DNA from: a virus | Virus record (IMG/VR): IMGVR_UViG_3300025086_000113 | Coordinates: 1 to 34,164 of that record | DNA length: 34,164 nucleotides | Reading direction: 5' to 3' (one strand) | Shown: piece by piece, positions 1 to 34,164 of the stretch | Layout of the letters: every line of letters begins with the position of its first letter | How positions within the stretch are numbered: position 1 is the stretch's first letter | Made by a program: the position numbers and the translations under genes | The notes under the pieces: generated by a model | The model's input: the letters and a program-made list of their open reading frames with translations, nothing else | Database searches by the model: none | What the model was told of the DNA's origin: nothing

Positions 1-399
1 GCAGGACAGACTAGCTTTAGTGGCAGTGATGCCGACAGTAAGGTGTTATCCTATCAGGATAGCCTGTACATGGACGTGTATCAGAATGGTGTGCTACTCA
101 AGCCGGGTACAGACTACACAGCTACGACAGGCACAACAGTCGTGCTGGTCACGGGGGCAAGTCTGAATGACGTAGTTGAGATGATTATCTATGACACATT
201 CTCTGTAGCAAACTCGTACACTAAAGCAGAGGCTGACACACGCTACCCATTCTTAGGCAACGACAGCATCATCCGTACCAATGGGCAGACCATCAGTGCT
301 GACATCACAATCAGTGCGACAACTAACGGTGTATCGGCTGGTCCTATCACACAGGACAATGCCACTGTTACTGTTAACGGATATTGGAGTATCGTATGA
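1..399 (+). CDS. Tail fibre protein, C-terminal part (5'-truncated)
   Basis: The reading frame is open from base 1 to the TGA at 397-399, so the start lies outside the window; a GTG at 43 is internal. The visible ~132 residues are rich in Gly, Thr, Ser, Asp and Asn with alternating hydrophobic positions, and include a YMDVYQNGVLLKPGTDY stretch followed by a KAEADTRYPFLG stretch. Both are typical of the C-terminal, beta-rich regions of marine phage tail fibres. The protein should be part of the host-recognition apparatus. It overlaps the next gene by ATGA, and the next four genes are also fibre-like, so this is the end of a tail-fibre operon. The family call is by resemblance; which fibre it is (T7 gp17-like or another) cannot be decided without the N-terminus. 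Confidence 0.7.
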   Translation, partial: AGQTSFSGSDADSKVLSYQDSLYMDVYQNGVLLKPGTDYTATTGTTVVLVTGASLNDVVEMIIYDTFSVANSYTKAEADTRYPFLGNDSIIRTNGQTISADITISATTNGVSAGPITQDNATVTVNGYWSIV

Positions 400-812
400 C
401 CAGTCAGTTAAATGTAGACACCATCGTAGATAAGGCTGGCTCTGGCGGCTCTAATGTCAAGATGGCTAATACATCTACTTATGTGTCAGATGGTGGAAGT
501 GCTACGCAGAATACTGTGCAGGGGTTGGCGAAGCAATGGGCAAAGTTTACGGTTGCCGCAGCTTTAAGTGATAGCCTTAATACAAGCAGTATTACTGATA
601 CAGCGACAGGAAACTTTGAAGTAAACTTTTCAAATGCAATGAGCAATGCAAACTACGCAGTCACTACTTGCACGTTCACCGTTTATGGTAGGGAAACACA
701 TTGTGATGCCTCATCAACCACCGCTTATGGTTTAGGAACTTGGTATAATCTGTCACGGTCTGAGGATAGCGTAACAGACTGTGGAACAGCAGCACTTGGA
801 GACCTTGCATAA
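396..812 (+). CDS. Small tail-fibre-like protein, paralog 1 of 3
   Basis: 138 residues. The start is the ATG at 396, which overlaps the preceding TGA as ATGA. The protein begins TSQLNVDTIVDKAG and contains VQGLAKQWAKF, then DSLNTSSITDTATGNFEV, and ends ALGDLA. These blocks recur in order in the next two genes. The central block (aromatic, Asp-Ser-Phe/Leu-Asn, Thr-Gly, then an Asn-rich strand) is one I know from many cyanophage and pelagiphage tail proteins, where its biochemical role is not established. It is probably a beta-rich module displayed on the fibre or used as a fibre tip. This copy has four cysteines and is the most divergent of the three. It is translationally coupled to both neighbours. 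Confidence 0.65.
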   Translation: MTSQLNVDTIVDKAGSGGSNVKMANTSTYVSDGGSATQNTVQGLAKQWAKFTVAAALSDSLNTSSITDTATGNFEVNFSNAMSNANYAVTTCTFTVYGRETHCDASSTTAYGLGTWYNLSRSEDSVTDCGTAALGDLA

Positions 813-1201
813 TGGCTAGTATTCTAAAAGTAGATACACTAACAGGTGTAACCACCGCTGGCTCTATTAGCGTTACTGGCGAGGGCAACTCAACCACGAC
901 TAATCTTCAGCAGGGGTTGACGAAAGTATGGGTTCGTTTTAACGGGTCAGGCACTATAGCGGTAGATGATTCTCTTAATGTAGCGAGTTTAACAGACGTG
1001 GGAACTGGAGATTATCAAGTTAATTTTACTAACAACATGGGTAATATTAATTATGCAAACACCTCTAATTCTAATAACGCCCATGCGTTAAACGGCAACC
1101 CTAATGCCGCTGATAATTTACGAGTTGGAACATATAATAGTTCAACTACTCTAGTAGATTCTGCAAGAGTTCACTCTGTTGCACAAGGAGACCTCGCATA
1201 A
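812..1201 (+). CDS. Small tail-fibre-like protein, paralog 2 of 3
   Basis: 129 residues. The start ATG at 812 shares one base with the preceding stop (TAATG). It has the same order of blocks as its neighbours: ASILKVDTLTGV at the N-terminus, QGLTKVWVRFNG, DDSLNVASLTDVGTGDYQVNF, an Asn/Ser-rich strand region, and the terminal AQGDLA. There are no membrane segments and no cysteines. It is likely a stand-alone fibre module or adhesin-like tip exposed on the virion. The duplicates are similar in plan but clearly diverged at the amino acid level, so they are old copies rather than a recent repeat. No enzymatic motif is visible. Confidence 0.65.
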   Translation: MASILKVDTLTGVTTAGSISVTGEGNSTTTNLQQGLTKVWVRFNGSGTIAVDDSLNVASLTDVGTGDYQVNFTNNMGNINYANTSNSNNAHALNGNPNAADNLRVGTYNSSTTLVDSARVHSVAQGDLA

Positions 1202-1581
1202 TGGCAAGCGAACTTAGAGTAAACACATTAAAGGATGCCAGTGGTAATAACAGCGTGGCTCTTAGCACGGTTGCAGAGGGCAGTGCAAAAGCGTGGGTAC
1301 ACTGGAATGGTGAAAGTACAGCAGCCATACGAGACAGTTTTAATTTTGCTAGTTTGTCGGACTCAGGCACAGGTGATTACACCTTCTCATATACCACAAA
1401 TCAGTCGGATACTACATATTGTTCAACTGTAAGCACTTCCAGAGCATCAAATGCACAGGCTTTAATTAGTTCTTCCACAACATTTAACACGGCTAATATA
1501 GACAGTGTTTCTGTGCATGATGAAGGTGTAGCAGAAGATACAGAAAACGGCTGTTTAGCTGTTCACGGAGACCTAGCATGA
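1201..1581 (+). CDS. Small tail-fibre-like protein, paralog 3 of 3
   Basis: 126 residues, starting at 1201 in a TAATG overlap. It begins ASELRVNTLKDASG, continues with GSAKAWVHWNGESTAAIRDS and FASLSDSGTGDYTFSY, and ends AVHGDLA. This version is closest to the form common in marine phage tail genes (an AKAWVNFNGTGT-like motif, from memory). It ends in an ATGA overlap with the 370-residue fibre gene, whose N-terminus also follows a GDLA end. The tandem arrangement suggests co-assembly or alternative use of the three modules. The function is inferred from context only. Confidence 0.65.
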   Translation: MASELRVNTLKDASGNNSVALSTVAEGSAKAWVHWNGESTAAIRDSFNFASLSDSGTGDYTFSYTTNQSDTTYCSTVSTSRASNAQALISSSTTFNTANIDSVSVHDEGVAEDTENGCLAVHGDLA

Positions 1582-2690
1582 GTAAAGCAGCAGAATTAGC
1601 CGCACTGATTGGTTCAGGTCAGGCGCAGGGTGATAAGAATATAGTCATCAACGGTGCAATGCAAGTGGCACAACGAGCCACATCAGTAACTGGTCTTGGT
1701 ACTACTGACACTAGCGGCACATACCATACATTGGATAGATTTATTGTGTATGCTAATAACACTGCTGGTCGGTTTACTATGTCACAATCCACTGTAACTG
1801 ATTTGCCCGGATTTGCTAATGCCTTAAAGTTAGACTGCACCACAGCAGATACGAGCATTGCTGCTGATGAATATATTTTGTTTGGAACTCGTTTTGAAGC
1901 GCAAAATTTACAGTCCCTTAAAAAGGGAACATCAAGTGCGGAGCCTGTAACTATTTCGTTTTATGTAAAAGGTAATGCAAACGCTACATATGTTCTTGAG
2001 ATATTTGATAATGACAACAGTAGGACTATTAACAAAACATTTCCTGTTACTTCTTCTTGGAACAGGGTGTCTATTACTTATCCGGGTGACACTGCTGGTA
2101 GCGGATTAGGCGATGATAATGACATAGGTCTCCAGCTTGTATTTTGGCTTCACGCTGGCAGCAATTCTACTAGCGGTTCTTTACAGACCTCGTGGGGGGC
2201 GTATGACCAGACTAAGAGAGCAGCGGGGATATCTAGCTTTGTTGACAGTACAGATAGAACACTAGAGATAACTGGGTTGCAAATGGAAATTGGAGAAGTA
2301 GCCACGCCTTTTGAGCATGAGGACATAGGAACTACGTTAGAAAAATGCAAAAGGTATTTTGAAAACGTAGAGTTGAACAATTACGTTATATTTGGAAACT
2401 CATATACAACAACTCAATTTGTATTACCACAAATTATTTGGAAAGTAGAGAAAAGAACAGCCCCAACATTAACCTTTCCAACCATAGGAACGTCCTCTGG
2501 CAATGTTGCAATAACTAAAGATGACGGAAACTATGTTACTCAAGGTAGTGTCATTAGGGCATTTATTACAACAACAGGTGCGGCTCCTTATAATAATAAT
2601 GCAGATGGTTACTCAGGTTTAACAGACGATTCTATTTGTTCTTTATATTCAGTTGGAGACTCAACTCTTAAAGTAGATGCGGAGTTATAA
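1578..2690 (+). CDS. Tail fibre / carbohydrate-binding-like virion protein
   Basis: 370 residues, ATG at 1578 overlapping the previous stop. After a short helix (SKAAELAALIGSG) comes NIVINGAMQVAQRATS, a block that opens many marine phage fibre proteins. A jelly-roll-like middle follows: a LDRF block near residue 50, VTISFYVKGNANATY near residue 125, a paired-strand region to about residue 230 and EITGLQMEIGEVATPFEHE near residue 235. That last block, followed by TTLEKCKRYFENV, is a common motif in phage fibre and carbohydrate-binding modules. The rest is beta-rich and ends KVDAEL. The likely role is receptor recognition at the host surface. The family resemblance is from memory; no catalytic residues for a depolymerase are evident. 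Confidence 0.7.
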   Translation: MSKAAELAALIGSGQAQGDKNIVINGAMQVAQRATSVTGLGTTDTSGTYHTLDRFIVYANNTAGRFTMSQSTVTDLPGFANALKLDCTTADTSIAADEYILFGTRFEAQNLQSLKKGTSSAEPVTISFYVKGNANATYVLEIFDNDNSRTINKTFPVTSSWNRVSITYPGDTAGSGLGDDNDIGLQLVFWLHAGSNSTSGSLQTSWGAYDQTKRAAGISSFVDSTDRTLEITGLQMEIGEVATPFEHEDIGTTLEKCKRYFENVELNNYVIFGNSYTTTQFVLPQIIWKVEKRTAPTLTFPTIGTSSGNVAITKDDGNYVTQGSVIRAFITTTGAAPYNNNADGYSGLTDDSICSLYSVGDSTLKVDAEL

Positions 2691-2873
2691 ATGATTATTG
2701 AAAACGCAAAGTGGTCAAAAGGACCACCACCGCAAGCGGATGTAATAGTTGGTTTTCTTGCAACTATTGATGGTCAAAAAATGGTTGTTCCAAAAGTAGT
2801 TGGTAATGCACATTATGACGAGGCCATGCGTCAAGTAGCGGCTGGCACTCTAACCATAGCAGATGCTGACTGA
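2691..2873 (+). CDS. Conserved-looking small protein, unknown function
   Basis: 60 residues, with the start directly abutting the preceding TAA. Soluble, no cysteines, no membrane segment. Its composition (an N-terminal strand-like IIENAKWSKG, then VIVGFLATIDGQKMVVPKVVGNAHY and a short helix) suggests a small alpha/beta fold. The one-base overlap with the next gene (TGATG) places it in the tail operon, so a tail accessory or chaperone role is possible. I do not recognise the family. Coding is supported by the tight packing on both sides. Confidence 0.55.
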   Translation: MIIENAKWSKGPPPQADVIVGFLATIDGQKMVVPKVVGNAHYDEAMRQVAAGTLTIADAD

Positions 2874-3094
2874 TGGATATGGTACACATCATAGATACCT
2901 TAATCGGTATAGTCGTGATGGGCGGTGCGTGGTATCTTGGCGGTATGGCTAAAGAGATAAAGCGTATAGATATATTAATGAATAGAACACGTGAAGAGTA
3001 TGTAACACGTAATGAAGTACGAGAAGACATGAGCCGTGTTATGGAAGCATTACATCGTGTAGAAGATAAACTTGATAGGGCATTAAATAAATGA
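2873..3094 (+). CDS. Small membrane protein with coiled coil (holin- or spanin-like candidate)
   Basis: 73 residues. One hydrophobic helix near residues 5-24 (IIDTLIGIVVMGGAWYLGG) is followed by a charged helix with heptad-like spacing (EIKRIDILMNRTREE, then MSRVMEALHRVEDKLDRAL). This single-anchor plus coiled-coil plan is common for small proteins next to phage tail and lysis genes. It could be a class III-like holin, a spanin component or a membrane-anchored tail accessory; the sequence alone cannot choose. No lysozyme or endolysin is adjacent, which weakens a lysis call. The start is ATG 2873 (overlapping TGA); ATG 2879 is also in frame. Confidence 0.5.
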   Translation: MDMVHIIDTLIGIVVMGGAWYLGGMAKEIKRIDILMNRTREEYVTRNEVREDMSRVMEALHRVEDKLDRALNK

Positions 3095-5085
3095 TGCAGT
3101 TTAAAGCATTTAAACCAGAAGCCATGAATAAGATAGCAAAGTCTATGGGCTATCAGGGTGACATGGGGCAGTTCCAGCAGTATATTGAACAAGACCCTGC
3201 ACGACAGCAGCAAATGAATATGTATACTAATGCTGCTAAGATGATGGCACGTGGTGGTATGGTTAAGAAGATGGCAGTTGGTGGCACAACGACTAATCCT
3301 GCAGGTACACAAGCAGGTACACCAACAATTACAGCAGCCTCTACTCCAACACAAGTACAAGCTACCGATTCTTCTGGTAAGCCCGTAGTAGATAGTTCAG
3401 GTAATCCTGTAATGAAGACACAGGTTCCCGGCATAGCAAACTTTGCAGTACAACAAACATATACTCCGGGTGTTCCTGTAGGTGGTACGACTATAGCCGC
3501 TGCTACACAGACTGATCCAAGACAGAATATTGCACAGGGTACAGGCTCACTTACTGGACAGGTTGCTGTACCGACAGCACAAGCGGCCACTGCACAATCG
3601 CAGCAGGTTACAGCACAACAAGCTAATACTTTACAAGCCCAGCAAGCAGCACCTGCTATTAACACAGCAATACAATCTACAACTGCAGCACAGACCAATC
3701 CTCAAGACCCTCGTGCGCAGGTTACTGCTGCCCAACAAGTTGCATCTTCTGTCGGTAATCTGCAAGCTGCTCAAGGTAATGCTACCCTAATAAATAATCC
3801 TGTACAAAGACAAATTCAGTCAGGAGAACTTATCAGTAGTACAGGTGTTAACGCTGCTGTAGCGTCACAGACAGCGGCACAAACACAAGCTGCAGCGGCC
3901 TCTGCAAATCCAAGTCAACAGGCTATGGTGCAAAATCAGTTAGATGGTTTAATGCAACAGTTTGTTGGTGGTGCTACACCAGCATGGGCTGCTGGTGCTA
4001 TCCGTAATGCTAATGCAGCAATGGCCGCACGTGGTCTAGGTGCATCTTCTCTTGCTGGTCAGGCTATTGTACAGGCAGCTATGGAAAGTGCGTTGCCAAT
4101 AGCACAGGCAGATGCAAAAACTGTAGCTGGTTTTGAGGCACAGAATTTATCTAATAGGCAACAAGCTGCTATGCTTGCTGCTGAACAACGTGCTAAGTTT
4201 ATGGGTCAAGATTTTGACCAAGCATTTCAAATGCGTGTTATGAATGCTGCTAAGATTAGTGATGTAGCTAATCAAAACTTTAATGCAGATCAACAGATTG
4301 CTTTAGAGAATAGTCGCATTGCCAATACTATGAATTTAAATAACCTGTCTAATCGTCAGGCTTTGGTAATGGCTGATGCTGCTGCTTTAGCACAGCTAGA
4401 TTCACAGAACTTAAATAACAGACAGCAAGCTGCTGTAACAAATGCACAGAGTTTTCTGCAGGTTGATATGGCTAACTTGTCTAATCAACAGCAAACAGAT
4501 TTATTTACAGCACAACAACGGATACAATCTTTATTTACAGATCAAGCTGCAGAAAATGCGGCACGACAGTTTAATGCTTCATCTCAAAATCAAGTTGACC
4601 AGTTCTTTTCTAACTTGGGTCAGCAAGCATCACAGTTTAATGCTACACAGCAGAACGCACAGTCACAATTTAATTCAGGTCAGGCTAATACACTTAATCG
4701 TTTTAATGCTGAACTAAATAATCAACGAGACCAGTTTAATGCACAGAACCAATTAGTGATAGCACAGAATAATGCACAGTGGCGTAGGCAAATAGCCACT
4801 GCCGATACTGCTGCTGTTAATAGGGCTAACGAACTAAATGCTGCTTCCATATTGGACATGAGTAAAACATCTTACGATAATCTGTGGAACTATTATGCTG
4901 ACACAATGGAGTGGGCATGGACATCTGCAGAGAACAATGCCGAAAGACTAGCACAAATGGCTATGGCAGAATTAGATGCTAAAGTTAGAACAGACTTAGG
5001 TAAGTTAGAAGTTGACGCTGAAGATAGTAGAGCAATCGGTGGATTTATTACAGATATGTTTATGAGTCCGTTTAAATTATTTTAG
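3091..5085 (+). CDS. Large Gln/Ala/Asn-rich virion protein (internal/ejection protein candidate)
   Basis: 664 residues, ATGATG start overlapping the previous stop. The N-terminal 60 residues are helical, then a basic Gly/Met motif MMARGGMVKKMAVGG appears near residues 51-65. A long low-complexity Thr/Gln/Ala segment follows (about 70-270). From about 330 to 590 there are degenerate repeats of a helical unit with NLSNRQQA-like and QFNA-like cores, which should form long amphipathic helices. The C-terminus (AIGGFITDMFMSPFKLF) is hydrophobic. Long helical Gln-rich proteins between fibre genes and very large virion proteins are typical of podovirus internal or ejection proteins. The basic Gly/Met motif recurs in two proteins encoded near the right end of the window. 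Confidence 0.6.
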   Translation: MMQFKAFKPEAMNKIAKSMGYQGDMGQFQQYIEQDPARQQQMNMYTNAAKMMARGGMVKKMAVGGTTTNPAGTQAGTPTITAASTPTQVQATDSSGKPVVDSSGNPVMKTQVPGIANFAVQQTYTPGVPVGGTTIAAATQTDPRQNIAQGTGSLTGQVAVPTAQAATAQSQQVTAQQANTLQAQQAAPAINTAIQSTTAAQTNPQDPRAQVTAAQQVASSVGNLQAAQGNATLINNPVQRQIQSGELISSTGVNAAVASQTAAQTQAAAASANPSQQAMVQNQLDGLMQQFVGGATPAWAAGAIRNANAAMAARGLGASSLAGQAIVQAAMESALPIAQADAKTVAGFEAQNLSNRQQAAMLAAEQRAKFMGQDFDQAFQMRVMNAAKISDVANQNFNADQQIALENSRIANTMNLNNLSNRQALVMADAAALAQLDSQNLNNRQQAAVTNAQSFLQVDMANLSNQQQTDLFTAQQRIQSLFTDQAAENAARQFNASSQNQVDQFFSNLGQQASQFNATQQNAQSQFNSGQANTLNRFNAELNNQRDQFNAQNQLVIAQNNAQWRRQIATADTAAVNRANELNAASILDMSKTSYDNLWNYYADTMEWAWTSAENNAERLAQMAMAELDAKVRTDLGKLEVDAEDSRAIGGFITDMFMSPFKLF

Positions 5086-5095
5086 AGAGACATAA

Positions 5096-5314
5096 ATGAG
5101 TTTTGAAAGACAGCCAGCAAGACTAGCTATTATAAATCTTAGGCAAGAATTAGATAGGATGATAAATGAACCTGCGCAAGAAAAGCCCAGAAGTTCTGGC
5201 TTACTATCGCCTAACAAAATGATGACAGAAAAAACAAGTAAATCTGATGAAGAGTCTCAGCGTGTGCTTAACTATATGAAACAGATTAGAGAGAGCATGA
5301 CCAATGGCGTTTAG
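5096..5314 (+). CDS. Small charged protein, unknown
   Basis: 72 residues, beginning with ATG 11 bases after the preceding stop and overlapping the next gene by 11 bases. It is predicted helical at both ends (ARLAIINLRQELDRMI, then SDEESQRVLNYMKQIRESM) with a polar Pro/Ser linker in between. No cysteines or membrane segments. It lies between two virion protein genes, so it is probably a minor virion or assembly protein. Family not recognised. Confidence 0.5.
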   Translation: MSFERQPARLAIINLRQELDRMINEPAQEKPRSSGLLSPNKMMTEKTSKSDEESQRVLNYMKQIRESMTNGV

Positions 5315-5810
5315 GCGTATGCAAAATTTTGATGCACCTGTTCCGGGTATGGCAATGACGCACGAGTTAGGTGCTAGACCTTGGCAGCAACCTGCTCAAT
5401 ACACTACTATTGAAGAGGCTGTGTCTTATTATATTCCCCGTTTGTCCAGTAAAAACTTTGTTGGCAGATTGTTAGATATTTTAGAGACAGGGGTTCCTAT
5501 AACTTCTTTGGCAGAAACAATTACCTTGGGTGGGGTAATGCAAGGAGTACATAGTATTGACTTAGCTGTATTAGTTAATCCAATATTAGTAGAGTATATG
5601 GAAGGTGTAGCAAAACAAGCAGAAATAGACTACACACTTGGTGATACTGATGATTACGAAAAAGAACCAGATGATTTTATTTTAGGTGAGGCTTTAAGAA
5701 AATTAAAAGAAGACCCTATGATTGAAGAAGATGATGAACCTGTAGCTGAAGAAGAAGTTGCAATGCCAAAGGAAGAGCCAATGGGTTTAATGGCTCGTAG
5801 GAGAATATAA
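5304..5810 (+). CDS. Conserved marine phage virion-associated protein
   Basis: 168 residues. The N-terminal block AFRRMQNFDAPVPGMAMTHE followed by ARPWQQPAQYTTIEEAVSYY is one I recall in many marine T4-like and T7-like phages, where it is annotated as a hypothetical or virion structural protein. The middle (LLDILETGVPITSLAETITLG, then VMQGVHSIDLAVLVNPILVEYM) is predicted mostly helical. The C-terminal third is strongly acidic (runs of E and D near residues 140-158) and ends basic (LMARRRI). No enzymatic motif is visible. It overlaps the preceding gene by 11 bases and is separated from the next by one base, so it is co-translated with the internal virion proteins. Confidence 0.6.
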   Translation: MAFRRMQNFDAPVPGMAMTHELGARPWQQPAQYTTIEEAVSYYIPRLSSKNFVGRLLDILETGVPITSLAETITLGGVMQGVHSIDLAVLVNPILVEYMEGVAKQAEIDYTLGDTDDYEKEPDDFILGEALRKLKEDPMIEEDDEPVAEEEVAMPKEEPMGLMARRRI

Positions 5811-5811
5811 C

Positions 5812-7683
5812 ATGATACGTTTAGGTTCAGCATTAGGTGGTGCAGCTAAAAGAGGTTCGGAAAGACTTAAAACTCTTGAAGAGGACGCTAAGAAATTAAT
5901 TACAACTGAAGCAGCCCGTGTGGGTCAAGAATTATCGGCTAATCGTAAGGCTAGAACAAAAGCTAAATTGGACTACGGCATGGCTGCTAGAAAGTTAAGA
6001 CGGTTTGGTTTGGAGGATGCTCAGATTGAGGCCGTTCTAGCTGGTGGTTTAGAAGGTGCAGACTTACTAGCAAAGAGTGTTTCTAATGCTCAAACTAGAG
6101 CAGAGTTAGCTGGACAAAAATTTGATGATGTTGCTAGGACAAATGCAATTTCTGCTTTGTTGCCTGTAGTTCAAAAGGATGTGGCTGGACGTGGTATAGA
6201 CGATCAGGCTATAGCGTTTGCTAACTTGCAAGTTCCGCAGATGGGTGGCTTTGACCAAGGACTATCACAGGTAACTAAGGCTATCTCTGCAATGTCTCCT
6301 GCTGGATTGAAAGATAGCAGCTTTATTAGGGATCAGCTAACAGCACAGACAACTGCACTAGGTGGTGGCGGTGTACAAGATGATGCGTTTACAGGGCAAG
6401 CGTTTGGTACACAAACAGGATTTGGTTTTACACCTGATGTAACCGACATGGATGCTATTCTAAAAGCACAAGCACTACAGGCGCAAACAGCATTAACAAC
6501 GGCACAAACAGAAACAGAAGTTCAAACTCTTCCTGTAGTTTTAGAAGAGAAGAGAGCAGCTATTAGTGCGACACTATCACAATCAGGACTAACGCAAGCT
6601 AGGACAGAAGAAATCTTAGGCATGTTACCTCTTAACATGATGAAAACATCAGCAGATGTAAAGTTAATCGGAAAGAACATAGAAAAAGTAGATGCTACGA
6701 TGGCACAGATGGGTGTAGAAAATGACCAGATTCGTGCTAATACAGCCTTACTATCTCAAAGACTTACTAAACTTGCAGTAGAAACTAACATACTAAATGA
6801 GTATGGCGATCAAGAAATGGAAGCTAAAATTCTGCAGATGAATACTTCTTCTGGTCTTAATGCCATCCGTCAAGAGACACTGGAAGAGCAGTTGCCATTT
6901 GTAGGTGATAAAGCAAAAGCAGACGTTGATCGTATTACTGCTGCCATAGGAACTGAAGAACTAACTCAAGAGAAGTTACAAGCAGACCTTGATATTCTTA
7001 ATACTTATGGCGCACAAGAAAAAGAAGCAGCGTTAGCTTTAATAGAGTCTAGGATTTTAAAGAACGGTAGCTACGCTGACCTTGAGGCATTTCAGGTATC
7101 CATGCTTGCAGAGAACAAGAGACTGGAAGATAGGCTTAATGAGACAGAGGATGATGTAGAGAGAGATAATATTCAACGACAGATTCAAGCGAACAATGAT
7201 CGCATTGGCTCATCATCCCTTGCTTTATCTGATACAGAGGGCTTTGAAGAATTGTTGAATAAAGGTGCAGCACCTACTGTGTTTAATCACATACTTAAAC
7301 AAAGCCTACAGGGTCAGGACGTTAAGCAAGAGTTTACATCCTTACAACAAGTTCTTGGAAATATAGAAGACGGTGCAAGACCACAATATTTCGCAGGACT
7401 TATCCGTGCTGTTGGAGAATTTGAAAGCGTTTATGGAAATGACAAACAGGGTGCAAAGTTTGTAAACGCAAAACGAAATAACATAAATAATATGTTAGCA
7501 GATTACGCCAGAAGAGCAGGAGAAGATGGTAGTGGTTTAAATGCAGGAGAAATAGATAACGCAGGAACGCCAGTAACACAAGGGGTAACTCTTTCAGAAG
7601 GGTCTGTTGGTTACATTCCAAATGCTGCAGGTGGAAGAGACTACATGATATATACGGGTAATACATTTATCCGGGTGGATTAG
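5812..7683 (+). CDS. Large alpha-helical virion protein (internal/ejection protein candidate)
   Basis: 623 residues, almost entirely predicted helix. The N-terminus (IRLGSALGGAAKRGSERLK) is basic and amphipathic. From about residue 200 to 480 there are long runs with coiled-coil character, rich in Gln, Glu, Ala and Leu, including QTALTTAQTETEVQTLP. Degenerate repeats pair a helix with a phrase such as ILNEYGDQEMEAKILQM near residue 325 and ILNTYGAQEKEAALALI near residue 395. The last ~60 residues are Gly/Thr-rich, suggesting a small beta domain. Size, composition and position between two other large virion genes fit an internal core protein ejected with the DNA, as for T7 gp14-16. The analogy is inferred, not shown by a conserved motif. 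Confidence 0.6.
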   Translation: MIRLGSALGGAAKRGSERLKTLEEDAKKLITTEAARVGQELSANRKARTKAKLDYGMAARKLRRFGLEDAQIEAVLAGGLEGADLLAKSVSNAQTRAELAGQKFDDVARTNAISALLPVVQKDVAGRGIDDQAIAFANLQVPQMGGFDQGLSQVTKAISAMSPAGLKDSSFIRDQLTAQTTALGGGGVQDDAFTGQAFGTQTGFGFTPDVTDMDAILKAQALQAQTALTTAQTETEVQTLPVVLEEKRAAISATLSQSGLTQARTEEILGMLPLNMMKTSADVKLIGKNIEKVDATMAQMGVENDQIRANTALLSQRLTKLAVETNILNEYGDQEMEAKILQMNTSSGLNAIRQETLEEQLPFVGDKAKADVDRITAAIGTEELTQEKLQADLDILNTYGAQEKEAALALIESRILKNGSYADLEAFQVSMLAENKRLEDRLNETEDDVERDNIQRQIQANNDRIGSSSLALSDTEGFEELLNKGAAPTVFNHILKQSLQGQDVKQEFTSLQQVLGNIEDGARPQYFAGLIRAVGEFESVYGNDKQGAKFVNAKRNNINNMLADYARRAGEDGSGLNAGEIDNAGTPVTQGVTLSEGSVGYIPNAAGGRDYMIYTGNTFIRVD

Positions 7684-7685
7684 CA

Positions 7686-10600
7686 ATGACTGGTATTATA
7701 TCTTATTCCCAAAAAAGAAATCAAAAGCGAAGTTCATTACCTGCTGATGTAGAGCCTACTGAAACCGAAAGAGCATTTAATCTTGTCGGTGAAGATACTG
7801 CCATGTCTTTTGAAGACTGGAACGAATCTCAGAATGTGAAAAGAGAGGGTCAGACACAGGCTGTACTGGACGAATATCTATCTAAGCTAGACCCTGAAGA
7901 TGCTGCATACCAAAGAGACCAGCTTTCTCAGCTTCCAGAAAATAGTATGCTGGATATTATTTATGATGAAGATAGGGACTCCGTAAAGAAATACATGGAC
8001 CCTGAATCAGCACCAGCAAAAGAACGAGAGTTTGTAATGAAATCCGTTCCTCGTGCAATTGCACCATACGTGCGTGTAGTTGCAAAGGGGGCGGGTTTTG
8101 TCGTTGTAAAGCCACTTGAAGAAGTAGAACCTGTGATAGCAGAGGGTATAGCAAAAGCAATATCAGAAAAAAGAGCAGAGGATATATCTCAGGGTGCAGA
8201 ACTTACTGCAAGAGAACCTTCACTTAGGCAAAAACATAGACGTGCTATTGCAAATCTATTGGAAAAAACTGGTGCGGCTGGTAATAGTAGAAGAGCGTAT
8301 GATATGGCTGGAGATTTTGTAGGAGACCCCGAAGCTGATTCAGTTCTTGCAAGTCTTGGTGCAGCAGATATATCTCCTCTTGGTGCTTTGTATGCGGCAG
8401 ATGAGGGCATTGATGAAATAAAAGCATTAAACCAAAGACAGGACGCTAGTGCTGTAGATTATATAGCACCTGTAGCTGTTACAGGTTTATCTGTTCTTGA
8501 GGCATTTCCTGTAACAAAAGGTCTTGCAAAGATAGGTAAAAGAGCATTACGGGGAGACCCAATTCAAACACCCGTAAAAACTATTGAAGAAATAAGAGTA
8601 GAGCAGGATGCCTTACGAGCAACTGGTGAGGCTAAGAAACGAGCAGATAAGGCAAAGAGTAAGTTTGATTTGGGTGCAGCACGTAAAGCAACAGATGAAG
8701 TAGAGGCAGCAAAGAAAGAGGCAGCACGTAAGGCAGCGTCTGATGAAGAAGGTCAACAACTGACAGAAGAAATACTGTTGGATTACCAAGAAAATCTACG
8801 TAACATGGGAGTGTTAGGTGATGATGAAACAATTGTACGTAAAGCGTTTGGTAAAACAGTTCTCGATTTTGAAAAGGCAAGAAATGTAGGTAAGAGTAGA
8901 CTGGATGATTTGAACTTACCTGACGATGAAATATCTGAATTAGGATTTGGACCTGACGGATATAGAAGTGCAGTTCTTAACCCTGATCTACTGGATAAAT
9001 TTGTTGCTGTAGTTAAACAGGTACGTAAGACAAACCCTGACCTAATAAAAGACCCCACTAAAAAACGAGGTATTACTGAACAAATATATAAAGCATCTGT
9101 GGGTGACTCAAAGCTATTACAAAGTGATGAACTAATGGAAGCACTGGACAAGTACGGTCTTGGTTTTGAAGACTTTGTTTTACAGGTCAACGCTGGTGCA
9201 TCTGTTGCTGGTAAAGTTCTTAATCGTTCCAGTCAAATGGGTAGGTCTGTGAGAAAGTCTCAAGCACAAATAGACGAACAAGAATTAATGGAAGACCTCA
9301 ATAAAATGAGTGGCTTTGGTAAGGGTGTTACGAGATTTGGAAATGTTTTACGAGGTGCTTTGGTTGGAACTTTGGCTACAGCCATGCGTAACTTTGAAGG
9401 GTTCTTAGTTCGCAGACCGTTAGAAGGATTGTCCACACTATTTGAGAATGGCATTCATGCTGTATCAACAGGTGGTCTAAAGGCACTTAAACCTGATACG
9501 TTTCGTAAATCCTACGGGCGTAGTATGCGCACTATGGGAGAGATGTTTAGAGATAGAAAAGGTATAGAAGAATATACAGACTTTATCCTAGAACGAAAAG
9601 AGTTTGATGCAGAGTTTAAACAGATGTTTGAGCAGGTCAACGAAATACGTCTTGGTCTTGGTAGAGGAGAAGCTACCACAAACGTAGGACAAAAGGCAGA
9701 CTGGCTATTAAGCCGCATGGAAGACTACGTACATTTCGCAAACGCACCTAACCGTATGCAGGAGTTTCTTGCTAGAAGAACAGCTTTCTTTGACAGGCTT
9801 GAGACTCTTGTAAAAAGGGAATATAACTTAGATGTCATGGACATTATTAATTCAGGAAGATTTAATGATCTGCTACGAGATAGTTCTGATCTAGTGGGTA
9901 AAGATAAACGGTCTTTCAAAGAACTTGTTGGTGATTCTGTAAAGTCAGCGACTGACCAAACTTATGCAAGTAATCCAGACAATGACTTTTTAAAATATCT
10001 ATTACGTGGCTTTAATAAAACAGGCATAGTAGGCAAACTATTCTTGCCCTTCCCTAGATTTATGTTAAAGGCTGGTGAGTATATGTACGATACAACACTA
10101 GGGCTACCCGCTTCTGCGACTAAGAAAATCTTTGGTATGGCTACAAAGACAGACGTTGGTAGAATGGTGGATGCTTCAGGTGCGGTAACATATAATGGGC
10201 AAATGGCTGCTCGTGGTATGGCAGGTTGGACAGCTATTGGTGGTATGTACATGGCAGCGGAAGCTGGACTAATTACAGAGGACAATAAGATTGTTCTTCC
10301 CGGTGGAAAAAAACTAGACGTAACATATCAATTTCCCTTGGCACAATTTGTGTGGTTAGGTAAGGCTATGCAAAAGGCTATGTCATCAGAAAAAGATTTT
10401 ACTGAGTGGTATGATGGTAGGGAAGCACGTGACCTATTCATGGGAGTAAACTTCCGTGCTAACACAGGTCTTGGCGAACTAATGGATGATGTCTTTAAAA
10501 TGATGAATAATGAAGCAAAGGCAGGTAGGTTAGATAAAAGTTCAGAAGCTGCTGGAAAATTTGTAGCTGATAGATTGCTATGGATTGCACAACCATATCA

Positions 10601-11378
10601 GCAGGTGATAGACCTTGAAAGGGGTCTAGGGTTTAGAGATACTACCGTTAGGTCATACTCTAGTGACCCTATGATTGAGAATCTGCCGGGTTCATTTAAA
10701 AAGGGTATGTTGGAAAGAGTACAACAACGTGGTTATACAACGCAAGAGGGTGGTCTAACAGGCTTTATCGGAGATAGACTAGGGCTAGGCATGGAAGAAG
10801 GTGATATACCTGCTCCGTATAAAGCATATGCTACAAAGCCGGGTGGTAAGGATAGAGGTCAGCTTGGCTCTTTATTCAAGTTTGGTTTTGGGCTAAATAT
10901 AATGGATAGATTTACAGAAGAGCAAGCATTCTTAAAGAAATATGGATTTAATGATTGGGACTTTGCAAGTCGAACAACTGTGGGTACTGTTGACAATGCC
11001 ATAAATGAAACTATTAGCGGTATATTACCTAGCCTAGTAAATCAATTGCAACGTGCAGAGGGAAGGTTTATAGAGCAGGGTAAGAGTGATGCTTTCATAA
11101 AGAAAGAAATAAAAGCAAGGACAATACAGCTTTTTAAAGATGTTAAGAATAAGATATATGCTGGTAGAGAAAAGCTAAAAACAGCAGGTGCAAATGATCC
11201 CGTATATGTTAGGGAATTGTTTAAGTTAAGAAGGCTTACTGCAGAGGCTCAAGCAGCTATACAAGAGCGTTATTACGAAGCAAATGGAAAGTATCCTGAC
11301 CTTTCTAAAACAGAGGACGTTATAGCAATGTTGAAAATTGCTAGGAAGGGTAGATATAACGTGCCTCTGCTTAGATAG
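7686..11378 (+). CDS. Very large virion protein (gp16-like internal protein candidate)
   Basis: 1230 residues, the largest gene in the window. The N-terminal ~130 residues are polar and acidic; from about 130 to 310 there are Ala-rich helices; around 315-360 lies a highly charged Lys/Glu/Ala helix likely to form a coiled coil. Past the middle comes VTRFGNVLRGALVGTLATAM and further helical segments. Near residues 835-860 a hydrophobic stretch (MAGWTAIGGMYMAAEAGLI) could insert into a membrane. I see no lysozyme or transglycosylase motif. Proteins of this size at the end of the podovirus structural cluster are usually ejected internal proteins that span the cell envelope; that role is inferred from position and composition. 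Its stop is one base from the stop of the convergent MazG-like gene. Confidence 0.6.
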   Translation: MTGIISYSQKRNQKRSSLPADVEPTETERAFNLVGEDTAMSFEDWNESQNVKREGQTQAVLDEYLSKLDPEDAAYQRDQLSQLPENSMLDIIYDEDRDSVKKYMDPESAPAKEREFVMKSVPRAIAPYVRVVAKGAGFVVVKPLEEVEPVIAEGIAKAISEKRAEDISQGAELTAREPSLRQKHRRAIANLLEKTGAAGNSRRAYDMAGDFVGDPEADSVLASLGAADISPLGALYAADEGIDEIKALNQRQDASAVDYIAPVAVTGLSVLEAFPVTKGLAKIGKRALRGDPIQTPVKTIEEIRVEQDALRATGEAKKRADKAKSKFDLGAARKATDEVEAAKKEAARKAASDEEGQQLTEEILLDYQENLRNMGVLGDDETIVRKAFGKTVLDFEKARNVGKSRLDDLNLPDDEISELGFGPDGYRSAVLNPDLLDKFVAVVKQVRKTNPDLIKDPTKKRGITEQIYKASVGDSKLLQSDELMEALDKYGLGFEDFVLQVNAGASVAGKVLNRSSQMGRSVRKSQAQIDEQELMEDLNKMSGFGKGVTRFGNVLRGALVGTLATAMRNFEGFLVRRPLEGLSTLFENGIHAVSTGGLKALKPDTFRKSYGRSMRTMGEMFRDRKGIEEYTDFILERKEFDAEFKQMFEQVNEIRLGLGRGEATTNVGQKADWLLSRMEDYVHFANAPNRMQEFLARRTAFFDRLETLVKREYNLDVMDIINSGRFNDLLRDSSDLVGKDKRSFKELVGDSVKSATDQTYASNPDNDFLKYLLRGFNKTGIVGKLFLPFPRFMLKAGEYMYDTTLGLPASATKKIFGMATKTDVGRMVDASGAVTYNGQMAARGMAGWTAIGGMYMAAEAGLITEDNKIVLPGGKKLDVTYQFPLAQFVWLGKAMQKAMSSEKDFTEWYDGREARDLFMGVNFRANTGLGELMDDVFKMMNNEAKAGRLDKSSEAAGKFVADRLLWIAQPYQQVIDLERGLGFRDTTVRSYSSDPMIENLPGSFKKGMLERVQQRGYTTQEGGLTGFIGDRLGLGMEEGDIPAPYKAYATKPGGKDRGQLGSLFKFGFGLNIMDRFTEEQAFLKKYGFNDWDFASRTTVGTVDNAINETISGILPSLVNQLQRAEGRFIEQGKSDAFIKKEIKARTIQLFKDVKNKIYAGREKLKTAGANDPVYVRELFKLRRLTAEAQAAIQERYYEANGKYPDLSKTEDVIAMLKIARKGRYNVPLLR

Positions 11379-11379
11379 C

Positions 11380-11718
11380 TTAACGATTGTCACCGTCACC
11401 CTGTAGGCGGTTCCTAGCTTTCCTGTCTGCCAGCTTGTCAAGATTATCTTCCATAATTCTACCAAGGTTCATATCGACTTCCTTTGCAAGCATGGCACAG
11501 TACCACATCACATCACCTAACTCATAGCCTATTTGATTTAGCCTTTCGTGATAGCCCTCTCTGTCTGCACCATCACGTATCAGCTTCTTTACTTTGTTAG
11601 CAATCTCACCAGCTTCCCCTGTCAGCCCAAGAGTTAAATACTCAAGGGCTTTTTCTTTTGGGAAGATAGCAGTCTCTGCTGCTTTCTGTTGATACTCAGT
11701 GGCTGTTATATTACTCAT
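11380..11718 (-). CDS. mazG: MazG-like nucleotide pyrophosphohydrolase
   Basis: 112 residues from ATG 11718, which has a GGAG nine bases upstream; an in-frame ATG at 11763 with a weaker AGGG-type site would add 15 residues. The MazG metal-binding pattern ExxE...ExxD is complete: E35-AG-E38 in GLTGEAGEIANKVKK and E66-LG-D69 in YELGDVMWY. The N-terminus (TEYQQKAAETAIFPKEKALEYL) matches phage MazG proteins. The family hydrolyses (d)NTPs, or in some phages possibly (p)ppGpp, to monophosphates; the substrate here is unknown. It is the last gene of the leftward block, downstream of ribonucleotide reductase, which fits a role in nucleotide-pool control during infection. It faces the 1230-residue virion gene tail to tail. 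Confidence 0.88.
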   Translation of the reverse strand: MSNITATEYQQKAAETAIFPKEKALEYLTLGLTGEAGEIANKVKKLIRDGADREGYHERLNQIGYELGDVMWYCAMLAKEVDMNLGRIMEDNLDKLADRKARNRLQGDGDNR

Positions 11719-11740
11719 GTTCTTTTTCTCCATCCATCGT

Positions 11741-11983
11741 TTAGCATCTTCCTTTAATCCCATTGTACTTACCCTTTTCTAAATTCTCATAGTAAGCAGC
11801 ATTCCATCCACGCTGCCACTCACGTGCTTGCATACTATTAGGATGCAGGTTAGGGCGGCTTTCTTGAAACATCTTCTTTCCATTTACAGTCACAAACCTG
11901 CCACCCTTTTTGAAAGCATCGTACCCCCAATCGTATTGAATACGAAGGGGGGCATCATACTTGCTTAGTCCATTACGCCTCAT
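11741..11983 (-). CDS. Small protein resembling ribosome modulation factor (tentative)
   Basis: 80 residues, ATG at 11983 preceded by a good site (GGAG, seven bases). The second half has the layout of the RMF family: a Gly-Tyr-Asp-Ala near residue 20 (WGYDAFKKGG), then an Asn-Pro/His-Pro region (RPNLHPNSM) and a REWQRGWNAAYYENL block. In RMF a similar G-Y-x-A ... P ... W-x-x-G-W-x-x-A order is seen. RMF dimerises 70S ribosomes in stationary gammaproteobacteria. If the resemblance is real, the phage protein might act on host ribosomes or on RNA. The inserted FVTVNGKKMFQES segment is not usual for RMF, so this stays a hypothesis. The gene overlaps the MazG-like gene only if that gene uses its longer start. 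Confidence 0.55.
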   Translation of the reverse strand: MRRNGLSKYDAPLRIQYDWGYDAFKKGGRFVTVNGKKMFQESRPNLHPNSMQAREWQRGWNAAYYENLEKGKYNGIKGRC

Positions 11984-12458
11984 TATCTAACTCCACTAGA
12001 ATTGCATCTTGGTATGGGATGTGAAAGAAGTGTTCACCCGGCTCAATCCTAAAGCCTTGTGCTTCTTTTACTTCCGATTGTTCAAGCAGTGTGTCTTTAA
12101 TACGCCATGCTTTTTTACCATCCCCTCGTATAACGTAGAAGTTTAGAAAGGTCTTGTCATTCTTTACTTCTTCAAACTTGTTAATAAGTTTATGTTTACG
12201 ATACGGAATACGTATCTCTTTCCATGACGGGTTCCAGTCACCTACCCACTGGTTCTTCATCTCTACCTCACTGTAGTAGATGTTACCATTCTTCTCACTC
12301 TTGATGTCAAACGAAAAGTTTTCTTTTGAATCAAGTATCGTGTGTCCATTCTCTTCAAGATAAGTGCTGATAGTTTCCTTTGCTACCTCATCATTTCTGC
12401 GATAGGATGATGGTCTGAACCTGCGGTTCACTGCTCCTTTAATCGGTTGTAGTGCCAT
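11973..12458 (-). CDS. Putative PD-(D/E)XK-fold protein
   Basis: 161 residues from ATG 12458, chosen because AGGAG lies seven bases upstream; a TTG two codons earlier is unlikely. A possible nuclease core is visible near residues 36-73: a helix (AKETISTYLEENG), then FSFDIKSEKNG with an Asp, and YYSEVEMKNQW with E-x-E-M-K, giving a D-Xn-E-x-K-like arrangement. The rest has strands (EIRIPYRKHKLI, LNFYVIRGDGKKAWRI) consistent with a restriction-endonuclease-like fold. No cysteines. It could be a nuclease or a nuclease-like DNA-binding protein; the spacing of the active-site residues has not been tested against a profile. It overlaps both neighbours. Confidence 0.6.
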   Translation of the reverse strand: MALQPIKGAVNRRFRPSSYRRNDEVAKETISTYLEENGHTILDSKENFSFDIKSEKNGNIYYSEVEMKNQWVGDWNPSWKEIRIPYRKHKLINKFEEVKNDKTFLNFYVIRGDGKKAWRIKDTLLEQSEVKEAQGFRIEPGEHFFHIPYQDAILVELDNEA

Positions 12459-12693
12459 CTTCAATCTCCTTTTCTTCCTGTTGGAGTTGTGGTTGTATAA
12501 AGTATTTAGTAAGCATTTCTAGTTTATCGTGATAGCCAGCAGCTTTATCCAGTTCTAATTCAATAGTCTCAATTATGTCTGAATGTTCGCCAATGCCTAC
12601 CGTAGTATTCATATACACCTCAATGTTTGCGAGGTGTCTATTAATGTTCCCAGTTAAATAGGAACGCATAGAATTAATTAGAACATCTCTCAT
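12439..12693 (-). CDS. Conserved marine phage small protein, unknown function
   Basis: 84 residues starting at ATG 12693, where AAAGGAG stands five bases upstream. This start removes 14 residues of an upstream extension that has no ribosome binding site. The sequence RDVLINSMRSYLTGNINRH then VYMNTTVGIGEHSDIIETIE is one I recall from cyanophage and pelagiphage genomes as an uncharacterised family. It is predicted all-helical; the second half is acidic (EEKEIEDGTTTD). It is usually near nucleotide-metabolism genes, as here. No catalytic motif is visible. Confidence 0.65.
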   Translation of the reverse strand: MRDVLINSMRSYLTGNINRHLANIEVYMNTTVGIGEHSDIIETIELELDKAAGYHDKLEMLTKYFIQPQLQQEEKEIEDGTTTD

Positions 12694-12856
12694 CTTCACT
12701 CCTTTCTTTTTCGGGATTAGGGTAATACACCTCAACCCATGATTTACACTCAGGACACTCTAAACAACTTAGTATTGTATAGTTGTTATCCGTTAGTTCG
12801 TCTACATCGTGGTCCCCAACCCACCTTAGTTCTGTCTTACAGTGCCAGCAATTCAT
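12674..12856 (-). CDS. Small zinc-ribbon protein
   Basis: 60 residues. Two Cys pairs, MNCWHCKTEL at the N-terminus (C3, C6) and LECPECKSW near residues 33-36, make a four-cysteine zinc ribbon. The core MNCWHCKTEL-WVGDHD is familiar from cyanophages, where it has no assigned function. Downstream of the ribbon is VEVYYPNPEK and a charged tail. Its ATG overlaps the stop of the ribonucleotide reductase gene by one base, so it is translated from the same message. Zinc-ribbon microproteins in this setting could bind nucleic acid or a host polymerase subunit; nothing in the sequence decides that. Confidence 0.75.
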   Translation of the reverse strand: MNCWHCKTELRWVGDHDVDELTDNNYTILSCLECPECKSWVEVYYPNPEKERSEDERCSN

Positions 12857-14787
12857 TACGCTGCCTCTATGTCTACAATCTCGCAGACACCTGCAGTACA
12901 GGCTAACTCACGTCCACCTGTAGTGGTGTCCTCTTTCTCAAACTCTTGCAACAGTGACCAGTCTACATTCTTTGGCATCTTTGTCAAGAAGTTTTTGTAT
13001 TCTTTTTCATCTATGTCCTGATAAGGTGCTTGCTGATATGTGTGTTCACTAAATGGCAAGAAGCTGATACCCGATACTTCATCAAAGTGATTGTATACCC
13101 AAGCACCTACATCCATCCACTCGTGTTCTTTGACACTAATTGTAACAGATGGCTTATGTTCACACCAATGACGCTGATACATAAGCCATAACTCAAGCTG
13201 CTCAATAGCGTTCATCTGTGTCCGTGTGACTGCACCAGTAGGTGACTTCATAGGAAAGCTGAACACTGTGGTGCTATCTGGCTTCATTACATCTGCCTCT
13301 GCAGGTATGCCCTGTGACATAAGGAACTGTGTGAGTGGGTCTTTATTATCGCCACGTACAGTGCGTATATAGTGTGCATTGTGTCTGGCATGAATACCTG
13401 ACGCTGCATCTGTAAGCTGCGAGACAGTGCCGCTAGGCTTTACACAGGTGACAGCCGTTGACTGTGGTATACCTATTTGCTTTGCCATAGCTGCGTTAGT
13501 CTGTACCGCTACATCACGCAGCAAGGTAAGAGCAGTCTCTAGTGTACCATTAGCCTCTGCTGTAATCGCATTGTCCATGATACCTGTAAGGGACACACCA
13601 AGTAACCTTTCTTCTTCTGTGTTCTTCTTCCATACAGAACGAAGATACTTGAAGTTAGTCAGTGTAGCTTGGAATGTACCAAGTATAGTAGCAAGACGAA
13701 CCTTCTCCTTCAGTGTATCAACTGTATCTGATTCACGAACAACTACCTCTGACAAATTACAGAACTGGTATGGGCGTAAGATGATCTCACTGCAGGGGTT
13801 GCAACCGAAGTCGTGGTCTGTATCACGTCTACCATTCTTCTCTGCTTGCTTGATAGCAGACTGACGGTTGAAGATACCACGCTCACCTGACTTACTATCA
13901 TACAGGGCAAGCCACTCACGCATGAATGTACCCATCTCTGGCTTCACTTTATATGCCACAGAGTTATTAGCCAAGGCTCGTTGCCCTTCATTCTCCCACC
14001 ACTGACCTGACTTGGCATGTGCCATCTGGTCATCGTTTAGGTTAGACAAGCTAATCAGTGCCGACCTGCGTACACCACCAACAACTACAACCTCACCAAT
14101 CTTACACATGATGTCGTGACACTCAATAGGATATAGCCTACGACCTGCTGCACCCTTGAACTTCTGTACAACAAACTCAAACAACTCAACTAATGGCTGT
14201 GGACCTGATGCCCTGCCGCCAAATGTCTTGAGCCTTGCACCAGCAGGGCGTACCTCTGACACATCCCACTCTGGTATCTGTCCAGTATACAGCATAGCGA
14301 TGAGTTCCTTCAGTGACTTTGCCCATCCGGGTCTGCTGTCACCTACCTTTATTACTGTATCTGTACGATGAAAGTCCTCATTAACTATAGGCAACTTGTC
14401 AATGTTGTGTCGCTCTACGCTAAAGCCTACACCTGTACCACACATAAGTATGTACATAGTTTCATCAAACGCACGTGGGCTGTCCACGGGTACGTAAGAA
14501 CAATTGTATCCACCCACATGGCATCTGTCCAGTGCGGGGCCACTGGTCATCAATGCTCTCATGCTAGGCATTACAGATAGGCTAAGTACGGCACCCTCTA
14601 ACTCACCTCTCAGTGAATCAGATAGCTTATAGTCATGGTTGTCAGACAAATGCCTAGCCATATAATCAAAATATCTGGTGACAGTTTCACTCCATGTCTC
14701 CCTTCTTTGTTCATCTTCTTTCCAACGGGCATACCGTGAAAGGGCGATGAAGTTTTGGTAGTCTGTAGGTAATTGATTGCTTATCAT
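12856..14787 (-). CDS. nrdJ: Adenosylcobalamin-dependent (class II) ribonucleotide reductase
   Basis: 643 residues, monomeric ribonucleoside-triphosphate reductase type. It reduces ribonucleotides to deoxyribonucleotides using a thiyl radical made with coenzyme B12. Visible active-site features: C89 in the ALDRCHVGGYNC block, the NPCSEI finger loop at residues 330-335 (C332 as the radical cysteine, E334), FCNLSE shortly after, and the C-terminal redox pair C630-TAGV-C635. The length is somewhat shorter than the 739-residue Lactobacillus leichmannii enzyme. The class II choice implies that host B12 is available. A GGAG site about eight bases before the ATG lies within the end of the upstream 48-residue gene. 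The enzyme supplies dNTPs for the polymerase encoded in the same leftward block. No glutaredoxin or thioredoxin gene is in the window. Confidence 0.93.
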   Translation of the reverse strand: MISNQLPTDYQNFIALSRYARWKEDEQRRETWSETVTRYFDYMARHLSDNHDYKLSDSLRGELEGAVLSLSVMPSMRALMTSGPALDRCHVGGYNCSYVPVDSPRAFDETMYILMCGTGVGFSVERHNIDKLPIVNEDFHRTDTVIKVGDSRPGWAKSLKELIAMLYTGQIPEWDVSEVRPAGARLKTFGGRASGPQPLVELFEFVVQKFKGAAGRRLYPIECHDIMCKIGEVVVVGGVRRSALISLSNLNDDQMAHAKSGQWWENEGQRALANNSVAYKVKPEMGTFMREWLALYDSKSGERGIFNRQSAIKQAEKNGRRDTDHDFGCNPCSEIILRPYQFCNLSEVVVRESDTVDTLKEKVRLATILGTFQATLTNFKYLRSVWKKNTEEERLLGVSLTGIMDNAITAEANGTLETALTLLRDVAVQTNAAMAKQIGIPQSTAVTCVKPSGTVSQLTDAASGIHARHNAHYIRTVRGDNKDPLTQFLMSQGIPAEADVMKPDSTTVFSFPMKSPTGAVTRTQMNAIEQLELWLMYQRHWCEHKPSVTISVKEHEWMDVGAWVYNHFDEVSGISFLPFSEHTYQQAPYQDIDEKEYKNFLTKMPKNVDWSLLQEFEKEDTTTGGRELACTAGVCEIVDIEAA

Positions 14788-14791
14788 CTCT

Positions 14792-14938
14792 TTACTCCGT
14801 TATCGTTTTAATATGTTTAATATCCGCACCCTCTATATCATAGAAGTATTCTTGGATGCTGTCCTCTAATTCATCACCAACACGTCCATCGGCTGGTATG
14901 GGGTACTCTTCCTCATCAATATCAATTGTAATGAACAT
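14792..14938 (-). CDS. Small acidic protein, 48 residues
   Basis: This short gene fills the gap between the DUF3310 gene and the ribonucleotide reductase. ATG at 14938 lies one base after the upstream stop and the TAA is at 14792-14794. The product begins MFITIDIDEEEYPIPADG and ends GADIKHIKTITE: an acidic strand, a helix (VGDELEDSIQEYFYDIEG) and a final strand. Its last codons contain the GGAG used by the ribonucleotide reductase gene, so the two are translationally coupled. The match in spacing and the absence of any other use for the gap support it. Family not recognised. Confidence 0.75.
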   Translation of the reverse strand: MFITIDIDEEEYPIPADGRVGDELEDSIQEYFYDIEGADIKHIKTITE

Positions 14939-14939
14939 C

Positions 14940-15242
14940 TTAACTTTTATCACTTGCCATTACCTCTTCTATCAACTTGTCCAAGTACCACTTGGCTTTC
15001 TGCAAATCTTCTAGTGGTTTATCCTTGTAGTCAAAACGCCATAGGTATTTCATTACATTACCTTGTAGGTAATACTTAAACCCGTTGTCTGTTGCAGCAG
15101 AGATAGCATGTATACACTCTATACCTGTCTGGTTGTAGTGAGGTGGGCTGTTTACCATGTCTATAACTTTTCCACTATATGCTTCCTTACCTGCCTGTTC
15201 TTTTTCTTCCATCAACTTCATGTACTGTTCGTGTCTATTCAT
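14940..15242 (-). CDS. DUF3310 protein (SaV-like, phage nucleotide metabolism)
   Basis: 100 residues. The DUF3310 signature is clear: SPPHYNQTGIECIHAI, then YYLQGNVMKYLWRFDYKDKP and LEDLQKAKWYLDKLI. Members are common in phages beside nucleotide-metabolism and replication genes and are sometimes called SaV-like or nucleotide kinase-like; their reaction is not settled. The N-terminal ~28 residues are a charged helix in front of the domain. The ATG overlaps the stop of the preceding gene (ATGA), and the next gene follows after one base. Position directly upstream of the ribonucleotide reductase supports a role with dNTPs. Confidence 0.85.
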   Translation of the reverse strand: MNRHEQYMKLMEEKEQAGKEAYSGKVIDMVNSPPHYNQTGIECIHAISAATDNGFKYYLQGNVMKYLWRFDYKDKPLEDLQKAKWYLDKLIEEVMASDKS

Positions 15243-15610
15243 GCTGAACCCCCTGTCTTTGTGTTAAAGTTTAGGTGTACTACATTACCATCATAGGTCT
15301 TTTCCACACCCGCTTCTTCCTCTAGTTCTACATCAATTTCCATCTCTTTGTCAATAACATTCGTAACATACTCGTGTACTACATCACGTAAATCTGTTAC
15401 CTCTTCCATAACGGGTACAGCAGCACACATCATCTTAGTAAAGTGCATGACCTTATTATAGTCATCATCATACATTGGGTTGTCCGGCATAGCCATTATG
15501 GATATGTCTACCTCTCCTGTCCAAGCCCCATCGTCATCTGCAAAGGGTCTTACTCGTATCAGGAAATCTTCTTCACTTATTTCTGCCATTAGTTTCTCTA
15601 TCATTTTCAT
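15239..15610 (-). CDS. Acidic conserved phage protein, unknown function
   Basis: 123 residues from ATG 15610, six bases after an AAAAGGAG; the ATG at 15616 abuts that site and is unlikely. The N-terminal part (MIEKLMAEISEEDFLIRVRP, then GAWTGEVDISIMAMPDNPM) looks like an alpha/beta domain I recall as a marine phage hypothetical. The second half is helical and very acidic (DKEMEIDVELEEEAG). It is translated in overlap with the endonuclease I-like gene before it (ATGACTATG) and the DUF3310 gene after it. The negative charge would suit a protein that binds a basic partner or mimics DNA, but this is speculation. Confidence 0.6.
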   Translation of the reverse strand: MKMIEKLMAEISEEDFLIRVRPFADDDGAWTGEVDISIMAMPDNPMYDDDYNKVMHFTKMMCAAVPVMEEVTDLRDVVHEYVTNVIDKEMEIDVELEEEAGVEKTYDGNVVHLNFNTKTGGSA

Positions 15611-15612
15611 AG

Positions 15613-16077
15613 TCATCTCCTTTTCACTTTCGTACCCCCAAACTTAATAAACTTTGGGTGTTTGTTTTTTCCTTTCTCCTTCAACCAATCTTCAGGGATA
15701 ACCCTGTCATAATATCTGAAGCCATGTTTGATACACCATTCACCATATGTAGACTTAGCACCCTTACGTAGTTTACGTCTGCTATTCTCAAACACAAAAC
15801 GTATATCTAATTTAGGATGCTGCTTCTTTACAGCAATATGCTTGCGCCTATCTGCTGCAGTAAACATACCCTTTGTTTCGATTATGATGCCGTTGGACAG
15901 CACGAAGTCTGGTGTGTATGTTCTATATGCTAAATCTTCCCACTCAATCTTTAGACCCTCATATAAGAACTTTATCTTTAGTTCTTTAAGGTACTCAGAT
16001 ACTTTGAGTTCAAGACCGCTACGATACCCATACTTTCGTGCTGCCCTAAATTGTTTTGCGTTAGGCAATGACTTCAC
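15613..16077 (-). CDS. T7 endonuclease I-like Holliday junction resolvase
   Basis: 154 residues from GTG 16077 (TTG 16080 is the next option; neither has a good ribosome site, and translation is probably coupled to the overlapping upstream gene). It aligns by eye with T7 gp3 over nearly its length: the SGLELKVSEYL helix (E23), YTPDFVLSNGIIIETKG with D57, E67 and K69 as metal ligands, then DRRKHIAVKKQHPKLDIRFVF and YGEWCIKHGFRY. The length is also like T7's 149 residues. The enzyme cuts branched DNA and in T7 degrades host DNA and clears junctions before packaging. It follows the RecB/Cas4-like nuclease gene, with a 17-base overlap. Confidence 0.9.
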   Translation of the reverse strand: MKSLPNAKQFRAARKYGYRSGLELKVSEYLKELKIKFLYEGLKIEWEDLAYRTYTPDFVLSNGIIIETKGMFTAADRRKHIAVKKQHPKLDIRFVFENSRRKLRKGAKSTYGEWCIKHGFRYYDRVIPEDWLKEKGKNKHPKFIKFGGTKVKRR

Positions 16078-16912
16078 CAATATAACTTGTAATTGGTGGA
16101 TTCTTAGCCTGTGATTTTACAGCAGGTCTTTCGACCAGAGTAGGCCAACAGCTAAAACGATAAGAGCAAAACTTGCAGCCATCGTTAAGAACTTTATTAC
16201 CCGTCTCCTGTCCTCTAAACTTTTCTGGTACTGGTTGAAAGGCTCGTTCAAATTTATTCTCCTTTACTGTTTGTACTGTGGTAGCAATCTTTTCTACCTC
16301 TTGTTGTTCATCTAAGCCTGTAGCGGGTACGTATTTAAACTGCCCGTTGGATTTGTTTACAACCCACCAGCCACCTGCTTTCTTGCCCGATGCTCTAGCG
16401 TATCCAGCTAACTGTGCGACATAACCGAAGCCATCACCGCTGGCAAGACTGTCATAGGACTCAAATTTATTTCGGTATGACCAGTCTGAAGCTGATTTAA
16501 TATCATCAACTGCGTCATTAATGATAATGTCATAAGAGCCAGAAACGCTATCGTCACCAAGGTCAAGAGTAACTTTATCCGTGTCTTCATATTGCACTCC
16601 TGCTTCCGTCAAGATACCCTTGAATACAGCCTCTACTATATCACCTAGCATCATGTTCATTACAAATGTGGTAGGAAAGGGCAACGCAACTTCAGGTTTA
16701 TTCTTCTGATACCATAGCTGGCAGGAAGGTCTGCCAACATTAGACATACGTAGAGTAAACTCATCCCGCTTGTTGCCCCCACCAAACTGGCGTTTCAAAG
16801 CTGCGGTTATATCATCAGCCACACGTTTGATTGTGTCATCTGATATAGTTGTATCACCTTTAGTTGCTTTGTCCATATACTGGTGCAACGCCAATTCAGC
16901 AGGGTGGTTCAT
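16061..16912 (-). CDS. RecB/Cas4-like PD-(D/E)XK exonuclease with probable Fe-S cluster
   Basis: 283 residues. The RecB-type nuclease motifs are in order: LGDIVEAVF (residues 89-97), SGSYDI (124-129, D128), VDDIKSAS (135-142, D137 and K139) and QLAGYA (167-172, with Q167 and Y171). Four cysteines sit where Cas4 and AddB carry a 4Fe-4S cluster: C64 (RPSCQLW) before the core, and C246-x2-C249-x5-C255 at the C-terminal side. In podoviruses such nucleases stand in for T7 gp6: they degrade host DNA and make 3' ends for recombination. It shares one base with the stop of the preceding ssDNA-binding candidate and overlaps the resolvase gene downstream. Confidence 0.85.
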   Translation of the reverse strand: MNHPAELALHQYMDKATKGDTTISDDTIKRVADDITAALKRQFGGGNKRDEFTLRMSNVGRPSCQLWYQKNKPEVALPFPTTFVMNMMLGDIVEAVFKGILTEAGVQYEDTDKVTLDLGDDSVSGSYDIIINDAVDDIKSASDWSYRNKFESYDSLASGDGFGYVAQLAGYARASGKKAGGWWVVNKSNGQFKYVPATGLDEQQEVEKIATTVQTVKENKFERAFQPVPEKFRGQETGNKVLNDGCKFCSYRFSCWPTLVERPAVKSQAKNPPITSYIGEVIA

Positions 16913-17784
16913 TATGCTACCTCTTCTTCTAGTTCTATATCAATCATGCCATCTGTGATTGCAGCATCATCCTCGTCACTGTGAGGGGATGCTTTCTCCG
17001 CATAAGCATTAATGATATACTCGTTATAGTTTGATACCCAAGACATAAAGTCAGAGAACTTATCCTGATCTTCTTGTGTAACCTCTACTGAGTTAGTCAC
17101 GTCAAGAGACACCATCGGAAGGAAGAAACTATTTCCGTTAGGAAGTTTACGCTCATCCGTATTCGCAGTAATGATATGCTGAACAGGAAGACGCTTCATC
17201 TTATTCAGTTTAGCAAATACATTACCTACCTCTTTAAAGGCATCCCGGTTTTCAATCTCCCATATGAACGCTGTCTCAGGGACGTTGACTTCATTACCAT
17301 TACTATCAGTAGCACCGATAAGTTCAACGGTTCCTAATACAACACGCACTCGCTTAATCTGCCTGATTAGTTCCTGCGTATTCTTAGGTAGACCCTGAAA
17401 GTCTTGGATATAACCAGCAGGTTTACCACAGTTAAACCCACCATCGTTATCTTTCAAGTCTATCGTAAGCGTATCAGCCATGACAGTCTTGACGTAACGA
17501 TTAGGTACGTTACCAACACCCTTCACAAAACGCTTATACATAAAGCGTTGCATGTATGGGCGTACCTTTACAGAGGAAGCATAATAGGTTTCTCCGTCAG
17601 GAATCTCCATCTTATACTGCCCTGCCTTTACCAACACCTTATCATCACCCAAGATAGGTGAGTGTTGGATTCGCAGACGGGCAAGCGTACTTGCCTTTTG
17701 TTTATTACCGCCTTCATTCGCTATGCCCATGGCCTTTGCCATAGCTGCATAGTTATTCGTATCAATCGTTGTTAATTCGGACAT
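16912..17784 (-). CDS. Probable single-stranded DNA-binding protein
   Basis: 290 residues, ATG at 17784 preceded by AAAGGAG. The protein is mixed alpha/beta with several basic-aromatic stretches (QRFMYKRFVKGVGNVPNRY, QIKRVRVVLGTVEL) and ends in a strongly acidic tail (SDEDDAAITDGMIDIELEEE). An acidic C-terminal tail is the hallmark of SSB and T7 gp2.5-type proteins, where it binds polymerase and helicase. Its position between the DNA polymerase and the nuclease genes is the one held by SSB in related phages. I do not see a clear OB-fold signature by eye, so the assignment rests on context and the tail. An alternative is a recombination annealing protein. Confidence 0.6.
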   Translation of the reverse strand: MSELTTIDTNNYAAMAKAMGIANEGGNKQKASTLARLRIQHSPILGDDKVLVKAGQYKMEIPDGETYYASSVKVRPYMQRFMYKRFVKGVGNVPNRYVKTVMADTLTIDLKDNDGGFNCGKPAGYIQDFQGLPKNTQELIRQIKRVRVVLGTVELIGATDSNGNEVNVPETAFIWEIENRDAFKEVGNVFAKLNKMKRLPVQHIITANTDERKLPNGNSFFLPMVSLDVTNSVEVTQEDQDKFSDFMSWVSNYNEYIINAYAEKASPHSDEDDAAITDGMIDIELEEEVA

Positions 17785-17823
17785 ATATTTAACTCCTTTT
17801 TCCTAGTTAGACGCATAGTTATA

Positions 17824-19866
17824 TCAGATAACATCTTTGGTGTCAAGCCAGTTTGGACCTATTTTTGCCTCTAAAAGTAGTGGCACATTAAATACCAAAC
17901 CCCATCGTTTAGTGATAAGATTTGGTAGGTCTTCATTGGTTTGGTTTATTACTTCTAATACTTTCCTTTCTTCATTAGGGTGGACATCAATAACAATACT
18001 GTCATGCACTGTGTTTACTATACATGACTGCATACCTTTTAGCAACCCATCAATATGTAATAATGCAATGGGAACTATATCTGCCGTAGCAAAAGATTGC
18101 ACGGGATAATTCTTTATCTGTGTAAAGTGAGACACACGCCCCGTTACCTTACGTACTACATCAGGAAAGGCAAACTCTCTACCACTAGGCGTAGTAATCT
18201 TCCTTGTGGTTACAGCTTCTTTAGCCAGTCTGGTGTGCCAAGCTGCGACTCCTTTGTACTTTTCAGTGAAGTGGGTGTAGTATTCTGCTTCTGCTTTACT
18301 TCTTCCGTATCCCGTTGCCCCGTAAAGGGGCGCAAATGTGTGTGCTTTTGCATCCTGTCTATTCGTAGGCTGACCAGCTTCACTAATAACTTTAGCGGTG
18401 TATGAGTGTACATCAAATCCAGTAGAAACTTCTTCAATAGCAACTCCATCTTGTGATAGGTAGGCAGCAGTACGGAACTCAAGCTGTGCAAAGTCAGCTT
18501 CCATAATCTTGCCGCCATCAAATCGTGACACAAATACTTTCTTCACAGGAAACGTGCCGCCACGTGGCATGTTCTGCATGTTAGGGTCTGCACCAGAGAA
18601 CCTACCTGTAGCTGTGCGATGCTGCAGCAGCCTTACATGTAGCTTACCATCCTGCTTGGTATGTGTCTCAATCCCATCGACAAAGGATGACAGGTATGTA
18701 TCCACGGCAGACAACCTGCGTACCTTAGACAGAAAGTCTACGGCATCATCCATACCACGCTGCCTAGCTGCAGCCTCTAATATCTCTAGGTTCTGCTTAC
18801 TGGTGGTAAAGCCATTAGCACTAGCCCACTTAGGTGTGGGTGGCTTGAACTTTAATCCTGCGACAGCAGATAAATTAACCAAACGATAGCCGTTGCCACT
18901 GCAGTGTTTACAAGTGTGGGGTCTTGCAAAAGGTGTTCCATCTTTCTTTACCTTTCTTGTCTGTCCAGAGCCATAACATACAGCGCACTGCTCTGCTTTC
19001 GTTTTGTAGATACGCTGTGTACCTGCATTAATAAGGTCACGGAACTCATCCACATCCATGTAGGGGTTGATAGCATTGCCCCAATACTGCTTGTCCAATA
19101 CCTTGCGGCTATAGATAACCCAAGACAATTGTTCTGGGCTATTGAGATTGATAGGCATATCACCCATGAGGTCATGCACATGGGCTTGTAGGTCCGCTTG
19201 TAGCCGTAACTTCTCCTGCTCAAACTCTTCTCGTACCTCTGTCAGCTTGGATAAGTCAACGGTAAACCCACGCTGATAGATACGGGACAGACATACAGCA
19301 ACCTGATTTGTTAAGTCCACCGTACCCATCAAACCACCATCCTCTGGTGTATTTAATCTGTACATTAACTTATCAGCAAGCTGCTGTGTAGCATGAAGGT
19401 CAGCAGATAGATACTCCGCTAACTCATCAATAGGAATGTCCCGTGTGCTATAGCCCTTCTGGAAGTATTCCTTCAGGGTATCCTGCTTCTTGGTATCCAA
19501 CTCGTATCGTTCAGCACAAGCCTCAAGGGATAGAGGTTCTTTAACACCACGTTGTAGCACATACTCAACAAGCATGGTATCAAACACAGGCCCATCATAC
19601 GTGAAGCCTGACTCCCATAGCCACAACAAATCATGCGCTGCGTTATGACAGATAAGCACAGTAGCTTCATCAAGAAACCACTGCACACGGTCACTATAAT
19701 CACGCCTACTTAGATGCCCGTCATGGTCAAATGGGAAGTGCTGCTCAACACCTTGGTCAGTCAGTACACCCACCATAGTCAGTGAGTTCTCTGGCTCAAA
19801 GGGGTCAAGGTGCATCTTACCACCACGCTTGGTGACAGTGTTCTCTACATCAAGTGTTAGCTTCAT
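17824..19866 (-). CDS. Family A DNA polymerase with 3'-5' exonuclease and DnaJ-like zinc finger insert
   Basis: 680 residues. The exonuclease domain (about 1-170) has LDVENT (D6, E8), ICHNAAHDLLWL and EYLSADLHAT. A four-cysteine insert at 294-322 carries two CxxCxGxG units (CAVCYGSG and CKHCSGNG), as in the DnaJ central domain. The polymerase domain shows TGRFSGADPNMQNMP, motif A EADFAQLEFR (D458), motif B RQDAKAHTFAPLYG (R503, K507, F511, Y515) and motif C NTVHDSIVID. F511 sits at the place of E. coli Pol I F762. It is the replicative polymerase. The DnaJ-like insertion is, as I recall, the peculiarity reported for phage HMO-2011. It overlaps the helicase gene by ATGA. Confidence 0.95.
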   Translation of the reverse strand: MKLTLDVENTVTKRGGKMHLDPFEPENSLTMVGVLTDQGVEQHFPFDHDGHLSRRDYSDRVQWFLDEATVLICHNAAHDLLWLWESGFTYDGPVFDTMLVEYVLQRGVKEPLSLEACAERYELDTKKQDTLKEYFQKGYSTRDIPIDELAEYLSADLHATQQLADKLMYRLNTPEDGGLMGTVDLTNQVAVCLSRIYQRGFTVDLSKLTEVREEFEQEKLRLQADLQAHVHDLMGDMPINLNSPEQLSWVIYSRKVLDKQYWGNAINPYMDVDEFRDLINAGTQRIYKTKAEQCAVCYGSGQTRKVKKDGTPFARPHTCKHCSGNGYRLVNLSAVAGLKFKPPTPKWASANGFTTSKQNLEILEAAARQRGMDDAVDFLSKVRRLSAVDTYLSSFVDGIETHTKQDGKLHVRLLQHRTATGRFSGADPNMQNMPRGGTFPVKKVFVSRFDGGKIMEADFAQLEFRTAAYLSQDGVAIEEVSTGFDVHSYTAKVISEAGQPTNRQDAKAHTFAPLYGATGYGRSKAEAEYYTHFTEKYKGVAAWHTRLAKEAVTTRKITTPSGREFAFPDVVRKVTGRVSHFTQIKNYPVQSFATADIVPIALLHIDGLLKGMQSCIVNTVHDSIVIDVHPNEERKVLEVINQTNEDLPNLITKRWGLVFNVPLLLEAKIGPNWLDTKDVI

Positions 19867-21086
19867 CCTGAATACCTCGCTGTCAAATAGTCTAGTTCAC
19901 AGTTCACCATACCGTGCCACCCGTTAAGTTTGTTCTTAACAATATTAACATGGCGTAGTGGACTGTCTTCATCCTGTCCTTCTACAGTGGCAGCTTTACC
20001 AATGAGTAACATCAGGTCTGCCTCTGCAGCTTTACCTGTACGTGAACCTTCCATCATGGACTGGTTCAGTGTTGTCCTACCCTCTGCCTCTGCTGATAGC
20101 TGTGACATATAGAACACAGCACAGTCATAGGTCTTGGCAATCTGCCTTGCGTATATAGCACAAGCCTTGAGTGCCTCATCCTGTCTGGCAAAGGAACCTT
20201 GTACACCAAACTTATCACCCATATCAAGCACCAGAATATCAGGGCTGTATGATTTGCATACGGATTCAACCCATGCCATGTCACGTCCCCCTGCTTCTTT
20301 GATCTTGATATTGTCATACACTGGCTTGTACATAGCCTGTGCCTTGCCCATGTTATCTCGTACCTCACGTGCTGACATACCAGATGCGGCTGTCAGGTAT
20401 CTTGCACCCACTCTGTGAGTAGGCTCTTCATTACATAAGACAATACACTTAGCACCCTGATGTGCAAAGCCACCCGGTCCAGCAATCAAGCTGGCATGGA
20501 AGGATGTCTTACCAGTGTTGGGTCTAGCCCCTACCTCAATAAGCTGTCCACCAGACACACCCTCTACCTTCAGCGTCATGGACGGTATGTTAAATGACCA
20601 TCGTGCTTCTAGTTCTGCCTTTGCCATCAGTGTCTCAATCGTGATGTCATCCCACTCAATGTTGAGGTTAGGGATAAAGTCATCTCCGTATTGCTCAAGC
20701 AGGTTACGTAGTTTCTCCAACGTGGCAGGGTCTCCATTCACCATGTCAAACCCTATGTTGGCTACATCCTCTCCTACTACCTGCTGAAACAGCTTGGACA
20801 ATACCTCTTGTGATACGTCACTGCCCATAGGCTGCTCTCGTTTGATAGAAGCAAACATGGATGCATAGGCTTGCTTCTGTGCTGTAGTCAGCGTTGGATT
20901 ATTAGACATGAACAGTGCCTCTACCTCATCAGGTGTGACAGTGCGTTCATACCTATCCATAGCTGTGTCTATAGCTTCTTTAATCTTACGGGCATCCTTA
21001 CTAAACAATCGTGGTGGACATTTAGAACCACGGTGATCGTCATAGAAGGACTTGTCCATAAGGCTTCTAATTATTGATAATTCCAT
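19863..21086 (-). CDS. DnaB/RecA-superfamily replicative helicase
   Basis: 407 residues. Walker A is GARPNTGKT (residues 186-194) and Walker B is ILVLDMGD (D288). An EEPTHRVGARYL block (about 220-231) and VFYMSQLSAEAEGRTTLNQSMMEGS (sensor and loop, about 325-350) match the DnaB or T7 gp4 helicase core. The N-terminal ~150 residues are helical and may mediate hexamer or primase contacts. Here primase and helicase are separate genes, unlike T7 gp4, where one protein does both. The primase gene overlaps its start by 20 bases and the polymerase gene follows by ATGA overlap, giving a primase-helicase-polymerase order in one message. Confidence 0.9.
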   Translation of the reverse strand: MELSIIRSLMDKSFYDDHRGSKCPPRLFSKDARKIKEAIDTAMDRYERTVTPDEVEALFMSNNPTLTTAQKQAYASMFASIKREQPMGSDVSQEVLSKLFQQVVGEDVANIGFDMVNGDPATLEKLRNLLEQYGDDFIPNLNIEWDDITIETLMAKAELEARWSFNIPSMTLKVEGVSGGQLIEVGARPNTGKTSFHASLIAGPGGFAHQGAKCIVLCNEEPTHRVGARYLTAASGMSAREVRDNMGKAQAMYKPVYDNIKIKEAGGRDMAWVESVCKSYSPDILVLDMGDKFGVQGSFARQDEALKACAIYARQIAKTYDCAVFYMSQLSAEAEGRTTLNQSMMEGSRTGKAAEADLMLLIGKAATVEGQDEDSPLRHVNIVKNKLNGWHGMVNCELDYLTARYSG

Positions 21087-21837
21087 TCAGCTTCTCCATA
21101 TCTGTCGGGTTGCGATATTTCAAATCGTCAGTCAAACGTAGTACACGAACATCGTTTACATGACCACGTAATTCCTTTGCCATCTGCAAAGTCTTTGGTA
21201 ACGCATCGGGGTCTAATGCTATTACCGCTGTTGAGAACTGTGCAAGATACCCTTTATGCGAATCTTGTAGAGATGTACCAAGAAGCGCAACCCCGACAAA
21301 GGAACCGTAACCAACAACGGCTGCACTCACACAGTCCTCAACAACTACTGCGACATTACCACACCCGTGAGTGAAAGGCAAGCCACTTTTTCCATATCTT
21401 TTCCATTTAGGTAATCGCTTGCCCAATGCACGTCCTGTAGCATCTACAAGTTTACCATTGTGTGTTATAGGAAACACAACTCTATCTTCTTTGATGTCAT
21501 AGCTAACGCCAACATCGTCTGGCTCAAAGCCATACTCATAACAGAACTTCAATACAGTCCGTCTGTTACGGTGCGGTATGATGTAGCTTGGCAGTTCAAA
21601 GGTATCTTCTGCAAACTCTTTTGCACCAGTGAACCCAGCACGTATATCCTCTGCACTTAGGTGTACACGGTTGCCGCCACGTACATTGCAGGAAGCCTTG
21701 TAACAATTCCACACAAGACTACCCATATTATTTGTTACTGTGAATGTTTTAATACCCCCACACTCAGGACAATTCATACGCTTTGTATGTCCATTAGGTA
21801 TTTCCATATCACTTATAATGCTTTGTATAGTATACAT
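21067..21837 (-). CDS. DNA primase, zinc-binding and TOPRIM domains
   Basis: 256 residues. The zinc site uses C23-PE-C26 (MNCPECGG) and C45...C50 (WNCYKASCNVRGG), a variant of the T7 gp4 primase finger with four instead of two residues in the second pair. The middle has VVFPITHNGKLVDATGRALG, typical of phage primases. The TOPRIM part has VVVEDCVSAAVVG (catalytic Glu), VALLGTSL and VIALDPDAL (DxD). It synthesises RNA primers for the lagging strand together with the separate helicase encoded next. ATG 21837 has GAGGAAAG about ten bases upstream; ATG 21807 is an alternative. A gap of 26 bases separates it from the integrase. Confidence 0.88.
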   Translation of the reverse strand: MYTIQSIISDMEIPNGHTKRMNCPECGGIKTFTVTNNMGSLVWNCYKASCNVRGGNRVHLSAEDIRAGFTGAKEFAEDTFELPSYIIPHRNRRTVLKFCYEYGFEPDDVGVSYDIKEDRVVFPITHNGKLVDATGRALGKRLPKWKRYGKSGLPFTHGCGNVAVVVEDCVSAAVVGYGSFVGVALLGTSLQDSHKGYLAQFSTAVIALDPDALPKTLQMAKELRGHVNDVRVLRLTDDLKYRNPTDMEKLNGIINN

Positions 21838-21863
21838 GTATATATCACTTTCCTCTGCGGCAG

Positions 21864-22742
21864 TTAAGTGCTTTTACCATGAGACTTACGTGTTGTCAAG
21901 GCATTATTTGCACTGACAAATGTATTTTTCATGTAAGGTTTTACTGACTGTGGATTACTGTGTCCTGTTACCGACATGATTTGTCCCATAGACACACCTG
22001 CCTCTACCATTTGTGTTGTACCTGTTCTACGTAAGTCCATCAGACGTAACTCGTCAGACAGCCCAGCTTCACGCATAACGTCCCTTCCTGCTTTGGATAG
22101 TCTCTCCATACTGTACGGTTCGTACTGCCCGTGTACGGGCGTTATACGAGGAACAACGTACTGTTGAAAGCCAAAGTCTTGCTCTTGTTGTATCAGCATC
22201 TCCAGCAGGTCATCTTCTATAGGCAAAGTCACCTCTGCCCTACGCTTAGACTGCTCAAGATATAACTTCTTAGCTTCCAAGTCGAGGTTATCCCACGTCA
22301 ATAGTCGCATGTCACCTAGTCGCTGACACCACTCATATGCCATGTGTACTATCAATCCGATACTACGCCACTGAAAATCACCATAGGCAGTGTCAAGGAA
22401 TTGACGCACATCATCCTCTGTCCACACAACCTTACGTTGCGGTGACGTTTTGCGCTTGACATTGGCAAACGGATTGACCTGCACATACTCCATCTCAATA
22501 GCGTAACGAAACAGCGTGGATGACACAGTGCATACATGGTTGGCGAGACTGATGCCCCGCCCAACCCATGCTTCGTATGCATGTTTGGCTTGCTTACTTG
22601 TGAGTTCACAAAAATTCACAGAGCCAAAATCATCCAGCATGATACCAAGAAAGTACCTATAATCTTTCTTAGTTCTGCTTCGTAACATCTTGAAATCATT
22701 GGAATTGTAGTACTTATCCACAAGATGTTTTACAGTCTTCAT
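21864..22742 (-). CDS. int: Tyrosine recombinase / phage integrase
   Basis: 292 residues. The N-terminal SAM-like core-binding domain (about 1-95) includes KKDYRYFLGIMLDDFG and NHVCTVSSTLFRYAIE. Catalytic residues: R141 in CQRLGDMRLLTW, K166 in EQSKRR, R238 in LRLMDLRRTGTT, H261 in VTGHSNPQS and Y270 in VKPYM. The usual box II His of HxxR is Met (M235). Most family members have His, with Lys or others tolerated in some. The gene overlaps the DUF932-like gene by ATGA and sits inside the replication block, so it would be expressed with replication genes. I found no attachment-site candidate beside it and no tRNA in the window. Confidence 0.9.
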   Translation of the reverse strand: MKTVKHLVDKYYNSNDFKMLRSRTKKDYRYFLGIMLDDFGSVNFCELTSKQAKHAYEAWVGRGISLANHVCTVSSTLFRYAIEMEYVQVNPFANVKRKTSPQRKVVWTEDDVRQFLDTAYGDFQWRSIGLIVHMAYEWCQRLGDMRLLTWDNLDLEAKKLYLEQSKRRAEVTLPIEDDLLEMLIQQEQDFGFQQYVVPRITPVHGQYEPYSMERLSKAGRDVMREAGLSDELRLMDLRRTGTTQMVEAGVSMGQIMSVTGHSNPQSVKPYMKNTFVSANNALTTRKSHGKST

Positions 22743-23584
22743 GCTGCAATCAACTCCCTGAATGGCTTGCTCTCAATCCACTGAGACACCTTGCTCTCAC
22801 GTTGGAACATGGACACAGCTTTCGTATCCTTGCCAGTGTTGCGTAGACCAAAGCCATTGACCTCGTTGTGACTAGCGTAGTTAGTGAACGCAGAGTACAA
22901 TGCCCATACATTCTGACCACGTACACCAGCCTCTTGGTTGTACAAGGTAAGCATTTTCTCTGCTGTCTTGTCTGACTTGAGCAAAGTCTCAAGCATAGAC
23001 TTAACGTCACCAACAAACAGAGGCTTGTTTGCCCAGCCTTGCAGACGCTTGGACTGTGCATAGAATGACTGCGTAGATTCACGCAGGTCACGGATGAACC
23101 TGTCCATGCTGAAGTTGCTGGTGTTCTTACGCCTAACCTTGTCATGCTCACCACGGATCATACCATTGGTGCAGAAGAAATCTATAGCACCAAAGAATGT
23201 CTGGTTGGAACAGCTACCATCAATACCATGCAGCGCAATGATACGCTGTGCAATGGTAGTGCTGTGCTTGTCTGTCTCAATACGAGCAGTCACGTTAGGC
23301 AGGGTCATGTCGAGCATAGCCCATGCGTTCTGACGTGCTACGTTCCACTTCATGTTCATGCCCTCGCACTCAGCATCACCAAGGTTCTCAGTGATAGTGT
23401 CATGCACTCCATTGAAGAAGTCACTGTGACTTGCACAGTTGAACGTGTCACCCACGACACCAATATAATCACCAGTGCTACCGTTGATAACATATTTCTT
23501 GTCCTTCACCTTGGTAGGCTCAAACACCGGGTCAAAGTTAAGGCTCTCAGGGATCATCATATTCATTGGAATATCAAATGGCAT
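22739..23584 (-). CDS. DUF932-like phage/plasmid protein
   Basis: 281 residues, ATG at 23584 with AAAGGAG seven bases upstream. The architecture fits the DUF932 (phage/plasmid-like TIGR03299) family: KYVINGSTGDYIGVVGDTFNC near residue 30, ITENLGDAECEGM, then NVTARIETDKHSTTIAQRIIALHG and GAIDFFCTNGMIRG. The C-terminal half is helical with NVWALYSAFTNYASH. The biochemical function of the family is not known; it is common in phages and plasmids near replication genes. It is translationally coupled to the integrase downstream. The family call is by memory of these motifs, not by a profile search. Confidence 0.7.
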   Translation of the reverse strand: MPFDIPMNMMIPESLNFDPVFEPTKVKDKKYVINGSTGDYIGVVGDTFNCASHSDFFNGVHDTITENLGDAECEGMNMKWNVARQNAWAMLDMTLPNVTARIETDKHSTTIAQRIIALHGIDGSCSNQTFFGAIDFFCTNGMIRGEHDKVRRKNTSNFSMDRFIRDLRESTQSFYAQSKRLQGWANKPLFVGDVKSMLETLLKSDKTAEKMLTLYNQEAGVRGQNVWALYSAFTNYASHNEVNGFGLRNTGKDTKAVSMFQRESKVSQWIESKPFRELIAA

Positions 23585-23586
23585 AT

Positions 23587-23865
23587 CTATTCTCCTTTCA
23601 GGTTAAATTGAAATTGTAATGTGTCCATTGCTTCAGACAGTTCTTGTAAGTCAAAGGCAGTCACGGCTCTGATACCACCCATATCAGGATGCAGTGCAGT
23701 GTCAAGCACAGTGTCCAGCAAATTATGCACAGATATAACAGCCGCACGTTGCTCCATAGACAGCTTGGCTATCCTGTTCCTACGGTTAATACGTTCCTTC
23801 TCACGCACGTTGTGCCAATACTCTATGCGTTCATCTTGCGTCATGTTCTCTAGTTTTTTAGCCAT
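23587..23865 (-). CDS. Small helical protein, unknown
   Basis: 92 residues. ATG at 23865 with AAGGAG seven bases upstream. The N-terminal half is a charged, basic helix (ERIEYWHNVREKERINRRNRI); the second half is helical and more neutral (SVHNLLDTVLDTALHPD, LQELSEAMDTLQFQFNL). No cysteines or membrane segment. It overlaps the upstream gene by eight bases and ends just before the DUF932-like gene. Its leader shares the sequence AGGAGAATAGA with the next gene's leader. Family not recognised. Confidence 0.6.
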   Translation of the reverse strand: MAKKLENMTQDERIEYWHNVREKERINRRNRIAKLSMEQRAAVISVHNLLDTVLDTALHPDMGGIRAVTAFDLQELSEAMDTLQFQFNLKGE

Positions 23866-24430
23866 CTCTATTCTCCTTCATCCAAAATGGTTTGTTTCTA
23901 CCCTTGTTATACCTAGCGAAACTGCTTTTGTCAAGCGTGTAGAACGCACGGTATGCAACGATAGGCCAATCTTCATCTGTCTTCAAGTCATCGTGACCAC
24001 TAAAGCATTGCGGGTGTGGTGTGATGTCACCCTCTGGTATGAACTGTTGTGCAAAATTCAAAGCCTTGCTATGCTTACCTGCGCCATGCCACTTACCGTA
24101 CCTGTGGTGATATTCACATAGCATGGATGTATACAGACTGTAAGCAAAAGCATAGTTAGCCTGTGTTTTCATAGCCCACAATGTACATGGATGACCTGTC
24201 ACCTTTAGTTTTTCATGTCCTGATTCCATCAATACTTTGTTTAGTTCGTGGTATTTTGTATTGATGTGGCAGGGTTTATACAAGTCAAGTTGAGAGTGTA
24301 TATCTGGGCGATGAAACCATACAGCAGTACATAACATCTGCGCTTCTTCCAATGGCATCTTGACAATATGCTGGTCACATAATGACCTTGCTATAGCATC
24401 AGGGGTGTCTTCTATAATAAATCTATTCAT
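23858..24430 (-). CDS. Conserved phage protein of unknown function (His-rich, possible nucleic acid enzyme)
   Basis: 190 residues from ATG 24430, which has a strong GGAGGTGAGC just upstream; the ATG at 24442 is inside that site. The N-terminus (NRFIIEDTPDAIARSLCDQHIVKMPLEEAQMLCTA) and the block KVTGHPCTLWAMKTQANYAFAY define a family I have seen in many phages, sometimes annotated as pyrimidine dimer DNA glycosylase; I do not trust that label. The protein has many His residues (CDQH, HHRYGKWHGAGKHS) and ends with VAYRAFYTLDKSSFARYNKGR. A metal or nucleotide-binding enzyme is plausible. Confidence 0.6.
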   Translation of the reverse strand: MNRFIIEDTPDAIARSLCDQHIVKMPLEEAQMLCTAVWFHRPDIHSQLDLYKPCHINTKYHELNKVLMESGHEKLKVTGHPCTLWAMKTQANYAFAYSLYTSMLCEYHHRYGKWHGAGKHSKALNFAQQFIPEGDITPHPQCFSGHDDLKTDEDWPIVAYRAFYTLDKSSFARYNKGRNKPFWMKENRDG

Positions 24431-24704
24431 GCTCACCTCCATTACCTCTGCCTAGCCCACCGAAATACTGTGGCTTACGCTTGGCTGTTTCAAATACACC
24501 TGCCGTAATGAACACACCTGCTATCAGCAAGGCATGTGCTACTGCACTGATACCAAACACCACAATTGAACCCGTCCACATACTGAAGATGATACACCAC
24601 ATCCATGCTAGTATCTGCATGATTAGGTGCCGTGTGTTTGTGTCAGGTATGTTGGACAGTGGGTTGCGTTTACTGTCCATGATTAGTTTGTATGCTTTAA
24701 TCAT
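24423..24704 (-). CDS. Small two-helix membrane protein, conserved in marine phages
   Basis: 93 residues. The N-terminus (KAYKLIMDSKRNPLSNIPDTNTRHLIMQILAW) is followed by two hydrophobic helices near residues 29-50 and 52-72. The C-terminus is basic and Gly-rich (KRKPQYFGGLGRGNGG). I recall close relatives, with the same SKRNPL-N-PD-TRH pattern, in cyanophages, without a known role. It lies among early genes, not lysis genes, so it could alter the host membrane during takeover. AAAGGAG lies upstream of ATG 24704. It overlaps the next gene by eight bases. Confidence 0.65.
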   Translation of the reverse strand: MIKAYKLIMDSKRNPLSNIPDTNTRHLIMQILAWMWCIIFSMWTGSIVVFGISAVAHALLIAGVFITAGVFETAKRKPQYFGGLGRGNGGEHE

Positions 24705-24899
24705 TTACTTATCTCCTTTTACAATATCTCGTACATCAATACAAAAGCACTGCTGTTTAGGATAATCAAAGCCACGTTCTGTCGCTGCCACATGACAACC
24801 AGACAGGTACTTGTGGCTAGACCATATCTCTAGGTGTATCTCTACTGGTGTCAGCGTACCCATGCAAGCCAACACCACGCCAGCTAATTCATTCATCAT
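24705..24899 (-). CDS. Small Cys-containing protein, unknown
   Basis: 64 residues from ATG 24899, chosen because AAAGGA lies five bases upstream; ATG 24896 and ATG 24905 are also in frame. A mildly hydrophobic N-terminus (NELAGVVLACMGTLTPVE) is followed by strands and Cys residues (LSGCHVAATERG, QQCFCIDVRD), together looking like a small beta domain that could bind metal. The stop abuts the start of the membrane protein gene. Not recognised. Confidence 0.5.
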   Translation of the reverse strand: MMNELAGVVLACMGTLTPVEIHLEIWSSHKYLSGCHVAATERGFDYPKQQCFCIDVRDIVKGDK

Positions 24900-25122
24900 C
24901 TTCATCCTTTACAAATAGTTCATGTGGTATCTTATCCCATTCCTCACGCCTGATACGCCACTTGTCATGTTGTATCGGTGTGCAGAAGCGCACCCACTTA
25001 CGGCCTACCACTACCCATACAAGGCGTGTGCCGCATACTGGATAGCGTGTGTCATATAGGTCACAGCGATACAGCTTGGCGTTAGACCACGTTGCTTCGG
25101 TTGGTTGCCAGCTAGGTGACAT
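24889..25122 (-). CDS. Small basic-aromatic protein, unknown
   Basis: 77 residues from ATG 25122, with AGGAG seven bases upstream (GAGGAGAATTGAT before the ATG). An upstream extension in the same frame has no site and overlaps the previous gene widely. The product is rich in Trp and Arg (SPSWQPTEATWSNAKLYRC, LVWVVVGRKWVRFC, KWRIRREEWDK) and ends acidic (VKDEDDE). Three cysteines. The strand-rich core could be a small SH3-like or OB-like fold. Family not recognised. Confidence 0.55.
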   Translation of the reverse strand: MSPSWQPTEATWSNAKLYRCDLYDTRYPVCGTRLVWVVVGRKWVRFCTPIQHDKWRIRREEWDKIPHELFVKDEDDE

Positions 25123-25123
25123 A

Positions 25124-25333
25124 TCAATTCTCCTCTGGCTTTGGGTACATCCACTCCGCATTGTAGTAGATAACTTCCCAGTTAATACCAATGGTAGCAT
25201 CGTGATTATGGTCTAAATTATGCAACACCTCAAGTGCCTGTTCTCTGGTGAGCCATTCACACTCTTGCATTACATCCTCAACAGACCACACGATTGCTAT
25301 TTCATCGTCTTGTAATTCAATTGTTTTAGGCAT
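25124..25333 (-). CDS. Small acidic protein, unknown
   Basis: 69 residues from ATG 25333, which has GGAG seven bases upstream; the longer in-frame start at 25357 overlaps the small gene before it. The sequence PKTIELQDDEIAIVWSVEDVMQ, then LTREQALEVLHNLDHNHDATIG and INWEVIYYNAEW suggests a helix-strand fold with an EF-hand-like acidic loop, though not a canonical one. Related-looking short proteins with the phrase ALEVLHNLDHNHDA occur in phages, from memory, without function. It ends two bases from the next gene's ATG. Confidence 0.6.
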   Translation of the reverse strand: MPKTIELQDDEIAIVWSVEDVMQECEWLTREQALEVLHNLDHNHDATIGINWEVIYYNAEWMYPKPEEN

Positions 25334-25334
25334 A

Positions 25335-25436
25335 TCAATTCTCCTTCCATGCTTCAATCATTAGGTATCCTACGACTAGGACAGTGACAACCAGAAACCC
25401 AATGATGAACAGGTCATCCATGCCCACATCAGGCAT
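25335..25436 (-). CDS. 33-residue single-pass membrane micropeptide (candidate)
   Basis: A short frame from ATG 25436 to TGA 25335-25337 encodes MPDVGMDDLFIIGFLVV... with one hydrophobic helix of about 19 residues and a charged end (EAWKEN). The codons for its last residues contain the GGAG of the next gene, and its stop lies one base before that gene's ATG, the tight coupling seen across this operon. No strong ribosome site precedes it, and ATG 25421 is a second start option. The gap between its neighbours is otherwise unexplained. Confidence 0.5.
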   Translation of the reverse strand: MPDVGMDDLFIIGFLVVTVLVVGYLMIEAWKEN

Positions 25437-25467
25437 CTGGTTTTGTACACATAGGATTGTGTTGCAG

Positions 25468-25656
25468 TTAAGCACTGTCATACTCTTTGACAAAATCAAA
25501 TTCTATTTGTTTGTCAGGGTACAATGCTTGTGCCATATCCAAGACAGTCCGCACAGCATCTTCCCATGTGTGGTGGTCACGTAGCATCACGCTGTCTACA
25601 TTGTAAACACCACGCTCTGCACCTATCGTTAGTCCTATTTCATATGTTGTCTGCAC
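25468..25656 (-). CDS. Small protein, unknown (GTG start)
   Basis: 62 residues. The start is GTG 25656, supported by GAGGAG seven bases upstream. The protein reads QTTYEIGLTIGAERGVYNV, then a helix (WEDAVRTVLDMAQAL) and IEFDFVKEYDSA, an alpha/beta pattern with a beta-hairpin-like start. It overlaps the end of the zinc-ribbon gene upstream by 17 bases. No cysteines. Not recognised. Confidence 0.55.
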   Translation of the reverse strand: MQTTYEIGLTIGAERGVYNVDSVMLRDHHTWEDAVRTVLDMAQALYPDKQIEFDFVKEYDSA

Positions 25657-25837
25657 TTTCAGTCTCCTCTATCAAATGTACTTCTTTGTTGCAAGTATTG
25701 CATCTGCTTTTTGGATTTATAAAATCCGTGTACACATCCTCGTCATACATCAGCATCCACGAGATGCGGTTGGCACAAACCCATGAGAGTTCCCATACAT
25801 CTGTGCCACCACACTCATAACAGACCCATTTACTCAT
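25640..25837 (-). CDS. Small zinc-ribbon protein
   Basis: 65 residues with two Cys pairs: WVCYECGGTD (C6, C9) and RCNTCNKEV (C46, C49), about 36 residues apart, forming a zinc ribbon. Between them is a Trp-rich insert (ELSWVCANRISWMLMYDED) with an extra Cys. ATG 25837 overlaps the stop of the preceding gene (ATGA). Such ribbons are common in early phage microproteins; a role in nucleic acid or protein binding is possible. Confidence 0.7.
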   Translation of the reverse strand: MSKWVCYECGGTDVWELSWVCANRISWMLMYDEDVYTDFINPKSRCNTCNKEVHLIEETESADNI

Positions 25838-26217
25838 GCAACCTTCTTACCTTTACCACGCCCACCACGGGCAAGGTCACGGATATTATTGACACGGAAG
25901 CTACCTATCTCAACAAAGATAATATCCTCACGGCTCTTACGTCTGATAGCCTGACCAAGTTGCTTGTGCATGTGGTCAAGTACGATACCTGCTACCGCTT
26001 CGGTAGTGTATTGCAGGTAGCCACCACAGTCACGCTTGGCATCTCTTGCGGCTTCAAGTGCAAGATTGTAAAACTTGTAACGTCCTAGCTTCACGCCATG
26101 ATATTGTGCATACAAGGCTTCTACTTTGGACAGCTTTGCTTCGATCTCAGGTGATGCAAGCACTTGTCCTGTCTTGCCTGTTGAACGCTGGTGATATGTT
26201 ACAGTTTTGATTGTCAT
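25834..26217 (-). CDS. Small basic protein, unknown (early operon)
   Basis: 127 residues from ATG 26217, which has AAAGGAG eight bases upstream; a much longer in-frame extension lies inside the previous gene and is rejected. The sequence runs TIKTVTYHQRSTGKTGQ, then helices (EIEAKLSKVEALYAQYHG, YNLALEAARDAKRD, HKQLGQAIRRKSREDI) and a Gly/Lys-rich basic end (ARGGRGKGKKVA). This suggests a nucleic acid-binding protein. The palindrome AGTCCG-ATAG-CGGACT sits 32 bases upstream, within the end of the preceding gene. A perfect hairpin (CTACCG/CGGTAG, 25992-26006) lies inside the gene. Confidence 0.55.
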   Translation of the reverse strand: MTIKTVTYHQRSTGKTGQVLASPEIEAKLSKVEALYAQYHGVKLGRYKFYNLALEAARDAKRDCGGYLQYTTEAVAGIVLDHMHKQLGQAIRRKSREDIIFVEIGSFRVNNIRDLARGGRGKGKKVA

Positions 26218-26230
26218 AATAAAATCTCCT

Positions 26231-26626
26231 TTACAGTTGGTTAGTTGATAGTCCGCTATCGGACTTAGGAAGTGCATACACTTCTGGTTTCCCATTGTGT
26301 GTAAACACAGAGATAACGTGTACATCTGTCACTGGCTCACCAGTGTCAGCAAATACAAACGTATCATTCTTGTATGGATTATAGGTCACTGGTCTACCAT
26401 CATAACGAGTGGCAACACCCTTGTGTGTGCCGCCAGTGCCTACAGCAAAGGCATGGACATTCTTCTTGCCCTCTTGACGCACCTTGGCCTGTCCTGCTTT
26501 ACGCACTACAAACTTGGCATCATACAAGGTAAACGCCTCGACATGATTGCAAACACGGCCTGTCTTGCAGTTTTGCAGTGACCATATCTTCTTATGAAGG
26601 TTCCAATATATTCTGTATTTAAGCAT
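26231..26626 (-). CDS. Basic protein of unknown function
   Basis: 131 residues from ATG 26626, with AGGAG seven bases upstream. The longer frame to 26761 is excluded because it runs through the next gene upstream. The N-terminal third (KYRIYWNLHKKIWSLQNC, then GRVCNHVEAFTLYDAKFVV) is a strand-helix unit with two Cys; a basic middle follows (KAGQAKVRQEGKKNVHAF). The C-terminal part (VTYNPYKNDTFVFADTGEP, VISVFTHNGKPEVYALP) is beta-rich. The pattern resembles small phage proteins whose function is unknown. Its last codons carry the shared palindrome at 26250-26265. Confidence 0.55.
   Translation of the reverse strand: MLKYRIYWNLHKKIWSLQNCKTGRVCNHVEAFTLYDAKFVVRKAGQAKVRQEGKKNVHAFAVGTGGTHKGVATRYDGRPVTYNPYKNDTFVFADTGEPVTDVHVISVFTHNGKPEVYALPKSDSGLSTNQL
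26250..26265. repeat. Shared palindrome, copy 1 of 5
   Basis: Leftward-strand form AGTCCG-ATAG-CGGACT, within the last codons of the 131-residue gene and 32 bases upstream of the start at 26217. Its presence inside coding sequence suggests selection on the element as well as on the protein. Confidence 0.7.
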
Positions 26627-26795
26627 AGCTTTGCTCCTGTATCTTACGCTTTGCATTACGTGCCGCTTTGCGGTCACGCTTCCAGTCGTCACGCTTTGGG
26701 TTGGCAGTCTTACGCACTGGCAACTTCTCAAATACGCTAACGTCATTCCAGTCATGGTCAAATTCAGGATTTATCATTGTGTGTTTTGTTCGCAC
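26619..26795 (-). CDS. Small basic protein, 58 residues (GTG start)
   Basis: GTG at 26795 has AAGGAG seven bases upstream; an in-frame ATG at 26777 has none, so GTG is preferred. The stop TAA is at 26619-26621. The product starts MRTKHTMINPEFDHDWNDV and ends with a basic helix (KRDDWKRDRKAARNAKRKI). It overlaps the start of the next gene by eight bases and the end of the previous gene by 32. A protein with this charge is likely to bind nucleic acid. Not recognised. Confidence 0.65.
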   Translation of the reverse strand: MRTKHTMINPEFDHDWNDVSVFEKLPVRKTANPKRDDWKRDRKAARNAKRKIQEQSYA

Positions 26796-26910
26796 GGTCT
26801 TGCTCCTTTTTGCGATTGTACTTCTTTTTGTCAGGCACTACTTGTGAACGTCTGCGATTACTCTGTAGGAGTGCCTTGGCTACAGGGTTGATAGTATTTC
26901 TAATTCGCAT
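26764..26910 (-). CDS. Small basic protein, DUF7230-like
   Basis: 48 residues, ATG 26910 with GGAG eight bases upstream. The core TINPVAKALLQSNRRRSQVVPDKKKYNRKKEQD matches, from memory, a very common short phage protein (DUF7230: NPVAKAL...QVVP.KK.Y.RK). About a third of the residues are Lys or Arg. Function unknown; a nucleic acid or ribosome ligand is plausible. The shared palindrome AGTCCG-ACAG-CGGACT is 14 bases upstream of the start, just beyond the ribosome site, and a large stem-loop lies before that. Confidence 0.7.
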   Translation of the reverse strand: MRIRNTINPVAKALLQSNRRRSQVVPDKKKYNRKKEQDRANKTHNDKS

Positions 26911-26924
26911 TTGTAAATCTCCAT

Positions 26925-26940
26925 AGTCCGCTGTCGGACT
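26925..26940. repeat. Shared palindrome AGTCCG-N4-CGGACT, copy 2 of 5
   Basis: On the leftward strand this reads AGTCCG-ACAG-CGGACT, 14 bases upstream of the ATG at 26910. The same element occurs at 26250-26265, 28204-28219, 28752-28767 and 29682-29697. Perfect 6-bp arms around four bases fit either a DNA operator for a dimeric regulator or an RNA hairpin next to the ribosome site. Confidence 0.75.
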
Positions 26941-27010
26941 TATCTAGTATACCTAAGTGTAATACACTTTCACTAAAGTTCAAGTGTTATTACACGTAAG
27001 GTATACGTAA
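26941..27010 (-). promoter_or_regulatory. Large intergenic stem-loop, copy 1
   Basis: Outer arms GTATACCT (26947-26954) and AGGTATAC (26999-27006) enclose inner arms GTGTAATACACTT (26957-26969) and AAGTGTTATTACAC (26982-26995, one bulge). The loop is related to that of a second element at 28228-28288 (TTTCACTA...TTCAAGTG in both). It lies just after the stop of the 228-residue gene and before the shared palindrome. No T-tract follows, so it is not a simple terminator; RNA processing or transcript protection is possible. Confidence 0.6.
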
Positions 27011-27015
27011 GAGGT

Positions 27016-27702
27016 TTAGCCAACTGCCACAGCATTAGCTTTCTTCTTGCTAGTGCCATGAGCAGGGAAGCCAATGATGAAGTCACGCTGCCTCTGGCAA
27101 AGCTGGCAAGTGGCACAGGATACATCATCTCGTATTGCTGCAGGACACACAACTACCTTGCGACCTTGTGGCGTGGTAGTGTTTGTAGTCTGGTCAATAG
27201 GCAATACTGTAGCCACAGGAGCAACATCCAAGTCAGCAAGCTGGTCAGCATGGGCTAGGTTATTAGCAGATAGATTGACAGTAAAACCGGAACGGTTCAT
27301 CTGCATCACAATCATACGGTTACGCTCACTTTCAATCACAGGATAGTGAGTGTATGTAAAGCCACGCTTGCCCTCATTAGCTTGTGTCAATTCCATGCAA
27401 GCTGTAGCGTCAAGCTGGTCATTGCGTCCGGGCAAGTCACCTGCCTGATTGTGCCGCCACAAAGTGTCAGCTTTCAGATTGGCAATCTTGCCAGTAAATA
27501 CTGACCAAGTGTCACCACGGGTTTTGTCGGATACCTTCATCCAGTGCATCTTGACATGGCCTGATTCTGCGTAGCAGCCACCCTCATTCGCATTATTGAA
27601 TGGGCAAGCTGGTGGGCAAGTCTGTGCTTCAGTGGTGGACACAGGAATCTTGCCTGTCTTGACGTTCTTAGATTGCATAGTCAAGTGTACTTGATAAGTC
27701 AT
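27016..27702 (-). CDS. Conserved Cys-rich phage protein (DUF7227-like)
   Basis: 228 residues from ATG 27702, with GGAG seven bases upstream. The N-terminal block TYQVHLTMQSKNVKTGKIPVS, then TCPPACPFNN and GGCYAESGHVKMHW, is a pattern I know from many phage and plasmid proteins (DUF7227, from memory). The C-terminal part has VVVCPAAIRDDVSCATCQLC, adding five cysteines. At least eight Cys in two clusters suggests metal or Fe-S binding, perhaps two zinc sites. The middle contains YPVIESERNRMIVMQMN and GFTVNLSANN, alpha/beta in character. No catalytic motif is assigned in the family as far as I know. The C-terminus (HGTSKKKANAVAVG) is basic. Confidence 0.7.
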   Translation of the reverse strand: MTYQVHLTMQSKNVKTGKIPVSTTEAQTCPPACPFNNANEGGCYAESGHVKMHWMKVSDKTRGDTWSVFTGKIANLKADTLWRHNQAGDLPGRNDQLDATACMELTQANEGKRGFTYTHYPVIESERNRMIVMQMNRSGFTVNLSANNLAHADQLADLDVAPVATVLPIDQTTNTTTPQGRKVVVCPAAIRDDVSCATCQLCQRQRDFIIGFPAHGTSKKKANAVAVG

Positions 27703-27706
27703 GTCA

Positions 27707-27913
27707 TTACTCCGTAAAAGGTTGAACTTCAAAGTCATCTGTAAGCCAACGTATGTCATTAGTTCTTACAGATTGCAACAGCATTGAGCCAGTAGGCCAA
27801 GCTGGTACACGTTTAGGCAAAGGCAACACAAGCCACAGCGTACCATGCTCATTGACACGGTTCTTGCCATGCCTTGTTTTGCCAAGCAAAGATATTATCT
27901 TTCCCTTTATCAT
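27707..27913 (-). CDS. Small protein, unknown
   Basis: 68 residues, ATG 27913 with GGAG six bases upstream, overlapping the zinc-finger gene by ATGA. A basic N-terminus (IKGKIISLLGKTRHGKNRVNEHG) is followed by strands (TLWLVLPLPKRVPAWP, SMLLQSVRTNDIRWLTDD). This might be a small SH3-like barrel. It ends close to the ribosome site of the next gene. A long-range inverted repeat (ATCTGTAAG at 27738-27746 with CTTACAGAT at 27766-27774) lies within it. Family not recognised. Confidence 0.55.
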   Translation of the reverse strand: MIKGKIISLLGKTRHGKNRVNEHGTLWLVLPLPKRVPAWPTGSMLLQSVRTNDIRWLTDDFEVQPFTE

Positions 27914-28185
27914 CTCAATCTCCGATTTTCAAGTTCACTTTTTAGTTCGGCCAAATATCCATACTGAGACGGAGTGCTTGGCGGGTCAGTAACAAACGCA
28001 TCAATAGCCGCTTGTATATCATACACACCGCCATCTGCAATTTCATCAGCAGCGTCATGCATACCTTGATTGAACTCGTACCTATGGTACAGTTCACAAT
28101 AACACTCACCACACAAATAATCTTCGTCATCTGGTACGAACATTAAGTTGTTTTGGGTATCACAACAAGCACATTTTCTACTCAT
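27910..28185 (-). CDS. Small zinc-finger protein
   Basis: 91 residues, ATG 28185 with CGGAG upstream. The N-terminus carries CACCDTQNN (C5, C7, C8) and LCGECYCELYHRY (C25, C28, C30), a treble-clef or zinc-ribbon-like arrangement, followed by helices (QGMHDAADEIADGG, DIQAAIDAFVTD, YLAELKSELENRRL). Resembles HNH- or recombination endonuclease VII-like zinc cores, but the catalytic His/Asn are not evident. The shared palindrome lies 18 bases before the start. An RNA- or DNA-binding role is likely. Confidence 0.6.
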   Translation of the reverse strand: MSRKCACCDTQNNLMFVPDDEDYLCGECYCELYHRYEFNQGMHDAADEIADGGVYDIQAAIDAFVTDPPSTPSQYGYLAELKSELENRRLR

Positions 28186-28203
28186 TTCAAACTCCGTTTG
28201 TAA

Positions 28204-28219
28204 AGTCCGCTGTCGGACT
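28204..28219. repeat. Shared palindrome, copy 3 of 5
   Basis: Leftward-strand form AGTCCG-ACAG-CGGACT, identical to copies 2 and 4, 18 bases upstream of the ATG at 28185, with the second large stem-loop directly before it. Confidence 0.75.
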
Positions 28220-28290
28220 ATGGTTGGTAGTGTATATAAGTAAATACACTTTCACTATGTTTCAAGTGTATTTACGTTATTCACACTAAA
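28220..28290 (-). promoter_or_regulatory. Large intergenic stem-loop, copy 2
   Basis: Core arms GTAAATACACTT (28240-28251) and AAGTGTATTTAC (28264-28275) pair perfectly; ATAA/TTAT and TAGTGT/ACACTA extend the stem outward to 28228 and 28288. The loop TCACTATGTTTC is close to that of the element at 26947-27006, so the two are diverged copies. The outer arm reaches the stop codon of the gene at 28286. It is followed (leftward) by a shared palindrome, the same order as in copy 1. Confidence 0.6.
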
Positions 28291-28501
28291 GCAAACTGTC
28301 AAGTATTGCCAAAGCGTCAGCTTTGTCTTTCTCTTTGCGATACAAAGCCAAGCAAGCATCAGCTTGACCAGTCACGTAAACCCGAAAGTCAGGCCGTGTC
28401 TCCGGCTCATAGCTACGGCTATAGGCTTTGCTATCCATGCTACGCCAGCTTGAGCCTAAAGGCTTGTGTTTACCCATTGGGGTAATAAATTTTCTAGCCA
28501 T
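28286..28501 (-). CDS. Small basic protein, unknown
   Basis: 71 residues from ATG 28501, with GAGG about ten bases upstream; the in-frame start at 28528 lies within the previous gene. The N-terminal half is basic and Ser-rich (ARKFITPMGKHKPLGSSWRS, AYSRSYEPETRPDF) and the C-terminal half helical (GQADACLALYRKEKDKADALAIL). Several small perfect hairpins lie in the gene (for example TTACCC/GGGTAA at 28470-28485, CAAAGC/GCTTTG at 28310-28325). Not recognised. Confidence 0.55.
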   Translation of the reverse strand: MARKFITPMGKHKPLGSSWRSMDSKAYSRSYEPETRPDFRVYVTGQADACLALYRKEKDKADALAILDSLL

Positions 28502-28730
28502 TGTTTCTGTACCTCGCAATAATTTCATTATGAACTCGATCAGTTCTGATGTTATCTAGCTTATCTTTGATAGCTAGACCCATAGCCCAAGTCATAAAGC
28601 TGATACACCAGCAGATACCACCAGTCATTGGATCAATGACCACGGCTATGATTGCACCACCTGCAAAGCATATGAACGCAATGCACCACCAGAACAGGCA
28701 ACAGACAGTTAAGAAATACTCATAAAACAT
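28494..28730 (-). CDS. Small two-helix membrane protein
   Basis: 78 residues from ATG 28730, with GGAG eight bases upstream; a TTG two codons earlier is less likely. Two hydrophobic segments: about 3-32 (EYFLTVCCLFWWCIAFICF then GGAIIAVVID) and 36-53 (TGGICWCISFMTWAMGLA). A charged helical tail follows (KDKLDNIRTDRVHNEIIARYR). Unusually rich in Cys and Trp. As an early gene it may alter the host membrane or block superinfection; there is no direct evidence. It contains a perfect hairpin GTCATTG/CAATGAC (28624-28640) and a bulged 10-bp one at 28555-28578. Confidence 0.6.
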   Translation of the reverse strand: MFYEYFLTVCCLFWWCIAFICFAGGAIIAVVIDPMTGGICWCISFMTWAMGLAIKDKLDNIRTDRVHNEIIARYRNNG

Positions 28731-28751
28731 TTTCAATACTCCGTATTGTTA

Positions 28752-28767
28752 AGTCCGCTGTCGGACT
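28752..28767. repeat. Shared palindrome, copy 4 of 5
   Basis: Leftward-strand form AGTCCG-ACAG-CGGACT, about 21 bases upstream of ATG 28730, between the stop hairpin of the 211-residue gene and the ribosome site of the small membrane protein gene. Confidence 0.75.
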
Positions 28768-28787
28768 ATGAAAAGGTAGACTGCAGC

Positions 28788-29423
28788 TTACGCTGCAGCC
28801 TTGATTACTGACTTGTCAGTAGAGTCATCTAGCATTTCCAACTGCTCTTTTAGAGCAGCTAGGAACTTGGCTTTGGATACACCGTTCAGTTCACACTGAA
28901 CTAACGCTTCCAAAGCAATGTCGGAAGCTGACAGTGGAGCCTTTGGCTCAACAGAGGACTTGTCCTCAATGGCTGGAACCTCTGGTTCTACAGGTGTCTC
29001 AACCTCTGGTTGAACAGGGTCTTTCTCAACCTTTGGGTTGACAATTTTGTCTACCTCTTTCAAGAGGTCTTTCATGTGGCAAATCGTAGATTTCTTGCCA
29101 AGCAAATCGTTTTCAACGATTACATGGAAGTTCTCAAAGAACTTCATAGCTTCACTTCTTCGTTGCTTTGCAACGGTATGAAGATTGGCATCTTTCAGCA
29201 AAGCTGAATCAGTCTTCTTGCCACCAGACTGCTTTAGCAGTTCAAGACAGATTTCTCCAAGGGAGAACCAGAAGCCATCTTTAGCACAAAGTGCTTTGAA
29301 GCGGTTGACATCACCTCTGGTGATTGACTTATCCCAACGGGATAACACTAAGCCTTTGGCTTGAACAGTGTTGTTAGCTTCAGCTAATTGAGCAGCGAAA
29401 GATTTTTTGGTTGAGTTTGCCAT
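28788..29423 (-). CDS. First gene of the leftward block: helical protein with Pro/Glu linker, unknown function
   Basis: 211 residues, ATG 29423 with TAGGAGA nine bases upstream. The N-terminal ~125 residues are helical and basic (STKKSFAAQLAEANNTVQA, GLVLSRWDKSITRGDVNRF, LGEICLELLKQSGGKK, TVAKQRRSEAMKFFENF). A linker rich in Pro, Glu and Val follows (about 130-165, EKDPVQPEVETPVEPEVP), and a small C-terminal helical domain (SASDIALEALVQCELNGVSKAKFLAALKEQLEML). It could be a regulator, but I do not recognise a DNA-binding motif. At the DNA level it is exceptional: about 22 short perfect hairpins tile the whole gene. The ribosome site pairs into a long leader hairpin. Confidence 0.65.
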   Translation of the reverse strand: MANSTKKSFAAQLAEANNTVQAKGLVLSRWDKSITRGDVNRFKALCAKDGFWFSLGEICLELLKQSGGKKTDSALLKDANLHTVAKQRRSEAMKFFENFHVIVENDLLGKKSTICHMKDLLKEVDKIVNPKVEKDPVQPEVETPVEPEVPAIEDKSSVEPKAPLSASDIALEALVQCELNGVSKAKFLAALKEQLEMLDDSTDKSVIKAAA

Positions 29424-29430
29424 TTGAATT

Positions 29431-29520
29431 TCTCCTAAGTTGAAGGTTTTATAAAGATATATTAATTACTCACCATAAATGGTGATTAATATATCTGTTA
29501 AAACCGTAACAACTTAGAGA
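29431..29520 (-). promoter_or_regulatory. Long leader hairpin sequestering the ribosome site of the first leftward gene
   Basis: Nested arms: CTAAGTTG (29435-29442) with CAACTTAG (29510-29517), GGTTTTA (29445-29451) with TAAAACC (29499-29505), GATATATTAAT (29456-29466) with ATTAATATATC (29485-29495), and TCACCAT (29470-29476) with ATGGTGA (29479-29485), about 35 bp in total. On the leftward message the AGGAGA ribosome site forms the 3' base of this stem, pairing with a UCUCU segment. This predicts translational control or RNase III cleavage of the leader. Confidence 0.7.
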
Positions 29521-29681
29521 GATTTTTCCTGTGACGCATCATGCCATCGTCTGCCCGTGCCGTTTCCCGTGTGGTTGCAGGAAACTACGTTTCCGAAACT
29601 GGTGCGTGAAACTCGTGAGGGACTGTGACCCGTTAGCAACAGGGGGTGTGGTATTTCTGCAACATCTTTAGATGTTAATTT

Positions 29682-29697
29682 AGTCCGACATCGGACT
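29682..29697. repeat. Shared palindrome, copy 5 of 5
   Basis: Leftward-strand form AGTCCG-ATGT-CGGACT, in the non-coding region 258 bases upstream of the start at 29423, among the tiled hairpins. It is the only copy not close to a start codon. Confidence 0.7.
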
Positions 29698-30030
29698 TGT
29701 TCCACCTTTGGTGAATTAGGTGTATCATCTCTCCACTTTCAGTGGATTTCTGTAGCACTGACCTTTACAGTCATGCTAAAGCATGGCAACTGTTACCACA
29801 ACAGTTGTTTCACAACTGCAGAGTATTGTTTTTGTTGCATATTCCTTGAATATGTCTGCTGATTACAGGCAGAATGAGGGCATTTATCCAAATACCTACC
29901 CATAATACGCAGCATTTGGCGCACACCATGACGGGTATGCGTGGGCCACCCCCGGGCGTACTGGATATATATACACAGAAATACACAGATCAGGTAAATT
30001 GATTGTTAACCACAGAAGCAACTGACATGT

Positions 30031-30096
30031 ACCCTATGCACAAGCATTGTGCAATTGCCTAAATATTAGGCATATGTAATTATTTTGCATAGGGGG
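30031..30096. promoter_or_regulatory. Cruciform-like element upstream of the rightward promoter
   Basis: CCCTATGCA (30032-30040) pairs with TGCATAGGG (30086-30094). Between them stand two perfect hairpins, TGCACAA/TTGTGCA (30037-30053, loop GCA, sharing its TGCA with the outer arm) and TGCCTAA/TTAGGCA (30056-30072, loop ATA). The outer 3' arm ends four bases before the -35 hexamer at 30099. It could bind a regulator or form a multi-arm RNA structure on leftward transcripts. Confidence 0.6.
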
Positions 30097-30098
30097 TA

Positions 30099-30127
30099 TT
30101 GACATACTTGACAAAATCTGGTATAAT
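30099..30127 (+). promoter_or_regulatory. Consensus sigma70-type promoter, rightward
   Basis: TTGACA at 30099-30104, 17-bp spacer, TATAAT at 30122-30127: both hexamers are perfect and the spacing is ideal. It would drive the genes from 30324 on with a leader of about 190 bases. The operator-like palindromes lie directly downstream, so repression is likely. A perfect host-type promoter suggests early expression by the host RNA polymerase; no phage RNA polymerase gene is visible. Confidence 0.85.
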
Positions 30128-30154
30128 TATATAACTAACACACCCCACAGTTAA
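30126..30154 (-). promoter_or_regulatory. Probable leftward promoter overlapping the rightward one
   Basis: On the leftward strand TTAACT (30154-30149) is followed, after 17 bp, by TATAAT (30131-30126). The two promoters share the palindrome TATAATTATA (30122-30131) as -10 regions. The leftward -35 lies inside the ACAGTT-A-AACTGT operator-like site, so a protein bound there would block it. It would transcribe the replication block with a leader of about 690 bases. Confidence 0.55.
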
Positions 30155-30276
30155 ACTGTACACTTAACTGACTTTATAGTTAAGATATATAAATCACTAG
30201 ACTGTACAGTTTAACTGTACAGAGTTAGATGGTACTAAATTTTCTTTGCTAACTCACTTTAACTGTACACTTAACT
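30147..30276. promoter_or_regulatory. Operator-like repeats with the half-site AACTGT(AC)
   Basis: Site 1: ACAGTT-A-AACTGT (30147-30159). Site 2: CTGTACAGTT, one T, AACTGTACAG (30202-30222), a 21-bp near-perfect palindrome. Site 3: TTTAACTGTACACTTAACT (30258-30276), which repeats 17 of its 19 bases from 30152-30169, in site 1's flank. CTTAACT/AGTTAAG (30163-30184) adds another inverted pair. Spaced sites sharing a half-site downstream of a strong promoter are typical of a phage repressor or Cro-like protein, but no such gene is recognised in the window. Confidence 0.65.
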
Positions 30277-30323
30277 ATACCCCTATAAATAAATATACGT
30301 GTTAAACAAGAAAGTGCTTGACA

Positions 30324-30539
30324 ATGGCTAAGAAATCTGTAAAACTATACACAGATAATGTACTTGATGCATTCTATGATGCTATACGTACCAATACACT
30401 AGACCGACTGCACATACCACACAGCGATGTGTTCTATGTGCGTAATGCATTAGAGATTAAGTTCGCCCCACGAACCTTTACGTTAAAAGAAACCGAAGAC
30501 TACATGAGACTAGAGGGATGGAAAGAACGAGATGAGTGA
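30324..30539 (+). CDS. Small protein, first gene of the rightward block
   Basis: 71 residues from ATG 30324; a TTG two codons earlier is less likely. The sequence AKKSVKLYTDNVLDAFYDAI, then HIPHSDVFYVRNALEIKFA and FTLKETEDYMRLEGWKERDE is predicted mainly helical and resembles an uncharacterised short protein of marine phages (from memory). It lies about 190 bases downstream of the strong promoter. Its stop overlaps the next gene (TGATGG). The ribosome site is weak (AAGAAAG). Confidence 0.6.
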   Translation: MAKKSVKLYTDNVLDAFYDAIRTNTLDRLHIPHSDVFYVRNALEIKFAPRTFTLKETEDYMRLEGWKERDE

Positions 30540-30760
30540 TGGAACCCTATATCTTTTTTGTCTTCTTCTCCGCAATCGTTCTACCGACAGGAGAGGTTAA
30601 GACATTAACGCAGCACGTGACTGAGTGTCCTTCAGAAGAGGTAGTCGATCAGATGCATGTGCCTAAATTAAATAAAGGTGAGATAGTAGACTGGGCTGCA
30701 GCGTGTAAGCCCATTACTCTTTTACTAGAAGTACCAACAGCAGAGAAGATAGGAACATAA
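30539..30760 (+). CDS. Small protein with N-terminal hydrophobic segment
   Basis: 73 residues from ATG 30539, overlapping the previous stop; GTG 30536 is also possible. The N-terminus (EPYIFFVFFSAIVLPTGEV) is a hydrophobic helix that could act as a signal or anchor. The rest is polar with two Cys (VTECPSEEVVDQ, WAAACKPITLLLEV) that might form a disulfide outside the cytoplasm. Its stop overlaps the next start (TAATG). It could be a small exported protein; lysis or envelope roles are open. Confidence 0.55.
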   Translation: MEPYIFFVFFSAIVLPTGEVKTLTQHVTECPSEEVVDQMHVPKLNKGEIVDWAAACKPITLLLEVPTAEKIGT

Positions 30761-31050
30761 TGCCCCCACCCCGTAAGCCTAGCAAAATGCCACCACGTAA
30801 TAAGAAGAACTTTCGACCTACCAAGTCGGGAGCAGGTATGACTGCTGCAGGTGTAAAGGCATATAGAAAAGCAAACCCCGGTAGTAAACTAAAGACTGCC
30901 GTTACCGGGACAGTTAAGAAAGACAGTAAGGACGCCAAGAGACGTAAATCATTTTGTGCTAGGTCCGCAGGTCAGATGAAGAAGTTTCCAAAAGCTGCGA
31001 AAGACCCGAACAGCCGTTTACGGCAAGCACGTAGACGTTGGAAATGCTAG
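30760..31050 (+). CDS. Highly basic protein, DUF6321-like
   Basis: 96 residues, about 30 percent Lys plus Arg. The core GAGMTAAGVKAYRKANPGSKLKTAVTG, then KRRKSFCARSAGQMKKFP and SRLRQARRRWKC is the DUF6321 pattern seen in many cyanophages and pelagiphages (from memory). Two Cys, one in SFCARS and one C-terminal. The N-terminus is Pro/Lys-rich (PPPRKPSKMPPRNKK). Its role is unknown; it is a strong candidate for DNA or RNA binding, perhaps in the virion. The TAATG overlap couples it to the upstream gene. Confidence 0.75.
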   Translation: MPPPRKPSKMPPRNKKNFRPTKSGAGMTAAGVKAYRKANPGSKLKTAVTGTVKKDSKDAKRRKSFCARSAGQMKKFPKAAKDPNSRLRQARRRWKC

Positions 31051-31063
31051 AGGAGATTTAAAT

Positions 31064-31582
31064 ATGGCATTATCAAAATTTTTAAGGGCTTTCTTAACGG
31101 TGAACCCTTTAGCAAGAACAAGCAAATCTAAATCTCTTGCAGAGACTAAAGCAGGACTTGAAAGGATTTTGCAAGAGGGTAGTGAGGCTACTGCTGCAGA
31201 GAGAAAGAAAGCACGTCAAAGATTGCGTGAATTAGACAAAGCAGAGGCTACTGAAAATGTACAGCGTTCAGCAAAGCAGTCTAAAGCAGCACCAGAAAGT
31301 GCAGCAAAGAAAGAGAAACTTGCTCCACCTGCCTTAAAAATAGATTCATTACCTGATGACTTTAATAAAGGGGGAAAGGCCACAAAGAAAGTACCCGTTA
31401 TTTCTATTGGCGTAGGCATGGCTGAAATGAAAAAAGGCAAAGCCAAGATGATGCGTGGGGGTATGGCGAATAAAAAAGAGCATATGTATGTAGCAGGTGG
31501 AAGTGTCACAGATAAGATGAGTCCCGGTCTACGTGCTTTAAATAAAACACGCCCTGACGTTGTTAAAAAAATATTAAGTTAG
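31064..31582 (+). CDS. Lys-rich protein with an RGGM motif
   Basis: 172 residues, ATG 31064 with GAGGAG upstream. A short N-terminal hydrophobic part (ALSKFLRAFLTVNPLA) is followed by a Lys/Ala/Glu helix (about 25-90) and a Gly/Lys/Met segment (GMAEMKKGKAKMMRGGMANKK, about 120-143) with VAGGSVTDKMSPGLRALNKTRP after it. The RGGM motif recurs in the 664-residue virion protein and, in tandem, in the 137-residue protein encoded at 32104. The final SPGLRALNKTRPDVVKK phrase is also common in marine phages. Probably virion-associated; binding to DNA or membrane is inferred from charge. Confidence 0.6.
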   Translation: MALSKFLRAFLTVNPLARTSKSKSLAETKAGLERILQEGSEATAAERKKARQRLRELDKAEATENVQRSAKQSKAAPESAAKKEKLAPPALKIDSLPDDFNKGGKATKKVPVISIGVGMAEMKKGKAKMMRGGMANKKEHMYVAGGSVTDKMSPGLRALNKTRPDVVKKILS

Positions 31583-31586
31583 TTTT

Positions 31587-32114
31587 GTGCATCCCGTTGA
31601 AGCTGATATAAGAAAGTGGTCACATGAATTTCTTGAAGTACCTAATGAGAAACTTAATGGACTACCACCGTGTCCCTACGCCAGACAAGCATGGCTAGAT
31701 AATAAGGTTGTATTTAGCATAAACACAGGGCTAGATGGTTTAGCTAAAGAGGTAGCAGACTTTAATGAACACGACTATGATATAGTTGTATGGGCTAATG
31801 AAGTGCTACCCGAAATGGAATACCTAGATGGATGGTGTGATGGCGTAAACGAAGCCATGTCTATTGCAGGTAAAGATATGCACCTTATGGTGTTTCATCC
31901 AGACTATAGTGCAGAAGAAGCAGGTCTGGACTTTTTAGTTGAAGAAGGTGTGACAGATGACACACTAGAATATTGCATGGTGTTCGTGCAATTATTATCT
32001 AAGCTAGATGATGCAGCATTAAGTCTGGAAAAGTCTGGCTATTATAAACACTTCCCGGTGGATGTGTTTCATTCCCTAGTAATAGACAGAAGGAGTTTAA
32101 GGAATGGCAAATGA
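31587..32114 (+). CDS. Conserved protein, unknown (weak DUF1415 resemblance)
   Basis: 175 residues. The start is GTG 31587, with no good ribosome site; coupling to the preceding gene, which ends five bases upstream, is likely. The sequence HPVEADIRKWSHEFLEVPNE then LPPCPYARQAWLDNKVVFSI has a CPYA phrase like the CPFA of DUF1415. The remainder (YDIVVWANEVLPEMEYLDG, DMHLMVFHPDYSAEE, EYCMVFVQLLSKLDDAALS) is alpha/beta with alternating strands and helices, suggesting a ferredoxin-like fold. It resembles marine phage hypotheticals I recall. No catalytic residues identified. Confidence 0.55.
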   Translation: MHPVEADIRKWSHEFLEVPNEKLNGLPPCPYARQAWLDNKVVFSINTGLDGLAKEVADFNEHDYDIVVWANEVLPEMEYLDGWCDGVNEAMSIAGKDMHLMVFHPDYSAEEAGLDFLVEEGVTDDTLEYCMVFVQLLSKLDDAALSLEKSGYYKHFPVDVFHSLVIDRRSLRNGK

Positions 32115-32517
32115 TGAAATGTCGATAGACGAAATTAATAGACGTATGCAAAGTGAACTGAATGCATATAAATCTAGATTGAAAGATCAAGGGTTAGACG
32201 AAGAGCAAATTAACAGGGCTATGCAAGACTTCTTTGTAAAAAGAAAAACGAAGAAAAAAGCGAAAAAAATGACAGCGGCTAAAGGTGGTGTAGCTAAAAA
32301 GAAAATGGCTGGCGGTGGCATGGCTAAAATGGCTAAGAAGAAAATGCGTGGTGGCGGTGTTGCAGCTAAGAAGATGCGTGGCGGTGGAATGGCGAAACGT
32401 AAAATGGCCGGAGGCGGTATGGCTAAAATGGCAAAGCGCAAAATGATGGGCGGTGGCATGGCTAAAATGGCTAAGAAGAAGAAAATGATGCGTGGTGGAA
32501 TGGCAAAGAAGAAGTAA
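32104..32517 (+). CDS. Lys/Gly/Met-repeat protein (histone-tail-like)
   Basis: 137 residues, ATG 32104 with AAGGAG eight bases upstream, overlapping the previous gene by 11 bases. The N-terminal ~45 residues are an ordinary acidic-basic helix (SIDEINRRMQSELNAYK, EEQINRAMQDFFVKRKTKK). From residue ~58 to the end it is a repeat of a GGGMAKMAK(K/R)KM-type unit, with KMRGGGMAK and KMMGGGMAK variants. The tail has about 35 percent Lys plus Arg, and Gly and Met make up most of the rest. It should bind nucleic acid or acidic surfaces. A SET-domain methyltransferase gene starts at its stop codon (TAATG), so its lysines are candidate methylation targets. The link is inference. Confidence 0.6.
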   Translation: MANDEMSIDEINRRMQSELNAYKSRLKDQGLDEEQINRAMQDFFVKRKTKKKAKKMTAAKGGVAKKKMAGGGMAKMAKKKMRGGGVAAKKMRGGGMAKRKMAGGGMAKMAKRKMMGGGMAKMAKKKKMMRGGMAKKK

Positions 32518-32867
32518 TGCCGTATGTATCAGATTCGTCTGTACATGGGCAAGGTGTTTTTGCAGATAAGGACTATGCTCAAGGAGATACTATTGAGTTG
32601 TGTCCTTATCTCATTGCAGACAAGGATGACTTTGCAGACACTTGTATCTTACATGACTACATGTTTTACTCGCCTTACGAAGACGATGAAGATTATTTTG
32701 TACCGCTTGGTCTTGCTATGGTATACAATCATAGTGAAACTCCAAACGCTGAATGGAATATTGCAGATGAAGATGAAAGATTTATTAGGTTCTTTGCTGT
32801 TGACGATATAAAAAAGGGTGAAGAAATACTACATGATTATGGTGAACAGTATTGGGAAAGTAGATAA
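32517..32867 (+). CDS. SET-domain protein methyltransferase
   Basis: 116 residues, TAATG overlap with the Lys-rich gene. The SET landmarks are in order: SSVHGQGVFADKDYAQGDTIE (residues 7-27), PLGLAMVYNHSETPNAEW with the NHS-x2-PN motif at 71-77, FFAVDDIKKGEEI (92-104) and LHDYGEQYW (105-113), including the catalytic-region Tyr of DYG. It has no pre- or post-SET cysteines, like other small prokaryotic SET proteins. The family transfers methyl groups from S-adenosylmethionine to protein lysines. The target is unknown: candidates are the adjacent Lys-rich protein, a host ribosomal protein or RNA polymerase. It overlaps the next gene by one base. Confidence 0.85.
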   Translation: MPYVSDSSVHGQGVFADKDYAQGDTIELCPYLIADKDDFADTCILHDYMFYSPYEDDEDYFVPLGLAMVYNHSETPNAEWNIADEDERFIRFFAVDDIKKGEEILHDYGEQYWESR

Positions 32868-33226
32868 TGCCTAAACTTATAGAAGGTTCAAAATTCCGTA
32901 CCGAAGTTGTGGCACTTGGCACAACGAATAAAACAAATATATATACTGTACCTGCAAATTTTTCTTCTCACTTAGAAAACTTAATGGTTAGTAATTTACA
33001 TTCAAGCGCAGTAAATCTTACTTTAGATTTATTTCATGCAGAGGATAATACAGAGTACACACTACTTACTGCACATCCTGTTGCTGCAAACTCGCACGAA
33101 TCAATTTTTACTGTAGATAAACCTTTATATCTTCATGCGGGTGATATTATAAAATGCACAGCAGGTACATCTAGTAAGTTGGTTGTTGTCACATCATGTG
33201 AAGAATTTTTTGACCCAAACAGATAG
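32867..33226 (+). CDS. Small beta-rich protein, likely virion component
   Basis: 119 residues with no cysteine-free core motif of an enzyme: KFRTEVVALGTTNKTNIYTVPAN at the start, then HLENLMVSNLHSSAVNLTLDLF, a hydrophobic strand set (EYTLLTAHPVAANSHESIF) and LYLHAGDIIKCTAGTSSKL. This alternation of strands with polar turns is characteristic of small marine phage structural proteins (decoration, neck or tail knobs). Similar proteins are found next to terminase or portal genes in related phages, but no such gene is in the window. Function is inferred from composition. Confidence 0.55.
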   Translation: MPKLIEGSKFRTEVVALGTTNKTNIYTVPANFSSHLENLMVSNLHSSAVNLTLDLFHAEDNTEYTLLTAHPVAANSHESIFTVDKPLYLHAGDIIKCTAGTSSKLVVVTSCEEFFDPNR

Positions 33227-33234
33227 GATAGGAT

Positions 33235-33438
33235 ATGCCCCCACCTCAAACTAAAAAGAAAAAAGCTAAAAGCAAAGTTAATCAGGCTGGTAATTATACA
33301 CAGCCAGAGTTGAGAAAAAGAATATTCAATAGAATTAAAGCTGGTTCAAAGGGCGGTAGGCCCGGTCAGTGGTCAGCAAGAAAAGCACAAATGACTGCCC
33401 TAGCTTATAAAAGGGCAGGTGGTGGATACAGAAACTAA
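33235..33438 (+). CDS. Small basic protein, DUF5872-like
   Basis: 67 residues, ATG 33235 with AGGATAGGAT directly upstream. A Lys-rich N-terminus (PPPQTKKKKAKSKVNQAG) leads to ELRKRIFNRIKAGSKGGRPG and QWSARKAQMTALAYKRAGG. The KGG-PGQWSARKAQ phrase is typical of a family common in cyanophages and pelagiphages (DUF5872, from memory). It is predicted to be a short helix pair with nucleic acid-binding potential. The stop TAA shares its last base with the start of the oxygenase-like gene. Confidence 0.7.
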   Translation: MPPPQTKKKKAKSKVNQAGNYTQPELRKRIFNRIKAGSKGGRPGQWSARKAQMTALAYKRAGGGYRN

Positions 33439-34164
33439 TGCCACCACGTAACCACAGGGACTGGACAAAGACACCCAAGGTAGAATATATAAACTCCCTT
33501 ATATACTCTGACTATTATTTGTATGAGCAGGAATTAGAGAATATCTTTTCTAAGGTCTGGGTTCCTATGTGCCATTCCAGTGAATTACCAAATTTAGGTG
33601 ACTTCAGAAAGACGCAGATAGCCTTACAGAATGTCGTAGCTGTACGCTTTGAAGGTGGCGTAGTTAGAACATTCCTTACAGATAAGGTGCAAGCACCTGC
33701 TGGCAATGACCTATCTTTAACATACCATTCAGGTAGCTGGACTGAACTACCATGTGAAGTCAAACATGGTGGTATGGTCTGGACTACCCTAGATACAAAC
33801 CCGTCTATGAGTGTAGATGAGTGGACTGCTGGCGCATTTGATTGCATAGCCGATGCCATAGACACTGAAGAAATGGAAGTGTTTCACTACCATAAGGCTA
33901 TCATAGATACTAACTACAAGCTGTGGCATGACACTAACAGTGAGTTCTACCACGACTTTATGCACTACTTTAATCGTGTGTCAGGATTCAACGATGAATA
34001 CTTTGCTAGAAAAAATATACCGTTTGATAACGGACACGTCAACGTCAGTAGCTTCACAGTTAACTACGAGGAATACGATGGCTTTGAGGATAGAGGAGAA
34101 CTTAGTTTCCCTAACCTCCCTCCAAACCAATGGTATATGGTTGACCTTTTCCCCGGATTTAATT
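33438..34164 (+). CDS. Rieske oxygenase-like protein (methanesulfonate monooxygenase alpha-like), 3'-truncated
   Basis: The frame starts at ATG 33438 (TAATG overlap) and is open to the window end: about 242 residues are visible. The N-terminus (YEQELENIFSKVWVPMCHSSELPNLGDF, residues 29-56) matches the opening of ring-hydroxylating oxygenase alpha subunits. The catalytic side has NYKLWHDTNSEFYHDFMHYFNR (159-180), with E169, H172 and H176 in place of the family's D/E-x2-H-x3-4-H mononuclear iron ligands. Between them the expected Rieske CxH...CxxH is missing: residues 60-115 hold only C106 and no CxH. I recall that HMO-2011 carries a gene annotated as methanesulfonate monooxygenase. If the cluster is lost, this may not be an oxygenase. 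The C-terminus is outside the window. Confidence 0.7.
   Translation, partial: MPPRNHRDWTKTPKVEYINSLIYSDYYLYEQELENIFSKVWVPMCHSSELPNLGDFRKTQIALQNVVAVRFEGGVVRTFLTDKVQAPAGNDLSLTYHSGSWTELPCEVKHGGMVWTTLDTNPSMSVDEWTAGAFDCIADAIDTEEMEVFHYHKAIIDTNYKLWHDTNSEFYHDFMHYFNRVSGFNDEYFARKNIPFDNGHVNVSSFTVNYEEYDGFEDRGELSFPNLPPNQWYMVDLFPGFN

Follow-up and report, generated by a model that had tools for sequence, protein, structure and literature searches.

A conserved array of DNA-type mini-hairpins tiles a gene and its leader in HMO-2011-like phages

The window (the whole 34,164-base viral record analysed here) belongs to an HMO-2011-like phage, with a DNA polymerase that shares 78% identity with the enzyme of Puniceispirillum phage HMO-2011 and 67-69% with those of Roseobacter phages CRP-1 and CRP-345. 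PMC9038755 describes phages of the HMO-2011 type as dominant and widely distributed at sea; its main text does not contain the terms hairpin, stem-loop, palindrom or secondary structure. The gene studied here is tiled with short perfect hairpins and is preceded by a hairpin-rich leader and a conserved non-coding element (Table 1). Its counterpart in HMO-2011 lies at 54168-54785, and remote homologs are found at the same position in CRP-1 (gp01, profile E 2e-32) and CRP-345 (gp01, 1e-29); judged by annotation order, the gene opens the early/replication module. No relative was confirmed in bacterial or archaeal genome contigs, and there is therefore no prophage context.

We could not assign the product of the gene to a family by searching Pfam, PHROGs or the PDB sequences; a Pfam match to ToxA (E 0.01), below its cut-off, was rejected. 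The structure model is all-helical (pLDDT 79, pTM 0.57). A fold search returned no Foldseek match at E ≤0.001, VIA-align gave no row with Z ≥5 among 665 chains, and BFVD contained one match at E ≤0.001, S4S2E1, which is 62% identical and carries no name. R88 and R89 are invariant across the alignments.

Table 1. Features of the locus in window coordinates; loop letters are those of the sense strand
Feature	Position	Strand	Remarks
Hairpin 7 bp, loop 4	28781..28798	-	GTAA, a GNNA loop
Hairpin-tiled gene	28788..29423	-	211 aa, predicted all-helical protein, family not recognised
Hairpin 7 bp, loop 2	28806..28821	-	
Hairpin 7 bp, loop 3	28842..28858	-	AAA
Hairpin 7 bp, loop 4	28884..28901	-	GTGA
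Hairpin 6 bp, loop 2	28954..28967	-	
Hairpin 6 bp, loop 3	28999..29013	-	
Hairpin 6 bp, loop 4	29026..29041	-	
Hairpin 7 bp, loop 2	29053..29068	-	
Hairpin 7 bp, loop 3	29105..29121	-	GAA
Hairpin 8 bp, loop 3	29127..29145	-	
Hairpin 6 bp, loop 3	29161..29175	-	AAA
Hairpin 6 bp, loop 3	29194..29208	-	
Hairpin 6 bp, loop 2	29228..29241	-	
Hairpin 6 bp, loop 3	29253..29267	-	
Hairpin 6 bp, loop 3	29310..29324	-	encodes ITRGD here, ITKGD/ICKAD/ISKAD in relatives
Hairpin 7 bp, loop 3	29329..29345	-	TTATCCC/GGGATAA here, TTGTCCC/GGGACAA in relatives
Hairpin 6 bp, loop 2	29374..29387	-	
Hairpin-rich leader	29424..29960	-	from gene to conserved element
Longer inverted-repeat stem-loop	29427..29524	-	GGTTTTA...TAAAACC, ends just before the start codon of the tiled gene; self-match 77%
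Hairpin 7 bp, loop 2	29470..29485	-	apex of the long leader stem-loop
Hairpin in fixed context	29580..29594	-	TTTC ... TGCAA; stem variable in relatives
Hairpin 7 bp, loop 2	29661..29676	-	
Hairpin AGTCCGA/TCGGACT	29682..29697	-	GTCCRAnnTYGGAC or GTCCGacagCGGAC there in most aligned relatives
Hairpin 6 bp, loop 3	29732..29746	-	GAA
Hairpin 6 bp, loop 2	29772..29785	-	
Hairpin 8 bp, loop 5	29787..29807	-	
Hairpin 7 bp, loop 3	29838..29854	-	
Conserved element, non-coding	29963..30014	-	TGTGGTTAAC...CCTGATCTGTGTA...TGTGTATA (also TGTGGTTAAC...CCTRATCTGTGTA); strongly conserved; candidate origin/regulatory site
Sigma-70-like promoter (10/12)	30126..30154	-	candidate transcript start for leader and gene

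The longer stem-loop of the leader has counterparts in aligned relatives, in which its inner stem changes, and a role in translation control is possible. Rfam covariance models gave 0 matches at gathering scores within the window.

Density and extent of the hairpins

The initial annotation reported about 25 perfect hairpins in 1.1 kb, where chance predicts about one, running through the coding gene and its leader, and our counts bear this out. Between 28781 and 29880 we found 25 non-overlapping hairpins with a perfect stem of at least 6 bp and a loop of 2-6 nt, versus 1.40 (s.d. 1.11, maximum 5) in 200 dinucleotide shuffles; for stems of at least 7 bp the numbers were 13 versus 0.39. That every arm is perfectly complementary, as also stated there, follows partly from having sought perfect stems, and single hairpins are lost and gained between relatives. 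Of the 85 hairpins in the 34,164 bases, 31 fall within 28001-30000. Codon choice had been dismissed as the cause, rightly so: the tiled gene alone has 16 hairpins (loops of 2-5 nt in this test) versus 1.80 (maximum 6) in 100 shuffles that preserve the protein and its codon usage. All 20 genes tested in this way, the window's included, exceeded the maximum of 100 shuffles, the weakest (L016) with 4 versus 3. The density of the hairpin zone is thus far above codon shuffles, and above the rest of the window and of the relatives' loci.

The stems are mostly all different, as claimed, except that TCAACC occurs twice and AGTCCG/CGGACT three times (28204-28219, 28752-28767 and 29682-29697). The latter hairpin also recurs, in the version GTCCAAnnTTGGAC, in CRP-1 and CRP-345. 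A regular interval of about 28 bp was not found, the spacing in the window's leader and gene being irregular with gaps of 1-94 nt; such gaps, together with the differing stems, do not fit a CRISPR array, in agreement with the initial annotation.

Hairpins are dense throughout 28781-29880, but the zone proved wider than this, reaching from about -600 to +3000 of the gene start in relatives. Summed over 23 items, there are 9-11 hairpins per kb in the leader, 16-17 in the gene and 10 at +600-1000; past +1000 the density drops through 5.9, 4.7, 3.3 and 1.9, and is near background by 3-5 kb, while upstream of -600 it equals the control. In 41 of 50 items TGTGGTTAAC precedes the gene by 562-723 bp, and the zone begins about 100 bp past this element: the density is 5.2 in the 100 bp before the element (two conserved hairpins), 1.5 in the first 100 bp after it, and 9.8-18.0 at 100-400 bp.

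The array is conserved among relatives. In each of the first 22 homologous loci (three of them nearly identical; L006 and L007 were dropped as duplicates of L005, and the partial L023 was left out of some counts) the gene carries 10-30 hairpins per kb versus 2-5 elsewhere in the locus. A profile search gave 71 loci, of which 16 apparent duplicates, judged by eye from identity and coordinates, were removed; in 54 of the remaining 55, which still include near-duplicates such as L074/L078, L100/L101 and L103/L104, the gene has at least 5 hairpins per kb versus 0.4-1.5 in the control, at protein identities of 93-22%. The exception, L080, has 1.7 per kb. Isolates HMO-2011 and CRP-1 have 15 and 14 hairpins in their densest 1 kb, which excludes an assembly artefact; the array of CRP-345 is weaker, with 10 in the densest 1 kb and 5 in the 633-bp gene. 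In the whole genomes of CRP-2, CRP-3 and HTVC033P we detected no gene-profile match better than E 0.58 and no exact TGTGGTTAAC, and the maximum per 1 kb was 4, 5 and 7 hairpins, respectively; these phages thus appear to be without gene, element and hairpin zone.

A scan for the element alone found it in at least 120 viral contig stretches, in some of which the tiled gene was not found. Of 119 element loci taken, 86 were new and distinct (18 were already known and 15 duplicates were removed); 66 had at least 500 bp measurable, and 10 with less than 1200 bp after the element and no gene were left out. The 28 loci with the gene had a median of 10.0 hairpins per kb, with 26 at 4 or more (L157 and L191 fell below), versus 1.3 in the 28 loci where the gene was not found, with two at 4 or more (L153 and L193, which reach 5). 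The element alone is therefore insufficient, and gene and dense hairpins occur together, in a count that ignores ancestry and may represent one clade. Four element loci with no detectable homolog (L153, L193, L123 and L133) carry a different open frame of about 200 codons in a similar place, possibly a very remote relative or a replacement.

Rules of stem, loop and strand

Loops of 2-5 nt are enriched, and those of 0 and 6-10 nt are not. Unique hairpins observed/shuffled numbered 5/5 for loops of 0 nt, 13/7 for 1, 37/6 for 2, 109/4 for 3, 35/5 for 4, 15/5 for 5, 0/4 for 6 and 4-6/5 for 7-10; for longer loops of 11, 15 and 16 nt there were 11 stems versus 4-5 expected. Since loopless palindromes are not in excess, the signal is one of a single strand folding back, and not of a palindrome in double-stranded DNA. 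Stem length is limited as well. Triloop hairpins gain a further pair with a probability of 0.61-0.64 when the stem has 4 or 5 bp and 0.28 when it has 6 bp (distal DNA, 0.19-0.31), and for loops of 3-5 nt generally the chance of extension is raised up to 6 bp and normal beyond; with 2-nt loops it is 0.48 at 6 bp and 0.22 at 7. We found no conserved motif in the sequence flanking 665 hairpins, and no informative pattern in the codon phase of the loops.

The stems barely tolerate G-U/G.T wobble. Relative to distal DNA, perfect stems are enriched 8.6-fold, and stems with one internal mismatch 1.7-fold for G.T, 1.26 for A.C, 2.0 for A.A and 2.35 for T.T, with G.T (72 stems) somewhat above A.C (47). 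At aligned sites, where we counted sequences in which the rest of the hairpin is paired, Watson-Crick pairs fill 1303 of 1406 gene cells and 825 of 878 leader cells, and the mismatches include G.T no more often than A.C (29/30 in the gene, 5/14 in the leader).

The loops are strand-specific. On the sense strand of 58 items, GNA triloops number 107 versus 32 expected (107 of 344 triloops) and TNC 31 versus 24; in 127 items, GNA outnumbers TNC by 129:31 on the side of the element that holds the gene, against 0:4 on the opposite side, where numbers are small, and in the downstream part alone the bias is non-significant (p 0.13). Triloops with A at both ends are likewise raised, and 18 of the 61 tetraloops in the gene are GNNA. 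In stable DNA mini-hairpins generally, GNA is preferably preceded by a pyrimidine and followed by a purine. In leader and gene the loop-closing pair mostly has a 5' pyrimidine; hairpins far downstream or upstream show neither the GNA excess nor a C-closing bias. GNA and GNNA loops are described as making extraordinarily stable DNA mini-hairpins in PMC4686876. The 6-bp stems under GNA loops contain about one G-C pair fewer (p 1e-3 in the leader, 5e-8 in the gene, 2e-5 downstream), also with the closing pair left out (p 1e-4 in the gene, 1e-5 downstream and a weak 0.08 in the leader), and the difference is smaller in the element-found loci (2.15 versus 2.49 G-C pairs, p 0.04). We read this trade-off as a stability threshold in single-stranded DNA. 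Taken together, the loop, stem, wobble and GNA features are the rules of stable DNA mini-hairpins, and not of RNA.

These rules bear on the idea that an early transcript is selected for high structure (for stability, RNase resistance, Rho exclusion or as a decoy), which we consider quite unlikely. Every hairpin does lie within the presumed early transcript, the GNNA loops are stable in RNA too, and RNA folding of the sense strand gives z-scores of -5.2 to -10.2 in seven genes (30 shuffles each). However, z-scores computed with DNA parameters are more extreme in six of the seven, loops of 3 and 2 nt, poor for RNA, dominate, the RNA-stable UNCG loops are not enriched (0/31, 1/61, 2/123), and G-U pairs are scarcely admitted. 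Wobble intolerance and DNA-type triloops likewise disfavour the RNase-resistant transcript and the RNase III decoy put forward in the initial annotation.

Conservation and turnover of single hairpins

Some hairpins keep pairing while their sequence changes. In the leader hairpin at 29580-29594, examined in 18 sequences found by their flank pattern with pairing not required (L097, a pattern hit at -499 that is unpaired and in another context, was dropped), 98.9% of 90 cells pair, there are 24 two-sided changes and all five counted pairs vary; the covariation score is 0.756, versus 0.194 when shuffled and at most 0.254 when slid. Within the gene, the amino acids encoded at 29310-29324 change in pairs across relatives, ITKGD being written as ATCACC-aaa-GGTGAT, ICKAD as ATCTGC-aaa-GCAGAT and ISKAD as ATCAGC-aaa-GCTGAT. 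Among all pairs of sequences sharing 0.70 identity or more, pairing survives 114 two-sided changes and is broken by 112. Pairs broken on one side are common at larger distance, and four-fold sites diverge nearly as much in stems (0.227) as elsewhere (0.261). The density of hairpins is conserved more than each single hairpin. Whether arms drift without compensation has a divided answer: in close relatives they do not drift freely, but individual hairpins turn over at larger distance.

Such turnover, with similar four-fold divergence inside and outside stems, would fit a mutational origin, in which template switching at quasi-palindromes near an origin keeps perfecting inverted repeats and the hairpins have no function. 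Strictly Watson-Crick arms would then come automatically, and a gradient from an origin would be in keeping with it. Template switching can create and maintain stems, according to PMC8794818, and the reverse-complemented loops that we found at homologous sites (for example GTAATC-gta-GATTAC versus GTAATC-tac-GATTAC) resemble the spacer inversion described in PMC8604942; there are 6 among 51 distinct loop pairs in the leader and 1 among 40 in the gene, some with different stems or low-complexity loops. These loops suggest that template switching acts in the hairpin zone too. As the whole explanation we judge it unlikely. Copying should run on, yet stems extend at chance rate beyond 6 bp, and spacer inversion should equalise GNA and TNC, which differ across the element (129:31 versus 0:4). 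Seven non-independent pairs of close relatives (at least 0.85 identity) offer 377 stem pairs, of which 354 have stayed the same and 22 are broken; the broken share is about 6%, where drift of both sites at the average rate would give roughly 20%. Of the two processes offered by the initial annotation, template switching leaves its traces but explains neither the 6-bp limit nor the preference of the loops for one strand. The other, selection for structure, has good support from the conserved density, some two-sided changes, the sharp stem-length limit, the loop/stem trade-off and the codon shuffles.

Possible function and known hairpin systems

The conserved element may be a replication origin or a regulatory site; its conservation and a skew minimum nearby are indirect signs of an origin. 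The cumulative GC-skew minimum lies 0.2-0.6 kb from it in three isolates, but the skew switches where gene orientation does, at the element. DnaA-box-like sites are not enriched in the window (47 versus 49 expected) and their counts alone give no support for an origin; only three sites within 29969-30042 suggest one.

We favour, with about even confidence, a reading that takes in the observed array, strand bias, DNA-type rules, gradient and gene association: the hairpin zone would be an array of selected single-stranded-DNA mini-hairpins, probably serving the product of the gene. Each unit would pair by Watson-Crick rules over about 6 bp and close with a loop of some 3 nt, free in sequence and sufficient in stability, folded on the sense (mRNA-like) strand, and the array would start just past the origin-like element and fade over 3-5 kb. 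We infer that the sense strand becomes single-stranded in vivo, that an origin is close by and that a protein partner is involved. A fork that moves from the element toward the early genes would have the sense strand as its lagging-strand template, and in early transcription it would be the non-template strand, so that either process could expose it. The exposed strand may then fold into mini-hairpins at which a phage protein could dock or nucleate independently of sequence; the likeliest candidate is the tiled gene's own product, made close by and found together with the array. The hairpins would serve to organise or protect the strand exposed beside the origin or early promoter, or to prime it. 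Among the roles listed in the initial annotation, the single-stranded-DNA origin and the hairpin-recognising protein fit best. More tentatively, and short of even confidence, we propose a DNA-level structural code laid over coding genes, a one-sided, graded, sequence-free field of thermodynamically tuned single-stranded-DNA mini-hairpins that would start from a phage origin and have a dedicated reader protein encoded in its middle, and that would be strong enough for amino acids to change in pairs so as to keep the hairpins paired.

Known hairpin systems share some of these features. The promoter hairpins of phage N4 have stems of 5-7 bp. According to PMC4496689, gyrase drives extrusion of a hairpin at the N4 early promoters, in which a sheared G:A pair closes a loop of 3 nt; a structure with a 7-bp stem is given. 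Like the array, they are short DNA hairpins of an early region whose structure is needed while some stem bases are free. GNA triloops of this kind are enriched in the array but make up only 107 of its 344 triloops. The similar geometry would suit cruciforms that supercoiling extrudes and that a virion or early RNA polymerase recognises, either as many weak promoters or as polymerase decoys. We consider this very improbable. N4 has three sequence-specific sites with conserved bases, whereas here dozens of sequence-free hairpins with differing stems and unconserved flanks run through genes; the 1230-, 664- and 623-aa proteins of the window, a partial genome, gave no match to RNA polymerase families in a search that could miss remote polymerases, and none is annotated in HMO-2011.

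Plasmids and single-stranded-DNA phages have single-strand origins and primosome assembly hairpins on the strand exposed by replication, used for priming or protein loading. The array would resemble these through its putative exposure, but they are one or a few large, specific, non-coding hairpins and not a graded coding array. In the target site of the diversity-generating element (DGR) of phage BPP-1, stem structure and not sequence matters and the sense-strand loop has the consensus GRNA (PMC3240598), which recalls the array; it differs in being a single hairpin, of 7-10 bp and a 4-nt loop, next to a variable repeat. The HMO-2011 annotation contains no reverse transcriptase. Quasi-palindromic template-switch hotspots share the perfected arms and inverted spacers with the array, but the available portions of PMC8604942 and PMC8794818 mention no 6-bp limit, strand-biased loop chemistry or gene association. 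A survey of 118,019 genomes counts only arms of at least 10 bp (PMC13155455), and mini-hairpins are thus invisible to it. Among the literature matches listed, some seen in part, there is no description of such an array, which is real, conserved, of DNA type and, within those matches, undescribed.

The pattern points to an undescribed structural signal written through protein-coding genes. If it is selected, a hairpin field running through genes would be a new kind of nucleic-acid signal; if our reading is true, it would give a handle on the start of replication or early expression in HMO-2011-type phages, and would hint at a new family of hairpin-reading proteins. The locus is also a clean natural case of DNA structure, template-switch mutation and protein coding competing in one sequence.

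Three contigs (L044, L059 and L063) start 544-553 bp upstream of the gene, by a C-rich conserved stretch. Contig ends within 1 kb upstream number 6 versus 2.2 expected, three of them at -544 to -553 (45 of 71 loci); a genome terminus near the gene was rejected despite this clustering, as other contigs span the place. Promoter-like sites in the window are no more numerous than in shuffles. On the plus strand, a perfect sigma-70 promoter (12/12, with TG ahead of the second hexamer) overlaps the divergent minus-strand promoter (10/12) at 30099-30154. Beside them, at 30140-30280, lie repeated TTAACTGTACA-like motifs, including the palindrome CTGTACAGTttaACTGTACAG at 30202-30222, which look like repressor operators.

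Follow-up and report, generated by a model that had tools for sequence, protein, structure and literature searches.

The window analyzed here, the whole 34,164-nt stretch of virus record IMGVR_UViG_3300025086_000113 (IMG/VR), comes from an HMO-2011-type marine podovirus. It encodes a protein with a repeat tail rich in lysine, glycine and methionine, here called KG, and directly after it a protein consisting of a SET domain (Table 1). The interval 32104-32867 covers the KG and SET genes together, SET by itself being 32517-32867. Both ORFs lie where the preliminary description had placed them (32104-32517 and 32517-32867) and overlap by one base in the sequence TAATG.

Table 1 Features around the KG and SET genes in the window
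Feature	Position	Strand	Basis and remarks
Basic protein with C-terminal module bearing GKAKMMRGGMANKK	31064..31582	+	In SET-carrying and SET-less relatives; possible second substrate
phrog_28122 protein, acidic (pI 4.5)	31587..32114	+	phrog_28122 E 2.7e-70; constant 5' neighbor of KG
KG protein, 137 aa	32104..32517	+	ORF, repeat tail, purifying selection, always 3' of the phrog_28122 gene in relatives; proposed substrate
Recombined cassette (last ~50 KG codons and entire SET)	32368..32867	+	Nearest SET-carrying phages, 88-91% to L168/L001
SET protein, 116 aa	32517..32867	+	Predicted vSET-like protein lysine methyltransferase (Pfam PF00856, motifs, AlphaFold/Foldseek)
phrog_1276-like gene 3' of SET	32867..33226	+	One of about eight families at that place in relatives
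Product homologous to HMO-2011 gp61	33438-34163		Runs off the window end

The phrog_28122 protein of the window is 73% identical to HMO-2011 gp66 across 99% of its length, and the phrog_28122-KG order and a downstream gp61-type gene are common to the window and HMO-2011. Puniceispirillum phage HMO-2011 and Roseobacter phage CRP-345 both share with the window phrog_28122 followed by KG, which is gp77 in CRP-345 and an unannotated ORF between gp66 and gp65 in HMO-2011 (L043 4485-4652; about 50631-50798 of GU557055.1, minus strand); both are without SET. The structural model of the window's phrog_28122 protein (31587-32114; pLDDT 87) found no significant fold match among PDB structures. HMO-2011 gp61 (L043 6844-7926) is annotated as the alpha subunit of methanesulfonate monooxygenase hydroxylase (PF00848); the Rieske CxH...CxxH iron-sulfur motif is absent from both gp61 and the 33438-34163 product, and so the oxygenase activity annotated for the gp61-type product looks doubtful. 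The strongly basic character ascribed earlier to the products of the genes at 30760, 31064 and 33235 is borne out by their pI values of 11.9, 10.3 and 11.7. The first of these (30760-31050) is a DUF6321 protein, whose basic domain of ~70 aa is found alone or at the C-terminal end of large phage proteins belonging to several PHROGs, a distribution that looks as if the domain were a reusable tail. The C-terminal module of the 31064-31582 product, with GKAKMMRGGMANKKEHMYVAGGSVTDKM, is common to many relatives, and the N-termini in front of it are variable.

The SET domain makes up the whole of the 32517-32867 product, which matches the Pfam profile PF00856 over positions 1-105 of 105 (E=7.2e-14, 52.5 bits versus a cut-off of 22.4). 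The NHS-x2-PN and GEE...DYG motifs previously read from the translation are present as NHSETPN and GEEILHDYG, accompanied by HGQG, and the protein carries the cofactor and active-site signature of the family (GxG, NHxxxPN and the catalytic tyrosine in DY(G)). An alignment of 33 relatives reveals that the motifs HGxG, NHSxxPNAEW and HDYG..YW are kept, that G13, N71, H72, P76, N77, Y108 and G109 are invariant, and that the active-site motifs are unchanged in relatives as distant as 61% identity. The AlphaFold model (pLDDT 82) predicts the fold of the SET family: it has 317 PDB matches with E<=0.001, the best of them SET domains, and the top Foldseek match is vSET (3kma; E 3.6e-9, TM 0.78/0.86). 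Residues 4-116 align to vSET, which profile and single-sequence searches also place first. SET is a complete, real gene for a minimal stand-alone domain that has no pre- or post-SET zinc domains. The protein is strongly acidic (pI 4.05, net charge about -21), and its pooled dN/dS is ~0.26, a value from uncorrected counts with saturated synonymous sites.

KG has the opposite charge, with a pI of 11.0 and a net charge of +31.5. A helical-looking, non-repetitive N-terminus of ~45 aa is followed by a tail of GGGMAKMAK/MRGGG units, and the lysine-rich repeat recognized in the preliminary description withstands randomization: the tail holds five GGG[MV]A units, a number that never arose when the same tail was shuffled 20,000 times (maximum 2). 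Synonymous codons differ among the repeat units and the pooled dN/dS among relatives is ~0.17 (uncorrected counts), and therefore the repeat is maintained at the protein level and the gene is real; the dN/dS values of KG and SET together indicate that both are kept up as proteins. KG has no Pfam match above the cut-off and no PHROG match, and these searches reveal no homology to a known DNA-binding family. Its likeness to histone-like and DNA-condensing tail proteins is purely compositional. A protein of such composition might bind DNA, RNA or membrane, and KG may be a virion or DNA-binding protein.

Linkage between the two genes in relatives had been set beforehand as the test of their pairing, and it is one-sided. 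Our first IMG/VR scan for SET gave 41 loci, in each of which, where there is enough upstream sequence, a KG ORF lies directly 5' of SET. With the addition of two further scans, KG is immediately upstream in 90/90 distinct SET proteins of the HMO-type phage group with upstream sequence; 10 further distinct SET proteins, for which the upstream sequence is missing, stand outside the 90. KG is directly 5' of 0/26 cellular SETs and 0/26 SETs of other phages. The spacing is a one-base overlap in 64 of the 85 pairs measured and is at most 203 nt. The converse half of the expectation fails. Annotated phage records gave no tblastn match to KG under low-complexity filtering, and the KG motif was therefore sought by DNA pattern. 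In the 118 loci picked out by this pattern, phrog_28122 precedes KG wherever upstream sequence exists and SET is next in fewer than half. Since KG loci found by DNA pattern form a sample skewed to one KG motif, an independent later scan was made by phrog_28122. Among distinct phrog_28122 proteins, 87 are accompanied by KG and SET, 52 by KG alone and 1 by neither, so that KG occurs without SET in 52/139; the 64 relatives nearest to the window by phrog_28122 protein, with sufficient room, all have KG, but only 3 have SET (KG without SET, 61/64). These linkage counts rest on a KG-specific pattern, and the loci L196, L200 and L222, where a wrong basic ORF was taken for KG in the contrasts described below, lie outside them.

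KG is therefore a core gene that often occurs without SET, which is no obligate partner but an accessory, repeatedly gained or lost in the slot behind KG. It also follows from the frequency of KG without SET that KG does not depend on methylation. Among relatives, the gene 3' of SET comes from some eight families and the 5' gene is always KG. In SET-less phages the slot after KG holds a 36-48-aa ORF (e.g. MRKKLVYYFALALLNIGKPFTCIGNWFWKKHRDVLDW...) or simply the next gene. This short ORF (for example in L053, L057 and L061) is conserved, has a hydrophobic stretch, ALLNIGKPFTCIGNWFWKKHRDVLDW, and is near SET in 4/92.

The phrog_28122 tree implies ~8 changes of SET presence, two of them forced by well-supported branches, and larger phrog_28122 sets give 7-10 changes of SET state, in the same slot each time, few of them on well-supported branches. 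The closest relative of the window on the phrog_28122 tree, L075, is without SET. The window itself preserves a trace of such an exchange. Its phrog_28122 gene and KG positions 32104-32367 are closest to the SET-less phages L055, L075 and L086, and the remainder of KG and all of SET resemble SET-carrying phages, which places a crossover inside the KG repeats. SET has thus moved laterally, and the 3' half of KG moved together with it.

The sequence of KG also differs with the SET state. KG proteins of SET phages have more lysine and more KKK runs than those of SET-less phages. GKAKM occurs in 77/87 distinct KG proteins with SET versus 0/83 without SET, and the position after GGGMAKMA is K or R in 85/85 copies with SET versus 30/70 without SET. 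KG-type peptides are GGGMAKMAKKKM and GKAKMAKKK, and the SET-less version is GGGMAKMASKKM. The window is an exception in that GKAKM is missing from its KG and present in its 31064 protein. Independent contrasts of KG sequence against SET all go in the same direction, with 2-4 of them on supported branches; with so few supported independent changes, the match may reflect the shared descent of adjacent genes. For this reason we rejected lysine content and motif association as proof of coevolution of KG and SET despite the strong raw counts.

The explanation that we favor, with moderate confidence, is that SET is an active, host-derived, vSET-like lysine methyltransferase that acts on the tail of KG. 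A phage lineage would have taken the SET gene from a SAR116-type host. The gene would have settled in the accessory slot behind the core KG gene, on the late-gene strand, where the one-base stop/start overlap would allow SET to be co-produced with KG. The most likely step thereafter is that SET methylates lysines of the KG repeat tail. The acidic enzyme (net -21) would meet a strongly basic and probably unfolded tail (net +31), much as SET enzymes act on histone tails. Methylation could then tune the binding of the tail to its partner, be it DNA, RNA or membrane. We infer the catalytic activity of SET, the role of KG as substrate and any function of KG.

The probable origin of SET also underlies the main rival of a KG substrate. 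SAR116 is the host clade of HMO-2011, and the closest cellular homologs of SET are SAR116 proteins. In the SET tree, HMO-phage proteins cluster with those of SAR116 (93% SH-aLRT), apart from the SETs of large phages, and the phage gene probably came from a SAR116-type host. The SAR116 genes (Candidatus Puniceispirillum), like other bacterial stand-alone SETs, encode proteins of the same size with 50-56% identity; they differ in being chromosomal. They stand alone, flanked by metabolic genes, in neighborhoods of at least two unrelated kinds, and we detected no KG gene beside them in the neighborhoods examined. It is conceivable, though we regard it as rather improbable, that SET acts on a protein of the host, be it of the ribosome, translation, the nucleoid or RNA polymerase, in keeping with the presumed role of its SAR116 ancestor in the cell, and that it is an auxiliary gene that landed once behind KG and was held there by recombination at the KG repeats. 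The solitary cellular kin, the grouping of the phage proteins with them and the existence of SET without KG in large phages all fit such a history. In the window a crossover can be seen within the repeat tract; as natural crossover sites, the KG repeats would alone hold SET behind KG, and adjacent genes are co-inherited anyway. By itself, however, a host target leaves unexplained why the boundary between KG and SET persists when that between SET and the next gene has been broken many times, and why the sequence of KG matches the SET state.

It seems unlikely that SET modifies several basic phage proteins with RGGM/GKAKM-type tails, namely KG, the 31064 protein and the N-terminus of the 3091 protein. 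Candidate tails do exist, since the 31064 product bears GKAKMMRGGMANKK together with its conserved C-terminal module and the 3091 product carries MMARGGMVKKMAVGG; yet the 31064 module is also conserved in SET-less phages and its gene is not adjacent to SET. Least probable, indeed very unlikely, is that SET is an inactive or incidental gene, functionally unrelated to KG and kept by linkage: its accessory distribution and the short unrelated ORF often found in the same slot of SET-less phages would agree with this, but its active-site motifs are invariant down to 61% identity and its pooled dN/dS, with synonymous sites saturated, is ~0.26.

The nearest known system by structure is vSET (A612L) of Paramecium bursaria chlorella virus PBCV-1, also a stand-alone minimal viral SET domain of ~119 aa and the best PDB match (1n3j/3kma); both proteins end in YG..YW.SR. 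PBCV-1 infects a eukaryote, and vSET methylates the host histone H3 at K27, as a dimer. Unlike vSET, the SET protein of the window belongs to an alphaproteobacterial phage, is encoded directly after the gene for a lysine-rich phage protein and lacks a histone target; we know of no H3 in bacterial hosts. Phage SET genes as such are already known, because they are carried by large phages (IMG/VR contigs of about 100-230 kb, LR756501) and by Stenotrophomonas phage Ps15 (ORF62; PMC9025141). These proteins are also small and phage-encoded, but they fall on another branch of the SET tree, lack a KG neighbor and sometimes come two in tandem. The tandem pairs of the large-phage contigs (L261 3938-4841, L268 3938-4833, L272 3483-4405) lie 5' of a gene whose product starts with MQKIINEIKLDFDDVLI. 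A scan of annotated phage records for SET returned a 735-kb uncultured phage as its sole match. A similar logic applies to Chlamydia NUE, a SET enzyme from a bacterium whose substrates are basic, lysine-rich (histone-like) proteins, although NUE itself is a larger secreted effector (PMC2904774).

The paper that reviews HMO-2011-type genomes does not mention a SET domain or methyltransferase. In the literature searched, which covers few subscription journals, we found no report of a SET-KG pairing and nothing relevant on cyanophage SET or lysine methylation of phage virion proteins. Small SET proteins are thus known from a eukaryotic virus, from bacteria and, by annotation, from phages (PMC9025141); what looks new is that SET is constantly paired with a phage protein resembling a histone tail.

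Should KG prove to be the substrate, these phages would possess a lysine-methylation writer with a genetic link to its own target, within a phage group that is among the most abundant in the ocean. We suggest, only tentatively, that the phage makes a polycationic repeat protein resembling a histone tail and marks it with methyl-lysine by means of a dedicated SET enzyme derived from a host, a phage-internal protein-methylation switch acting on packaging, ejection or takeover that is present in some lineages and missing in close relatives. Because SET-plus and SET-minus relatives occur naturally, the function is directly testable. We found no known substrate for the stand-alone bacterial SETs, and methylation of KG, if true, would be the first clue to the role of free-standing bacterial SET enzymes.

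Follow-up and report, generated by a model that had tools for sequence, protein, structure and literature searches.

A phage gene for a Rieske-less oxygenase subunit is probably the catalytic half of a methanesulfonate monooxygenase-type enzyme split in two in SAR116 bacteria

The oxygenase-like gene at the end of the viral sequence analyzed here (IMG/VR record IMGVR_UViG_3300025086_000113, positions 1 to 34,164; this whole stretch of 34,164 nucleotides is called the window) encodes a relative of Rieske oxygenase alpha subunits of the MsmA type, which is devoid of the Rieske cluster and has an intact iron motif. We refer to this protein as R. SAR116 bacteria have two paralogues of the msm alpha subunit, R and a second protein, F, each degenerate where the other is intact. 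We think it rather likely that the phage gene is the catalytic half of a split methanesulfonate monooxygenase-type oxygenase and works by joining the F complex of the host; phage R, on this view, would probably function only as a spare for a divided host enzyme. The missing motif itself is already known: in 2015, the "MsmA" of phage HMO-2011 and one of the two "MsmA" proteins of its host, IMCC1322, were reported without explanation to have no Rieske motif (PMC4433239). What is new is a complementary host protein, F, as the likely reason for the missing cluster in phage R. We found no paper describing the complementary degeneration of F, although this is not proof that it is unpublished.

The window contains 242 codons of the R gene in a frame that is open at the window end, and the 3' third of the gene is absent; D301 and the C-terminus of the window protein were for this reason read from relatives. 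Those relatives, up to 97% identical, put full-length R at about 360 residues (among the matches listed, the closest viral ones are 94–97% identical), and the third iron ligand, assigned by alignment as D301, falls past the window end. The gene starts within a TAATG in which the stop codon of a 67-residue basic protein overlaps the oxygenase start at 33438 (Table 1). Pfam and PHROGs searches with the truncated window protein returned nothing informative, and full-length relatives were used instead: PF00848 was accepted in the 97% identical relative L002 (31.3 bits; curated cut-off, 24.9), the Pfam search gave no accepted match to the Rieske domain PF00355 in full-length relatives, and the N-terminal segment of R matched the N-terminus of biphenyl dioxygenase alpha by phmmer. 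A sequence-only reading of the window had placed the E169, H172, H176 helix exactly where we find it and had called the CxH...CxxH cluster motif absent. Indeed, the 242 residues include neither CxH nor CxxH, and no phage homologue has the ligand set; that reading had also counted a single cysteine, C106, between the N-terminal opening and the helix, where the window protein has three in all (45, 106, and 136).

Table 1. Features at the 3' end of the window.
Feature	Position	Strand	Basis or remarks
67-residue basic protein, upstream neighbor	33235..33438	+	phrog_17747, 1.3e-32
R: Rieske-less MsmA-type oxygenase alpha subunit, catalytic half (probable)	33438..34164	+	ORF, residues 1-242 of ~360; 97% identical full-length relative L002:465-1544; PF00848 match in relatives; fold model
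N-terminal segment, residues 1-45 (MPPRNH..W....)	33438..33572	+	Conserved; 75% mean pairwise identity among phage proteins
Rieske-domain shell, residues 46-117	33573..33788	+	Fold kept; CxH and CxxH loops replaced or deleted
Catalytic domain (SRPBCC/PF00848), first part, residues 144-242	33867..34163	+	PF00848 at 144-349 in L002
Iron-site motif E169-x2-H172-x3-H176	33942..33965	+	Invariant in phage R, host R, and canonical MsmA; lost in all F

Alignment with MsmA and structural modeling, two of the checks proposed with the sequence-only reading, both bear out its description of the protein. In the alignment, iron ligands are common to R and MsmA and Rieske ligands are found only in MsmA. AlphaFold gave a poor model with phage sequences only (pLDDT 51), and inclusion of host R and MsmA rows in the alignment raised the pLDDT to 84 (pTM 0.86), with the strands of the Rieske shell above 90. 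The model has the alpha-subunit fold and superposes over residues 16-357 on complete Rieske oxygenase alpha subunits, Rieske shell included (best PDB match, 7q06_D, Z 31.9, rmsd 3.0 over 322 residues; Foldseek E down to 3e-20), with only the cluster loops replaced or deleted.

The Rieske cluster is absent from every one of about 80 full-length phage homologues, which come from different contigs and have intact reading frames. Among the 65 distinct full-length sequences none has the Rieske ligands, and in all of them E169, H172, H176, and H299-E300-D301 are invariant. A normal MsmA that was frameshifted, truncated, or misassembled could have been suspected because the gene is interrupted by the window end, but an artefact is refuted by so many intact homologues with the same ligand loss, and we give it practically no credence; a frameshift or an intact motif, either of which had been named as grounds for abandoning the idea of a lost cluster, was found in none of these homologues. 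Mean pairwise identity among phage R is 96% for residues 161-342 and 55%, with indels, for residues 46-117. Median dN/dS, taken from unsaturated pairs because synonymous sites are near saturation in most pairs, is 0.017 for the catalytic domain and 0.131 for the Rieske shell. These contrasts point to strong selection on the catalytic domain and none for cluster binding in the shell.

This pattern also weighs against the earlier suggestion, said to fit the location of the gene among small structural and basic proteins, that R is a binding, decoy, or virion protein reusing an oxygenase fold. The place of R beside small late genes is indeed conserved across viral loci (between a small basic protein and lysozyme/terminase genes; the 67-residue basic protein is present in 43 of 81 loci, and directly upstream of R in 42), but such a place says nothing about membership in the virion. 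The most constrained part of the protein is the catalytic domain with all of its iron ligands (dN/dS about 0.017, compared to 0.13 elsewhere), and the orthologue of phage R is a chromosomal gene of a metabolic operon, with msmE, F-msmB-msmC-R, and C1-tetrahydrofolate genes. We therefore regard a decoy or virion role as very improbable. A few genes upstream in the window, a small SET-domain protein is encoded at 32517-32867 (PF00856, 7e-14; possibly a protein methyltransferase), and at 32104-32517 and 31064-31582 lie genes for lysine/methionine/glycine repeat proteins (KKMRGGGMAKMAK), whose basic tails are of low complexity.

A scan of bacterial genomes returned two types of relatives. Canonical MsmA has about 410 residues, contains CXH-X26-CXXH, and is 50–59% identical to phage R in the best tblastn segments, which span nearly the full length; host R has about 362 residues, is Rieske-less, is 73–80% identical to phage R, and occurs mostly in SAR116 genomes. 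In a sample of the SAR116 family, 12 of 61 genomes gave a match, with R present. F was found directly in 11 of these 12, and the remaining genome has the 3' end of F at a contig edge. None of the 12 showed a full-length MsmA alongside R. Host R typically closes an operon in which msmE, on the opposite strand, is followed by F, msmB, msmC, U, and R; F-msmB-msmC-U-R adjoining msmE is the order in most SAR116 loci long enough to judge, and two genomes have F and R about 12 kb apart, not in one operon. The 3' flank of host R in many genomes carries genes for a LysR regulator and a TauE-type exporter, and genes read from sequence as panB, fhs, and folD. U (L083:4953-5789, L163:11055-11882) is a conserved protein of about 275 residues, encoded upstream of R, with no Pfam match; it is a possible structural partner, analogous to NdmE, or a chaperone. 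In one genome (G029; 2,753,527 bp in a single contig), which we take to be IMCC1322, the host of HMO-2011, msmC and U are separated by a three-gene molybdopterin oxidoreductase set (L163:6412-10999, within the split msm operon). The literature describes such genes in this group as dmsABC, which adjoin msmA in SAR116 surveys (PMC8547437), or as soeABC, sulfite dehydrogenase genes that occur in the SAR116 clade (PMC12262181). If the set does encode a sulfite dehydrogenase, it would use up the sulfite product.

F is a protein of about 800 residues that has an MsmA-like N-terminus and keeps the Rieske domain intact; its catalytic domain has degenerated, and it is fused to an FAD reductase (PF00355, Pyr_redox_2, and Reductase_C in Pfam, with PF00848 vestigial). 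In the F of G029, NFKLNHDRTIKFHQDFMK stands in place of the helix NYKLWHDTNSEFYHDFMH and no HED segment is left, so that this one protein shows both the homology and the ligand loss. Each of the 12 F sequences keeps the four Rieske ligands (CHCH) but not those for iron. The reverse holds in all 18 R from bacterial genome records (2 of which sit on phage-like contigs) and in all 14 phage R tabulated, and both ligand sets are present in 17 of 17 canonical MsmA. Conservation follows the retained half: identity in the Rieske region is 91% among F, 71% among host R, and 53% among phage R, and in the catalytic region it is 41% among F, 92% among host R, 95% among phage R, and 91% between host and phage R. 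That electrons must come from elsewhere, the first of two alternatives in the sequence-only reading, is thus well supported, because host F, with its Rieske cluster and fused reductase, shares an operon with host R. At one locus (L165:13689-16072), F is split at the domain junction into two ORFs, one oxygenase-like (330 aa) and one for the reductase (465 aa).

R is common in viral contigs, with at least 597 matching stretches; many ocean phages carry it. F was not found there: no viral match includes its Rieske half, and the two matches found are both limited to the reductase part. Nor did the 81 viral loci contain msmB, msmC, msmD, or F. Among named phages the best match is Puniceispirillum phage HMO-2011, a virus of SAR116 strain IMCC1322, with 69% identity over the part of the protein in the window; its homologue, gp61, is annotated as methanesulfonate monooxygenase. 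Among isolates with a related terminase, R is present in HMO-2011, with its SAR116 host, but missing from Roseobacter and SAR11 phages whose terminases are 48–84% identical; this distribution, with one SAR116 isolate as its basis, agrees with a gene of use only in the presence of F. Two contigs binned as Rickettsiales and Hellea (L097 and L098) have R without F, and one of them (L097) has ribonucleotide reductase- and glutaredoxin-like genes; because both look viral, R may also occur outside HMO-2011-type phages.

In phylogenetic trees, phage and host R together form one clade relative to canonical MsmA (support 100/100), F forms one clade relative to canonical MsmA in the tree of the Rieske half (100/97), and host R is a single clade (100/99). 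When the tree is rooted on MsmA, phage R is paraphyletic around the host R clade, although the test does not reject one clade of all phage R (p-AU 0.30). Host R, with its 91% catalytic identity, is a chromosomal orthologue of phage R, as would be expected if the phage gene is a host-derived auxiliary metabolic gene. One could envision, as a possible though doubtful history, that reciprocal loss produced two mutually dependent paralogues, that phages made the catalytic half mobile, and that phage R acts only in F-bearing hosts, which would bind the gene to infection of SAR116; host R, for its part, may come from the phage pool or have been traded with it.

The complex of R and F, its electron route, its methanesulfonate substrate, and the benefit to the phage are what we infer from sequence. 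In Rieske oxygenases, electrons reach the iron of an alpha subunit from the Rieske cluster of its neighbor. A mixed R/F oligomer, together with MsmB and the ferredoxin MsmC, would rebuild a complete electron path, in which electrons would pass from NADH to the FAD of F, perhaps through MsmC, to the Rieske cluster of F, and on to the iron of R, O2, and the substrate; the step from the cluster of F to the iron of R would cross the interface between subunits, as in NdmC/NdmD. The phage would supply extra R only, to be inserted into the host complex, and would probably gain raised or sustained sulfonate oxidation and C1 supply during infection; alternatively, phage R may replace a subunit that wears out. 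The operon and homology suggest methanesulfonate as the substrate of R, the oxidation of which yields formaldehyde and sulfite (PMC4928673). Because C1 genes lie downstream of host R, a route to folate-bound C1 units for nucleotides is suggested.

Two other ways of accounting for the same active site have to be considered. R could be autonomous, taking electrons directly from a soluble donor such as host MsmC or another reductase, with F not needed. MsmC carries a PF00355 Rieske domain of its own and is encoded in the same operon, so that it could feed R while F had another role, and the predicted fold of R is complete except for the cluster loops. However, autonomy leaves unexplained both the reciprocal losses and the 91% conserved Rieske domain on a catalytically dead F in genomes that bear R, and we consider it improbable. 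Less probable still is that phage R enters host alpha oligomers as a regulatory or poisoning (dominant negative) subunit, sparing O2 and NADH or redirecting C1 flow. The same oligomer interface would serve such a subunit, and phage R is without the last glutamate of the host AAE C-terminus, but a poison needs no intact active site, and phage R has invariant iron ligands in a catalytic domain that is under extreme purifying selection and 91% identical to that of host R. As to the C-terminus, 77 of 82 phage R rows (L082:6844-7926 and L002-L081, one row being the truncated window) end in AA after a variable stretch, the exceptions ending in AV or AS, whereas AAE is the ending of host R and of many canonical MsmA. 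A reading of the AA tail as an ssrA-like degron is on this ground less likely; as the canonical and host tails are mostly AAE, the phage tail looks like an inherited tail minus its last residue.

If phage R does act as the catalytic half beside host F, this would be a natural oxygenase split by complementary degeneration, in which electron transfer between subunits is obligatory and one half is carried by a phage. The Rieske-less "MsmA" of HMO-2011-type phages is cited as a sulfur-cycle auxiliary metabolic gene even though alone it is without the cluster it would need, and host F gives this puzzle a testable partner. The Rieske-bearing "MsmA" ascribed to SAR116 on the basis of the CXH-X26-CXXH motif probably corresponds to F, a Rieske-reductase protein with a dead catalytic domain, which suggests that msmA surveys counting by the Rieske motif would miss the real catalytic subunit.

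R resembles MsmA, the alpha subunit of MsmABCD, in its iron ligands, in about 75% identity over the catalytic region, and in an N-terminal MP.RNH motif; it differs in being about 50 residues shorter and in having no CXH-X26-CXXH, which has been treated as characteristic of MsmA (PMC4433239). Phage R, moreover, has no msmB, msmC, or msmD neighbors, whereas host R belongs to an F-msmB-msmC-R operon. HMO-2011 gp61, with its annotation as methanesulfonate monooxygenase (Kang et al. 2013, as cited by PMC4433239 and PMC4928673), shares with window R both the gene neighborhood and the missing Rieske motif; it has so far been discussed as an auxiliary metabolic gene of the MsmA type that stands alone. 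In architecture, R and F resemble the caffeine N7-demethylase NdmCDE, in which the Rieske-less NdmC works with a Rieske domain fused to the reductase NdmD (PMC4408171). Both systems have an oxygenase without a Rieske cluster, and in both the missing Rieske domain would be provided in trans on a reductase chain, here by a predicted pairing with F, which is found in host genomes only. F differs from NdmD in that it is paralogous to MsmA, retains a vestigial catalytic domain, and has an FAD reductase of the Pyr_redox_2 type, and the R/F system differs from NdmCDE in that MsmB and MsmC are kept and one half is also phage-borne. No GST-like NdmE was identified; U, which has no Pfam match, is a candidate for that part. 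Among phage genes, a parallel is offered by cyanophage psbA, whose product D1 is a catalytic subunit that the phage supplies and that must join a host complex. R would differ from D1 in being the product of a split enzyme, presumably unable to complete its reaction without the host partner.
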